This document shows, in pieces, positions 1 to 64,000 of a DNA stretch of 64,000 nt. A model generated the notes under the pieces. It was not told the origin of the DNA and ran no database searches. It saw nothing but the letters and a program-made list of their open reading frames with translations. The stretch's first letter is position 1, and each line of letters opens with the position of its first letter. The translations under genes were made by a program, and so were the position numbers. This DNA comes from Acanthococcus lagerstroemiae (taxonomy: Eukaryota; Arthropoda; Insecta; Hemiptera; Eriococcidae). Location of the stretch: NCBI GenBank assembly GCA_031841125.1, contig CM063108.1, forward strand, positions 26,587,399-26,651,398, given 5' to 3'.

Positions 1-11
1 TTAAAGTGAAC

Positions 12-1343
12 ATGGCTTCAACAGCGTCAACATCGTCAACAACCTCAACAGCAACAGAGAGATCTACACGAATAACCCTCGTTGGTGGCAAACTGCACAT
101 AGATGGATACGTTTACCTTCGCTCGCGTCAACACAAGGACAAAGTATACTGGGACTGCCGGAAAGTCCGCAGTAAAGAGTGCAAGGCAAGGGCCATAACC
201 ACAGCTCCGACAGAAAACCAGGAAGTCATTGTATTGAAAGGCCCGTCACAATCACAGCATGAGCATCCGCCAAACCAAGAGGAATTGGCCGCGGATGTGG
301 TGACACAGACGATCAAGCGGAAAGCCCAGTTACACCCCGAACAACCGCCCGCCGAACTTCTGAGAACAGAGCTTGCGGGCTTGTCGGAAGAGGTCCTCAG
401 TCAGTTGCCAGATCAGCCCGCTTTGGCCCAAACTGTAAGAAGAACACGGCCCCGTGAATTACCACCCAACCCTAGGAGTTTATCGACATTAGGCAACATA
501 CCGGAGCGGTTTAAGGTGACCCTACTCAACGAGACATTTTTGCTGTAGGACAGTGGTCCGCCAGAGAGCCGCGATAGCAGCAGCGACAGTGAGGAATCGC
601 CGCCTCCTGAACGTGGAGATAGAGTAATTGTTTTTGCAACACGGAGGAATATTCAGCTGCTGTGTGAAAGCACCACGTGGTTCCTGGACGGAACATTCAA
701 AACTTCGCCCAATATTTTCACGCAAATCTTCACGATTCTCGGCTTGCGGCAACGAGCTGGACGGCCGGATGACAGCAATCCTCTTCCATTAGTATATGCC
801 CTATTGTCTTCCAAGAAAATTGAATTGTACACTGAAGCTCTGACAGCAGTGTGGGATGCCGTTGGTCGGTTTCAAGTTGGACAATGTGTTCCAGCCCGCC
901 TTATGACAAACTTCGAACTTAGTATCATCAACGCTTGTAAAGATGTCTACCCGGGAGTACCCATTTCATGTAGTTTCTTTCATTTGGGCCAGTCGCTGTA
1001 TCGGAATATTCAGGAAGCAGGTCTGCAAGTTCCATATAATGACCCGAATGACCGGTCACTAAAAAAGAGTTCACGCATTCCATCCTGTCACTCACATTTG
1101 TACCCCTGATAGACTTCGTTAGTACCTTTGAAAAGTTACAAGCGGCCTGTCCCGGCGAGTTGAAATCAGTTCTAGATTACTTCGACCATACATATGTGCG
1201 GGGCAAACCAGCTGCAATGAGGCGCGGACGACAACAACGGACATCACTGCGACCCAGATATGAGCCAGCCCTCTGGAACCATCACGATGCCGCGAAGAAC
1301 AAGGAGCACAAGACCAATAATGTAAGCGAGGGCTGGCATAAAG
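12..1343 (+). pseudogene. FLYWCH zinc finger + MULE-type transposase, broken
   Basis: The N-terminal part (about residues 20-90 from the ATG at 12) has FLYWCH features: GYVYLRSRQHKDKVYWDC, then spaced Cys residues and a final HEH. About 100 residues of linker follow, then the MULE transposase hallmark WFLDGTFKTSP (around 680-715), a PLVYALL segment, FEL..INA and, near the end, TNNVSEGWHKVF. FLYWCH domains bind DNA; MULE proteins are Mutator-like transposases or their domesticated relatives. The frame is open except for a TAG at 546-548 and a one-base slip in the A6 run at 1061-1066, after which the match resumes in the next frame (DFVSTFEKL, VLDYFDHTYV). The family's usual C-terminus is missing: homology stops at about 1343, where a tandem array begins. 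Either an old copy or a gene with two assembly errors. The domain calls are firm; pseudogene status is likely. Confidence 0.8.
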
Positions 1344-1510
1344 TTTTTGGGGAAACTCTTTTGGGAGAATTAGTTTTCGGGAAAAAAATTTTCGGGTATA
1401 AAAAGTTTGGGAACATCAATTTTAGGGAGAACAATTTTCGAGATAAAAACATTTGGCGGAAAAATTTTCGGCCTACAGTGTTTCGGGAAAATGTTTTCGG
1501 GAAAATAAGA
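1344..1510 (+). repeat. 15-bp tandem minisatellite fused to the MULE reading frame
   Basis: About eleven degenerate units of roughly 15 bp, consensus TTTTCGGGAAAA plus 3 variable bases. Unit starts fall near 1345, 1360, 1375, 1390 and so on to about 1497. Since 15 is a multiple of 3, the frame entering from the MULE segment stays open through the whole array to a stop at 1532-1534. It would encode a five-residue periodic tail with F-G or F-R at the start of each unit (VFGKK, IFGYK, KFGNI, NFREN). Confidence 0.75.
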
Positions 1511-1534
1511 GGGAATCGTAGTGCGTACATTTGA

Positions 1535-3543
1535 ACGCTACCGGCGCTCCAAGTGTTGCCTCCAATTGTCAGTACCTCTCAACCGCAGAGACATATCAGT
1601 CAATGGTTAGTGTGTGGGAAAACTTGAGAAAGAAAAAAGAAAAACGTTTTTCTCGGTCCTTTTGATTTTACCTCGCGGTTTTAAGAGACAGATGAATCTA
1701 TCTTGAAAGCTTCCTGTCTCCCGACGGAATAACTGTCAATCACCAAGATCCCACGCTCGGTGGCTTGAGGCACGCCGGCCGGCCCCATACTGCCACACTA
1801 CGTGAATACTTCCAGCGGAAGAAGCAGAATGGAACGCTGAAAACTCGAGCCAGCGTATAGAAAAGCTCCGTACGATATTTTTCGTTCATCTAGACCCGCT
1901 GAAGTTGCGCCCGATTCAACAAGTGTCACAAATTCGCCCTCCGCACAATCCCAGCGAGCCACCTATGCGCGGTTGAGTCGGTATGCGCGTATTTACTTGT
2001 CTGCACACGAGCTTGCTCGTAAGCGAGGGCGCGTTTACAACCTCACGGCTACACTTCACGGCGTTCCAGAGCGAATAATAAATTAGCTTTCCACGTGTAC
2101 CGACGAAAGGCAGTTGCCAAAAGCGAATATACGTATACAAGTCCAGTCCCACGTTGAGTCTAGTCTACTTTGTAAACTTGCAGTGCGTCCTCACCGATTA
2201 GCTGAGCCCTGGTTTCTTATAAGCGCCTCAGGTCATTGGTGGGTGTAGATTTCTAAAAAGGCGATACAATACACGATAATTTCAGCCAGAATTACGGAGA
2301 CCCTTGAATTTATCCAAGTAAAAGTGCAGCTATTCGGTCAGTCTACTAATGATCCGAGCAGAAGCACGGCCATCCCTATTAAAGAGCTAGACCTCACTTC
2401 TGATGATTCTAGATCCTGTCGCGGCGACCAAAGACCCTCCCGGAGACGCCACTCCCTAACGACACGAAACCTCAATGTCCCTTTCCGTTGGGCAGGAAAA
2501 CAACAGTATAGTCGAGTACACGAAGTATAGACAAGGGAGCAGTGAGGAGTCGTTTGACTGTATAAATGGCTGCTGGTGGCCTCTCTACATTTGACTCTTT
2601 CTCTCTCGGTTCTGTGTGCTGCTAAATATGTACCACCAATACCACCGAGTGACAATAAAAGCTGCTGGTTCCGGCTTTGCGATTACAAAATTGTCGTCAC
2701 CGTCCGTCTCGGTTGTCTCGTCCTTTATCCTACAGTCGTCATCATTACTCGAAAAGCGTGTCGAGAATTTTCTAAAATTGACGTTTTCCGGACACCGCAT
2801 CGCCGCAGTCGCGTATCTCATTCGCACCGGTCACATTTTTACACGTAAAATCAGAACCCGGTAATTTTATCAACAAAATTAAAACCGCAAGTTATTCTCT
2901 CTTACGTTTCTAATTTTTTTTTTCCAGGTCCTCGACTGCGGTAGAGTATAATACGGTATATATCGTATCGGCACCAGTGTCAGCCTCCAGAACTAGGGTG
3001 CACCTTCTCTCCGCATATCCGACTTCCGATTTCGAGTTCCGAGTACCTGCCCGCCGGCCCACCGCTTAATGCCGGTATCGATAATGACCTCGCAATACCC
3101 GAGCGTCGATAAAATTGCGGACCCTCCGCCGTGATACCGTGCTCTGACACTAATAAACGCTCTCCGACAATCTCGGTCAGCTTTCGCACGATATTAATTC
3201 AACATTTTTCATTCTCTCACACCACACTTTCCTCACTCTCTCGCTCTCTACCGCCTCAGTCGCTCATTTTTGTTTTCACCGTCCCAATGTTCGGCGTACC
3301 CCGGCCACTGCTCAGAGGTAGCGTGAGCGGAGGTAGAGAGAGCCGGCTATCCGAGTGCACTTTTTTTTTTTTTTTTTTTTGTAAATCCGCTCGAATATGC
3401 TCGAATATAATGAAATCGTCAGAACGGTTCGTAATTTGTATTTGTGGTCACCGATTGCGGGCAACATCGGCGAGTAGCGCGAATCGATACAGTGAAAACG
3501 TAATTCTAAAGCTGTTCACTTTTTTCTATTTTTTCCTCGCCAG
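1535..3543. other. No recognisable gene
   Basis: Two kilobases of mixed composition with only short ORFs. GC-richer stretches occur at 1900-2200 and 3000-3130. A T20 run lies near 3361-3380, and a long pyrimidine tract just before 3543 belongs to the splice acceptor of the next feature. No transposase, RT or repeat shared with the rest of the window was seen. Confidence 0.5.
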
Positions 3544-3644
3544 ATTGGAAACGACCAGTTCACTGCTGACCGTAAATTGACAGTCCTTTACGATAACGCT
3601 AATTATTTAGAAGCTAAATTTGAGGCTACTGCCCATCAGCGCAG
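3544..3644 (+). CDS. Probable internal exon of an unrecognised host gene
   Basis: A strong acceptor (TTTTTTCCTCGCCAG, AG at 3542-3543) opens 33 codons plus 2 bases, ending at a donor CGCAG|GTACAT (GT at 3645-3646). The translation is non-repetitive and protein-like (start IGNDQFTADRK, end KFEATAHQR). The reading frame is closed upstream of the acceptor, as expected for an exon. The frame stays open past the donor to a TAG at 3757-3759, so it could instead be a longer terminal exon. No partner exon was found nearby: downstream lie repeats. The product is not recognised. Confidence 0.5.
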
Positions 3645-4305
3645 GTACATATTTTTAGTTGCCCAAATGCACCAAAGCGTAACATCAAAAGTACCGGAGT
3701 CGGAAAATAGAACAATAGAAGAAGAACTCCCAAAAGCGCCGTCACCTCTCCGAATCTAGCACTCCTATGTAAAACTTCGGTAATTTCAGGTGATGGCACC
3801 TTCTACGTTTGTCCCCAATTCTTTGAACAGTTGTACACTATCAAGGCATTTCATGAAGGTCAGTACCTCCAACTGGTACTTTGTTTGCTTCCTTCCAAAA
3901 CCGAAGAGTGCTATTTGAAAAAGTAGGCCCGGCTCATTCAAGGTGTCCATTCTTGTTCGGAAATGATTTTCCCTGACTTTTCCAGGTTTTCCTGGCCAAT
4001 TTTTCCACATTTCCAGACCCTTCAAATATAAATTACACATCCAGGGGGGGGGGGACAAATTTTTTCGAACATCGTGAGCAACGAAAATCGTCAATCACTC
4101 CACAAACTTTTTTCTTACTACCGCGTGCTTATGAATCTGTGGCAGAGGGGGTGTAAACATTTAATGATGGAAATGAAAACGCGCTCTATAGGGTGCCGCG
4201 TGGTGCAATGTCAATCAAAGGCTGCATAGATTTTTTTCGTGTAACTTAATGCCGACCGTGAAGGGGGGGGGGGAGCTGAAAGAATAAACTTCTAAAATTG
4301 ATTTA

Positions 4306-4993
4306 TAGTGCTATCAATTCAACTCGATTCATCGATTAATCGATTTTTTTTAAACTGCAACGTTGAATCGATTAATTGATCAATTTTAATCGATTCAACT
4401 CAACGCGATTAATCGACCGATTTTAATCGATTCAATTTGACACAATTAATCGACCGATTTCCATCGAGTCAACTTGATGCGATTCAACTGGATTCGACTT
4501 GAATAGTTAGAATACTTATTAGTTATTAGTTATCAGACACGAATCGATTCGGCCCATTTAAATCGGCTCGATTTGATTCAATCAAAAGTTTAAAACACAA
4601 GATAAACAAAGGAAGCCGAAGTGGCATCATGGCATTGCTATCGTTAACATGCAAGATGTAACATTAAAAGAAAAGTCGTCAAGTCACATTTAAGGGAGGA
4701 AGGGGGCGTATTCAGAAATGGATTTAACTTGATTGATCGATCAAATTAAATCCATTTCTAAATACGTGCCAGAACTATAAAATCCGGTGCATTTTTTTAA
4801 TCGACGATTTAAAAAATTCAATGTTTTTAATGTACTCAATTTTTTAATCGACTCAATTTTTTTAATCGATTCAACTTTTGTAATCGATTTAAAATGATCG
4901 CGATTATAAGATTTGCCGATTTTCGATTTTTTTATCGATTCAGTTTTTCAAAATCGATTAATCGATTTTTTTCCTTCAAAATCGACAGCACTA
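4306..4993. mobile_element. AT-rich hAT-like non-autonomous element inside unit R
   Basis: Present in copy A and absent from copy B at the same place. It begins TAGTGCTATCAATT and ends in the inverted equivalent (GACAGCACTA), fitting the short TAG-G-type ends of hAT elements. The interior is full of ATCGATT-type motifs (ATTAATCGAT, AATCGATTAA), many palindromic. No clean 8-bp target duplication could be read, and the sequence at the junction differs from copy B by about 15 bp. No coding capacity. Confidence 0.6.
4707..4766. repeat. 27-bp inverted repeat (hairpin)
   Basis: Arms 4707-4733 and 4740-4766 match at 25 of 27 positions around a 6-base spacer. The arms carry CGTATTCAGAAATGG and its complement. 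It lies inside the AT-rich element at 4306-4993. Confidence 0.8.
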
Positions 4994-5633
4994 TTCGCTG
5001 TATTCGGTTTTACGGGTAATTTTTGGAGTCTGTCCCACCTGGTGCGACCGATGAGGTAGCAAGAGCGTAGGATAAGCAACGGTTGGCTCGGAATTCACCT
5101 TTTCTAATTAAAGCCACCGAATAGGGTAAAAATACAGTTTTATTTATTCAAAGTGTTGCTAATAGAAAATAACGTCGTAAAAGTTTCTCAACTGAAAAAG
5201 CACGGGAGCTTAAATTTGGTCCAGATTAAAACTCGGCAGCGATATTCGAAATCAGCGACACAAAATCACCCCTATTTCGATGCTTCGTGCAATTTTTCGC
5301 CGGACAAGCTAAATTCGTATTACGACAGTGCTTTGGAAGGGGTCGGATAAAAATCTGAGGCGATATTCGAAATCAGCGACTCAGAGCTTGGTTGGCTATC
5401 CTGTCGAACAAATTGACTTTAGAATCTCGTAAAGAATTCGGAACTTGAGGCAAACTAGAGTAACCGGAATTAGCCCCTCCCTCGTGAAGCCTGAATGATT
5501 TAGGGGGAGGGAACATAACTATTAAAATGAATTCTGGAACCCAGGTAAAAAAGCTGCAGCATATCTAACGACAAATGCTATGAAAGTAAAAAGGTGGTTA
5601 TGATCTGGAAAATTATGGCACCAGGTTGAGTCC

Positions 5634-6060
5634 CACCAACGTTGAATAAAGCTAGAGATATTTGAATACCCCCACTAACATCCTATTGAACATAGCGACT
5701 ACAGTATCAATTGAGGTGGAAATACATATAGCGCGTCCTAAAACCCCCGCTAGTTCGAACGAACAAGGCATTATGATCGCTGGACGTGTTACCACTAGAT
5801 CAGAAAGATTGGTACTGTTTATGTACATGTCGTGGACTCGTGGACAGATTACTCAACGTCGTGAAACACGTTGCTAATAAGCGAACTGCGGCTACACACT
5901 CTTCGGCGCAGAGAAGGAGAACTCTAACGCATCGAAACGGTGGGGAAAGCAATGATAAACTACCCCGAATAACCCTACTCAGGGAAGTCACACGTCAGAA
6001 ACCGCGATCGCCAACGTCCAGCATCGGACATGGCACCAGAAGAAGAAGAAGAAGAAGAAG
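5634..6060 (+). mobile_element. SINE-A copy, 5'-truncated, (AAG)n tail
   Basis: Starts inside the tRNA-like head at the B box (GGTTGAGTCCCACC) and then follows the SINE-A body: TATCAATTGAGGTGGAAA, AACGTCGTGAAACACG, GCGAACTGCGGCTACAC, AGAAACCGCGATCGCC. It ends in AAG repeats (about 6039-6060). The A-box half of the head is missing. Compare the more complete copy at 48224. Confidence 0.8.
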
Positions 6061-6545
6061 TTCTTACACTTCTCTATGCAATCAACGAGTAAGATTTACA
6101 ACATAACGAACCATCCTTCCATCCAGCGAGCAAGCATTCTTCATAATTTCATCAGTAGCATACTTCAATGACTTACCTGTAACAAAGAATACAACGCAAA
6201 TAAATTATCAAAATCCAATATTCTTCGAAAAGAGCAGAGCGCGAACTGATGGATGGGAGGTTTAGAAAAATACATAGTAGACAATAAAATGCATCAATAA
6301 TAAAATAACGCAATCGTCGTTCCTGAAAACGCAATGTTTGTTAGCTATATTTATTGCAATGAAAATTATTTTTATTTTCTGCTCTATAGCCCCCCACCTC
6401 GGGAAGGTATAATCTTCAAAACCAATATCAAACATCTATTCAGGTGCCTCAAAATTTCCTAGTCGGTATCCACGTAGCATTTTACGTCATATCGACCCAT
6501 CAGCCCTTTCCTTATGGAGTCAGAAATTTCAACCGAACGAATAAT
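6060..6545. repeat. Dispersed repeat D, copy 1
   Basis: Closely similar in the same orientation to 58055-58535. Shared blocks include AACATAACGAACCATCCTTC, TTCATAATTTCATCAGT, CCAATATTCTTCGAAAAG and CATTTTACGTCATATCGACC. No open frame of note. Both copies begin at TTCTTAC; here this abuts the tail of the SINE-A copy. Confidence 0.8.
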
Positions 6546-7248
6546 TATGAAGCACTGATGATAAGGTCACACCCGAATGTTCTGCAATAAATCTGTACTA
6601 AAGCAATGAAATAAAGGCACTTCTTCCACATATGAATATTAGAAAATGTCAGCAATCCTACCGATACTCCCAGTCCAAGGATTTCAAGAGTAAAATAATG
6701 ACCCAAAATTCGGAAAACTCATTATTTTAATACAACTGCATGTATCATCTAGTGGTGTCCATTGAAAGTACTAGCTAATCAATACAGTAATTTGATCTTA
6801 TTTCCAGACATTCTAGCATTTTTGTTTATCATAATGCAGGTCGGTCAGTTTATTTTTGAATTAATCAGTTTTTTTCCTTTTTTCCTTTTCCCAGCATTCA
6901 TGAGTCGAGGAGGATAAGACTGTACAGTCAGTATAATGCGTCCTGTCTTTCTATTGGTTGTTGGTTACTCCAATGTCAGGTAAGTTACTGCAGGGTGCTG
7001 CGGTGGGGTTGTTGTATCCTGTCTTCTTATTGATTCAGCGGTCTGTTCTGTTCATCACTATCTATTTAATTAACGAGGAAAATGATTCGCAGTCAAAGTT
7101 GGTTGTTGTGTTGAATAAATAATACTGTCTCTGTTTTACCTTAATTATTTCCAGGTTCTCGTAGTTTCCTTTTTCTTGTTGTTTTGAATGTTATTACTTT
7201 CAGTCTAACAGTTAAATGGGCTCCAGTTGTCATGTTGGTTATCGGCTA
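6546..7248. other. No recognisable gene
   Basis: AT-rich, no ORF above noise. The stretch 6940-7200 (attggttgttgg, ttattatttccag-like runs) has a loose compositional resemblance to 39420-39660 but no firm alignment by eye. Confidence 0.4.
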
Positions 7249-7372
7249 ACAGGGACTAAACTTGGACATCGTTGCGGACTAAACCCGGATATAGCTTCGG
7301 ACTAAACTCGGCCTTTAACGTGGGACTAAACTCGGTTAAAAAAAAAGGTCAACGGGACTAAACTCGGAACCG
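7249..7372 (+). repeat. Short tandem array of GGGACTAAACTCGG
   Basis: Five copies of GGACTAAAC(T/C)(T/C)GG separated by 8-18 bases of unrelated sequence (starts near 7252, 7277, 7300, 7325 and 7357). The spacing is about 25 bp, rising to about 32 bp before the last copy. The core is conserved while the linkers vary. Confidence 0.75.
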
Positions 7373-8868
7373 CCCATATAGCAATGGACCTGACGTTCTC
7401 TAACTCAGTTCAAATTCCAGTCTTATCACCTAGAACTATTTCCGATGTTTGAGTCCAGTTGGAAAGTTACCAGATTAATAGATACATGGATATATATAGA
7501 TAGAAAAGCGGAGTGCATAGCACCACATAGGAGACAGGCACGGTGACTATCAACGTGAAGGAGTTAAACCACAAAGCGACCTGAAGCATGGTTTTCCCTG
7601 ACTTTTCCAGGTTTTCCAAACCAATTTTTCCAGTTGTCCAGACCCTTCAAATACAAATTACACGGGGTCAAAATTTTTTCGAACATCGTGAGTGGCGAAT
7701 ATCGTCAATCACTCCACAAACTTTTTTTTTACTACCGTGTGCTAATGAATCTGTGGCAGAGGGGGTGTAAACATTTAATGATGGAAATGGAAACACGCTC
7801 TATAGGGTGCAGCGTGGTACAGTGTCAATTAAAGACTTCATAGATTTTTTTTGTGTAACTTAATGCCAACTGTGAAGGGGGGAGGGCTGAAAGAATAAAA
7901 TTCTCAAACTGATTTGTAGGGTTTCGAGGTCGCTGTATTTGATTTTAGGGGTAATTTTTGGATCCTGTCCCTCCTGGTGCAACCAATGAGGTAGCAAGAG
8001 CGTAGGACAAGCAACGGTTGACTCGGAATTCACCTGCTCTAATTAAAGCCACCGAATAGGGTAAAAATACAGTTTTATTTATTCAAAGTGTTGCTAATAG
8101 AAACTAACGTCGTAAAAGTTTCTCAACTGAAAAAGCACGGGAGCTTAAATTTGGTCCAGATTAAGCCTCGGCAGCGATATTCGAAATCAGCGACACAAAA
8201 TCACCCCTATTTCGATGCTTCGTGCAATTTTTCGCCGGAGAAGCTAAATTCGTATTACGACCCTGCTGACAAAACTCCGCCTTCGAAGAGCGCGTTTTTG
8301 AAAAAAACGGGCGTTTTAACTAAAAAATCACTTAGAACCTTGAAAATTTTACTGGCAGTTTTAACAACTTTTTATTTACGCGCGCATTAGCCATTGCTTT
8401 TTGAAAACATTCAACGTGCGAATTTCTTCATGTTACAAAAATGGGCGTTTTAGAGAAGTAAAGATGGGAAAATTTGCCGGGCGTTTCATCAGTTCTTAAT
8501 TTACGCGCAGATTCATAAGAAATGTTCAGCGCGCGTATTCTCTCATATCACTAGAATGCCCCTTTTTTAAGAAAGAGAGCGTTTTCTGTAATTGTTATAC
8601 ATAGGAAATCGTACGTTTTGCGCTCATGGTATTATACGCGCGAATATGAACAGGTTCGAAAACGCCCGAATTATTATAATTTCGTGGCGTTTTCCACATA
8701 CATCTGCGCGCGCAGATTAAATTATTGATAACGTGAAACCGTTACTGGTTATCTGTGTGGCTGTGACTTGTAGCCTGAAATGCTGAAATTGTGAAACGAA
8801 AAACAACAGTCGTGGTTTATTTAAGTTTCCATGTATTATTCTGTGATGCATATCATTTAAATAACCAT

Positions 8869-8896
8869 ATGGAGGATGATTCTCAGAACGAACACG
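8869..8896 (+). CDS. Possible first exon of the transposon-borne gene
   Basis: ATG at 8869-8871 followed by nine acidic/polar codons (MEDDSQNEH) and a consensus donor G|GTAAGA (GT at 8897-8898, phase 1). It cannot join directly to the exon at 10542, which needs phase 0, so another exon must lie between if both belong to one gene. Assigned mainly on the start codon plus donor. Confidence 0.3.
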
Positions 8897-10541
8897 GTAA
8901 GAACTATGTATAATACGTACAATATCTTTAAAATGTGTAAGTAAGTGCGATATTAGATTGCAATGTCGATTCATTATAGTGAGTACGAATTAGAGAGAAA
9001 ATTGATTTCTAAGAGCACGTACATAATATCGCCCTGTATAAGTTGATACTCGTATTTTGTCCTGCAACGCTGAAGAACTTGTGTGTTTCAGGGATCTTCA
9101 GTATGCATATTTTGAATAACAACATCTCCCACATTCAGATTCGTCCTGTTAATTCGTTACATAGAAGTGGTATAGAAATAGTGGGAGTCTAGGAAACTGC
9201 CGTTTGTAAAAAGAGTTTCAAATTACATACTTCGGCATAGAAATGAGATAGAAACATGAAACAAAATCTGGTTTATATATAGTACCTAGAATGAATGGTT
9301 CCAACCCTGATCGTCATTGCGTGTAGGAATGGCAATTCCTCGCTCATCTGCTTGCTCTTTTATAGCGAACTAGGGTTTTTAATCTGCTCACTGCTCCAAT
9401 ATGTTGCTCCGGATTGTTCTTTATCAGTAAAGAGAGAAGTGTCGCAGCGATCAGGTTTGAGATCAACTATTCCTTGCTTGATTCACGAATAACGAATAGA
9501 ACATAGAACAACTGATTTGTACCAAGAACGAAAGAAGATATTGTGTTTGTACGGGTATCCTGACTAAGACTTCTTATAAAAGTTTGTACTTTGTAGTTCG
9601 GTGCATTTTTCGCTGAGTGTTATGATAGAAGAAATCTGAAATTGAACATATGGAACAAATTTAACTAAGATGGTCGGGTTTCATACCGTTTTTAACACCA
9701 AAAATTTTGCAATAAGGTTTTTGACTTTTTGTAATTGAGAATAATTATCACTGACCATGAGGTCTCGGATTATGTAGCTGATCTAGGTACACCAACGAAA
9801 ACCTTTTGTTTTTGAACGGTATATCAAAAAAATAAAAGTGTGTAACGTTGATTCATAATACGTATTGTGGGAAAAGAAAAAACTGAGTGACCTGAAAAGA
9901 AATCTGTGAATATAACGTTGCTAGATATCTGTGAAGACGAAATACTGCGATCGCTTGTTGAAATACAGAACCTGAGTGTTACTCATATCCACGCTGTCCT
10001 CTTTCTTTCAACAATCATAAATCTGATCCTTCCATTTGATGATGTACATGCAGAATTCTGTGCGTTGAAATACACGCGGTTCTAGCTGTCTTAGGACAGA
10101 TACAGCAGGAAACTCCTCTTTCTTAATAGTATGAACCATGCATTACTCTATTATACCCTGCGATTTATTCAAATTCAACTGAATTCTTTTACAAATGAGG
10201 ACCTTTCTGGCAGAAGCTTGTGTAGTACACAGTTAAACTTGAACCAGAATTACAGAGCAGTGAGCAGATGGTTTTTGCTCGGAATAATTTCGCGAACTGC
10301 TTTTTTCATGAACCAACTCATTTAATTTGCTCCTGCTCGGAGTCGACCAACGTTATTGCTTGCGTACAGGTGAATTAAATTAACCCTTCCGCATATAATT
10401 AACCAGGGTGACGCGCCTACCTGGTAAAACAGGAGCGTTTTAGTTTGAGTAAACCTGACAACTTGATACGAAACTACGAGCGTCAACTTATACTGAGCGA
10501 ACTATATTTTCGGCCAAAGCGACACAATCGTCTTCTTACAG

Positions 10542-10870
10542 TTTGAGTACAACTTTCATTCTGGCTTGGAGCAAGAGGTAGCCAACTGGCTGAAATACTG
10601 GCAGAATGCGATAACCAGGGCGAAAAAGCTAGAAGAGAGAAAGGAAGCAGGAGGTGCAACACAATTTTTAAATTGTTCATTCATTCATTCTTTTCTTTCC
10701 AGCCGCCAAAAAGAACCTTGAAAACAGTGATGAACAACATGAAGTGGTGTCAAGTCAATCGTCATTGGAGCAGCGTACTGGTAATATTAGGACGCTGTAT
10801 TGCTGTATTTTTTTCTATTCTAATTTTAAAAGATTCATTTATACTTTCCAATTTCAATTCAGAACACTGA
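10542..10870 (+). CDS. Three 3' exons of a small spliced gene inside the TIR transposon
   Basis: Exon a, 10542-10653: acceptor CTTCTTACAG, 37 codons + 1 base, donor GAG|GTGCAA. Intron of 49 bases. Exon b, 10703-10780: acceptor TTTCTTTCCAG, 78 bases, donor ACTG|GTAATA. Intron of 82 bases. Exon c, 10863-10870: acceptor ATTTCAATTCAG, ending in TGA at 10868-10870. The phases (1, then 1) join without a stop, giving about 65 residues. Exon a encodes an amphipathic, helix-like stretch (EVANWLKYWQNAIT, KKLEERKEAG) and exon b is acidic/Ser-rich. Family not recognised; it is neither DDE nor RT. It could be the element's own accessory protein or a captured host fragment. Upstream exons are uncertain. 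Confidence 0.5.
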
Positions 10871-11818
10871 TACACGCAATTTATAGTATATTAAATACAC
10901 CTGACATTTCTTTTTATCATTACCACTCTTCATTTAATATTTATTGCAGTTTTCTTATGTTTAAAATTAGAAGAAGAAAAAAATGAATGCGTCACTGTAT
11001 AAGTATTAAAATTTATAGTGCACAATGTTTATTTCTTCGTCGTTTTCAATTCTTAAAATTTTTTATCATTGTTGTAATGGACATTTTAGTTGTTTTATGG
11101 TTGACTAGTTTATGAAAAATGTTTACCTACATTTTTGAAACGATGTGTGTTCCTATGCTTATTTTCATTTATTTTTTTTTACCAATTTGTTTTTCTATTA
11201 ATATTAAATATAATTTTTGCATATTTAATTTCAATTCAATTATTTTTTCTTAAAAAGTACTGAAAAGAAGCGCTTTTGAAAATTATTTGTGAGGGCGTTT
11301 TTTTAAGAAACAATCGGAAGGAGCGTTTTTAAATTCATTAGAAAAGAGGCGTTTTACAAACGTCACATAAACGCTCTCATATAAAGAACGCTTGGTTACT
11401 TGGCGTTTTTTGATACGTTGAAAATCGCGCGTTTTCTGGTAAGTTGAAAAATCGCGCGGTTTCATCGGTCTCACATTATCTCCCGCGTTCCGCCCGGCGG
11501 TATTTTGCCCGTAGGGGACAGTGCTTTGGAAGGGGTCGGATAAAAACCTGAGGCAATATTCGAAATCAGCGACTCAGAGCTTGATTGGCTATCCTGTCCA
11601 AAAAATTGACTTCAGAATCTCGTAGAGAATTTGGAACTTGAGGAAAACTAGAGTAACCGAAACTAGCCCCTCCCTCGTGGAGACTGAATGGTTTAAGAGA
11701 AGGGAACATAACTACTAAAATGAATTCTGGAACCCAGGTAAAAAAGCTGCAGCATATCTAACGGCAAATGCTATGAAAGTAAAAAGGTAATTAAAATCTG
11801 GAAAATTATGGCACCAGG

Positions 11819-13336
11819 GGAGGCGGAAGAGGCTTCAATTTAAGAGTATCGACAGGTACAATAAACGGTCATACATTTGAAAACAATGGACTCTTTCGTA
11901 ACGCGATAATAACTATTATGCGGTCATTAGATTTTTTCAAATTTTGTGGATTAATTATTCTTCCCCAGTGACGTATTGTCGGGGGGGGGGGCACGTGTCC
12001 CCAATATATTTTAGTTCTTTAATATCGGCGATTTTTAAAAAATACCTCAGTTTTCGACTTTTTCTCACTTGAAAATCTTATTTTGCCTCCCCCCCCCCCC
12101 CTTGAGAAAATCCTCGCTGCCCACTGCTCTTCCCCCAAAATCTCGGAAGTCCCTCTCATTCACCCTTATCTACATTTGCGAAGGAGAGGAGAACCGAAGA
12201 AAAACCCGATGGCAGGATGTCCCAGAAGGTGGATTCATTGGTTCAAATTTTCGTTTCATTACGACTTTTTCAAAAAAATCTTTACACTGGAGAAAGAAAC
12301 TAGACCGAATATTTTTTCATTTTCGCGTCTTTTCGCGCCGATTGTCCCACGAACAGGATGAGATGAAAACACGAAACAGCTGATATTGAGAGAAGTGTAT
12401 AGGGATTGGTACGCGTTTCGTCATATTCAGGGAAAATCATTTCATGCCCTAGAAACAGTGAAATATGCGCATATAATATTCCCCAAAAAAGGCCAAAATA
12501 TGTCAAAATATTCCTTCGCGTGTAAAATATGATCAACATATTCAGTAACACAATATGGGTATCAAAATGCAGCACTTTTCAAGCTGAATAATTGTGACAC
12601 CATGTCTATGGTCAAAGATTACAAACACAAAAACTTAGTCCATCACAGAGAAAGAGATCAATACATGCCGCAGATAACATAATTCAGAAGTACAACTTCA
12701 CATCCGCATTCGGATTTGAACCATGAAAAAATGTAGGAGCGCTAATGTACAACCAACTAGTTTCTGTCATTTCATTTCCTATCGAATTTTCAGATGTTTT
12801 TATTGTTTTCCAACAGAAAAGTAGAAATATTCCCGAAGATTTCTCCAAAATGGCCAAATATTCCCAAAATATGCCCAAAAACCGCGGAAAATAATACAAA
12901 TATGCAATTATACGCTTTTAAGATCAAATCGAGTTGGGTCCAATTGACTGCATATTACATGAATCATAAAGATATGATGGATATTCCCTACTGTATGAAT
13001 CAATAAGAAAAATATGTCGAAACATAAAATAATTTTCCCTGCTCATATTTTCCGTAAAATGGTTCGTGAAAAGTCACGAAATACGAAATACGTTAAGTGT
13101 CGCCTTAATAGAAAGATGTAGACGCGAAACGAATACCATGAAAACGATTTCATCATACCAACACACACTCTGTATCTACTACTGCGATGGAGAGGGGGTT
13201 GTATTACCTATGCCCTTCTCCAATGAAAGAAAAAAGATAAGAAAATTGCCTGAGTGAAGCGAAGGAAAATTTTCTTTATAAGAAATAGGGTAAAATCTGT
13301 CTGAAATACAACAGAATTTCAAAGTCGATTTTTTTA
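11819..13336. other. No recognisable gene
   Basis: AT-rich, with a G10 run near 11980 and a C13-C15 run near 12090. Repeated TTCCC/AAATATGCCCAAAA-type motifs occur at 12470-12900 but without clear tandem order. Confidence 0.4.
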
Positions 13337-13424
13337 CAAAATTCCCTGACTTTTAGGTGAAAAATGTTGAAAATTTCAAAATTGCCTGACTTTTCCAGGT
13401 TTTCTAGAGAATGGACACCCTACG
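13337..13424 (-). mobile_element. Inverted end of the GGTGTCC hAT-type family
   Basis: Contains CCTGACTTTTCCAGG and ends AGAATGGACACCCTA. Read in reverse this begins TAGGGTGTCCATTCT, like the starts at 3939 and 29048. Only one end is visible, so it is a fragment. Confidence 0.5.
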
Positions 13425-15879
13425 ATATTTTGTACGGCTATCCCTGAATTTGGAGCTTCTCCTCCCACCCACGCAACTAAATATTTGTTAACAAAATTAG
13501 GGTAGCCTGCAATCGCAGCTGCATAACCTCGTTCATGTCCATCGATAATCACCGTTACAGAGTACCCAAGATCAGGGCCGCCAGGACAAAATTTAGCCCC
13601 CCGAAGGGAAGGGACATAAAAGAGATTATTTCAGGCGCTGTTCGATTCTGTTCGATAATTTCTAAAAAATACGACACAGTATAAAAACAGAAGTTCAGAC
13701 GATGAGAATTGTAACGTGGGCTTTCAAAAGAGTTCGGGCCCAGTGAAAATCTCCCCTCCCTCTATTGTCAAGTCTGCTCCAGATAAACGTACATTCTGCT
13801 CTAGCTAACGCATTCCAATGATATTCTCCGCGCGAAAATAATAACTTCATTTTTGTCCTCTCCGGCAAAGCCGATTTAAAAATGGAAATGAGAAAAGATA
13901 AGAACTCATGACGACGAAGGCGTGCAAAAAATTAGAATTGCAGGAAGCGGATGGAGAAAGCAGAGGGAAACCCGAGGAGAACATCAACATTTGAAGATAC
14001 CGACTTGCGAAATGAAATAAGGTGGAAGTAATTACGGCCCGACCAAACCTGTACAGATTCCGTATCCTAGAAGTAAAAGTATAATACGATCTTACTTCTC
14101 TTATTTCTGGATTAAGTAAAATATGAATATCATAAACTTATACAGCTCGGCTATGTGCATACTACAGTCGCGAACTTTTGCAGAATCGTTCTTCGGTTCG
14201 ATTTTTACGACGTTCTGTACTTATTTTCTATTTAACTGTGTTGTATTAGCATTTTACTGATGCACGTTTTACAGCTCGACTATACCGCCTTTACATCCCT
14301 TATAAATACAAATACGTCCTCGTAAACCCTCGCACGATAGTGGATAAGAAGAGAAAAATTTCGCAACTTCTTCTCCAGCCACCATGGCATGCTATTTATA
14401 TTACATCACTAAAAAAAAGAAAGAAGAAAAAAAAATCGGACCCTTTTGGGCATTTATCATTTGATCCTGAAAAGTCAAAGGGGACGCGTCCGGAATGGAA
14501 AGTGTATCTGTATCGCACATATTAAGTTTTTATCGCCTGTATATACTTGATGCACCCCGGCACCTTCGTCTCGCCGTGCTACTTTTTTGTGACACGTACC
14601 TACTCTTTTTTTCTTTTTTTTTAAAGGCTAAAAATGACTTCTTCAGACACTTCTTTTTTCCTATCTTCTTTGTGCGCGACGAAACAAAAGCAGACACTTT
14701 GTAATCTGTTTAACAGTTCCGAAATAAACTGCTTTTGTTTTTGTTTTGTTTTTTCACCTCTTGTCTTTTTATGCCAGTCGTATTTCTCAGTTCGTCCTTT
14801 TACGAAAATAAAAATAGCTTACTCTCCTGTAGTGTCTCACATCCCCTCTTCCGCGTGCCCGGCTAAGAACCGATTAAATATTTTTCATATTTAGGTTTTC
14901 CCCGTCAGCTTTTCTCGTCTCCGTGTCTGCGGTGCCCGCCCACGCATTTCCCGTTCTTTTTGAATTATCGTGTCATTCCGACACAAGTCAGACAATTCGC
15001 CCATTATAAAAATATCGGCGCAATAAAAATTATACGAGGAAACGATATAATCGAACAGACGACAGTAAAAATAAACTCGTGAATACTAAAGTAGTTTGAA
15101 AAGAAAATTTTCAAGAATAAAAGATATATAGAGAGAGAGAAAAAGAAAGGCTTCCTTCCAGTTTATATCGGCTAATTTTTTCCTTATTTTCTGCGCGGCA
15201 TTTTCTCTTCGTCCGCTCTGCTCTATATCTGTAGTTCTTTGCTCCCCTCCGAGTCGGTGTCCCGGGTCGAGAAAAGTCGACGAACAATTTTCAAAGTTAT
15301 TAATATTATATAGTATCGGGTAGATTACGCGAAGATATTATTACATTTATACGGATTCGTTTTGTAAAAGGGCATATCGTGGAACGATGATGGCTGCGGG
15401 GTTAACGGCGGCGGGGGCTGTCAGTTACTATACACCCCTATTATTCAAATTAAGACAGATGACGCTACACCCTCGTCAGTCAGCGCTCGGCGTTGCCGCT
15501 GCTTGTCCGTCCACTTTGGTACGACTTATTCGCGCCCGGAGGCCTTCGCGGTTGCAGATGGCGATGGAAGGCGATGGTGCGCCACTGTGCGCCAACCACT
15601 ACCCTGCATTCGCTCTTCCTCACACTCGGGAATATTATATTGCGTATTGCCAGTGAAATTTTGAAATCTCGCTCTCTCACTGTGTACAAAGAGAGATGAG
15701 CAGATTCCGGAGGGCGGGAGGCCTCGAGTACAATTTTCAGGCTCCATTCTGAATCCACAATTCCAGTGTCGACAGCGAGGGTAGTTACTAGCTATGCCTC
15801 CACATCAGGCTTCGTACCAAAAAAAAATTATTCCGCCTCGCGCAAGACCTATCAAGCTCAGGGCTGGTCTGCGAGGCTC
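13425..15879. other. No recognisable gene
   Basis: AT-rich to 15.2 kb, GC-richer at 15.38-15.75 kb. (GA)n near 15127-15142. The open frames at 15387-15656 and on both strands around 15.5-15.7 kb look like products of base composition. Nothing here matches the repeats elsewhere in the window. Confidence 0.4.
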
Positions 15880-17412
15880 GATTCAACTTGCTACCCCCTG
15901 GCCGCTTCGCGCCTCGTCCAACCATCACAGTCCTCAGTGTAAGGTCTAAAACTTCTGTTCCTCAATTGAGGTTTGCTTTGCGCTTCTTTTGCTCCCCCTT
16001 TATCAGCGGTCCTCAATCTTCCACCATGAATTCCTCCCTTCCATCCTTTCTTCATCACGAGCCTCCTCCTCCTCCACCACGACCCCCTCGTTCACCACGG
16101 TCGCTGTCCGCCTCCACAGTCGCAGCCCTCCTCAGCCACAAACTCCTCCCCCACAACGGCCATAATCTTCTACCAGAGGCTTCAGTGCCCACCCTATGGT
16201 CTTTTACCTCCGCAGTACCCCCCCCTGCGAACCCTTTCCTTCTGCACATCCGGGTAGGCCCTGTCCCTTGGACTTTCTCCTCACCTCCACAACCATCGAC
16301 CACCACATCCAACCTCCACCAACTGGGCCTTAATCTCTTTACATTACCCTCTCCATCGCTCCATGACTTTCTCCGTCCACAGCTTCTCCCCCACATGGCA
16401 CCCTCCGTTCATCCCTCCGATCATCACCCAGTCCTCCACCTAGTCTTCCCGATCACCCTCGTCCACCCCGAGTGCCCTCCATTAGGACCACTCCATTAGG
16501 AACACGTCCCCCGACCACCCCCACACCACTATGGCCTTAATTTCTGCTCACGTAACACACCCCCACCAAGACCTCTTCACCCATCACTACGCCCTTCCCA
16601 ATTGCGGCCATAATCCTTCGCTACAGCCCTTCCTCTTCCCCTGCTCTCCTTCTCGGCGGCCTCTTCATCCCAACTCCCAAAAAGATCCCCTGGTCCTCCA
16701 CTCAGGAGCTCCCATCATCATGACCACCCTTCCCCTTCAGACCCCCACTACCAGCCCCTCTCGCACCATGGCTTTTATTTCCCTCCCCAGTCCCTCTTTC
16801 ACCCAGGACTTCCTCCTCCACCAGGACCTCTTACTCACCATGACCCTCCCCAACCCGGGGCATTTATCTCCCTCTACAGTCCCCGCCAACACCGTGGTTT
16901 TCCTCCCCTTTAGGAGCTCCCTCCTCCACCATAAGTACCTCTTATAACCCCGGGCCCGTATCCACTAAAGTTGCACTGCCCCTCCAGGACCCTCACCCAC
17001 CACTACCTCTTCCTTCCTCAATGGCCACCCTTTTCTACCAACCATTTCCTCCACCACGAAGACCCCTCACCCACGACTACCTCCTGGGATTTATCTCCCT
17101 TCACAGCCCCTGTCCTCCTTGAAGATCCCTGGCTATCCACCCAGGAGCTCTCACAACCATGACCACCCCTCCCTCCCGAGAGCCCGTCCCCCTCAAGACC
17201 CTACTCCGCCACCAGCCCCTCCCGCACCACGGCCATTTCTCTCCCTGGCCCTCTCTCTCACCAAGGACTTTCTCTTCCATCAGGTCCTCTTACTCATCTT
17301 AACCCCCTGCCCCATCCAGGGCCTCCATCTCCGTCCACAGCCCATGCTTCCACAGGGGCCCTCCTCCCCCTTCAGGAGAGCTTCCTCCACAACCATGAAC
17401 CCCCTCCTGAGG
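15880..17412. repeat. 1.5-kb pyrimidine-rich block with degenerate long-period repeats
   Basis: The plus strand is almost purine-free for long stretches (CCTCCTCCTCCTCCACCACG). Sub-blocks recur at about 430-440 bp: CAGGAGCTCCCATCATCATG near 16704 and CAGGAGCTCTCACAACCATG near 17141 are followed by the same order of motifs (CACCAGCCCCTC, CTCTTACTCA). The resulting open frames (15888-16499, 16531-16947, 17119-17580) encode Pro/Ser/Leu/His-rich sequence with no domain and are best read as composition effects. Confidence 0.6.
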
Positions 17413-17665
17413 GTAGGTAACCCGCAGCGATTTGAGATCTTGGAGATTATGGGTAATTATGTCATTATATGTCTTTTTATGTCTTATTATGTCGGTTATG
17501 TCTTAAAACTCGGAGATCTTTTTATGTTAAAACAGATTATTTCCTTGACAGTAGCTGATCTGCCACTGCAATTTTTCTGATTTTTAGGTAGGCAACCCGC
17601 AGTATGGGTAATTATGTCATTATATGTCTTTTTATGTCTGTTATGTCTTAAAACTTATGTCCTTG
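17413..17665 (+). repeat. Duplicated TATGTC-rich block
   Basis: Two copies (about 17413-17510 and 17586-17655) of GGTAGGYAACCCGCAG followed by TATGGGTAATTATGTCATTA and TGTCTTTTTATGTC, ending GTCTTAAAACT. The core is itself a run of TTATGTC motifs. GACATAA-type motifs on the other strand recur at 51.66-52.08 kb. Confidence 0.65.
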
Positions 17666-17824
17666 AAAGTAGCCAGGATTTAGGTATCAGGCTCCTTGTA
17701 GTTTTTTTTTCAGAAGGGAGGAGGGGGGAGGAGTTTTGGTTTTTAATATATAAAGAGATAACCTTTATTCCGGTAATTCATAACGTCTTTGTTACAGGCT
17801 ATTTGTTTACTATTTAATTAGCGG

Positions 17825-18902
17825 ACGCCCATTCCTGAGCATAGGTCTCCCCTATCTTTTGTCAGATCCCTCTGTTTAGTGCCTCTCTTCTACATGACGT
17901 TCCTAGTTTCCTTTCTATGTCTTATAATCATCTCGTTGCCGGTCTACCCCTCCTTTTTCATTGCCATATGGTGTCCAATCAGTTAATCTCTTTGTCCACG
18001 AGTCTCTTTTCATTCTAGCCAAGTGTCCCGCATATCTACTGTCTCAAGTATGTCTTTTGTTCTTGTCTTACCCCTAATTTCCGTATTCCTGATTCTGTCC
18101 TTCATTCTTATTCCCAGTAAGCTGCTCTCCATATTTCGCTGTATGACCTGAAGATTATTTGCTTGTTATTTTGTCATAGTGACCAGGTTTGTGCTCCGTA
18201 CGCGAGACTTGGCAGTACACATGATTCTAAAATTTTTATTTTGAATGCCACTTTCATTTTCCCTTTGAAAATCTGTCTTAGTGTCCAATAACCCCTCAAT
18301 GCTTTCTTCCTTCTTTCGTGTAGTTCTTTGTTTAGTCCCTGATCAAATGATATAATCCGTTCTAAGTACGTATATTCGTTTACTCTTTCACTTTCCATCC
18401 CATCCACTTTGAGATTTTCTTTAAATCTATTGCTCATGTATTTCGTTTTGGTTAAATTTATCTGGAACCCAGGTTCTTCACATGCCCTTGTGAGGTCTTT
18501 CACCATTTCTGTTACTTCCTCCCAACTGGTTCCTATCAGCACAATGTCGTCCGCAAATCTCAGATTACTTAGTTTTTTCCCGTCTATATTCATCCCATGG
18601 TCTTCCCAGTTTAGTTTTTTAAATGCCCATTCCAACACTGCGTTAAACAGATTGGACGACAGAGGATCTTCCTGTGCGACATCTTTGTTAATTTGGAATG
18701 TTTCGCCCGATTTATCTAATTTTACATGAGCAGTGGCATTCTCATGAAAGTTTTTTATTATTTTCACTATTCTAGCATCGATTTCCTGTTCTACTAATGC
18801 TAGTAGAGGGCAATCATGTTTCACTGTATCGAAGGCCTTTGGTAGAATAGCTCCTCCTAAAACCTGCCTGTTCCTCCGGTTGCTGCCAATATAGTTAATC
18901 AT
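17825..18902 (-). pseudogene. RTE-clade LINE reverse transcriptase, 3' part
   Basis: An uninterrupted frame of 242 codons (18902-18174) holds RT motifs: FDTVKHD near the start, QEDPLSSNLFNAVLEW, LRFADDIVLIG (catalytic FADD), then EYTYLERIISFDQ and LPSLAYGAQTW. These match the order in RTE elements. Below 18174 the match continues through stops and frame changes (ILESCVLPSLAYG into decayed QRNMERSLLG-like, DRIRNTEIRGKT-like) to about 17825 (AQEWAS). The endonuclease half is absent: 5'-truncated. QEDP replaces the usual QGDP. Non-functional. Confidence 0.85.
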
Positions 18903-20134
18903 GAACCCTGGTTTTTATGATTTTCATAAACACTTTTCTCACGTCCGAAAAAAAAAAAATAATATAATTAACTTGCTACTACAAGAATAAAAATGTACAG
19001 CGTGTGCCATGAAAATCCCCCCCCCCCATGTTTTCCTTATGAAGAAGTCAGATCGGAAAGGGACAAATGGGCATCTTCTAGGGCTAAGGTTCAACTTATA
19101 CTGAGGTTAATAAATTTCTCTTGCTTCAAGAGAAGCGCCGGTGAGACGGTCCCAACTTCGGAATCTCAAATGGAAACATTGATCAGTTTTGCCCATTCGA
19201 ACTGGTCAGATTTGAAATTTGGAGCCCAATTCGGGTTCCCATTAAGTGCCTGATTAATTTTCGAAAATGGTGACCACAAGAAAACCCATTTCCGATACGC
19301 TGTTCAATTTTTACCAGGAAATGCCCACTGGCCCGTTTGAAAGGGTCAAATTTACATGACGGATTCAAATCAGGATTGGATCATAAGAGTCAAAATTTTC
19401 GAACTCATCAACCAAAGAAAACTCTATTCCGATAACTAGTTTCACTTTCTCTGCAATGTGCAACTAGTCAGATAAAAAGAGGAAAGGTCGAATTTGGGGC
19501 CAAATCGGAGGTATATTGAAATATAATTACATTTTGAACGCAGAAATCCAAAAATGCCATATTTCGATAATTTTCCAATGTTTCCATTTATAATTTCAAA
19601 GTTGGTATTACATCTCAGTCCTCCCTTCCCTTCCGGGGAGCAGGGCTGTACATCTACTGATATGGTAAGAACAAAAATGTTTCCAAGTGTTGAAGCGAAA
19701 TTAGTCAGTCAGTCAAGATTGGTGTCCATCTATCCTTCTGTCGGCTGCTAGGCAGACAAGAAGCTAGACTGACAGGAGCCATCTAAGCCTTGAAGACAGA
19801 CAAGAGACGAAGCACCCAGTGCCAAGTCGGCAAGCTGGGGGTAGGCACAAGCGAAGCAAATGCTGGAACGGACTGTGACTAGACAAATGGAAACTCCAGG
19901 GCGTTGGCACCTACGTGGGAGCCGACCGGAAGAACTGCTAGCACTAGTCAGCAAAGCAATCAGAGGGAAAGTCCCCTAGTATTCCACCTAAAAGGTTGAC
20001 ATCTCCACGGCTCCAACAGAAACACGTAGTGTAACATTTTATATGCTTTCCCCTAATAAAAAAAATGTCCATGGACATTTCTATTAACAACACGGCTGAA
20101 GACTGCAGCCGCGCAAAGCGTAGCAAAGATCAAG
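18903..20134. other. No recognisable gene
   Basis: Contains poly-A/C runs near 18948 and 19018, AT-rich unique-looking DNA, and a GC-richer patch at 19740-19990 (GACAGACAAGA, GGGAGCCGACCGG) resembling a retroelement UTR but not assignable. Confidence 0.4.
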
Positions 20135-20150
20135 ATCAATGAGCACATGG

Positions 20151-20258
20151 TGTGGTGGGACGTATGGCGCTGCACGCATGCCAAAGTGGCCACTGAGACA
20201 TCGCACCCCTAGCACCGGAAAAATACCCTTTCGGGCATCGCATTAGTGCCGAGGGGAA
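20151..20258 (-). mobile_element. R1-like LINE 3'-end fragment with 16-bp target duplication
   Basis: About 108 bp matching, in reverse, the last 100 bp of the LINE at 21970-22815 (GTGGTGGGACGTATGGCG, CACGCATGCCAAAGTGG, CGCATTAGTGCCGAGGGG). Flanked by a perfect duplication ATCAATGAGCACATGG at 20135-20150 and 20259-20274. A severely 5'-truncated LINE insertion. Confidence 0.85.
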
Positions 20259-20387
20259 ATCAATGAGCACATGGCTGAAGGAAAAATAAATTCCCATGGA
20301 AATATCAATCACTGAACTGAATTGTCACCATGAAGCACTAAATCATATGGACTGGCTCCTGGCTTTGTGTGGGGGCCCTCTGTTCTA

Positions 20388-20590
20388 ATTTTGCTCTCAA
20401 CCCGAGCCCTGGAATCCACTCTTTCGAGCATTACCTCAGAGGCGTTAGGGAGGCTGTTAGGACTGTCTTGGCCCTCCAATTTTCTTGCCGAAAAACCGGC
20501 CTAGGTCGAAATGTAGCGAGTTGCTACGTGAGCTCGAACCCGGGACCTCCGGATTCCGAGACCAGCGCGCTATCCACTCAGCCAACGCTT
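20388..20590 (-). mobile_element. SINE-B copy (tRNA-derived)
   Basis: The minus-strand head begins around 20590 with tRNA-like GCTGAGTGGATAGCGCGCTG (A box) and GGTCCCGGGTTCGAGCTC (B box). The body runs down to about 20388 (GGGCTCGGGTTGAGAGC). Same family as 25771-25993, 32781-32998 and 50224-50429; all four lie on the minus strand. The outermost head (normally GTCTGGTTGGC) is degraded here. Confidence 0.85.
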
Positions 20591-20599
20591 GCGACACTC

Positions 20600-21890
20600 T
20601 TCCAGACATGTTAAAACTTCTTAACCCTGTTTCTCGTACTCATTCAAGATTATTCAACGTCTGACCAAAACTGTTCAAGCTTTCCACGTTCTGGCTGAGG
20701 CAGTTCTAGCTTCCTTCAGAGTCGCTTAATCATTTTTAAAACTGTTTCAGAATTGTTCAAGATTCTTTCAGATTCTATTTGCGATTTGAACATGTGGTTT
20801 TAAGAACCTTCGAAGATCTTCAAGGATTTTCCGAACCTACTAATAACTTTCCAGGCGGATTAAAAAAAAGAGCAAAGCGAGCAAAATTTTCTAATTTTTT
20901 AAAAAAATTTAGAAATTTTGTAGCCTTTAGCGCCCATTACTGGAATATCTGGGTCATATACTTCGCGGACTTAAATATGAACTATTGCAAACAGTTATGT
21001 TTAGTGAAGTAGAAGGGAAACGTTGGATCGACCACAAGGCACTTTCGTGCCTAGAGAACATAAGACAATGGACCATTATGACACTTGATGAACTATTCCA
21101 CGCGGCGGGAGGCCGGGGAAATGGAGGCGTATTGTTGAAGTGACAACCGCCCGAAGTCCATATAGGATACACGGCACGAAGGAGGTGATGAAGTCTTTTT
21201 GCAGGCTCAACAGACACTTTCCAGAATCCTCCACACTTGTATAGGACACTAATTTAAAACTTTTTCAGACTTATTGAAAAGACTTCGAGTCTCATCTAGA
21301 CACCAGAGCATACCTAAAAGAGTGTCACAAAAGTTGAGAACATTTAGGGGGAAAAAAAGACGCACTAAGTCCGTTTTTCAGAAGGCTCGATCGAGCCTGT
21401 ATTAGTCTTAAACGAGTCCGGAAGAATCTATGAAACTCGTCTAAAACATGTCTTAAAATTGTCTGGAAGAGTTTCAAGAAGTCTTAAGACTATTACAAGC
21501 TTCTTTGAGACCTTTTGAAACTATTCTCAGCAGGACAAGAAACCATCCAAAAAGGCTTCGGAGACAATCTACAAGTTTTCCACAAGAATTTATATTGGTC
21601 CTGAGACATCACTAAAAAATCTCGGAGGGTCTTTATACCAGCACGGGCAGGTTTTCAAAAGTCTGAAACGAATCTAAAAGAGTCTGAATGAAGTAACTGT
21701 GTCAAAGAATGTTTTAGAAAGTCTTAAAAAAATCTTCAAGATTCTAAAAAATATTCAACAAATCCAACAATTCTATACAGGTCTAAATGAGATCTAGGAT
21801 GGTCCTAAATGTGTCTTAAAGAATCTGAAACATTGCTGCAAGTGTCTTAGATAAGTCCTTTAAATCTTAAGCAAGCCGCCTTGTACGACT
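20600..21890. repeat. Degenerate AGTCTT/AATCTG minisatellite-like DNA
   Basis: Strongest at 20610-20800 and 21240-21890. Short words AGTCT, GTCTTAAA, AATCTG, TTCAAGA and CTAAAA recur every 14-16 bases (for example CTTAAACGAGTCCGGA, AGAATCTATGAAACT, CGTCTAAAACATGT, CTTAAAATTGTCTGGA). Individual units are too diverged for a sharp consensus. 34594-34960 has similar texture. Confidence 0.5.
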
Positions 21891-21969
21891 TTTGAATCTA
21901 TTTAACAGAATCTGGAGAAGCCTAAAACCGCACCTAAATCTTGCGAAGTATTCAGTATTCATGTCGTCA

Positions 21970-22815
21970 GGTACCTTCTTGGGTCAAGCGAGTCATCCAG
22001 CAGGACACGCTTCGGAAGTGGAAGAATGCGCTCGCCCATTCAAACAAGGGCGAGTGGACCCGAGCACTGATACGCGACCTCCATGTATGCGCAGGAAGAT
22101 CGCACGGAGAGCTGAACTTCCACCTGATTTAAGTCCTGAACGGCCACGGGTGCTTCGGTACGTACCTACATCGGATGGCGATAGCGTCGTGTGTACGCAC
22201 TGTGATCGAGGAGCGGAGGATATACCTCCGCGCACCCTGATCGAGTGTAAGGTCTGGGAGCGGGAAAGGCGCGGGAAGGCAACAACAGCGATCGATCCCG
22301 GCGTGATCATCCGTCTCGCGCCGGACACCCTGGTTCCGGAGATGATGAAGAGACGAAGCAGTTGGAACTGAGTGTCGGCCTTTATCTCGGCCATCTGAAG
22401 AGGAAGATGCAGACTGAGTGGTCGAGGCAGAGGGCCGACGACGAATCAAGCTCGGCCCACACCATCGAACAGGACAACTCTGTACCATCCTAGGAGAGCT
22501 GCTGCAGCTGCTGCGGACCCCCGGAAGGGGACCCCCGCCGTCATCACCTGCCTGCGTCGCCACGCGTACCAAGACGAGGAGGTGAGGGGTGAGTGAAGAG
22601 GAAGCGCGTCCGGCTGTGGGGGACCTGAATTCCAGGTGGCTCTAGCGAGGCGCGCACCGGAAGCGGCACGGCGAAATGGAAGCTCGGGCCGGCCTTAAAG
22701 CGTCCCTCCAGTCACTAATGCGATACTCGAAAGGGTAGTTTCGCGGGACGGGGGTGCGGTGTAATAGGGGCCACTTTAGCATGCGTGCATCGCCATACGT
22801 CCCACCACAACTTGT
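21970..22815 (+). pseudogene. R1-like LINE, C-terminus of ORF2 and 3' UTR
   Basis: The C-terminal region of R1-type non-LTR elements is visible: NKGEWTRALIRDL, HGELNFHLI, a stop at 22130-22132, then LNGHGCFGTYLHRM in the same frame, then a frame change to CTHCDRGAEDIPPRTLIEC (zinc-knuckle-like C-C-..-C) and VWERERR. Coding similarity fades by about 22480. The remainder to 22815 is 3' UTR; its last ~100 bp recur at 20151, 62126, 37870 and 52404. 5'-truncated and inactive. Confidence 0.8.
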
Positions 22816-23245
22816 CGTCAGTTAAAACCAAGTATTAATGTTAATTTTTCAATAAACTTTTGCAAACCTCGTTTTTACATGTCAAAATACAACATTCTAG
22901 TTGACATCATAGCCAGCGTTGAGAAAACTATGCAAAAATTCAGAAAGTTTTATGCTATAAAGGAAAGGAGGTGCTCAAGCTTCACTTCCTACTGAGATCT
23001 ATACTTCGGTGCTACAAACAAGACGTCGCATGCAAAATTAGGTATCCGGCTTTGCGAACGACAACACCGACACTGCACATTCAAGAAATGACTTAATGGA
23101 TCAAGTCCGATTCCTGTTCCTCTTCTATCACAATTTTCAATTCGTGTTGCCAGATGAAGAAAAATGGTAATCAGTGTTTGCTAGTTGATAGGAAACGCTG
23201 GATAAATAATAACGTGACAACACTTAGAAATGAGGAATTAGGATT
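22816..23245. other. No recognisable gene
   Basis: Ordinary AT-rich sequence without repeats shared elsewhere in the window. Confidence 0.4.
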
Positions 23246-23251
23246 CTACAA

Positions 23252-23376
23252 CAATTCCAGAACTCCTCAGAAACCGTGATTCCGTCGAATCCGATTCCTT
23301 TGCTAAAGCCACAGCAATTCCAGAACTCTTCAGAAACCGTGATTCTGTCTATTTTAATTTCTTTGCTAAAGAAATC
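23252..23376. repeat. Two tandem copies of a 63-bp unit
   Basis: ATTCCAGAACTC(C/T)TCAGAAACC occurs at 23254 and 23317, and both copies end TTTGCTAAAG. The 63-bp period keeps frame; on the minus strand it encodes a repeated ITVSEEFWNCC. Coding status unknown. Confidence 0.7.
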
Positions 23377-23560
23377 GAGCAATGGGGCTTTGCCCAACTC
23401 TGCGTATAGACAAAGACCAGCAAGCATCGACAGCGTCGGCTCGTTCATTTCTTGGCCGTGATTTCAATTTTATAGCACCATAAAAATACCAGCTGCTTCG
23501 CGTCTACTCTTGAATGAAGGTAACACTCGAACGAGTCAAAAAACTAATTAATGGTTTCAG

Positions 23561-23771
23561 GTGTACGAGAATGAATGTAAACGTGAAACCAATTCGATGT
23601 TCGAACGAAGAATTTTACAGCGAATGAAACAGGGGCATCAGAGTTTTGGTTCACTATTCGCGTACACGAACTGTGTAATTACTCTATACAAAGACATTAA
23701 TAGCACGATCCGTTTCCCAGAAAAATACATAGTCGATCTTATTATTTCGCTCGAATCGGACAATAATCAGG
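23561..23771 (+). CDS. Probable internal exon of an unrecognised host gene
   Basis: Acceptor TTAATGGTTTCAG (AG at 23559-23560), 70 open codons plus 1 base, donor CAGG|GTAATT (GT at 23772-23773). The translation has a normal globular composition (start VYENECKRETN, middle MKQGHQSFGSLFAYTNC, end VDLIISLESDNNQ). No transposon family is recognised. Without the donor the frame would run only 7 more codons to a stop. Partner exons were not found; introns full of repeats could put them outside the window. Confidence 0.6.
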
Positions 23772-23794
23772 GTAATTTAAGAATCCTTTCCTAA

Positions 23795-24845
23795 TTTGTG
23801 GCATTGATGGAATTGATTCGACAGTTTCGCCTAAGAAACTAATAGTTGGTTTCGCTGGAGAGGGGGAGAGTGAAATGAAAAACCTGTGAGTCATCGAGCA
23901 GTCGTGGAATGTTTGAAAGAAGTTCGAGCTATCGTCAGAGTTATCATGGACTTCACAATAAAGCGGTATAATTTGACGGGAGAAAAAGCCACTGGGAAAG
24001 GCTCCTTCTGTGAGTTATTGTGAGGGAGAAAAGGCCACTTGGAAAGTCTGTTACTGTGAATCGTTGTGACCACACGAAAACCATTATGACCGTCTCGACT
24101 GGGTAGAGCATAAAGCAGATATGTGATGCCTAATGTAGCCACCGCAGATTAGCCAAGTTTCTCTTTTGTAAATTTGAGTCGTATAAACAGGCAAAATTGG
24201 GTCATTTTGGGGTCGAATTTTCCCAAAGTGAACATCATTATTCAAATTTTCCCAACAGACGGAATAGACTTTCCCTCCGTCACCCGGTCCGTTACATGCC
24301 TGAGAAATTCGTTACAGCATGGTTAAGTCAATGTTGTCCATTTAAAGGGTGAAATTTGGGTGTTAATGCCGGAAGCGAGAACGAATCGAAAATCTGATGA
24401 GCTATTCGAAATCAGTGTCGAGAAGAGTTCCTATTTTGATAATCCGTTTGGTACTTTCCTATTTAAAATTTCAAAGTAGATTATTCCAGCCTCCCTTGAG
24501 AGAGGAAGGAGAAATTTCTCCGGCCTCTAATAAGACTAAGCATTATTTTCTGACGATTTGCGTTAGTACAGCATCGTTTCAACCACGTGTCTACACCGGA
24601 ACTGGAGCTCTTTGAAAAGACACCAAGTTTACGTTGGATCTTATTTTCAAGCACGAAAATTTCGACCGGGACCCCCCTAAATAGACTTCAATAAAATAGG
24701 ACAAAATTCTATTCTTGAAAAATTTCAAGCTAATCGATGAAAGGAAACACGTGCCATCCATCTCAGGAAAAATACACAGAGTTTTACCTGACATTTTATA
24801 CACATTTTTTTCAATTTAATTAAAACTTATTTAAGAGGGGAAAAA
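23795..24845. other. No gene; a few copies of the ATTCGAAATCAG motif
   Basis: 24396-24415 carries AGCTATTCGAAATCAGTG, the core word of the degenerate array at 48.7-50.1 kb and of unit R. GAAAAGGCCACTTGGAAAG-like words repeat at 23990-24050. Otherwise unremarkable. Confidence 0.4.
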
Positions 24846-24849
24846 AGAG

Positions 24850-25330
24850 CCGGTGTTCATTGCCAACGAGGAGATACAGTAAGAGTGCGAAACGAGATAC
24901 CTTGGCCAAAGAATATCCTTCAGTAACTCGAGGGAAAAGGAAGCCTCAAACAAAATTAAAAGTAGCTGGAGTAGCTTTTGGAAACTGAAAGACATCTTCA
25001 TATAGGGCACAGACTCGGGCTCTCACCGAAACCAATTTAAACAGATTTCGAGCGACACAAAACTCCGTGTCTCTCGTAGCATGTTGAACATCAGAATAAG
25101 AGACAAGATAAAAATGTCGGAAATTAGGGCAAAACAAGACTGCGAGATATTGAAAAGTAATTAAGAGCCTGAAGAGGAGCTATGTTGGTAATATTTGGAG
25201 GCGAGAAAACGACAGATGGGAAAAAAAGGTCAGTCTATACCCTTTGCTGATTTTGCTCGAAATTGGCAGAAATTCTTCTTTAATCTTTGGAACTGGTATG
25301 GGGGTGGGGAAGACAACAGAAAATAAAAGT
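24850..25330 (+). pseudogene. RTE-clade LINE fragment
   Basis: RYLGQRISFSNSREKE, then SSWSSFWKLKDIF and MLNIRIRDKIKMSEIRAK, follow the order of the RTE C-terminal domain, interrupted by stops and frame shifts. About 480 bp, no RT core. The junction with gag-like sequence at about 25330 is abrupt. Confidence 0.7.
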
Positions 25331-25420
25331 TGAACCCCGAACGACAGCGCCGGTATGGAAAACCGCGATGCTTCCAATGCGGTGAACTGGGGCATATTCG
25401 CGTTACTGCCTCCAAAACCA

Positions 25421-25543
25421 GAAGAAGCGACCGAACTGGCCGTACTACAACATCGGTAGCAGTACCTTCAGGCAGCCAGCAGCCCAGACAGACAGATTCA
25501 GCAGCTGGTGCGTCGTCAGCGGAGGCTTCAGACTGTGAACCAC
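25421..25543 (+). repeat. 123-bp direct repeat, copy 1 (copy 2 at 26393-26515)
   Basis: Both copies start GAAGAAGCGACCGAACTGG and end CAGACTGTGAACCAC, with few differences over 123 bp. One lies upstream and one downstream of the capsid-like part, as expected if a gag unit of about 970 bp (including the SINE) had been tandemly duplicated. Confidence 0.85.
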
Positions 25544-25770
25544 GCCGAATGGTCTAAACAGCTAGTGGCAATAGCTTCGTGAAAGTAAAACCGCCTACGT
25601 TCAATGGTGAGCATGCCTGGGAAACCTACCTCGTCTAATTCGAGGCAGCGGCTGCCAGTAATGGCTGAGACGAGGCGATGAAGGCCACTGCGTTGGTTGT
25701 TAACCTGTGAGGAGCCGCTATGGATGTGCTGAAGACCGTTTCGACCGAGAATCAAAAGAACTTCAAGAAG

Positions 25771-25993
25771 CTCTCTTTTTCTAATTTGATCTCCACACGA
25801 GTCCTGGAATCCGCCCTTTCGAGCATTACTTCAGAGACGACGGGGAGGCCGTTAGGGCTGTCTTAGCCCTCTTCCCTTCTGCTCGAAAAACCGGCCTAGG
25901 TCGGAAATTCTGGCGAGCTGCTACGTGGGCTCGAGCCCGGGACCTCCGGATTCTGAGACCAACGCGCTATCCACTCGGCCAACCAGACCTCGT
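25771..25993 (-). mobile_element. SINE-B copy with 12-bp target duplication
   Basis: The minus-strand head starts near 25988 (GTCTGGTTGGCCGAGTGGAT, B box GGTCCCGGGCTCGAGCCC) and the body runs to 25771. Flanked by AACTTCAAGAAG at 25759-25770 and 25994-26005, which fixes it as a retroposed insertion into the gag remnant. Confidence 0.9.
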
Positions 25994-26392
25994 AACTTCA
26001 AGAAGCCGGGGGAAGCCTTGAAATGCAGATATGGGTAAGCCCATACGAAGCAACTACTTAAACGGGAAACTAAAGGTGCGGTCACAAAGGTGAGCAGAAT
26101 CGCTTCAAACCTTTGAAGCGGAAATAGTTTGCCTCACCCACGCCGCCTACCCGACGTCTTCTGAAGAATTCAGAGAGAAAACTGGGGCTTCGGCCTTCAT
26201 TGATGGAATCGAGGATGAACAAATCCAGATGTTGGTGAGAGTCGGCCATCACAAGAACTCTCGGACTGCTTTGGCGCAAGGGAGCTAGAGGCTGTGCAGT
26301 AAAACTTTCGACGGAAAGCTACTGTCGGAAGAGGAACTGGCGGGCTTGAAGAAAGTTGTGGATGCAGTGATGGCGTAGGCAGTTGCGACGAT

Positions 26393-26515
26393 GAAGAAGC
26401 GACCGAACTGGCCGTACTACAACGTCGGTGGCAGTACCGTCAGGCAGTCAGTAGCCTAGACAGACAGATTCAGCAGCTGGTGCTTCGTCAGCGGAGGCTT
26501 CAGACTGTGAACCAC
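26393..26515 (+). repeat. 123-bp direct repeat, copy 2
   Basis: Partner of 25421-25543; see there. Encodes the Gln/Arg-rich coil of the gag remnant a second time. Confidence 0.85.
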
Positions 26516-26647
26516 TCCACCTCAATATATAATCAACTGTACATAATACTCACAGTGTTCTTTCATTTTTGGGACTGATCCAATTTCGACTTCTAAGACG
26601 CCAAACGATAGCAGATAAAATCACGAATTATTTTTGTAATCGACGTT

Positions 26648-26788
26648 ATGGCCGTAACTGGTTTTGTTGAGCCGGAGCCGCTTCGATTCAAAAAGTACAA
26701 AGTAAAATTACAAGAATTGGAATTTTGCGCCTTACACCGTACAATATCGGCAAAGATGCGTACATTGAAGTTATCGCATGTAGTATGA
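26648..26788 (+). CDS. Small ORF (46 codons), unrecognised
   Basis: The ATG at 26648 opens MAVTGFVEPEPLRFKKYK.. to a TGA at 26786-26788. The frame is also open 33 bases upstream to an AG (GATAGCAG|ATAAAATC, 26613-26614), so it could be part of a terminal exon. Composition is protein-like and charged (KVKLQELEFCALHRT, SAKMRTLKLSH). It lies just outside the long inverted repeat at 26841. It may be a transposon-encoded or host smORF; no family known to me. Confidence 0.3.
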   Translation: MAVTGFVEPEPLRFKKYKVKLQELEFCALHRTISAKMRTLKLSHVV

Positions 26789-27177
26789 CTGTTCATCAGA
26801 TGAAGGAAATGAAACAATAGACCTTTTTACGGTGACGTTATGAAGAGGACTGTTGCGCAGCTGCTCCAGCCAGTCGCAGCCATCAGGGTTCAGCTTTTTC
26901 TGTTTATATTCATTTTACCAGTAAAACTCCACAAGCAAACATTCGTGCTTCTTTGCGAGTCCATAAATCTGGACGCTTATTTTGATCTAAGAGCATTTAG
27001 TTTCGATTTAAGTTATCGTTCAATATTAAGAAATGCTTTCTTTCATATTTGTGGATTCGGAATTCAAAATCGAAGGAGGGATAATACAAACAATAAAGGA
27101 AAATGAATATTTGGGCCAAACAATTTCATTTCAAAATAGGAACCAAAAAGAAATATCTAAAAGAATAAAGGAAGGAT

Positions 27178-29006
27178 CAGTGTCGGACTGGCCCGGGTGG
27201 CTACCCGGCAATCGCCAGGGGCCAGACGAAAGTAAAGTTTTAAGGGGGTCCAAAACAGCTGTACTGCAACTATATTGTGCTTGAGAGAAATTTTCAACAA
27301 AAGTTTGAAGGAAATTATTTTCGAGTGAGGACTATTCAAAAATAATTATATGCAGACATTTAGGGAAGAAGAAATGCGAGTATGCGACAAAAATACCAGA
27401 AATGAAGAAATTACGATTTATTATTTTTTTGAAGTATCTCAAAAAGGTGGCTGTTGGTAGGAAATTTGATTGTAGATCAAAATTTCAGGCACGTTCTTTA
27501 ATGAAGATTGGGAGAAATTTGATACAATTTTTACCGCCATAATTATTTTAGATTTGTTTTCTGTCACAACTCATGTTTCAAAATATTTGCAGTCTTCTTC
27601 ATTAGATTATCTACGACCATGGAAAATTATGGAAAAACTGAGCTCCCAAATCGAAGCCAAAAGAAATGAAGCATATTTTTTTTAATTATACGAAGAAATA
27701 AAATTATTTGTGAGAAAATGTAATGAATATTTTGCAAAGGAAGAGGCTGATGAACTTGAATTTGAAGATATTCGTGATGACAATGATAATGATAAGAAGG
27801 AATGTGAGCTTGAACTAAGGGGAACTTTGTCAATAGAGATAGAATAAAATTTTGCACCTCGTAGAATTCCTTTAAAAAAAAGAGAAGCGATGAGCAAGCT
27901 AGTAATGAATGACCAGAATTAGGCTTGTCCACAGATTTTCGTGTGAATATTTTTTATAGCTTTATTGACAATACTCAAGGATGTATCAAAGAGAAGTTTA
28001 TTCCAAATAAAGATTTTTATATGGATTGTTCGTGGTTGGATCCAGAAAAATTTGAAGAAATTTCAAACATGAAAAGTATTTCAGAATTTTCTATACCAAC
28101 TTTCGTAAAGATAAGGGAATTAACAGGCTTGAGCAGAATATCTTTACTGGATGAAATCAAGCACAATTTGCAGGGCAGTATGATAGCTTGACTCAAAATT
28201 GGCGGAAACTTTATGCAGCTACAGCAGCAGTAGGTCATCAAGACAAAGGACAGGTTAGGGATGATTAAGATCAAAATTTGGAAAGTTCAGCATATGAAGA
28301 AGAATTTGATTCAGATTCAGGAATGAGAATGACAGTAGCTCAAGCTCACCATGATGAAGATAAAAAGTGTGCCTCATGTTTGGAATGCCTCTTTTCAATT
28401 TTGCATGAATTACCAACCATGTCTGGAATCTTTAGCAATTTATACGCAGTTATAAAATTCATACTTTTGTGGCCCTGCACCCAAGTGTATTGCAAACAGT
28501 GTTTTTCAAAGTTGGAAAAGCTCAAGGACTGTTTAAGAAATACTCTTGGCCAAGAATTATTAAGCCCTTTACTGTTGATGTTTGTAGAATCTGATCTTCT
28601 AAAAAATATTAATATTGATGAAATTATTGACCAGTTTGGACAATCATCAAAAGAATTAAAGAGATTACTATTCTGATTTTGTCTTTGTTATTAGTGTATT
28701 TTTAATTGGCAACACTGTTCTTTTTTTTGACTTCAATTCTTACAGAATTATGTTATCGTTTTACTCTTGATTTTTTCTTACATTCGTTTTTGCTCCGTCT
28801 CAGTGCCCCAATGTGCCCGATGCCAGGACATAAAGCATACCAAAAATTATTGTGTATTTTTTGTTTTTTTATTGAAAATAACTACAGTCTTTTCCGTTAT
28901 GTTTGTTTGTTGAAGGGCAGGGGCTCAATTTTCAAACGCGGGGTATGACACGGGACCCAATGTGCGAGAATCGCCAGGGGCTTTAAAGAAAACCAGTCCG
29001 ACACTG
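27178..29006 (+). mobile_element. hAT transposon (1,829 bp) inserted in RTE
   Basis: Terminal inverted repeat CAGTGTCGGACTGG at 27178, with its inverse ending at 29006. The 8-bp target duplication is GGAAGGAT (27170-27177) versus GGGAGGAT (29007-29014), 7 of 8. TIR start CAGTG, TSD length and the encoded protein all point to hAT. Confidence 0.9.
27540..28676 (+). pseudogene. Decayed hAT transposase
   Basis: Pieces in several frames. VSKYLQSSSLDYL then EAKRNEAYFF (27560-27690) resemble the DUF4371/hAT core. A 132-codon open stretch (28278-28676) ends in the C-terminal dimerisation region: CLECLFSILHELPTM, CKQCFSKLEKLKDCLR, NTLGQELLSPLLLM, DEIIDQFGQS. Stops and shifts separate the parts; the catalytic residues cannot be placed. 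The C-terminal domain call is firm. Confidence 0.8.
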
Positions 29007-29047
29007 GGGAGGATGGGAAACTATTGGGCAAAACGGAATTCTATAAA

Positions 29048-29327
29048 CAAGGTGTCTACAAGAATGGAAAAATATAAATTCCTGACTTTTTCCAAACTTT
29101 CTTTTTCTCTTCTTTACACCTTCACAGTATATGTATATTTATGTTTATACTACTAGACGCTATGTTCAAAATGAACTGAAATTTGAAGTTCATTTTTGGG
29201 TGAAAGCATTAGGCAGGTATTCACAGATATACATATAGAGTGCTGAAGTAAAATTGAACGACGAAATAACTTTTCATTCCTGACTTTTTCCAAACTTTCC
29301 AAATTTTCCAAACCTGTAGACACCTTG
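29048..29327. mobile_element. 280-bp miniature element, CAAGGTGTCTACA ends
   Basis: Starts CAAGGTGTCTACARG and ends in the inverse (CTGTAGACACCTTG). ATAAA occurs directly outside both ends (29043-29047, 29328-29332), a 5-bp duplication. The interior repeats CCTGACTTTTTCCAAACTTT near both ends. Related starts occur at 3939 and (inverted) near 13424. Inserted in RTE coding sequence, which continues on the other side. hAT-like by terminus, though the duplication is short for hAT. Confidence 0.75.
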
Positions 29328-30378
29328 ATAAAGGAAAAATAGCAAAGAAACTGAAATTCAAAATCTGAGGGAGTTGCACCTTACCATCAGTAACATACGG
29401 GTGTCACACATGGGCGACAATACAAGCCAGCGTGGAAAAAAATGCAGACTATCCAAAGAGCAATGGAAAGAAGTATTTTAGGAATCAAAAGCGGGACAAA
29501 ATCAAAAACACGGAAATCAGGGGAAAATCAGGACTAAGGGACATAGGGTACACGATCAAAAAGTTAAAAGCAAAATATGCGGGACATGTAATTAGGCAAG
29601 AGAGTAGATGGGGGAGGAAAGAGCAACAGGGCAAGACCACAAACAAGACGGAGAGATGAGATAGTTCAGGAGGGGGGTCCAACATGGGAAAGAGAAGCAC
29701 GAAAGAGGAAAAGATGGAAGGGGTGTGTAGTGGCATTTGCCCAGAAATGGGCCAATATTGGGAGAATAGAGTCCGATAGAAGTTAAATATAATAACAAAA
29801 TTTGTCATCAATATTATGCTGTAAATAAATAAATAAGTAAAAGAAGAACGAATGTTCGCTTGTAGAGTTTCACATGTAACATGAATGTAAACAAAAAAAG
29901 CTGGATCCTGCAGGCTGCGAATTGCCGTGAATGCTGGAGCAGCTGCGCAACAGTCCTCCTCATATTGAGATACAACTAATAGAAAAAGAGATATGAAGCT
30001 TTTCTTGATGGACTAATCTATCACCTTAAAATAGCTGCCATGTTTTATACCTGGCAAATTGAGCTAACTAGGATTTTTTTCAATCAGAATTGCCTACCGC
30101 AACGACCACTCAAGTGGTGTTTTTTGCAGCTAAATGAAACACTCGACATTCTCCCAACGATAAAACAAATTGAAATTCGTTTTTCCTTTCAACTACGGCG
30201 TATATTTGTATTTTGCGACGTTCAGTAGCTCTGACTCAGTGACTTAGCAATTTTGACGCAGTGCCAGTCTTATAGTTCACAGACTGGACTTCGACTGTGT
30301 ATTCAGTAATGCGTGGCTTCCTCATGACGGATTCAGTTTCCGAACGCTGAACGATCACAACCAACAAAACTGATTTAG

Positions 30379-30661
30379 CCTCGAAGTTTGACTATACTAT
30401 TCCCTGATGACAAACGTGTGACTGCAGATTCGTTAGTTGAATTCCACGATGAGCGTTTCGTAAAATGTCCACAGAGTTGGAACAGACTGAATGTAAATTT
30501 TCAGCTACAGTCTAGTACAAGTGTCAGTGCCACCGATGACGAAGTAAGTGTAGAGTCACAAAAATGATATTATAGGCCTACAGAATTGACTGTTTTAGGA
30601 TCCAATTTCCGCAGTCGTTTCGGAGACGAACGGTACGACCCTCGCAAAAAGTCTTCGATGA
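30379..30661 (+). CDS. Possible two-exon 3' end of an unrecognised gene
   Basis: Frame open from 30379 (after a TAG) to a consensus donor GAA|GTAAGT at 30543/30544. It encodes FPDDKRVTADSLVEFHDE, then CPQSWNRLNVNFQLQSS. After a 55-base intron, acceptor GACTGTTTTAG|GAT (30597-30598) continues in phase to a TGA at 30659-30661. The opposite strand has a competing candidate: acceptor CTCGTTTTTCAG and a 49-codon exon 30743-30595 (VEVLGGIDLQLNHFDD, end ETTAEIGS, stop TAA). They overlap, so at most one is likely real; RNA evidence would decide. Confidence 0.3.
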
Positions 30662-30743
30662 ACTTCAGCCAGACACGTTACATCGTCAAAATGGTTCAGC
30701 TGCAGATCAATACCGCCTAACACTTCGACAATAACTAAGAAGT

Positions 30744-32002
30744 CTGAAAAACGAGTACACGAAATCACTAGGTACGAATTCCAGAAACCGCAGACGTTAT
30801 TTTTTTTTGCCTTCGAGTTATGTAAATGTATATATATCTTCAGGTACATCCAGCGAAACGTCTGGAGAAACACGTTCGCGGCTATAGGTGTACACGCGTT
30901 TACCTAACCAAAGTGTAAGGCGGTTTCTACCTGCGGTCCCGAAATCAGCAAACGCCATCCATCTGTTAGAAGGTAACTTCGGATTTCTGCTAACCGACGT
31001 AATTAAAACACCGAGAGGTTTGATGTACGATGAAAAACTGAAATACTCTCTCGGTACGAGAAAGAGGAGAAGGAAGGCTAAAAAAAAGAACAGGCCGAGC
31101 ACGAACAGTTTCTCCTTCATTACCGTCGCCTCCGTACACCTGCGCCGGCCACTTCATTTGCCTGCTGGTTACGTCGGGAAGGTTCGCAGCCTCCGGTACC
31201 GCAGAACGCGAGCCAGCAAGAGGAATTCTACGAGCGGTCGTCCACGCCCGGCACCGGACCGAGATTCCGCAGTAATTCGAATTGCTGTGGGAAACCGGAG
31301 GAGATCTCGTGGATGAAAACGAGATCCAGAAGTGAAGTCTAGCAGCGCGGCCTAAGTGGTAATTAGCGTAGCCGGTCGTTTATAATAGTATAAAAATAGC
31401 TTACCTATGAGCAGACAGTTTGTGGCACGAAAATAAACCTACACGGTTGCAGTCAGGCGTTCGCGGGTATAATTATTCGGAGGAAGGCGAAATCAAAGAC
31501 GCTACCATAGCGTGACAATATTTATTGATGCATTCATTTACGGTGCGAGGCGCGTTAACGAGGCGGCCGCACCGTGGAAATGGAAATTCGGAGAGAGAAA
31601 AGACACCCGGTGGAGAGACGGAAAACGTTAAAGCCGTCCTCCGAGTGGCTTCTGTGCTTTGAACCGGACTGCAGTCGAATGAGCAGACGAGGAATCGTGT
31701 AGATGGTTCGCGCTTGTTTCAGTCTCCGGTAATAACAGAGGGATGGCGATGTGCTCACGGCGGTAGAATGCGGTTAATGAAATTCAACCGCGGCGTGGCA
31801 TTTCTAAATTGATCGAAATGTACGGAGACACGTAATCGGAGCATGTAAGCATTCATGTGGCGTTCGAAGATGTTAAGTTGTTACGAATGTGCACACAAGG
31901 ACAGACCGGCTGACCATCCAACTGCTGGTGCACGTATCACGAAGCAAGTCTGCTGACTTCTGTCGAATCTAATATCTCATTTTCCAACTCTATTGGTCAT
32001 AA
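30744..32002. other. GC-richer stretch without an assignable gene
   Basis: A 142-codon frame (30888-31316, basic, Arg/Lys-rich) and an opposed minus frame (31120-30818, hydrophobic start) overlap; neither has a recognisable domain or flanking splice sites I trust. The rest to 32002 shows nothing. Confidence 0.35.
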
Positions 32003-32110
32003 TGGTCAATCTGTGGCTGAGAGGTATAGTTCCTGCTTTACATCCTTGCGACGCGGTTTCGGTATCCAGTACCGGAAAGCTGGTGAACAGGTCGACCATC
32101 GAGTTTCCAA
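32003..32110 (+). mobile_element. SINE-A head fragment
   Basis: tRNA-like start GGTCAATCTGTGGCTGAGAGG, then CCTTGCGACGCGGTTTCGG and CCAGTACCGGAAAGCTGG. The body is missing after about 32110. Preceded by CTCATTTTCCAACTCTA, a sequence that recurs before the next copy (TAATTTCCCAACTCTA, 32158). Confidence 0.6.
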
Positions 32111-32184
32111 TGTATATATCAGTGAGGTAATTCCGCTGCTTGCTGTTGTATTATATATCTAATTTCCCAACTCTACATCATAAA

Positions 32185-32605
32185 GGTCGCTTTGTGGCCG
32201 AGTGATAAGGTTTCCGATTTGAGTCTCACCAGCGCCGGAGAGCTAGTGATATTCGACTATTCACTAACATCCTAGCGAATAGAGCAACTACACTATCAAT
32301 CGAGGTGGAAAGACAGCGCGCCCTGTAACACCGCCAGTTCGACTGAACAACGCATTACACTCGAGGGTGTGTTACCGCCAGATCAGAAAGCATGTGCACG
32401 TCGTAGACAGCACAGCTGACTCCACATCGTGAGAGCGAATGCGTCGGCACACTCTTCGGCACAAAAAAGGAAAACTCTTAACGCAACAAACCACGAAGAA
32501 AACAATGGCGAACCACCCCGACTAATCCTGTCCAGGAGAGTTGCGCGTGAGAAACCGCGATCGCCTGTACGTCTAGCAGCGGACACAGCACCTGAGGAAG
32601 ATGCG
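32185..32605 (+). mobile_element. SINE-A copy
   Basis: Head GGTCGCTTTGTGGCCGAGTG with a partly deleted anticodon region (TTTGAGTCTCACC). Body motifs: TATCAATCGAGGTGGAAAG, AGAAACCGCGATCGCC, GACACAGCACCTGAGG. Ends near 32605, then another head follows 8 bases later. Confidence 0.8.
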
Positions 32606-32613
32606 TCATAAAT

Positions 32614-32780
32614 GTCGCTCTGTAGCCAAGTCCTCGCATCCTTGCGACGCGGCTTCGATTTCCAGCGCTGGAAAGATAGCGAACGGGTTTCGTCTCTTTC
32701 TCCCCGCAACAAACTAACAGAGCGACCACATTACCAATCGAGGTGGACAGATAACGTGCTCTGCAGTACCCCGTCAGCGT
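32614..32780 (+). mobile_element. SINE-A copy, interrupted by SINE-B
   Basis: Head GTCGCTCTGTAGCCAAGTCC and the start of the body (CCAATCGAGGTGGACAGATA) to CCCCGTCAGCGT. SINE-A sequence resumes after the SINE-B at about 33001 (AACAAGCATTATACTCG). Immediately downstream of the previous copy in the same orientation. Confidence 0.75.
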
Positions 32781-32998
32781 TCTCTCTTTTTCTAATTTGC
32801 TCTCAACCCGAGCCCTGGAATCCGCCCTTTCGAGCATTACTTCAGAGACGGCGGGGAGGCTGTTAGGGCTGTCTTAGCCCTCTTCCCTTCAGGCCGAAAA
32901 ACTGACCTAAGTCGAAATCTGGCGAGTTGCTACGAGGGCTCGAACCCGGGACCTCCGGATTCCAAGACCAACGCGCTATCCACTCGGTCAACCAGACA
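32781..32998 (-). mobile_element. SINE-B copy nested in SINE-A
   Basis: The minus-strand head starts near 32998 (GTCTGGTTGACCGAGTGGAT, B box GGTCCCGGGTTCGAGCCC). The body runs down to 32781 and ends in an AAAAGAGAGA tail. Shows that SINE-B was active after this SINE-A copy had inserted. Confidence 0.9.
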
Positions 32999-33001
32999 GG
33001 A

Positions 33002-33534
33002 ACAAGCATTATACTCGCGACTACCACCACTATCTGAAGATTTGGTGAAGTGCTGTATGTGGCTCGCCGGTCGCTTAACTAATGTTGATTACACGGTCTG
33101 GGGAGAAAGCCGAAGTAAACAAAGGATTGTACTACCTTGTAACCCGTGTGCGTATCTTTGAGGTCAATTTCTTCTCCTCGACCTATGAGCATCACTTTGA
33201 TTTTTTTCTCTATTTAGCAGGAGACTATATTCAGCGCTTACTCTCTAGCCCCTTTCCAGCCGCTCTTCTAGCTCCTCTCCAACAGCAGTTCCGTCAGCCA
33301 GAACTCACGAAATTGCGTGTGCAGATAAAATACACAGTACAGCATTGATTCCACCTGGCAAGGTGTTCTGATCCTACTCCGCCTCTTCCTCCCCCTCCGC
33401 CTTTTTATCCTGTGTCAGGGACCTAATATATATAAAAATAAATGTAAAAAAACAAAAAAAACAACAACTTTGAACGAAGTATTAAGGAATCTAACGAGTT
33501 TCAACATCCTTTTTCAGCTTCCTTTAAATCAGTA
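33002..33534. other. No recognisable gene
   Basis: A short SINE-A remnant to about 33030, then unassigned sequence with an A-rich patch at 33440-33470. Confidence 0.4.
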
Positions 33535-33927
33535 GTCGCTGGGTGGCCGAGTGGTATACCCCCACCCCCCCCCCCCACTATCATCCTAGCGAACACAGCG
33601 ACTATAGTATCAATCGAGGTGGGAAGATAACGCATCCTGTAACCCCGCCAGTTCGATTGAACAAGGCATCACAACACAGTGCGTGTTACCACCAGATCTA
33701 GAAGATAGGGACTGTCGGGTGCACGTTGTGGCTAGCTTACTCAACGTCGTGAAACACGTGGCTAGTAAGCGAACTGCGGCTACACCCTCTCTGGCACAGA
33801 GAAGGAAAACTCTAACGCTACAAACCGCGGGGAAAGCAACGGCAAACTACCCCGACTAACCCTGCCCAGAAAAGTCGGGCGTCAGAAACCGCGATCGCCA
33901 ACACCCGGCAACGGGTACGGCACCTGA
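33535..33927 (+). mobile_element. SINE-A copy with C-tract in the head
   Basis: Head GTCGCTGGGTGGCCGAGTGG. The region holding the B box is deleted and replaced by a run of C (33560-33577). Body complete: TATCAATCGAGGTGGGAAG, AACGTCGTGAAACACGTGG, AGAAACCGCGATCGCC, GGTACGGCACCTGA. Confidence 0.8.
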
Positions 33928-33938
33928 TTTTTTTGAAT

Positions 33939-34593
33939 CAGTGGTTCTCAGTTGCGACGATAACGCTTCCTGAGGAGAGCTGTAGAGGTACCGAGGAGCG
34001 GCAGATTTACATCGGGCGGCATGAGGGCGATGCGTATGCTTCTGGCGGGGGGGGGGGGGGGGGTGAGCATGTTTTTGTGTACAACTGTGGGCTTCAAGTC
34101 AACATCGTTCACCTATACCCTAGAAGGTGAAGCATCTGGAAGAAGCTTTTATCGCCTTCCCTTCCTCCAACCTTGTTGAGCGGGGGTTCAGTGTGGTGAC
34201 AGATGTAATCACCAAAGAATGAAACTGACTTGACCTCGAGAAAGGAGGAGACTTGCGCTTTCATCTAACCAACATATAACTTGAAGTCAAGAAACTAGCT
34301 CTAAAGCACCGGGCCGAGACATCCCACTGATCTTAATTCTACAAAAGTACTTTTCACAAATGATCTTTCGTCAGCAAACAAACACTTTTCTTACAATAAT
34401 TTTGTTGTTTTTTTATTTTTGGTACAATAAAGTTTTGTTATCTGTTTTCATCGTTCTTCCAAAAGTATTTTTCTTTCATTGATTTTAGTTCTTAAGAAAC
34501 TTCTTCTGATCTTCATGCTTTCCATGATAAGGGGGCGTTAGAAAATGTTCAGTTCCGGGGGGAGGGGGCTTTAGAAAAGGTTGAGAATCATTG
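33939..34593 (+). mobile_element. hAT-Buster relic, internally deleted
   Basis: Ends CAGTGGTTCTCAGTT (33939) and, inverted, CAATGATTCTCAACCTTTT (34593): the Buster-type TIR. The flanks TTTTGAAT (33931-33938) and CTTTAAAT (34594-34601) match 6 of 8. Within, 34137-34274 encodes the C-terminus of the transposase (EEAFIAFPSSNLVERGFSVV, then after two stops GGDLRFHLT), characteristic of ZBED5-like/Buster proteins. The catalytic core is deleted. A G18-G20 tract lies at about 34049-34067. Confidence 0.85.
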
Positions 34594-35037
34594 CTTTAAA
34601 TTAGTCTTAATAAGTTTGAACAGTTCTCATCGTCCAAGAGAATTTGAACGTATGTTTTTGGAGCTTCGCAGATGAGAATACGCCCAAACAAGTCGCAGTA
34701 GTGAGAATTTAGAAGAGTCAAAACAGTCCAAATGTATCTTACCGTAGTCTTCTAATCTCTAGTGCAATCGCAGTGGGTCTGGATGAGCCTTAGCATGATT
34801 TAAATAAATCTGGGTCTTAGTTTTGACAATATCTAAATCAATTACATCAGAATCGGAATGAGTTTAAAAACAGTCTGCATGAATTTTGAAAGTTCCGAAT
34901 GATCTTCACAATTATTCCTTCACTGCTTCTAATCGTAGTAATAAATTCACGCCTACTACGGACCACACTCAGGTCTCGTGATTTCCATCGGTGTGGGAAG
35001 GGGGTGGTTAAAAAAATGTAGGTTGCAAAAATGTTCT
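34594..35037. repeat. Degenerate GTCT/AATCT-rich DNA
   Basis: Words AGTCTTAATAAGTTTGA, AGTCTTCTAATCTC and AAATCTGGGTCTTAG recur loosely, as in 20600-21890. No gene. Confidence 0.4.
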
Positions 35038-35039
35038 GC

Positions 35040-35662
35040 GTAAACAAAACAAAACAAAAAAAAAGCTTAGCCATTTTTATATTTGGCTGGCCGACATTAC
35101 AAATTCCAACTCAACAATACAAAAATCTTTCATTCAAGCAAAAAATAAATAAATAAAAAGTGATTAATTAACAATTTTTAGGTTTGGCCGATTGATGGTC
35201 CAAAATTCTGACGAAACAGTTGCATTTGCCGAAAACTGCCGACTCCAAGCATTCGTGAGGAGGAGGGGCTCACCCCTCCCTCCTTCCTTTCGCTATGATC
35301 CTCCAGATCCTCTCGGCGCACCTATCGAATGGATGCATGGAAAGAATGGTAGACATAAGAGTTCTTTTGGGTAAAAGAGTCGCTGGTGTTGCTCATTTTT
35401 CAAAAACGCAAGATCGATTTGGATCTTTTTAGGTTCGTCAGTTTAACTTACACGCCTAAATTCAGCACATATGCCCAACATCGCTGAAGGATCATGGGGT
35501 CAGCAGTTTTTGGCAAATGCGATTGCTTAATCAACATTCTGGACCATCAGTCAGCTGACCAAACAAGAATATCGTTAATTACTTACTTTTAATTCATTCT
35601 TTTTGGCTTGAATCTGTCAGCAAAATATAAAATTGGCTAAGCTTTTGTTTTGTTTTGCTTGC
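35040..35662. repeat. Long imperfect inverted repeat (~180-bp arms)
   Basis: The left arm (about 35043-35250) and right arm (about 35480-35662, inverted) share AACAAAACAAAAC, AAGCTTAGCCA, ATTAATTAAC/GTAATTAACG, TGATGGTCCA, GCATTTGCC and AAAACTGC in order. A spacer of about 230 bp lies between. It resembles a foldback or non-autonomous element; the ends are AC-rich and no target duplication was clear. Confidence 0.65.
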
Positions 35663-36555
35663 ACGAGAAATTTCTGCACGACCAAAACACTAACACCCCT
35701 ATTTTGTACACAACGTTTCGCATTCTTCTGTATGTACTTGCCCGACTAGATCCACTCAACTTACGGCACCTTGTAATTTAGTTTTTCTCCCCTGCAAGCT
35801 TCTCGAACCCATGCCATCCTAATGCGTATCCGCAGTCGAACTTCTTCTTGTGTAATTTATTATTCGCAAACGCGACCAAAAAAAAAAAAAAAAAAAAAGA
35901 CTTCGTCGCGCATTCGTTCGCATTGCACAGTTCGTTTTCCGGTACAGTTGAATCGTAATTACCAGCAAGTTGGAAATCGGGGAGGGGGACGCAGACACGC
36001 AAAAAAGGGGTTAAAAAAGAAAGAAACAGAGAGAACAGAGAAAAAAAAAGCGATTCATTGTTTTGAAATTAAATTTCTGTAAATGTTACAAGTTTTATAC
36101 GCGGTTGCGGTCTCGAGTCGTAAAATTTTATGGTTACTTAGGAGTACCAGAACGAGTTAGTTTACACCAAGACAGGGGAGGAATGGGGTCGTGGATACGC
36201 AGCTAGATTTTCCGAAAACGACAACGATGACGCTCCCGTTTTCCCTCGTCGGTGTTCGCACGTAATTTCTGTACGCGGATATTTTCGCGCCCCGGCTGCG
36301 CTCTCTTGTATTCCGCAATTTAATTATTTGCGAATGCGACCGCGATGAAATGCAAACGTAACGGGCACAGTTACATTTTAAGGTTTGTTCGTTTGTTGGC
36401 TGCGGATCGACGCGCCGCAACGCACCGGCCGGAGTATTCCAAGTCAGTTGTCTAGATTTCCACATCCTGGTAATTTCAGACACGTGGACTCGAAAAGACA
36501 TTCGACAGCTGCAGTGGATTCTTCAAATCCCTCCATACACAAGTCAGGACCGATC
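35663..36555. other. No recognisable gene
   Basis: A20 tract at 35879-35898. GC-richer around 36200-36440. Short ORFs only. Confidence 0.4.
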
Positions 36556-36735
36556 AGAATTGAACTAGACCGAACCAAATCCAAATTAAAGCAAACATGA
36601 ACCCAAACCCAAGCCAGAATCCAAACCAAACTGAAACCAAGCTAAACCAAAAGTAGATTCCTCGGTTGACTGCACAAGTTACCCACATCTAGAATGCAGC
36701 GCTAAACAGAGTCAACGCAAGCCAAACCAAAAGTA
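36556..36735 (+). repeat. CCAAACC/CCAAA-rich degenerate repeat
   Basis: Words ACCAAATCCAAA, AACCCAAACCCAAGCC, AATCCAAACCAAAC, CTAAACCAAAAGTAG and AGCCAAACCAAAAGTAGGAT recur every 10-15 bases; GTCAACGCAA..CAAACCAAA appears again at 37480-37510. Confidence 0.55.
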
Positions 36736-37132
36736 GGATCGGTTTATGTATGCGAAGGATAATGTGAAGAGCCTATGGCGGCTTGAAAACCCAACATATT
36801 ATACAGGTGACGAAGACCAGACCGAATGAGGCTGGAGGACCCGGAAGAGGGTGGGGGCAAATTCGAAAAAGCTGGAAGAGGCTGCCACCTCACATCGCCG
36901 TGGCCACTGCAGAAGAAGTCGTCGTCGATATCAGCCAACCGCGGGCGGCGGGCTGTGAACCTCAGTAGACAAAGTAAGTCGGGTGTTGACTAGGTCCAAC
37001 CCCTCCGTAGTGAGGCAAGGCACAAACGGTTCACAGCCCCAATGTTGTTGTAGTCGACGCCATCATTTTCGCCGCCGTCGTCAGGAAGAGAAGAGAAGAC
37101 ACCATTGTGAATGCTAAGAAGCAAGCATAAGA

Positions 37133-37262
37133 TTGTAAGGCCCGCCTTCCCATACGGGACGATCCAGATTGGCCATAATACAATGGATATAAATTTGTTT
37201 CAGTTTGTAAGGCCCATCTCTCCCATACGGGGAGGTCTGGTTTGGCCATAAAGCACCGAGTA
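37133..37262 (+). repeat. Two tandem copies of a ~69-bp unit
   Basis: TTGTAAGGCCCGCCTTCCCATACGGG.. (37134) and TTGTAAGGCCCATCTCTCCCATACGGG.. (37204, broken here only for reading), both ending TTTGGCCATAA or ATTGGCCATAA. It looks like the 3' UTR of a LINE, but no coding part is attached. Confidence 0.65.
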
Positions 37263-37689
37263 TAATAGTCTTATTGTGAGGGGTTCCCTGTGGCAGCTGG
37301 TGAGAAATCTTAGGCTGAGGGTAAAACAAGTGACTGTTAGCTAAAACGTAAGTTTGTGAGTGTATTTGTATTTATACGGAGCCACCGACCAATTGTCGGA
37401 TTGGCCATCCTATGGGGTAAAACAATATTTCGGTTTACTGCATGATTTATCTACATCTAGAGTTCCGGGCCAAACTAAGCTGAGTCAACGCAAAGCAAAC
37501 CAAATCCGAACCTATCTAGCATTGTAGGTGTTTCAAGAGCGCACCACACATGGAAGACAATTTCCTGCGAAGTGAACACCTCCAAAGCTCAAGCTCTGTT
37601 GTTCACCAAACATAAACCTAACCTCTATATATTCTCCCCGGCAGGATTCACCCCGCTGTCACCACCTTCATGTGTCATCAGACGTACAG

Positions 37690-37972
37690 GATGAACAAAG
37701 GCAACGCAGTTCGGCTGTGGTGCACCTGAATTCCAGATTGATGCTGGATGAGCGTTGCCTCGATCAATACTCAGTAGGGTATCCCATAGTGGCCCTAGCA
37801 GGACAGCGCGAATCCGAAGATAGGAGAGACGAAATGTGGGCCCGGGCTAGCCGCAAGACGTCTTTCTGGTCACTGATGCGATAATCAAAAGAGTAGCTTC
37901 CGGGGCCAGGAGTACGGTGTTTGGGGAGCCACTTTCACATGCGTGCATCATGATACGCTCCACCAAGAGAAC
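37690..37972 (+). mobile_element. R1-like LINE 3' UTR copy (diverged)
   Basis: GTTCGGCTGTGGTGCACCTG parallels CGTCCGGCTGTGGGGGACCTG at 22610; the end (CACTGATGCGATAAT, GAGCCACTTTCACATGCGTG) parallels 22708-22815. About 280 bp, 5'-truncated, same orientation as the 21970 copy. Confidence 0.7.
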
Positions 37973-38276
37973 CTCTACATACTCCACTATTTCAAATCAA
38001 TGACTAAAAACTAACTATATGGCACTCTAAAGAACCAGCACTTTGTGACATGTACGGTTACTCGTTTCATACCACTCAGATCTTGTTTTTAGGCATCGTA
38101 CGCTCGGTTTACAACAACTACAGCTTTGTTTGCTATCACCATCTCAAACTCATCTTCTACCAAAAGCTTATCCTATCCTCAAACCGACCATCATTCACTC
38201 CACAGTCCGAGTCTACCGCACTACCTCCACTCAAGCGCACCCGTCATAGGCAACTTTCTTTCTCCACAGCCAACAA
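37973..38276. other. No recognisable gene
   Basis: Pyrimidine-rich at 38150-38260; no domain or repeat recognised. Confidence 0.35.
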
Positions 38277-38278
38277 TA

Positions 38279-38633
38279 ATGCGGCGGCCACACCAAGAGC
38301 TACGCTATGGACGCTACGTCCACGTTGGACGTCCTTGTTGATCAAAGTAATGTTAAGGTAATGAGAATGGCCACACTGCAGCATGGATGCGTCCATCTGA
38401 ACGAAGCTACGTTTGGACGCGTAGCTAGCGATCGCGACGTGTTTGATTTTCCGACGCGTAGCTGGCATCCCTGTATTCTGATTGGTAGATTTTTCCATAA
38501 GAAATAAAAGATGGTCAGAGAAAAACGTAGCATGGACGTTTATATGTGGCCACCTAAACGGATGGACGTAGCGATCGCTACATCCGATATGGACGTAGCG
38601 TCCGTAGCGTAGCTCTTGGTGTGGCCGCCGCAT
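38279..38633. mobile_element. 355-bp TA-flanked miniature inverted-repeat element
   Basis: Ends ATGCGGCGGCCACACCAAGA (38279) and its inverse at 38633, with pairing over about 44 bp through GCTACGCTA and GGACGCTACGTCCA. TA lies directly outside both ends (38277-38278, 38634-38635). The interior repeats short palindromic GTAGC/GCTACG words. Non-coding. The TA target fits Tc1/mariner-type mobilisation. Confidence 0.85.
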
Positions 38634-38849
38634 TACTGAACGCTCAGTCAGATGGCTTGTCAAACACTGTTTCCGAGTCACTGCATGGGCAGACGTTTAA
38701 CAATTCAAACGACAAAGACATCCGACTAAAAATCCACCAACTCCTCGACCTCTTCTAACAAAGTCAGTACACGCTTCCTCAAACTGAGAACCCACAATTT
38801 CTGAGACCGTAACCTGAAATAGCACATGCTGGATCAGGTCTATTCCAAG

Positions 38850-39235
38850 AGACAGACCCTGTGGGATGAGTCAACTAGAAGCTGACACGTGGTTTCTCAT
38901 TCCTGATGTCACATTCTTACGCACCTCCCCACTGACTATACTTTTTCCTCGCCCGAGCTCTAACCGGACACGGCCGCTTGAGATTCTACTTACCCATTTG
39001 TAACCAAAATAATACGACAACTCTGGCCGACGAACAAGCAGCTTCGTCTTACGAGAATTAACACCGCAGGTGACGTAAACAAAGAAACGCTTACCGCAAC
39101 AGACACCAACCAGGCATCACCTTAAACTCAAGCTACCGCAATCAAAAACCAACTCTGCTCACTATCTCCAAACAGAACACTGACTGTACCTGTGGATGCG
39201 CTCGGGTGGACCAGGGTGTCCATTTTGGAGTGTGA
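38850..39235 (+). pseudogene. Possible LINE C-terminal remnant
   Basis: Weak but ordered signals in shifting frames: LWDESTRS, then RALTGHGRLRFYL and a Cys pair CTCG.ARVD, like the LTGHG..YL..C.CG region at the end of Jockey/I-type LINE ORF2. Many stops. Suggestive only. Confidence 0.35.
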
Positions 39236-39295
39236 GTGAACTTGGTAATATTCCTTTTGTAGGGTGTGCCAATTCACTTTTCCTTCTTCTGTATT

Positions 39296-39331
39296 CCAGA
39301 GCGCTTTCGGCTGTTATGCCATCATCAGTGG
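39296..39331 (-). ncRNA. Putative minimal hammerhead ribozyme (Penelope-type)
   Basis: The minus strand reads CCA-CUGAUGA-U-GGC-AUAACA-GCC-GAAA-GCGC-UC-UGG. The conserved CUGAUGA core is at 39322-39328 and GAAA at 39305-39308. Stem II is GGC/GCC with loop AUAACA, stem I closes with CCA/UGG, and the expected cleavage is after the UC at 39300-39299. Stem III is only the palindrome GCGC, as in the very short stem III hammerheads described in Penelope-like elements, which work best as dimers. No Penelope RT was identified nearby, so the host element is inferred. Confidence 0.6.
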
Positions 39332-39716
39332 CGTACCCTAAATGAGACTTATCTCTTGTGGTCCTGTAGTTATAGTCGAGGGTAGTACCGTATGGTGAGC
39401 CTGTTTAGTCTTGCGTTCCTATTGGTTGTCTGTGAATATGCAGTCTGTCCAATCAGTGGTTATTGTTATTGGTTGTGTGCTCTGATTGGTTGTCTGTGAT
39501 TGTGCAGTCTGTCCAATCTGTGGGTGTTATGTTATTAGTTGGAATAAGTTCTCACTTTGGAAGTTAGTTGTTGTACTTCTTAGGTTGTTTTGTTTTGTTT
39601 TTGCCTTTATTATTTCTAGTTGTTCTTTTAATTTTCTTTTTCTTGTGTTGTTTTCTGTGTGTAGGATTTTGTACTTTTCTGTCAATTTGTCATTGTTGTG
39701 TCCCTGGTCATTGCAG

Positions 39717-39914
39717 CGGCTGCCCACGGAATACGGTCTATGTAGCTCAAATCCGTTAAATAATATCACATCCCTATGGTGGAGTGGGGCTCTTGATAAG
39801 CCATATTGGTACGAGGGACCTCCACCACACCAGTACGTTCCTAAAGACGATTACAAGCCGTTCACCTCGGAACGATTCCGAGAACTAGGTGAAACTGTAA
39901 AAAAACGAACTTGA
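39717..39914 (+). CDS. Probable terminal exon of an unrecognised gene
   Basis: A T-rich tract then TGGTCATTGCAG|CGG (AG at 39715-39716) opens 65 codons to a TGA at 39912-39914. The protein is normal in composition with a distinctive aromatic/proline stretch (WWSGALDKPYWYEGPPPHQY) and a charged end (SERFRELGETVKKRT). A poly(A) signal AATAAA lies at 40018-40023, about 105 bases after the stop, and the BEL element starts 109 bases further on. The frame is also open upstream, but that translation is all T-rich intron-like hydrophobic sequence. Upstream exons not found; family not recognised. Confidence 0.55.
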   Translation, partial: RLPTEYGLCSSNPLNNITSLWWSGALDKPYWYEGPPPHQYVPKDDYKPFTSERFRELGETVKKRT

Positions 39915-40017
39915 CCTCGTGGAAACACAAGAAAGATAGGGCTCATTCAGTTTGCTTCAGACCTAGCCATCAGTCCCATACTGTCACATATCACCCTCCA
40001 CATATATCGTTTTTTTA

Positions 40018-40023
40018 AATAAA
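40018..40023 (+). promoter_or_regulatory. Poly(A) signal AATAAA
   Basis: Canonical hexamer in an AT-rich context 104 bases after the stop of the terminal exon at 39717-39914. Confidence 0.5.
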
Positions 40024-40131
40024 AATTTATACTCGAATTCTTCTATTTTCCTACTTCTTGCTTATTTTCTGGATAGAGATGACGTATAAAGTTGAAATTT
40101 TCGCAGTAGTCACAATATAACGAATAGGGGG

Positions 40132-40309
40132 TGTTTGCGGTAAAAAAGAGGAAAAGCACGAAGTGAAGTAACAGCGAATATATTTTCTCAACTTAACTGC
40201 ACAAAATCGGTATAGATACTACATACATAACTGCACGGTAATGAACAAACGTGATCGATAATACCCGGCGGGAAGGAGAGAACCTTGTCAGTCAGTTCAT
40301 GTTTCAACA
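40132..40309 (-). repeat. 3' LTR of the BEL/Pao element
   Basis: 178 bp, TGTTTGCGGT..TTCAACA on the plus strand. It contains the stop codon of the integrase frame (40304-40306), so pol ends just inside the LTR. Confidence 0.95.
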
Positions 40310-41527
40310 CTCCCCCCGGGATGAACCTTGGGGTTCATTGAGATCAGATAAGGGTAACCGGACGAGGGAACGGATGTCCCGCGGAAGGCTGCCGGCGCTC
40401 GTGCGCACGGTGGCAGTTCGAACCTGATCGTTTCTGTCGGGAAAGACTTCTTCAACGATGGCCATCGGCCAGGTGTTCGGCGCTGACGCGTCCTTTAGCA
40501 GCACTATCTGCCCCGGTTGGATGTTTGGAGCCGCTTCCGTCCACTTCTCCTTCCTCTGGAGCATGTTCAGATAGTCGGCGCGCCAGCTTTTCCAGAAGGC
40601 TTTAATGACCGTGCGCAATAAAATATATCGCTTCATCAGCGACAACCTCGGTTCTTCGGGCTCAGGCACGATATTGGAAGGAGAGCCGATTAAAAAATGA
40701 CTCGGCGTCAAAACGAAATTACTAGAATTCAGCGTGGACCGTCTGTAGCACAGTGGGCGCGAATTCAGAATTGCGACGACCCGGGCAAACAACGTGGCGT
40801 ACTCTTCGAAATTTAGAGCCGTTGTTCCGATGACACGCACCAAGTGAAACTTGGCCGCCTTCACGGCAGCTTCCCAAATACCGCCTCGGTGCGGCGCTCG
40901 AGGGGGGTTAAAGATCCAACGGATTTTTTTTTGTCCGGCGAAAGCTTGGAGATGGTCATCAGCCAAATCTAGATGACGGCTGGCACCGACAAAATTTGTG
41001 CCGCGGTCGGAATACAAAACTGCTGGTAGTCCACGGATACTCGTAAAACGGTGTAAGGACAATAAAAATGCGGTAGTCGAAAGTTCGGATACAGCTTCAA
41101 TATGTACGGCTCGGGTAGCCATACAGACAAAAATACACGCGTACAATTTATTAAATTTGACGGATCGGTGTCCAGTGCACTTCACATTGAATGAACCGCA
41201 GAAATCAAGACCGGTGTGAGCAAATGGGCGGGATGGAGTAACGCGCGCCGCTGGGAGCTGACCCAAAATTTGCTTATAGGTTTCAGCGCGATAACGAGCG
41301 CACACCACACAAGCTTTAATAACGGATTTGACAAGGTTTGTAAGGCCTCCACAAACCCAAAACTCAGCTTGAACGAAGGGGATAATGAACGATTTTCCAG
41401 CGTGGAAGTATTCGGTATGTAAATGACGGACATAGAGCAACATAAAATGGCTGTTACGCGGAATTATTATAGGGTGCTTCATTGAAAACGAGAACTCAGC
41501 ATTTTGAATACGGCCGCTGACGCGCAA
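40304..41527 (-). CDS. BEL/Pao pol C-terminal frame: integrase
   Basis: 407 codons from an internal ATG. H/C zinc-binding start (RHLHTEYFHAG, then CVVC at about residue 73-76). Core with DDE-type residues: Asp in HTGLDFCG (~108), Asp in YSDRGTNFVG (~174), Glu in RGGIWEAAVKAAK (~219). The C-terminal DUF5641-type domain (~300-400) has GQIVLLKD, NTWPMAIVEEVFPDRN and RSLVRLP. The ATG is not a natural start: homology extends upstream in this frame to about 41640 (REGKPVPVKSPLRSLDPF), where it meets the end of the longer frame, so a single frame change splits pol. The stop is inside the 3' LTR. Confidence 0.9.
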   Translation of the reverse strand: MRVSGRIQNAEFSFSMKHPIIIPRNSHFMLLYVRHLHTEYFHAGKSFIIPFVQAEFWVCGGLTNLVKSVIKACVVCARYRAETYKQILGQLPAARVTPSRPFAHTGLDFCGSFNVKCTGHRSVKFNKLYACIFVCMATRAVHIEAVSELSTTAFLLSLHRFTSIRGLPAVLYSDRGTNFVGASRHLDLADDHLQAFAGQKKIRWIFNPPRAPHRGGIWEAAVKAAKFHLVRVIGTTALNFEEYATLFARVVAILNSRPLCYRRSTLNSSNFVLTPSHFLIGSPSNIVPEPEEPRLSLMKRYILLRTVIKAFWKSWRADYLNMLQRKEKWTEAAPNIQPGQIVLLKDASAPNTWPMAIVEEVFPDRNDQVRTATVRTSAGSLPRDIRSLVRLPLSDLNEPQGSSRGEC

Positions 41528-44500
41528 AATACCACCGGTGTCGATGAACGGATCAAGACTACGTAGAGGACTCTTGACTGGAACCGGCTTCCCCTCGCGT
41601 AAGCGCGCAATTTCGGCGAAAAGAAGTTTCCCTGTAAAATACGAATGGCTGCAATGCGTGCACTAATAAAGCAATCGGTTAAGGAAGTGGAATACTTAAC
41701 TTTTTGCGACCGAGTCATCTTCCACTTGCGCACGAACTGTATGACTCGGCCGATCACTGCAATAAGGTGTTTATAATTGGAAAATCTATTGATCAGCGGA
41801 CTGGACTCTGCGTTGACTGTAGCAACTCCCAGGCAGATTTGCGCATCATTTTGGACTGAACTACGCAGCTCGAGAGAAGTTTCGGCACCACTAGGCTTAG
41901 CTACTGAACTGATAAAATCAACATTAGATAAAAAAGTAGGGCCGTGAAACCAAAGATTAGATTTCACCAGGAGAGAGGCGGAAATCCCGCGGGTGGCCAG
42001 ATCAGCCGGATTTTGGCCAGTCCGAACGTGTGACCAGTGTTGAAATGGAAATTTGGCAGAAACTTTCTGAACACGGTTCTTCACAAATACGTTCCACGGA
42101 GCTTCAGGTTTAGCCAACCAGGCTAAAACCACTTCGGAATCGGAGAAAAGATAGACGTTTGAATGTTCGATCTTCAAAATTGGCATGACACGCTCAGCGA
42201 GCTCGAAGAGTAACAAGGCACCCAGCAACTCCAATCGAGGGATGGTGAGCGACTTCACTGGCGCCAACCGGGTTTTGGCGCAAATAAATTGGACGGTAAC
42301 AGAACGATCCTCGTTGATGCAGCGTAAATAAACAACGGCACAGTAGGCTCTTTCAGATGAGTCACAGAAGCCTATCAATTGGCGCAAGGTTGGCTTAGCC
42401 GAACTATATGGGCGAGATATGCGCAAATCCATCAATCTTGGTAATTCAGCTAGATAAAGTTGAGCGTCGGAATGAAGCTGCGCGGAGATGAAGTTGTCCC
42501 AGTTGATTTCTTCTCTCCATACACGTTGGATGAAAAGTTTACCTCGGATAGTAAACGGCGAAGCAATACCGAGGGGGTCAAAGACCTTGGCTACCTCGGA
42601 CAGCAATTGCCGCTTGGTTATGGAGTCCGCATCAACAAGATGAGACTTGAACGCTCGAATACCTAGCTCGTCAGATTTAGGATCCCAAATTAATCCTAAA
42701 ATACTAATTGCTGACGTGTCGCCGAACACGTACGGTATATTCCTTTCGATTAAGTCGGGTGGTATATTGGAAAGTACATCCTCGGAATTCGACTGGTACT
42801 TGCGAAGATTGAAGCCTGCCTGTTTTAACTCTTTATGAATCACCTTTTGGATCGTGATCGCTTCTTCAGTAGTGGTTGCACCTGTAATCAAATCGTCCAT
42901 GTAGAAGTGATTTCTAATCACATCGGCTGCAGAACCATTTGTCCTCTGGACGCAATCGGCTATCTCTCGGAGACACCTCGTAGCGATAAATGATGCGGGT
43001 GCTGTCCCATAGGTTAGGGTATTCAACTGGTACTCGGTAATAATTGATGCTGGCGACGATCTCCAGATGATTTTTTGGTATTTTCGGTCACTGGGATGAA
43101 CTAACACGCACCTATACATTCGTGAAATATCTGCCGTGAAGACAATCGGGTAGGTGCGAAAGCGCAACAATGCATCGGACAATTCGGGCTGAATCTGGGG
43201 GCCAACTGCTAAAACATCATTCAGCGAGTGACCTGAAGACGTTTTAAAGGATGCATTAAAGACAACGCGCAATTTTGTAGTCGAACTATTTGGACGTAAC
43301 ACTGCGTGATGCGGAATGAAATAACCATTGTTACTGGGTTCAACTTTGGACATATGACTGAGCTCCTCGTACTCGGTCATAAATTCAACGTATGCACGGC
43401 GAACATCTACTTGAGACCTGGCTTCGGAGCGTAAGAACAATGACATTGCGCTAGCGCGGTTAGTTGCTAGCGCTGTAGGTGACGATTTAAACGGTAACCG
43501 CACAACAAATTGGCCATTGGTTGCGCGTGTAGTATTCTCCGCAAAGTGACGTTCACAAAAGTCGGAGTCTTCAGTGGTACATTTGGTAGGTAAAATGCTT
43601 TCTGTCTCCCAGAATCGGGTGAGTTGATCCTCGACGTTAACAGCGGCCAAACAGCAAACTTGTGGTTCAGTAGCTGCAGGGGGTACCTCTGCGCGCGGAA
43701 AGACTCCATTCAGAGTCCACCCAAACTGGGTGCGACGGAGGGTGAGCAAATCGATTGTGGTGCTTTCGTTAATAATACACCTTTCAACATATTCCGCACC
43801 TAACAATATGTCGATGCGGGGAATAGTCGGATGTTGGCAATAAAAAGCTGAATCGGCGAGTTGAAATTCGCGAACTTGGCGCAAATTATCATTCCATTCC
43901 AAGGAATTAATGGAATACGGGATCGCTGCAGCGGGAATAACATCGGCAACGATTTGGATCTCGAATTCGTTAATGCGAGAGTAGAGATTTACAGCGCATG
44001 AACGGGGCGCTGCGATGTTTTGGAAGCCAATTCCACGAACTGGTTGACTTCCGGTGTTTTTAAATGTTGGAAGGCGCAGGCGCTTAACGAAGGCGTCTGA
44101 AATTAAAGTTGCTTGGGAACAGTTGTCCAACAAAATTCGAGCGGTCCCGACAATTTTGCCACATGTAAACCGAACGGTTGCGGACGGAAGCACCACAAAC
44201 TTCTTAACGGATGGCTGCTGTGGGACTGAGACGTTGGAAGTAAATTTGGCAGGCGATGAATCAGAAGATTCAGGTGCTGGGACTGACGAAAATATCGTTG
44301 GTGTCGCCGGTTGCGACTGTAGGGATGAGCTGTCTGGCGCAGCTTTTGGAATATGGAGCAAAGAATGATGCTTCAGTTGGCAAATTTTACACAACTTATA
44401 GGATGGACATGCATTGCTAGTATGCGCCTTGGAGAAGCAATTCGTACACATTCGGTTCGCGCGAATTACCTGTAGTCGACTAGATGGCGACTTGGATTGG

Positions 44501-45579
44501 AATGATGGACACTCAATGAGCAGATGTTGCTCTTTGCACACAACACAAGCTGCTTTTGAAGCTAAAAACGTTTTCTTCGGGTCAGCAGGCTTGAGAGACA
44601 CTTGTTTTGGTTGAGTGGAACTCGGCTGTTCCTCGAACTTCCTTGCCTCAACATTGTTGGCACGAGTCTCACAAAATTTGATTAAATTGGAAAATTTGAT
44701 GTAAGCGGAATTATCGGTAATGTTGTTGTTGAAATCGGCACGGATTTTCGGGTCTAGTTTAGTATAGACGACATAAGCTAGAATCGATGACCAATGGTCA
44801 GTTTTTTCGCCGCAGGCGCGAAGTCCGCGAACTGCAATGTCGATGCGATCGAGTAGCGCACGAAGACCGGAATCGGATTTGATCTTTTCAACGGCAAAAA
44901 GATCGGTGAAATGGGTGTGGATAATTACCCGCTTGTTGTCGTACTTAGCAAGTACGCGACTCCAAGTTTCCTTGTATCCATCGTCGGACACGCTGATATT
45001 GGATAGGGTGAGAGCTGCATCGGCGACAAGACTCTCTTTCAAGTAATGCATTTTCCTAACTGATGGAATGGTGTCTTCGTTATGAACGAGGTTTTCAAAC
45101 ATGGCTTTGAAATCGAGAAATTTACGGACATCTCCATTAAACGTTGGAACGTTGATTTTCGGGAGTTTGGCGGATCCGGGCGAAGCTGAGGCAGAAAAAT
45201 CGGAAACGGAAGAGTTAAGCGAATCCCGCTTAACTTGACCCTCAAGCTTACGACGGGCAACGGAGCATAAACCAATGGCGCGGTTTATGTTTGAAAATTG
45301 GAAATCGCGATCCTTGAAGATGTCTTCCTCTTTGGCAGCGTCGTCGGCGACAGCGTCCATCCATTTGGAATACATCTCGGAAAATTTAGCCTTATTTTCA
45401 AGGAGCGATTGACGGAGGACTTCTAACATCTCGACGGTCTCGATAGTCGGAGTTGACTTGGCCAAACGGTTGACCTCCTCGACATCGCGGTTATAGTCGC
45501 GCTTCAGGATCCGGCGGGTCCTTTCCACTGCGACTAGAACTGATTTGGACGCCGCTTCTTCGGTAGCCATTATTGACAC
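41479..45579 (-). CDS. BEL/Pao gag-pol: capsid, zinc knuckles, protease, RT, RNase H
   Basis: 1,366 codons without a stop. Residues ~1-130 form a charged, coiled-coil-like start; ~140-310 a DUF1759 gag domain (LPKINVPTFNGD); three Cys/His knuckles at ~345-410 (CVVC, CTNC, CKIC); an A17-type aspartic protease near 483 (LLDNCSQATLIS); RT ~750-950 with FTADISRMY and the catalytic YMDD (~893-896); RNase H region ~1070-1200 (FSDSEVVLAWL). A second Met lies at codon 4 (MATEE). The last ~60 residues are out of frame with the family: the real path shifts at about 41640-41690 into the integrase frame. Whether this shift is a mutation or programmed cannot be told. Confidence 0.93.
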   Translation of the reverse strand: MSIMATEEAASKSVLVAVERTRRILKRDYNRDVEEVNRLAKSTPTIETVEMLEVLRQSLLENKAKFSEMYSKWMDAVADDAAKEEDIFKDRDFQFSNINRAIGLCSVARRKLEGQVKRDSLNSSVSDFSASASPGSAKLPKINVPTFNGDVRKFLDFKAMFENLVHNEDTIPSVRKMHYLKESLVADAALTLSNISVSDDGYKETWSRVLAKYDNKRVIIHTHFTDLFAVEKIKSDSGLRALLDRIDIAVRGLRACGEKTDHWSSILAYVVYTKLDPKIRADFNNNITDNSAYIKFSNLIKFCETRANNVEARKFEEQPSSTQPKQVSLKPADPKKTFLASKAACVVCKEQHLLIECPSFQSKSPSSRLQVIRANRMCTNCFSKAHTSNACPSYKLCKICQLKHHSLLHIPKAAPDSSSLQSQPATPTIFSSVPAPESSDSSPAKFTSNVSVPQQPSVKKFVVLPSATVRFTCGKIVGTARILLDNCSQATLISDAFVKRLRLPTFKNTGSQPVRGIGFQNIAAPRSCAVNLYSRINEFEIQIVADVIPAAAIPYSINSLEWNDNLRQVREFQLADSAFYCQHPTIPRIDILLGAEYVERCIINESTTIDLLTLRRTQFGWTLNGVFPRAEVPPAATEPQVCCLAAVNVEDQLTRFWETESILPTKCTTEDSDFCERHFAENTTRATNGQFVVRLPFKSSPTALATNRASAMSLFLRSEARSQVDVRRAYVEFMTEYEELSHMSKVEPSNNGYFIPHHAVLRPNSSTTKLRVVFNASFKTSSGHSLNDVLAVGPQIQPELSDALLRFRTYPIVFTADISRMYRCVLVHPSDRKYQKIIWRSSPASIITEYQLNTLTYGTAPASFIATRCLREIADCVQRTNGSAADVIRNHFYMDDLITGATTTEEAITIQKVIHKELKQAGFNLRKYQSNSEDVLSNIPPDLIERNIPYVFGDTSAISILGLIWDPKSDELGIRAFKSHLVDADSITKRQLLSEVAKVFDPLGIASPFTIRGKLFIQRVWREEINWDNFISAQLHSDAQLYLAELPRLMDLRISRPYSSAKPTLRQLIGFCDSSERAYCAVVYLRCINEDRSVTVQFICAKTRLAPVKSLTIPRLELLGALLLFELAERVMPILKIEHSNVYLFSDSEVVLAWLAKPEAPWNVFVKNRVQKVSAKFPFQHWSHVRTGQNPADLATRGISASLLVKSNLWFHGPTFLSNVDFISSVAKPSGAETSLELRSSVQNDAQICLGVATVNAESSPLINRFSNYKHLIAVIGRVIQFVRKWKMTRSQKVKYSTSLTDCFISARIAAIRILQGNFFSPKLRAYARGSRFQSRVLYVVLIRSSTPVVFCASAAVFKMLSSRFQ

Positions 45580-45824
45580 GAACAGGGTCCGGTTTGGCGA
45601 TTATTGACGACGTGTCGGCATTAACAAGAACCGCATTTGCAAATTTGCGAACAAGAAAACCGAAACAATTAACGTTAACGGAATTTATCGCACTATCATT
45701 CAGAAATGTCGGAAAGCATGGTGCATGAACTTGGTTTGAAAACTTCAAACGGTTAAAAAAAACACTTTTCACTTTAATACTTTCGGATGTCTGGTTAAAA
45801 AGGACACCCGGCGCGGAGGACCAT

Positions 45825-46002
45825 TGTTTGCGGTAAAAAAGAGGAAAAGCACGAAGTGAAGTAACAGCGAATATATTTTCTCAACTTAACTGCACAAAAT
45901 CGGTATAGATACTACATACATAACTGCACGGTAATGAACAAACGTGATCGATAATACCCGGCGGGAAGGAGAGAACCTTATCAGTCAGTTCATGTTTCAA
46001 CA
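45825..46002 (-). repeat. 5' LTR of the BEL/Pao element
   Basis: 178 bp, identical to the 3' LTR but for one base. Transcription would start here and run toward lower coordinates. Confidence 0.95.
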
Positions 46003-46007
46003 GGGGG

Positions 46008-48223
46008 TGAAAGAAATACAGAAACAGAGAATATACTATACACGAAGAAAAAGAGCAAGCAAGAGCATAAATAAGAAGGGAAAAAATAAAGAGACAGGGA
46101 GGGTGAAAACAGCGCAATCATTATATTGTTTCGCACGAATAAAATACATCAAAAGAAACAACTCTTGGAAACGAGGTAGTTCATTTCTGGAAATTTTTCT
46201 CTCCCAACACTCAGTTATCCGAATGGTGACGGAGTGTGAACGCGGGTAGCTCGTTTCTATACGCTGCCGGCGCTCAGATTTTCGGACCATTTCTCGCTGT
46301 ACTCGCTTTCATTTCACTTTACATCCGCAGCTTCTTAATTCGCCTGCGTTTCTTATGCGGCAACACATCACACCACATTAGTTTCTAGAAAGGACTATCG
46401 CACGATCATCATTGTTCGCCGAAGTCTTTCAATTCACCAACTCGGTAGTGATTTGTAAGCTTTATTCAGTTTCAAAATGGTTCCCAAGACGACGCACATT
46501 ATGCAGTCGTTACATTATACAGCCTTTTGCACTGATCGTTCTCACCCATTCCCGGAGTATCATTACTAATTTTTCATTAGCTACAAGTAACGACCGTTAT
46601 AGCATCAAAGTATGCACGTTGCTGTCATTCTGCACTGTATCCCATATTCAAAACTCCTTATTCTTCTCTGAGCAAGTTATACGTAGAGCTTTATTGCAGA
46701 GCTTTCTCTGAGTGCCATCTTGCGTTCTGGATGTAGGGGACCATTGCGAACACATCCTGCACGACTTACTAGACAGGGTAGTCACGTATTTAGTTTGCTA
46801 TTGCTTTCCTTACAGATTGTTGCGTTAGGGGATTTTGTTTTCTACGCCGAAATCTTAAGCTTCCAGACGATTTCACGATTTCCTCGCCACCACCAATCGC
46901 GTCTTCTGGATTGGACTTTTCGCATCAGTAGTAAGTATTGCAACCCGGTGAAACCCAGTTGAGAGCAGTTATTACTGGTTGCAACCCTCACAATATTGTG
47001 GCGAATAATCCCAAACGTTCGAGATAAGCGAAGAAAGATCGACACGTTTCGAGATGCAGACTAGAAGTTCGATAACGAAAGCGATAAGGAGTTACGCCGA
47101 TAACGCCGGGATATCTCAAGGCCGCTGACCATCGCCGTATAGTCTAGTTTTATATGCGATGAACTGTGCGTCTTCAAAGCGATCTAGCTACTGTTTTCGT
47201 GCGTTTGTATTAGTGTGACATTAAAAGTTCTTAGTACGTGTTTTCGGGCATTTTTTGGTGTGAATTACGTTACATTATACCGTAGCAAAGAACTAAAGAT
47301 CGGATTCACGACTCATGGCCCACAAGTCACAATACTCCAGAATCAAGTCATCAATGCAATTGAACCGGCGAGAGCAGCAATTTGCACAATTCTGAATTCA
47401 ATAAAGGCTATATGTAGGTATAAACGAAGTAAACGAGCACACTTACACCGTATAAAACAACGTAAGCCAAACGTACTCGCATATACAGAATAGAGGTTTA
47501 CGTAAAAAACTCACGTACCAGCCCATGTTCTGTACGTCTGTATACCTTCAGGGAACAAAAACGAACGAAAAAAAAAAACACCAACGAGATTACAGAGGTT
47601 TACGAAGTATGTCCAGCGTAACTTTTTTTACATTCGGTCCGTTCCCTCTTCACCTTCACTTTCCGTCTCTCTCGAAATCCAACTTAAGCTCGTTCAACTC
47701 GGCCGTCAAATATAACCGTTCTATTTAATATCATTACCCGGCACCAGCACGGTTTTAAAATCCAAGCTCACTCGATCTGCGATCGGACAAAAAGGTAATT
47801 GTATTTAATGGGCTCGACTGCCTTTTCTCGACGCGGTCAGTTACTTACATGGGCTTTCCTTTTTACCGGCGAGGGTAACGAACACGTAAAATTAGGTGAC
47901 GCGCGTGAGAGATTTGATGAAATAGAAACGAACGGGGCTCGTGGAGACGTTCCGTCTGTTGTTCATCTTCGCGAGTCCGAGGTGCACCTTTTCCTCCGCA
48001 AACGACCGCAAGACCGCTAATATTTCAATCGAGCAAGTGAGTCACGTATGTGACGCAATTTAAGAAAAGCTACCCTAAGACGGTGAAGTAAGTTTTCAAG
48101 CATAGCCAAAATGAAGGTCGGAGTAACTGAATTTCTGCTTCTAATGTTCGCAAGATAGCGGTAACATCTGTCGACATTTTACGCTATGAGTGAGCTTTTT
48201 AGGGTGATTATTACCTTCCCCAA
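46008..48223. other. No recognisable gene
   Basis: Short frames only, on both strands. The A-rich start (46008-46100) continues the insertion-site sequence. Some GC-balanced stretches (47800-48020, frame of 73 codons) look unique but have no splice signals or domain I can support. Confidence 0.4.
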
Positions 48224-48636
48224 GTCGCTGTGTGGCCAAGTGGTAACGTGCTCGCTTTGCAAGCTTTGCGTCTCGGGTTCGAGTCCCACCATCAATGCTG
48301 GAAAGCTAATGATATCTGAATATCCCCACCAACATCTTAGCGAACACAGCGATTGCAGTATCAATCGAGGTGGAAACATAGCGCGTCCTAGACATTATAA
48401 TCACTGGTGTGTTACCACCAGATCAGAAACACTGGTACTGCGCTGTGCAAATCGTGAAAAGTTAACTCAACGTCGTGAAACACGTGGCTAGTAAACGAAC
48501 TGCGGCTGCCACTCTTCGACAGAGAGAAGGAAAACTCTAACACAACAAAACCGAGTGACGAACCTGCTCAAGAGAGTCGCGCGTCAGAAACTGCGACCGC
48601 CAACGTCCGGCATCGGATACGGCGCCTAAAGAAAAT
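48224..48636 (+). mobile_element. SINE-A, most complete copy
   Basis: tRNA-like head with RNA polymerase III boxes: A box TGGCCAAGTGG at 48233-48243, B box GGTTCGAGTCC at 48276-48286. Then the family body (CAGTATCAATCGAGGTGGAA, AACGTCGTGAAACACGTGG, GCGAACTGCGGC, GTCCGGCATCGGATACGGCG) and a short A-rich end. Imperfect flanking duplication ATTACCTTCCCCAA (about 48209-48222) against AATACCTTTCCTAA (about 48636-48649). Confidence 0.88.
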
Positions 48637-48699
48637 ACCTTTCCTAAAGAGGGAGGAGGAGGGAGGGCTGGAATGTTTGTACAAGAGAAATTGTCGACA

Positions 48700-50160
48700 A
48701 AACTCTCGACATATAGGTTCCTTCAGCAGCTGATTCTGAATATTTCATCGAACTTTACATGTGGCCTTCATTTGGGTCCAAAAATTCAAATTTCAGACTC
48801 AGAATAGGCAACATTGACTAGACCAGGAAGAATAAAATATTAAAATAGTTTTTTTTTCAGGTCGCTGACCTCGAATATTTCATCGCGTGTTTCTTCTAAT
48901 CCCAATTTAAGGGATGGATGTATGTCGTTGCCGCATCCCCGTGCCTCCAGTGGATAGCCTGCCCCCCTTCCAACAGTAAGTGGTTGCGAAAAAATTGTGT
49001 AAAAAGAATACTTACTATTTAGAAATACGAAAATGATGATGTATTCCGCCCAGTCATCTCATTTCTTCCTTATCTCCTCATCGAACCACTGGCGGTAGAC
49101 GAAAATAGAATGAAAATTTACCGGTCTTCACAATTTGCGACTCTCGCCTGCATAGGCATATCAGACACATAGAAAGTCTACGCCACCTAATTGGAGGGGG
49201 GACACGGGAATTTCAATCAAGAAAGTTGAATTTTGGGATGGAGTATATAATTACGCGTAAAATTAGATGAAATATTCGAAATTAGTAACCTAAATAAACC
49301 TACATTCGAATAATTTATTCGATTTTCCCAATCAAGACTATTTCCCCCCACCTCAATAGTGAAATAAGGTATGGGCGTCAGAGCGGATCGTAGATCAAAA
49401 CTCTAATGGGATATTCAAAATCAGCACCCGAAAACCCGCTATTTCCATATTTCGTTCAATTTCATCATGCAAGTCGATTTTTCTTCTCTATAGGGTGAGA
49501 TTTCAATTGGTGCCCAGATCAGGAGAGGATCTAAAATCTGATCGGTTATTTTGAATCAGCGTTCCTAGGAGCCCCGATTTCGACACTTGCAGCTCGATTT
49601 TGGAGTTATATTTATTTTTCCTATTTCGAATCTAAAACTGAAATTTAAGGCATACATTAGGAATTCATCAAGAATCCCACGAAACATTTGGAATCAGCAA
49701 CCCAAAAAACTCCTACGGTTTCTTCAATGCCTTTTCTTTCAAAATTCGAAATTAGATAGAACGTTCCAGCATCTTTGTTCTTTGGAGGGAAGACTTTCTT
49801 TATTAGGAAAGAGACTCGACCTTATCAGTTTGTTGAAAAACTTCATTTGGCCCACATACCTACGTCTGACTTTAGTTAAGAAAAATTTGAAATTTTCTCC
49901 TTCAAAAATTTTTCTCAAAATTTGAGTTTTCTTACATTTTTTGATTACTACCCCGATGTATTTCTTTTATTTTTCAATCGATTGAACAATTTTTCGGTAT
50001 GTACATCGTTCTCGAAGTTTTCTGTATCAGATGAAGTGGAGGAAAAATTTAAGAAAAATTTTGAAGAAATCTACAAATTTGAAAAAACTGAACAGTGAAA
50101 GGTCGCTAATTTCGAGTATTGTACCAGACCTCGATTTGAAAAAATTCAAATTCTACCCTT
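48700..50160. repeat. Degenerate ~140-bp array (ATTCGAAATCAG family)
   Basis: The word ATATTCGAAATCAGCNACC and near forms occur at about 49268, 49408, 49540 and 49690 on the plus strand (spacing 132-150 bp), each preceded by TCTAAAA-type and followed by CNANTATTTC-type sequence. Inverted forms lie at about 48722 and 48865 (GTCGCTGACCTCGAATATTTC). The same core word occurs in unit R (about 5244, 5370, 8175, 11555), at 24396 and, weakly, near 62840. Confidence 0.6.
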
Positions 50161-50223
50161 GATAAGAGCCAGAAGCGTAGCCAACCTAGCGTTTTGGTCT
50201 TAATTATAGGGATGGAGGTCTTC

Positions 50224-50429
50224 TAATTTTTCTCTCAACCCAAACCCTGGAATCCGCCCTTTCGAGCATTACTTCAGAGACGTCGGGGAGGCTGTTAGGG
50301 CTGCCTTACCCCTCTTCTCGTCTTCCCGAAAAACCAGCCTAGGTCGAAATGTAGCAAATTGCTACGTGGACTCGAACCCGGGACTTCCGGATTCCGAGAC
50401 TAGCGCGCTATCCACTCGGCCAACCAGAC
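50224..50429 (-). mobile_element. SINE-B copy
   Basis: Minus-strand head from 50429 (GTCTGGTTGGCCGAGTGGAT; B box GTCCCGGGTTCGAGTCC), body down to 50224. Both flanks carry versions of one ~65-bp sequence (AGCCAGAAGCGTAGCCAACC at about 50166; AGCCAGAGGCGTAGCCAGCC at about 50430), each ending ATGGAGGTCTT. Confidence 0.87.
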
Positions 50430-50505
50430 AGCCAGAGGCGTAGCCAGCCTAGTGTTCAAAATGGGGGGGGGGGGTCTGGTCTTGACTAAAGGAATGGAGG
50501 TCTTA

Positions 50506-51300
50506 GCAGGGGTGCTAAAATGAGAAAAATCACTATTCTACGAAGTTGAAAAGGGGATCCAAATCCTTACCCCTGGCTATGCAACGAGGAAGCGCTATAT
50601 AATTAATTTGACTTCAGAAAATCTATCAAAGGCATTTGAAAATCACCGATTCCATATACAGCTTCGCATTATGCAACATACCCTAATTGGGGCCTCAAAA
50701 TTCAAAATTGATCATGAACAAAATACGTTCTTTTTATTATAATAATGAACTTTATCTTAACGCATATTCCTAAGAAAGTTTTTATGTCACCCGGAACTCA
50801 AATGCGTAAAAAAATTCTGACTTCCTCTTACCTTTCTCCACAAAAAGCGTTGAATGACAAATTAATATTGACAGAATGGAGCGAACTCAAGTTACATTTT
50901 TGGAAAATGATCAAAGGGTTACGACAACCAGTTTAAGAATAAAAAAATCCTAAAACTTGAGAAGTTCGAGAAAGTTGAAATGAACAAGGTTTCATACTAC
51001 AGGTTTTCAACTGACAAGAATACGAAAATTTAGCCTGATTTGTTAGAAATGTCATCAGTGGCATCCATCACAGAGTAAGTTCCCGGTAGCTGTCGCAAAC
51101 TTTTGTGGTAGGTGGGTGGTCGAGTGAGTGGCGAGGTTTGCAATATCAACGCACTTAAAAACCAAAATCTGATTTTTCTGATGCAAACAGTGCCCTTGCT
51201 TGGGCTACATCACATACAGTCAGAAATGTTGCGATGTAACTAAATTGGCGCTGCTGAGAATCTTTAGGTCGAGAGTGATGCAGCATCAAGTAACAGTGTT
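50506..51300. other. No recognisable gene
   Basis: AT-rich; a 63-codon frame at 50745-50936 has no supporting signal. Confidence 0.4.
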
Positions 51301-51309
51301 TAAGATGCG

Positions 51310-52080
51310 ACAATCCGAATCTTGGAATCTGGATTTAAGATCCAAAGTTCAGATCTTATATTCAGATTACCTTTGCGTTTGCTGAAAAATCTTCGGATTA
51401 AGATCGAAATCCGCAATTTTAAAATCTTTATGCTCTATGAATCTGAATCAGCGATAAATCAACCCCAGAATCAACGAGTGACTATTTTCACCGATTTTTT
51501 AGCATATATTTGCTGACTGAACTGGTATACGTCACTGACTCAACCAGTGATTGTATCTTAAAAAATGAGCGAAAATGGTCGCTTACTGAAATTGAGGATG
51601 ACTTACCGCTAATACAAATTCAGTAAAACATGAAGACATATCTGTATTATATTGAAAAATTAATCATCTCTCCTGGGAAGAAACCTCCAGCTGATAAAAC
51701 ATAAAGACGCAGGAAGTAAACGATATAAGACACAAAGACACAAGTCACAATATACATCGCTGAAAGAATTGACGATCTAGTCAGGAAAAACCATTTCAGC
51801 AGATAGGACATATAAGACAAAAAACACTAATTGGGAAACTTAATCTTCCCCTCCCTCTCCGGAAAGAACCTGAGCTGATAAGACATAAGACATGCCATCA
51901 TCCAGCTAGTAAAACCTGAAGATGTAATTTTCTTCATCAAAAACCTGACCTTCCCCTCACACCCGGGAAAAATAACTTCAGCTGATAAAACAAAAGACGT
52001 AATTTGCAGGTGACTTCCTCCTCCCCTTACAAAAAAGCTCTGACTGATAATGCATGAAGACTTCTATAATGTCTCATGTC
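51310..52080. repeat. Degenerate arrays: AAGATC words, then GATAAGACATAA units
   Basis: 51310-51450: AATCTGGATTTAAGATCC, AGATCTTATATTCAG, TTAAGATCGAAATCC. 51660-52080: GCTGATAARACATAARGAC recurs near 51691, 51796, 51877, 51979 and 52046 (spacing 67-105 bp) in similar flanks (CTCTCCGGAAAGAACCT, TCCTGGGAAGAAACCT). Confidence 0.5.
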
Positions 52081-53070
52081 TTCATAGCTCATAAAAAGGA
52101 GAAAACATTTTTCTTCAACTTGTCACTAATCTGGACCGGAATTCCAAGCTGAATTATTTTCCGTTATAAACTAGAACTGAAATTTGAAAAAAGAAACCTT
52201 CGAAATATACCTTTTCTTTTTCATCTTAAGCAGGCTTATCAATCCAAATTAAGTTGGAGCAAAAGCGTTTTAAAAATTTCTATTCTTCCTAACCAGAATA
52301 AGGAAAAAATTCAAACTTGAGACCACACTGTTCTTATCGATTAATCAATATCCCGAGTACATTCCCCCTAGCCTGACGCAGGTCCAATCGAGTAATTCCA
52401 GGTTAAGGGGTGCGGTGTCCCGGGGCCAATTTGGCGTGCGTGCAACGCCTACGCCCCACCATCATCGATCCCAAATAAATACGCAGGTGCCATATAATTT
52501 TCACTTCCATGCTAGTGAATTGAAATCCAGGGAAATAAAGACCAATTCTTCTTCAAGATCAAAATTTTCAAAGTTTGCGAACAAATTGATAACAGACATT
52601 GTTCTTATTTTTTTGCAAATCACAATCGAGAACAAATTAAAACATTAAACGTAATTTGTGACAAAATTCAAACTGAATAAATAGCTTAAGTTAATTTTGC
52701 TCGTAAACTACTTCCCTGACACAAGCTTTCCATTTAATTAATTTTTTCCTGCTATGAAATTTGAGTTCTGGAAAATGGCACAGCGACTGGGTGCCAAATT
52801 GAATATAATTACCTAATATCTGGGATCAGTTAACAAAAAAACTTTTATTTAAATGCACGCTCCCTTCACCAAAGAAAAATAATTCCAAGTTAAGTAGGGT
52901 TAATTTTATTCACCTGAAGTTATTTTTAAGCAACCATACGATGAAGGGAAGAAGGTCTTTAAAATTCGGCCTTTGCTGTTCCATTAATGCTTCAGTTTGC
53001 TAACCGCAAATGTACATTGACCACATCTCCATATTTTCTTATTTATTGGGTGTAAGTCGCCCCATGCACC
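52081..53070. other. Mostly no gene; LINE 3'-end scrap at 52404-52470
   Basis: 52404-52470 (AAGGGGTGCGGTGTC, GGCGTGCGTGCAACGCC, ACGCCCCACCATCAT) matches the terminal part of the R1-like LINE 3' UTR (22755-22812). The rest is AT-rich without structure. Confidence 0.55.
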
Positions 53071-53072
53071 CC

Positions 53073-53252
53073 TACAGCACCTAGAAACAACCGAGTATGG
53101 ACATCCACCATCTTGAGTCCAACTGCGCCCGTCGATGCCGAATTGACTACCCGGTACGCTCCGCTAGCTCCGCATAGTCGGATTCGACATTGACGGGCGC
53201 CGGGCGACTCAAGATGGCAGATGTCCATACTCGGTTGTTTCCAGGTGCTCTA
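53073..53252. mobile_element. Palindromic hairpin element, copy 1 (180 bp)
   Basis: Left arm GCACCTAGAAACAACCGAGT (53077) is mirrored by the right arm ending at 53248. Pairing is about 58 of 66 through CCATCTTGAGTC and GCGCCCGTC. The centre has CGGTACGCTCCGC and GCATAGTCGGATTC. The outside 7-mers GCACCCC (53066-53072) and GCTCCCC (53253-53259) match 6 of 7. The ends are TACAGC / TAGAGC. Non-coding. Same family as 62379-62551. Confidence 0.85.
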
Positions 53253-55351
53253 GCTCCCCATGGCTACGATTCCTGCTCCTGATTCTCGTTTGGGCAGAAA
53301 CAGGTTTAAAATTTTAGGGTCTCGAGCACATGTCGCGTGAGTGCCCCCAAAATATCATTTTGGAGTTCGCTAAAAAGGGGGAGGGGTAGCTTATGTCTTT
53401 TCATATTCGAAATTTTGGGCAATTTCAGTCGACATTCGACAGACAGTACAAAATTCATGTACATATTTTATTCTTCTAAATTCGAAAAAAAAGTAATAAA
53501 AACAAAATTGTTCATGTTGTTGGGTCATTTTACTAGCTCTCGGCTACGTTTGCAACTCTACAGCAGAAGAGAGAGAGAGCTTCAAGATCGATTCGAGGAC
53601 CAAATTTTATCTATTTCTCGATATTTTGTGAAATAACTGGGAAAAAAGGGATTCGAATTTGTATTGCAAGAACCAGAGATCATGTAACAATCTAACCATC
53701 AAATCTAAACGGGTTCCAACGAGTATCCATGAATCATACAAACTTAGAGGGTTTTCCTCCTCCACCATTGATACACTATAGCCCTGCTTGCATAGTAGCT
53801 TTGCTGTAAGGCTTGTTCTTTTAGCAAATGTGATGCAGCACACGAAACTCCATCACAAGTCGGAAATTTTTTTCTCCGCTTCATTGCAGGAAAGTAACAG
53901 AAACCAGGTGTTCACATCATCCAATTCGAAATGAGCTATTTTCCTGCCATGGAAAACGACGGCACAGATTTTCTTTTACATGGTTCTGTAGGACAGAATC
54001 CTTCCTAATTTTGTTCCCCTGAAACATCCCCCCTCCGATTTAAGGCGGGCTATCCTGCGTTGCATCATAGATACCGAGAATTTGAAACTGCACCACCAAA
54101 TGTGGCATCACACTCGTTTCCGATTTTAATATTTGAACTTCGGGCGCCAAAGTAGAGTACCAACTCGGCCCCGGCGCATACGTAAGAAGGGCGACACGAA
54201 AACGTGTCACTGCTTTTCTCGCATTAATCAGCGACCGTCCTACGCACAGGTGCTTTTTCCCATTTCTTAAGATGAAATGCTTTTTCAAAAAAACAACTTT
54301 AACGGCCAACCTTTAATAATTAATAAGTTTTTCTTTCAGTTTTGTCGCCGTGCCGTTTCGGCGGCGCGGCGGCGGTGTTTTCAAAGAAATTAAAATTTTG
54401 TAGAAGTTACCAGCGACGAGACCGACCGAAAGTTTATATATAGTTTTTCGACTTCCTCGTCGTCGCAAAGTTTTCGCGATTTTTCCTCCTCCGACACAAG
54501 GCGGCGAATGACGCGAAGCGGACCGGCCGCGGCGGGAGGGCGGACCGGGTGTTTTCTCTGAATTTCGCGGCTGATTCGGTATATAAGCGAATTTATTATA
54601 AGTCTTCGTTATTTTTAATCCGATTTTCGCCGCTGTCGCCGCCAGCCCCCGCTAGACCCCTCGCTACTGCGCCATCAATCGGCTTATACCGGAGCCGAGA
54701 GTTCTGCCATCAGCGCAGCTTGGAGATTTCTTCGCGCTTCGCCGCCAGATCGGCTCTCGCTAATGACACGAAAGACGAAACGTTATTTTAATCTTTCGAA
54801 AACGACGATATTCGCTTGTCGAATGGGGTTATCAATTTTGCGCGCCAAACTTTCGACTCACAGATGTGGCGGAGTGATTTATACGCCGTCGAATGTCGGT
54901 GAAAGGAAATTTTTCGTTTGTTCGATTTCGCTGGGGGCGAGACAGCCCGCAGCCGCGCGGCCACCAAGACAATTTTGTGTACGCGCCCGAATACAGGGTG
55001 TTCCGCGAAACGTGTTGCATATTTAAAGGGGCTACAGTGGCATGCAAGTTCAGCACTGTAATATAGGTTAAACTTACATATAAATGTATCGTTAAGGAGT
55101 TAGAAATGAACGTGGTGATGGGGTGAATAAAATGTTTATTACTTCATGCGATGATTTAGAAATCTATTTTACATGGCGTCATGTGAAACGGGCCTACAGG
55201 AATGACAGAGAACAAGAATTCGAAACGCGGTTATCATAGCAACGCGTAAACATACCGTGTGTGCACCACTACTACCATTCCATCTTTACACTAGTTCATC
55301 TCGAAACCTGTTTTCGCACAAGAGGCACATTTCATGATTCCAGGTCATATA
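53253..55351. other. No recognisable gene
   Basis: GC-richer and CpG-containing from 54340 to 55000 (GGCGGCGCGGCGGCGG), then AT-balanced. Frames at 54549-54791 and 54763-55026 look compositional. Confidence 0.4.
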
Positions 55352-55631
55352 TACACTGCCGCACGAAAGTCTTTTTATCCACCCCCCAAAAAATCATGGT
55401 TCTCCTTCTATTAGCAGAAGGAAACTAGCAAATAACTGGAAATTCAGATATAATATTTCTGGCACATTATTTCTCTTTTCACGCGTGGGCAGTGGAGGCA
55501 TTCAGACATACTCGATACAGACAAAAAAATCCCTAATGTAGCAAAAAATCGCATATTTTGTATCTGTAAAGACTCAGATGTAAGACGACAAAGGTTTACT
55601 AAATGTTGATAAAACTAACGAGAAGTTGATC

Positions 55632-56778
55632 CTAGTAACGCGTGTTGCCACCACGGGCCCGATTTATGGCTCGTAACGGGCTCAGCATGCTATCAATTGA
55701 CGCAAGGAACAGAGGCGGCAACCTAGATTTTTCCCATGTGTAGCATAACAAAAAATTCAAGTTCAGTAATAAATTAAAAAGTACTAATTTAATGGTTTTT
55801 TTTTTTTTTTCTAATCTCATGTGTAGCATCTGCTACATACGCTACACAGAAGTTGCCGCCCCTGGCAAGGAACTTATGGTATCGCTTCCCATTCTTTTCG
55901 TAGGGCAATCCTCAATGCAGGAATTTATGAGGGGATTACGGGCTCGTATGCGTCTACCCAGTTTGTTCCAAATGTATTTAATTGGGTTCAAGTCTGGACT
56001 GCAAGCTGGCCATTCAAGTTGTGCAATTTCGACTTCTTTCGAAAATTTGAGCGTCTTTTACGCTACATGCGGTCGTGCGTTATCTTGTATGGACAAGGAG
56101 CCCACATCCACAAATGGCACATAAGGCATGACATAATTTAGGAGAATGTCCTGAATATACACTGAAGCGTTCGCGGTGCCGAAATCACAAAAAAGGAGAT
56201 CTGCCCTAGCATCACGCGAAATATTACCCCAGACTATAATGGAACCACCGAGGAAATTTGACATCCATGTAAACATACGTTGAGCATATTGTTGATCAGA
56301 GCGTCTCCATATGCGTACACGTCCATCCAGTGCTATGGAAGAAAATCTGGATTCATTCGTGAAGAAAACCCGCCTCCAATCCCATTCTCGCCACTGCATG
56401 TGACTGCGAGTGAAAGACAATCATCGTCGTCGGTGTTCCATAGTGAGTATCGGGACTTGTCCCGGGTTAACCATGTTCGTGGGGCCGGCGACGGACTGCT
56501 CGAGAGTTCACAGGCATGTTACAATCTTACAAAAGAAATTGTTAAATAAGGATCTTGCATCGCTATTCTCGTAATATTTCTAAATCCTCTCGGACATCTT
56601 TAGTTCTTGGACGGCCAGATTGCGGTCTGTGGACGAATGATCCTGTCCCTACGTATCGTCGGTAAATGTGATTCACGGTACCATGCGCCAGACTATACTG
56701 TAGAGCGACAGAAGGACGACTTCTACCCTCGTCAGCGAGTGCAACAATTTGTGCAGAAATTTCTAGCGAAATAGACAT
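55632..56778 (-). pseudogene. Tc1 transposase, inactivated
   Basis: The N-terminal HTH region (MSISLEISAQIVALADEGRS, HRPQSGRPR) is at 56778-56563. The DDE core is at 56420-56058 (FFTNESRFSS, GGSIIVWGNIS, SIQDNARPHVA), continuing after a TAA at 56058-56060 with LEWPACSPDLNPI and, past an insertion, NRARGGNTRY and a stop at 55632. First catalytic Asp replaced by Asn (TNES for TDES); the Glu after SPDLNPI is Lys. With stops, frame changes at 56420-56560 and an insertion, the gene is dead. Confidence 0.88.
55710..55864. mobile_element. 155-bp hAT miniature element inside the Tc1 gene
   Basis: Ends CAGAGGCGGCAACCT (55710) and, inverted, CAGGGGCGGCAACTT (55864). Perfect 8-bp duplication GCAAGGAA at 55702-55709 and 55865-55872. 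ATGTGTAGC occurs twice inside and a T15 run near 55796. Non-coding. Confidence 0.92.
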
Positions 56779-57215
56779 ATTTTAAAATTTTTAATTCTTT
56801 TAATCAAATGCCAACTGACGCGAATATTAACAATGCTACCTAATCAACGTGTACAAATCGCTGAATTTAATTGTATACGAATCTTTGTCTACATTGAACA
56901 GCGTAGCAGCACATAGATGATACCTATATCAATTTTTCTCTAAATTCGAAAACTTAATTTCTTTTTCCAGTTTTATGTATGGCTGAGTGTTCTACGGAAT
57001 AGACGTAAATAGAAAAACAGTATGAGAGGATATGTGACCTCTGTTGAAGAAAAATTGCTCATCTTCGAAAAAATCAATTTTCGTTTTGATAATGATTCTT
57101 GTTCTATTTTCAATGCTCTTTCACGTGATCAACTCAGAAATCGCCTACTATCAACCATTTCGACGCTACAGTGCTCAGAAGTGACGTAACGACATTGCTC
57201 GAAATCGAACCAATT

Positions 57216-57598
57216 ATCTTTAAATCGCTCTCCTGAGAAAAGAACTTTTCGAAGCTAAGCTCTGGCTCTTCAGCACAGGTCACTTATATCCTCAATTTGA
57301 GTTATTCGCACGCATTTACTTTCCATCGGAACATAAATTGAGTGTCTCATGCACACTTGACCTACGTGACAAAAACATGTTTTTTTCTTTTTTTCAGGAG
57401 AGCGATTTGAAAATTATAAATAACGTTATGTTATGTACGCGACTCCAATGGTATACGCCAAGCGGGCTAGAAAATGAAGTAATTCGTCATTTGCGAGTGT
57501 AGCCCGATAAAGGCATCGAGATCTACATATAAGAATATGCATTTAAAACTCATTTTTCGTCAAAATGTCACTTAGGTGAAGTGTGCATGAGACACATG
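57216..57598. repeat. Two interleaved inverted repeats
   Basis: Pair A: AAATCGCTCTCCTGA (57228-57242) with TCAGGAGAGCGATTT (about 57393-57407). Pair B: GTGTCTCATGCACACTTGAC (57342-57361) with the inverse near 57576-57595. The order is A1-B1-A2-B2, so the pairs cannot both form simple nested hairpins. Pair B may be the ends of a ~260-bp insertion. Confidence 0.7.
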
Positions 57599-57649
57599 AA
57601 ATAAAGCATTTTTGGTGGGCGGATGAAGAATTTTGTCCGGCACTATCGT

Positions 57650-58054
57650 TATTGCACTATATTAACAAGTAGAAAGTAAGGAATCATGTGTGAAAACTTC
57701 CACGTTCTAAGCGCAATATAAACTGAAATATGAGCTAATAAAAATTCAAAAATTAGAAGAAAATTATTCGGTTCTTTAGTTTTGTCAATCCCCCCCCCCC
57801 CCGAGACATGTTCCTTATAGGCTAGGATAACATCGCATGAGACATAAAGAGAAAATACGTTTTTTCCAATAATACCAAGAACACCAAGAATGGTTTTATG
57901 TTTTTTTGTATTAAACTTCAAAACAGCTGACGTCACTTATTCATACACGAACGTATAGCTTATTGGAAGCCGTCACTAACTCAGTTTCCAGATCTTGGTG
58001 AAATTCTAACAAAAATTAATAATGTCATAGTATTTTTCTAATTGTCACCTTCTA
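57650..58054. other. No recognisable gene
   Basis: C13 run at about 57790; otherwise AT-rich. Confidence 0.4.
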
Positions 58055-58535
58055 GTTCTTACGCCCCTCGGTGCGATCAACGGGTAAGATTTACGACATA
58101 ACGAACCATCCTTCCGTCCAGCGATCAAGTATTCTTCATAATTTCATCAGTGATACACTTCATAGACTTACCTGTAACAAAGAATAAAACACAAATAAAT
58201 AATCAAGGTTCAATATTCTTCGAAAAGCAATAACGCGAATTGATGCATGAGAGATTTAGAAAAATACACAGTAGATAATAAAATACAGCAATAATAATAT
58301 ATCGTAACCTTCGTTCCCGAAAACGTTATGTTTACTATCTATATTACGGTATACGTTATTCATAGTTTAGGCTCTTCCTCCCTTCCCCCCTCTCCTAGCC
58401 CCGGAAGACATAATCTTCGAAATCAATATTAAAATTGTATTCAGCGGCCTCAAAATTTCTGGGTATCCACGTGGCATTTTACGTCATATCGACCCACCAA
58501 CTCCTTCGTTATAGTGTCACAAATTTCAACCGAGT
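58055..58535. repeat. Dispersed repeat D, copy 2
   Basis: Partner of 6060-6545 in the same orientation, diverged by point changes and small indels. See copy 1 for shared blocks. Confidence 0.8.
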
Positions 58536-59050
58536 ATCAACTTCACGTCGAAAATGAATCCAGTGACTTAGCATACTCAACAGCTGAAATCAAGATTAAC
58601 CATTCTATCTTGAAAAAGCTCGAGCAATTCAGCTGTATTGGAAAAATTGAACGAAATACCGGAATTCAGGTTTTTGGACCACTGATTTGGAAAATGCTAT
58701 CCGAGTTTTGATCCGACCCAAATGTGGGATCCGAAAAATCCAAATGTGGGTGGCTCCTAAATTGGGAAAAACATACCCGACTTGGCAAATCGAACCAAGT
58801 CTCGGATTTTTCAATTAGAGTCGATTCTGCTCCGTCTTCTATCTCCTCCTTTTCGTTTCCTTTTCTTTTTCGAAGTTTTTTTTTGGCTTAGTAGGCCAGC
58901 ATTGTAAACACGCGACTAAGAAAGAGAAAAAGAAGTCTACACGAGTGGATATGCTACTGAGTTATATAAGCGGACATGCGATCAAATTTAAAAAGCGACC
59001 AATGGAGTGTTAATATTTTAGTTAGCATTTTTGAACTTTTCAGCAGTGAT
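58536..59050. other. No recognisable gene
   Basis: CCAAATGTGGG occurs twice (58719, 58742). TC-rich patch at 58840-58880. Confidence 0.4.
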
Positions 59051-59051
59051 G

Positions 59052-60610
59052 TTTTTTTTTTCATGTGTGTGTGAGGTGGCGCTGTATGCGCCGAGTACTC
59101 AGACTCTGCAGTCCATTGCACTATTCATCAAGTTGCTGTTAAGGATCAGCTCAGTAGTCTCACTTTTATAGCCCAAGTGTAAATTTTACGGAGCTCTATC
59201 CCTTTGACTTCACTGGGTGCTGGATACTCTAGTTACAATGCTTCGCGTCTTGTCCCAGCTATTGCTGGGCACTGACATATGATATGGATCGAGGTTTCTT
59301 CCTCTTCTCCACAGTACCTGCAGGAGCCGCTTTTCCCCACTACTATTTTATACCACATATGTTTTGTGGCCCCATGATCAGTAGTAGTCCGACCATGAGC
59401 CTTGCATGTTTCCTGTCAAGCTCTAATAGGAACTCGGCATACTTACTGGGGGCGTCCCCTATTAGTGTATGGCTGACTTTCATGCCACTGGCCAATCGCC
59501 AGTGAATTTCCGTCTGCTTACTTATCCAAGCCTTTACTTTGGATTTTATGACGAAGACACGGCCTGGGTGTTGCCAGTTTCGTTTTTATGCTCTCCTTCG
59601 CTAGCTTGCCAGCGATCATGTTCCCTTTTATGCCGCAGTGCCCCAGTGTATACAGTATGGTGACACAATTCTCCTGAGCAAGGGTGTATAATTTGTTAGC
59701 ACACTCCGCCACCACCAGGGATGTAGTTTGGTGTGACAATAGTGTCTTAATAGCCGATTGACTGTCTGTACAGATATAGATCTGCTTATTAACAAGGTCC
59801 TTCCTTTGGCTTCTATCAATGGCCATCGTGATCGCCATTACCTCTGCTTGGAGGATAGTGACGCTCTCGCCCAGTGCCACTGAACAGTTGTCAGCGCCTC
59901 GTGCATTCGCGATTCCGATTCCTACACCTTGGTCATTCTAAAAGGCATCTGCAAACCACATATTCTCCTCTTTACCCGCAGAATGCTTAGTCACCTCTTT
60001 TCCCAAGCCTCCCGTGTGGGTATTAGCGCACGGTACAGTTTGTCAAAGAAATGTTCCATAGGGATTCTATCCTTTGGCATCCCAAAGTATCTGTCCATCG
60101 TCCCCGCCATCTCCCATATCCTTCCGTGGCCTATTTTTTAGGCCTGAAGGTTTGGTTGATCTAGACGATAAGCCTCAATTATCGCAGCTGCTTCTATAAC
60201 AGTGTGAAGAGGTGGAAAGTTTAGGAGCCTTTCCAGTGCCTTAGTCGATACCGTATTCATTGCCCCCGTTGTCATCACGCCCGCGAGCCTCCGCAGGCGG
60301 GCTAGTTCCTCTCTGACTTTGGCCAGGTGGACCCGGCCCCATCGCACAATGGCCGCATATGTGATTCTGGGACGTATTACACCGGTATATATCCAGTGCA
60401 TCATTCTGGGAGAGAGTCCCCAGGTCCTGCCGACAAAGGCGCGGCAAGCCCAAAGAGCCTCAATCCCTTTTCTTATTTTATCTGAGGTGTGATCCCTCCA
60501 GGAGAGTTTTTCCATCAAGAAAAACTCCTAAGTACTTCACCTTTCCTGTGAGGGCTAACGGTCTTCCTTGTATTGCACCTTGATCAACTCCTTAGCAGTG
60601 ATCTTAGACA
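59052..60610 (-). pseudogene. I/LOA-group LINE 3' half: RT end, RNase H, zinc knuckle, poly(A)
   Basis: From 60610 down: GRPLALTGKVKYLGVFLD; EKLSWRDHTSDKIRKG, GRTWGLSPRMMHWIYTGVIR and RPRITYAAIVRWG (RT thumb side, open frame 60518-60138). Then an RNase H domain (59880-59518) with IYICTDSQSAIKTL. Then QTEIHWRLASGMKV, LLELDRKHARLMVGLL and a Cys/His knuckle CRYCGEEEETSIHIICQC, with stops and frame changes. A 3' UTR ends in a poly(A) stretch (T10 at 59052-59061 on the plus strand). RNase H in a non-LTR element points to the I/LOA group. 5'-truncated at about 60610; inactive. Confidence 0.85.
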
Positions 60611-62110
60611 AACCAATTTTTTGTCATTTTATCATTTTGTCAGATGAGCCCTTCAGAAGGTTTCAAGCTGAGTATCGAACATTATCTGAAAGGTTGAAAC
60701 AAAGCTGAAATGTGGAAGACATTTCGAAAATCTGAAAGTCGGTAGTAAACGTTGAATTTCGAATTTCAATGACTATTCTGTTTTTACTAGATTCTGTGTT
60801 TGACCTAGAGCCTAAAATTTGAGAAAGTTGAACATTTTATTAAAATCTAAAAGTCTGAAGCCATAGACTTATTTCCCAATGTCATACAAGCTGAATCCGA
60901 TAGCGAATGTTCTATTGTTTGATTTACTGGCTTTGGTACTGGTGAATATAGAAGGTATAGAAGGGAAACTTAGTCTGGAACAAAAGTCAAAACTCCATGT
61001 GTTTTTCCCATAAGAACGAAAGGGAGCTTGTGACACGGATTCCCCTAATCTAATCGACTTGAAACTTCGTAGGTTTTTTAAAAAAATTTTTAATTTTATT
61101 AGAACCAATTCAGAAGACGAATCAGAGGAAATTCAGTAAAAAATACCACCAAGAGTAAATAACGACCACCATGTATAAAGGAAGTTGTGTGCTCCTCTCA
61201 AGTATTCCCAACATCCTTCCAGCTTACCCTCCCCGACTAGGGTATATGCTCAAGTGCGCAAATGTGAGTGATTGGGGAATGAGGTACCAGTCTGCATTTG
61301 CAGGGACGAAACTATGGGGAAAGAGGTGAAACACTCCACAATAATTTGGCAGTTGGCAAATTTGGAACTGTTCATTTGAATTTTTCATTTTCTAAGAACG
61401 TTTGTTTGTTTGCTGGTTTTCCTTGATTAAAAAACCGGCAAACCGTCAAATTTTTCAAAAATTTTGTCAAAGAATTTTTTGTTTAAAAAAATATTTGTCG
61501 GCAAATTTTTCTTCTCCACCCCCTCGAACTGAAAGTCAAATTTTGTCTCTGGGTATTTTTATATACCATCCAATTCCACCAATTACCAATGTTCATCCAA
61601 CGAAAGTAACTGCATTTTGAAAATTAAAGAGCTTTAGCTTCCCATGAAAGCATTGAGCAGAACAGCAGCAGTTACATTGCTGTCTGGCTGCGAAGCTGAA
61701 ATTTCAAAACTATGATTTCGATTGTTTTCAAGGGAGATTCTACGAATTATTACCTTATTAGGGAGGTGAAAGAATAAAGAATACACAAACTAACAAATTT
61801 ACTGAGTTTCTCTCTAATTGTAAGAATAAAAGCAAAAGATACGACAGCAAGAAGGTAAATACTACATAAAATAACAGGAGAATGATGTGATGGAAGAAGA
61901 AAGTTCTTCTATAAGTTGACTCATCCTTAACCTTCTTGATCAACTATAGCACTTAACAGACTTGCGTGAAATCATGCAAAATTCCAGCCGCTCAGGTGAT
62001 CTTGTCTTTCTGTTCAGAACTCTGTTCAATTAATACGAAATTATAGTCTTTTCGAGTATTTACCATAAATTTTAATATGAGAATAACAAAGAAGAACTCG
62101 TGATTTTTAT
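60611..62110. other. No recognisable gene
   Basis: AT-rich. 61400-61520 has GGCAAACCGTCAAATTTTTC-type words repeated loosely; nothing else. Confidence 0.4.
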
Positions 62111-62125
62111 TTCTGTTTATTATTT

Positions 62126-62232
62126 GGTGTGGTGGGACGTATGGCGATGCACGCATGCCAAAGTGGCCCCTGAGACACCGCACCCCCAGTATCGGAAACT
62201 ACCCTTTCGGGCATCGCATCAGTGCCGAGGGG
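62126..62232 (-). mobile_element. R1-like LINE 3'-end fragment with 15-bp target duplication
   Basis: 107 bp, the same 3' end as at 20151 (GTGGTGGGACGTATGGCG..GTGCCGAGGGG). Perfect duplication TTCTGTTTATTATTT at 62111-62125 and 62233-62247. Confidence 0.9.
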
Positions 62233-62277
62233 TTCTGTTTATTATTTAATGAGAACTATTTAAAAAAAAAACCTAAC

Positions 62278-62660
62278 GCGTAATAACAAAATGTCATAAC
62301 CAAAGTTTGTTTGTCATTTTGTTTTGTCACTTGATTCATTTTTTGTTATGTCATTTCCATTTTGTCATATGACAAAACTAGAGCTCTATAACTTCGTGTG
62401 AGTACAATCGTCCGCCATTTTGACGTCAACTTTACCCGTGGATGCCGAATTAACTACGCGGTACGCTCCGCATAGTCGGATTCGGCATCCACGGGCGCGA
62501 TTGAAGTCAAAATGGCGGACGATCGTACTCACACGAAGTTATAGAGCTCTAACAAAACTGATACATGGCTTCATCATTATGACAAAATTTCTAAAATTCA
62601 GTTGTCATTTTGTTTTTTTATGTCTAACACCACTGTTTTTCAGTTGTCATTTTTCGAATC
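62278..62660 (+). repeat. TTGTCATTTTG-rich DNA around a hairpin element
   Basis: TTTGTCATTTTGTT, ATGTCATTTCCATTTTGTCAT, CAGTTGTCATTTTG and CAGTTGTCATTTTTC recur on both sides of the hairpin element at 62379-62551. Confidence 0.5.
62379..62551. mobile_element. Palindromic hairpin element, copy 2 (173 bp)
   Basis: Arms pair almost perfectly (TAGAGCTCTATAACTTCGTG.. from 62379; inverse to 62551) through GTCCGCCATTTTGAC and CCCGTGGATGCCGAAT. The centre CGCGGTACGCTCCGCATAG is shared with copy 1. 7-bp duplication ACAAAAC at 62372-62378 and 62552-62558. Non-coding. Confidence 0.92.
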
Positions 62661-64000
62661 CCCCCCCCCGAAATGACTTTGGTATGTCCCTGCCTGCTCC
62701 GCTTAAAGCCAATGAAAATATGAAATCAATTGCAATCTTTGCCCGGGGTCACATCACACCGCTTCGACTTTTTTTCCTTTCGAGAAACTACCTACGGTTC
62801 CACACAGAGGGTCGAATCTAAAACCGAAGATCAAATTTGGAATCGACAAAACAGCAACCCTGTACTCTATTCATGTTTGAGCAGCCCCCCCCCGCCCTCA
62901 GGATTACCCTCCAATGCTTCTGTCCGGCATTCAGAACGTTTCGCTGTGGCCGGACTGAACCAAACCAGGCCATGGCAGAATTTCAGACCAGGCTATAATT
63001 GTAATGTACATTTTTTTTTTCCATTTGCCATTTTTGCTGTGTCGCGTAATTATTATATCGATTCGAGCACAACGTCTGATATTTCGGTGTGTGAAACACG
63101 GGGCGGCGGTGCGGTGGCGTTAATTTGTTCTTCCGAGAAATTTATACACGAAGGCGACGCGGAATTGCGCTGTGCCGCTTTTCAACCGCGCGTACACAAA
63201 CCGCTGACGCTGCGGTCGCGTTTACGTTTTAATAATAATAATAAGTTTTCGTCATCAAAAGTTCGTTTTCCATTCGTCTCTCTGCGCCGTGCTGAAATGG
63301 GAAAATCGCAGCTAACGACCATGTCCTCGGTCCTCGCCGTACCTGGTTACCTCAGTCATTGTGTACAGTTCATGTTCGCTCGTGTTCTCGGGTGTAAGGA
63401 GAACCGTTTACTTCCTTTATCGTCAGCTCGCGCTCGTGTCGCTACAATTATTATTACCTATTTTCCTTGCCGCCAATTTTCCGGATTCTATCTGTTGCCC
63501 CGTATACGGCGCCCTGCTCCACTCCTGGCTCCCGGCGAAAAAGGACAGCTTTCCGCAGTGGTGGCGAGACAAAACAAAACGCCGGGGTACTGTGTGTATT
63601 GTAAAAAAAAAAAAAATGGGGCAGCAAAAATGAAGGCGATAAACGAATACCACATTGAAAGGCCGACAATGGTAACGATAATTACCGGGAAAGGGGGAGG
63701 AGGGGAGAGAAGGAGAGACACCGTTCGAAGTATTCTGATGCCGTTACCAAGCACGGTTTTTGGAATTCGAGCGCGCGTGTTACCGATAAATCCTTCGCGG
63801 GCGGACGCGGGCTTCGGTGGTCCGGCGAGCGTAAACGAAACGAAGAAAAAATAAGCGCATTTGAGGAGAATATTGTAAACCAAAATGAGAGACTGAGAGA
63901 GAGAAAATAACGTATAATATAAATGGTCTACTTAAGGCTAATTTTAATACCTCTGTCCGAAGCTCTCGTAATAATGAAGATGACCCTTATTTAAGTGGCT
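62661..64000. other. GC-richer DNA with a long but doubtful frame
   Basis: A plus-strand frame of 374 codons spans 62730-63854, but it crosses homopolymer runs (C10, T9, A13), has no recognisable domain and reads like stop-poor sequence. The AG-rich stretch at 63690-63720 and GA repeat at 63893-63905 are simple sequence. Could hold an unrecognised promoter/5' region; nothing supports it directly. Confidence 0.35.

Follow-up and report, generated by a model that had tools for sequence, protein, structure and literature searches.

What interrupts a repeat at positions 8261–11516 of a 64,000-nucleotide stretch of scale insect DNA (hereafter the window), and where does the spliced reading frame inside the interruption come from? 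We consider it reasonably probable that the interruption is a non-autonomous DNA transposon with terminal inverted repeats (TIRs), most likely of the CCC-ended, TRC-like kind discussed below, and that a genomic fragment of a Rabaptin-5-type gene sits inside it. Transposons that capture genes in broadly this manner have been described before. Here, we examine the boundaries of the element, its termini and possible family, and its cargo, weighing other readings of each.

An insertion defined by its empty site

A host repeat of about 630 bp occurs twice in the window, once whole (copy A) and once split by the element (copy B). The features that define the insertion are as follows.

4995–5625, + strand: host repeat copy A, uninterrupted, the empty site (repeat comparison within the window)
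7930–8260 (left part) and 11517–11818 (right part), + strand: host repeat copy B, interrupted by the element (match to copy A)
8259–8260, no strand: left target-site duplication, GA (2-bp overlap of the copy A matches)
11517–11518, no strand: right target-site duplication, GA (2-bp overlap of the copy A matches)
8261–8281, + strand: left TIR, CCCTGCTGACAAAACTCCGCC (16 of 21 positions equal to the right TIR)
11496–11516, − strand: right TIR, CCCTACGGGCAAAATACCGCC (16 of 21 positions equal to the left TIR)

Comparison with the empty copy sets the bounds of the element, which measures 3,256 bp. The left half of copy B (7930–8260) is 95% identical to positions 4995–5325 of copy A and the right half (11517–11818) 92% identical to positions 5324–5625, and the two halves share exactly 2 bp of copy A (GA at 5324–5325). 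Because both halves match copy A with this overlap, 8261–11516 is interpreted as an insertion with a 2-bp duplication; a 3-bp duplication, GAC, is formally possible since the first base of the element is C. The coordinates, the exact empty site and the target duplication of 2–3 bp given in a first-pass annotation of this DNA are all borne out by these comparisons.

The inverted ends coincide with the junctions that the copy A comparison had defined independently. At a TIR length of 21 bp, adopted from the first-pass annotation, CCCTGCTGACAAAACTCCGCC and CCCTACGGGCAAAATACCGCC are alike at 16 of 21 positions (binomial P 3.7e-6), a match equalled by 1 of 200,000 random sequence pairs drawn from the window, and both TIRs start with CCC, in agreement with the imperfect, CCC-initial repeats described earlier. 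The locus is repeat-rich, with 2.9 kb separating copies A and B, a setting in which an assembly join or a segmental duplication might imitate a transposed element; the inverted ends fall precisely where the collinearity of the repeat is broken, and a 2-bp duplication accompanies them, which makes such an origin extremely improbable. The transposable element at 8261–11516 is genuine.

No third copy of either end is present in the 64-kb window at up to three mismatches to the IUPAC consensus of the TIRs. Searches of viral_contigs, which as a virus collection is little informative here, returned 0 matches both for the exact IUPAC TIR pattern and for 20 bases taken from the host repeat. Upstream of copy B, at 7252–7368, lies a short array of five GGGACTAAACTCGG-like units spaced 23–32 bp apart.

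Termini, subterminal motifs and candidate family

Inside its TIRs, the element carries short motifs concentrated toward both ends.

8292–8693, + strand: left subterminal GCGTTTT array (exact copies, five on + and one on −)
8374–8714, + strand: second left-end motif, ATTTACGCGCGCA-like, four copies, 77–100% identical to the first
11295–11435, + strand: right subterminal GCGTTTT array (five exact copies, oriented as in the left array)

On the + strand, GCGTTTT occurs 13 times in the window, 11 times inside the element and twice outside; the − strand has one copy inside and four outside. Apart from a lone + strand copy at 10435, the copies in the element cluster near its two ends, and 11 of the 12 exact internal copies share one orientation, at the left and right ends alike. 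Given this mostly shared orientation, the mirror symmetry of the left and right ends does not extend past the TIRs. The crowding of GCGTTTT-type motifs at both ends had been noted correctly; the accompanying count of about 16 requires looser matching than the 12 exact copies.

Plant CACTA elements bear CACTA termini, and such a terminus is found at neither end of the element. The first-pass annotation had likewise called the architecture CACTA-like with a terminus that is not CACTA, a puzzle for which the CCC-ended animal elements called TRC (Transposons Related to CACTA), as presented in PMC1636069, now offer a candidate answer. In that paper, DeMarco et al. (2006) report CACTA-related elements from Schistosoma (SmTRC1), Tribolium castaneum (CCCTAGTAGCACCG...) and Aedes aegypti, with TIRs beginning CCC and 2-bp direct repeats, the latter found in 7 of 14 Schistosoma copies; the CCC core is put forward there as a suggestion resting on three elements. 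The element shares with these CCC at both TIRs, a 2-bp direct repeat (GA, with GAC possible) and the TIRs themselves, 21 bp here and 10–54 bp in TRC elements. Moreover, CCCTA begins both the Tribolium TIR and the right TIR of this element, and some SmTRC1 copies are likewise located in repeats (PMC1636069).

Several features set the element apart from published TRC elements. At 3.26 kb it is smaller than those in PMC1636069, which measure about 4.7 to 9.2 kb, it probably carries a host-gene fragment, which they do not, and its left and right GCGTTTT arrays run in the same direction, a paper-wide absence of the word ‘subterminal’ marking PMC1636069. Furthermore, unlike in TRC elements, no Transposase_21 reading frame is recognised: the six frames of the element, read with X at stop codons, match no Pfam family at E≤1, including Transposase_21 (PF02992). 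This agrees with the earlier remark that no DDE transposase is visible. The scan is insensitive and also missed the Rabaptin-like exon described below and an H_lectin match, so short or decayed transposase remnants may have escaped it. Weak Pfam matches from seven separate reading frames among 50 listed, namely H_lectin (E 0.0094), Transposase_20 (0.13), Neurochondrin (0.11) and DUF717 (0.23), all fall below their curated cut-offs and were set aside as chance.

A missing Transposase_21 is as expected in a non-autonomous copy, and the sequence features are consistent with a TRC-like, non-autonomous element. Because a recognisable Transposase_21 gene is lacking, we use ‘TRC-like’ and not membership proper, an assignment based on the termini and target-site duplication of a single insertion with no second copy in the window. 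These same circumstances leave room for a TIR element of some other or undescribed superfamily that has CCC ends by chance, whether or not its duplication is the 3-bp GAC: there is no transposase to classify by, the one insertion has a duplication of ambiguous length (2 versus 3 bp), and the cargo could still be Rabaptin-derived. piggyBac-like CCC elements require TTAA and Tc1/mariner elements TA, and the insertion site, ACGAC, has neither. The CCC core is known from three published elements (PMC1636069), a narrow base that favours another superfamily, whereas CCC combined with a 2-bp duplication is consistent with TRC; on balance, we regard a different superfamily as possible but unlikely. 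The other first-pass suggestion, a family not yet described that carries unusual genes, is likewise less supported, CCC termini and 2-bp duplications having already been reported for TRC elements in PMC1636069.

A Rabaptin-like cargo

The interior of the element contains the following predicted coding features.

8869–8896, + strand: candidate 5′ coding exon, ATG, MEDDSQNEH plus one base (from sequence only, good donor at 8897)
10542–10653, + strand: exon a, Rabaptin-like (FEYNFHSGLEQEVANWLKYW...KEAG), matching mouse RABEP1 residues 128–164
10654–10702, + strand: predicted 49-bp intron between the Rabaptin-like exons, with weak donor and strong acceptor, the Rabaptin alignment running ungapped across it
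10703–10780, + strand: exon b, Rabaptin-like only up to 10725 (AAKKNLEN), the remainder (SDEQHEVVSSQSSLEQRT) without match
10863–10870, + strand: last exon of the first-pass annotation, two codons and a stop, predicted from the reading frame

Joining 10542–10653, 10703–10780 and 10863–10870 gives a 65-residue open frame. According to approximate weight matrices, the acceptors at 10701 (8.7 bits) and 10861 (6.0 bits) are good and that at 10540 (3.2 bits) is middling; the donors at 10654 (−0.8 bits) and 10781 (1.5 bits) are poor, with 14.7% and 4.7% of the GTs in the window scoring at least as high. Three exons with correct phases and good splice sites had been proposed: the frame holds, as do the acceptors at 10701 and 10861, and the two donors do not. 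The donor at 8897 reaches 5.1 bits on the same approximate matrices, equalled or exceeded by 0.4% of GTs in the window, and the phase of the exon preceding it is incompatible with a direct join to the exon at 10542.

The first-pass annotation described the product as an unfamiliar helical, acidic protein, a label that does not survive for its first 45 residues. In hmmscan, the only Pfam family matched by the spliced product at E≤1 is Rabaptin (PF03528, E 0.0025, residues 1–46), at 17.1 bits against a curated cut-off of 26.7. Product residues 1–45 align without gaps to residues 128–172 of mouse RABEP1 (P0093, 827 aa), straight across the predicted intron, with a raw BLOSUM62 score of 88; shuffled sequences average 40 and peak at 74, and 0 of 5,000 reach 88. 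Exon a alone scores 67, which 0 of 5,000 shuffles reach (maximum 52), and exon b alone scores 32, which is uninformative on its own. By eye, FH, LEQE, W, Y and NLEN are among the matched positions, correctly spaced. Additionally, a profile of six vertebrate Rabaptins finds the spliced product at E 0.0009 and unspliced exon a at E 0.047, the best of 2,207 frames in the window; no other frame of the window is Rabaptin-like, the next of the 2,207 lying at E 8 with the same profile.

Among Rabaptins, the strength of the match varies. A human Rabaptin query yielded 7,991 scored candidates and 1,189 proteins at E≤0.001, and the best 120 of these 1,189 were compared with the product (115 named, all vertebrates, and 5 without names). 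Their scores range from 68 to 88, the lowest belonging to a fish homologue (P0002) with just 68. No close relative of the product was found by direct search among proteins of 36–113 aa, nor, with the product set in the human Rabaptin frame, among 14 candidates of about 326–1,037 aa (none at E≤10).

Could the cargo instead be the element’s own gene, encoding a small TNPA-like accessory protein (coiled-coil or DNA-binding) of a family that is autonomous or semi-autonomous, with a convergent likeness to Rabaptin? Subterminal motif arrays would need a binding protein, and the candidate first exon at 8869–8896 with its good donor at 8897 is a plausible start for such a gene. The best PDB sequence matches of the product are three unrelated, generic coiled-coil proteins (E 0.06 to 0.46), and the sub-threshold PF03528 score and the low score of the fish homologue would also fit convergence. 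Coiled-coil composition does not account for the observed 88, however: none of 153 windows of Rabaptin scores above the maximum of 57 when compared with the remainder of that protein, the maximum over 5,000 shuffles is 74, and masking the matched region of Rabaptin leaves the product with a score of 37. Taken with the spacing of the matched FH, LEQE, W, Y and NLEN positions (judged by eye) and the restriction of the Pfam match to Rabaptin alone, these controls make a convergent gene of the element itself unlikely.

We therefore take the similarity of the first 45 residues to Rabaptin as homology, and the exon pair is probably a captured fragment, which recasts the ‘unfamiliar’ gene as a probable piece of an endosome protein gene. 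Because the match is a 46-residue fragment below the curated Pfam cut-off, a Rabaptin gene is not claimed; compared with Rabaptin-5/RABEP1 (PF03528), the cargo covers only about 45 residues and is not a gene copy. The similarity ends after NLEN (10725), with no match for the rest of exon b or the last exon. A frame-shifted continuation past NLEN (MKWCQV resembling MKKAQE, by eye) was dropped as too weak, and no further convincing Rabaptin exon was found in the element at a threshold of E≤20, the next best hit (E 2.3) lying on the opposite strand.

Probable gene capture, proposed mobilisation and genomic surroundings

The idea that a non-autonomous element captured a host gene, one of two options in the first-pass annotation, gains support from the combination of a TIR element, no recognised transposase domain and a Rabaptin-like exon pair. 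Comparable elements are known in animals. A survey of 100 animal genomes (Tan et al. 2021, PMC8277862) reports 370 Pack-TIRs, spread over 55 of them, with 323 of the 370 belonging to hAT or Tc/Mariner; it records none in the reference genomes of insects or birds, and fly populations contributed one family, Ssk-FB4. Like those Pack-TIRs, the present TIR element encloses what is probably a host-gene fragment, and the TIRs and target-site duplication of one element flank non-transposon sequence. Unlike most of them, it has TRC-like ends and a cargo matched at the protein level only. Parental copies were accepted by Tan et al. at a BLAT minIdentity of 90 (PMC8277862). An intron in the cargo is implied by the ungapped Rabaptin alignment and predicted splice sites. 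Soybean CACTA elements with gene fragments (PMC1947982) are similar in being CACTA-type carriers; here the host is an animal and the termini are CCC. Rabaptin capture by a transposable element is unmentioned in the titles and abstract openings of six open PubMed Central papers containing both terms. If further copies exist, the element would extend animal gene capture, so far mostly hAT and Tc/Mariner according to PMC8277862, by a CACTA-related example.

Under the captured-fragment reading, an unseen transposase of TRC/EnSpm type would move the element in trans, binding its TIRs together with the subterminal GCGTTTT repeats. The element may have acquired an intron-bearing piece of a host Rabaptin gene through DNA-level copying, and the Rabaptin-like stretch reads through only with the predicted intron removed. 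Gap filling or the switching of replication forks, routes that PMC8277862 proposes for animal Pack-TIRs, could account for such copying, either before or after the element landed at its present locus. The weak donors and the end of the similarity in mid-exon suggest that the fragment is decaying, and it would now yield at most a short chimeric transcript. A more ambitious scenario, in which an active animal CCC-type CACTA family spreads an expressed chimeric gene (the MEDDSQNEH first exon plus the Rabaptin exons) that has gained a role, appears very unlikely; were it true, conceivable roles would include that of a dominant-negative Rab5-effector fragment or that of an accessory coiled-coil protein serving the transposon.

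The window as a whole is rich in repeats. No RNA family reached its gathering score and no tRNA was found with the bacterial settings of the search tool. The frame at 549–1109, whose product has a MULE transposase domain (PF10551, E 2.8e-10), appears to be left over from a Mutator-like element, and a reverse-transcriptase frame (PF00078, E 4.7e-12) lies on the − strand at 18174–18914. A dispersed repeat of 200–220 bp is present in four copies (20383–20586, 25771–25988, 32782–32999 and 50221–50431) that are pairwise 84.5–91% alike. Finally, the − strand at 40132–46002 holds a BEL/Pao retrotransposon with Pfam Peptidase_A17, DUF1759, RVT_1, rve and DUF5641 domains; its 178-bp terminal repeats (40132–40309 and 45825–46002) are 99.4% identical, so its insertion is probably recent.
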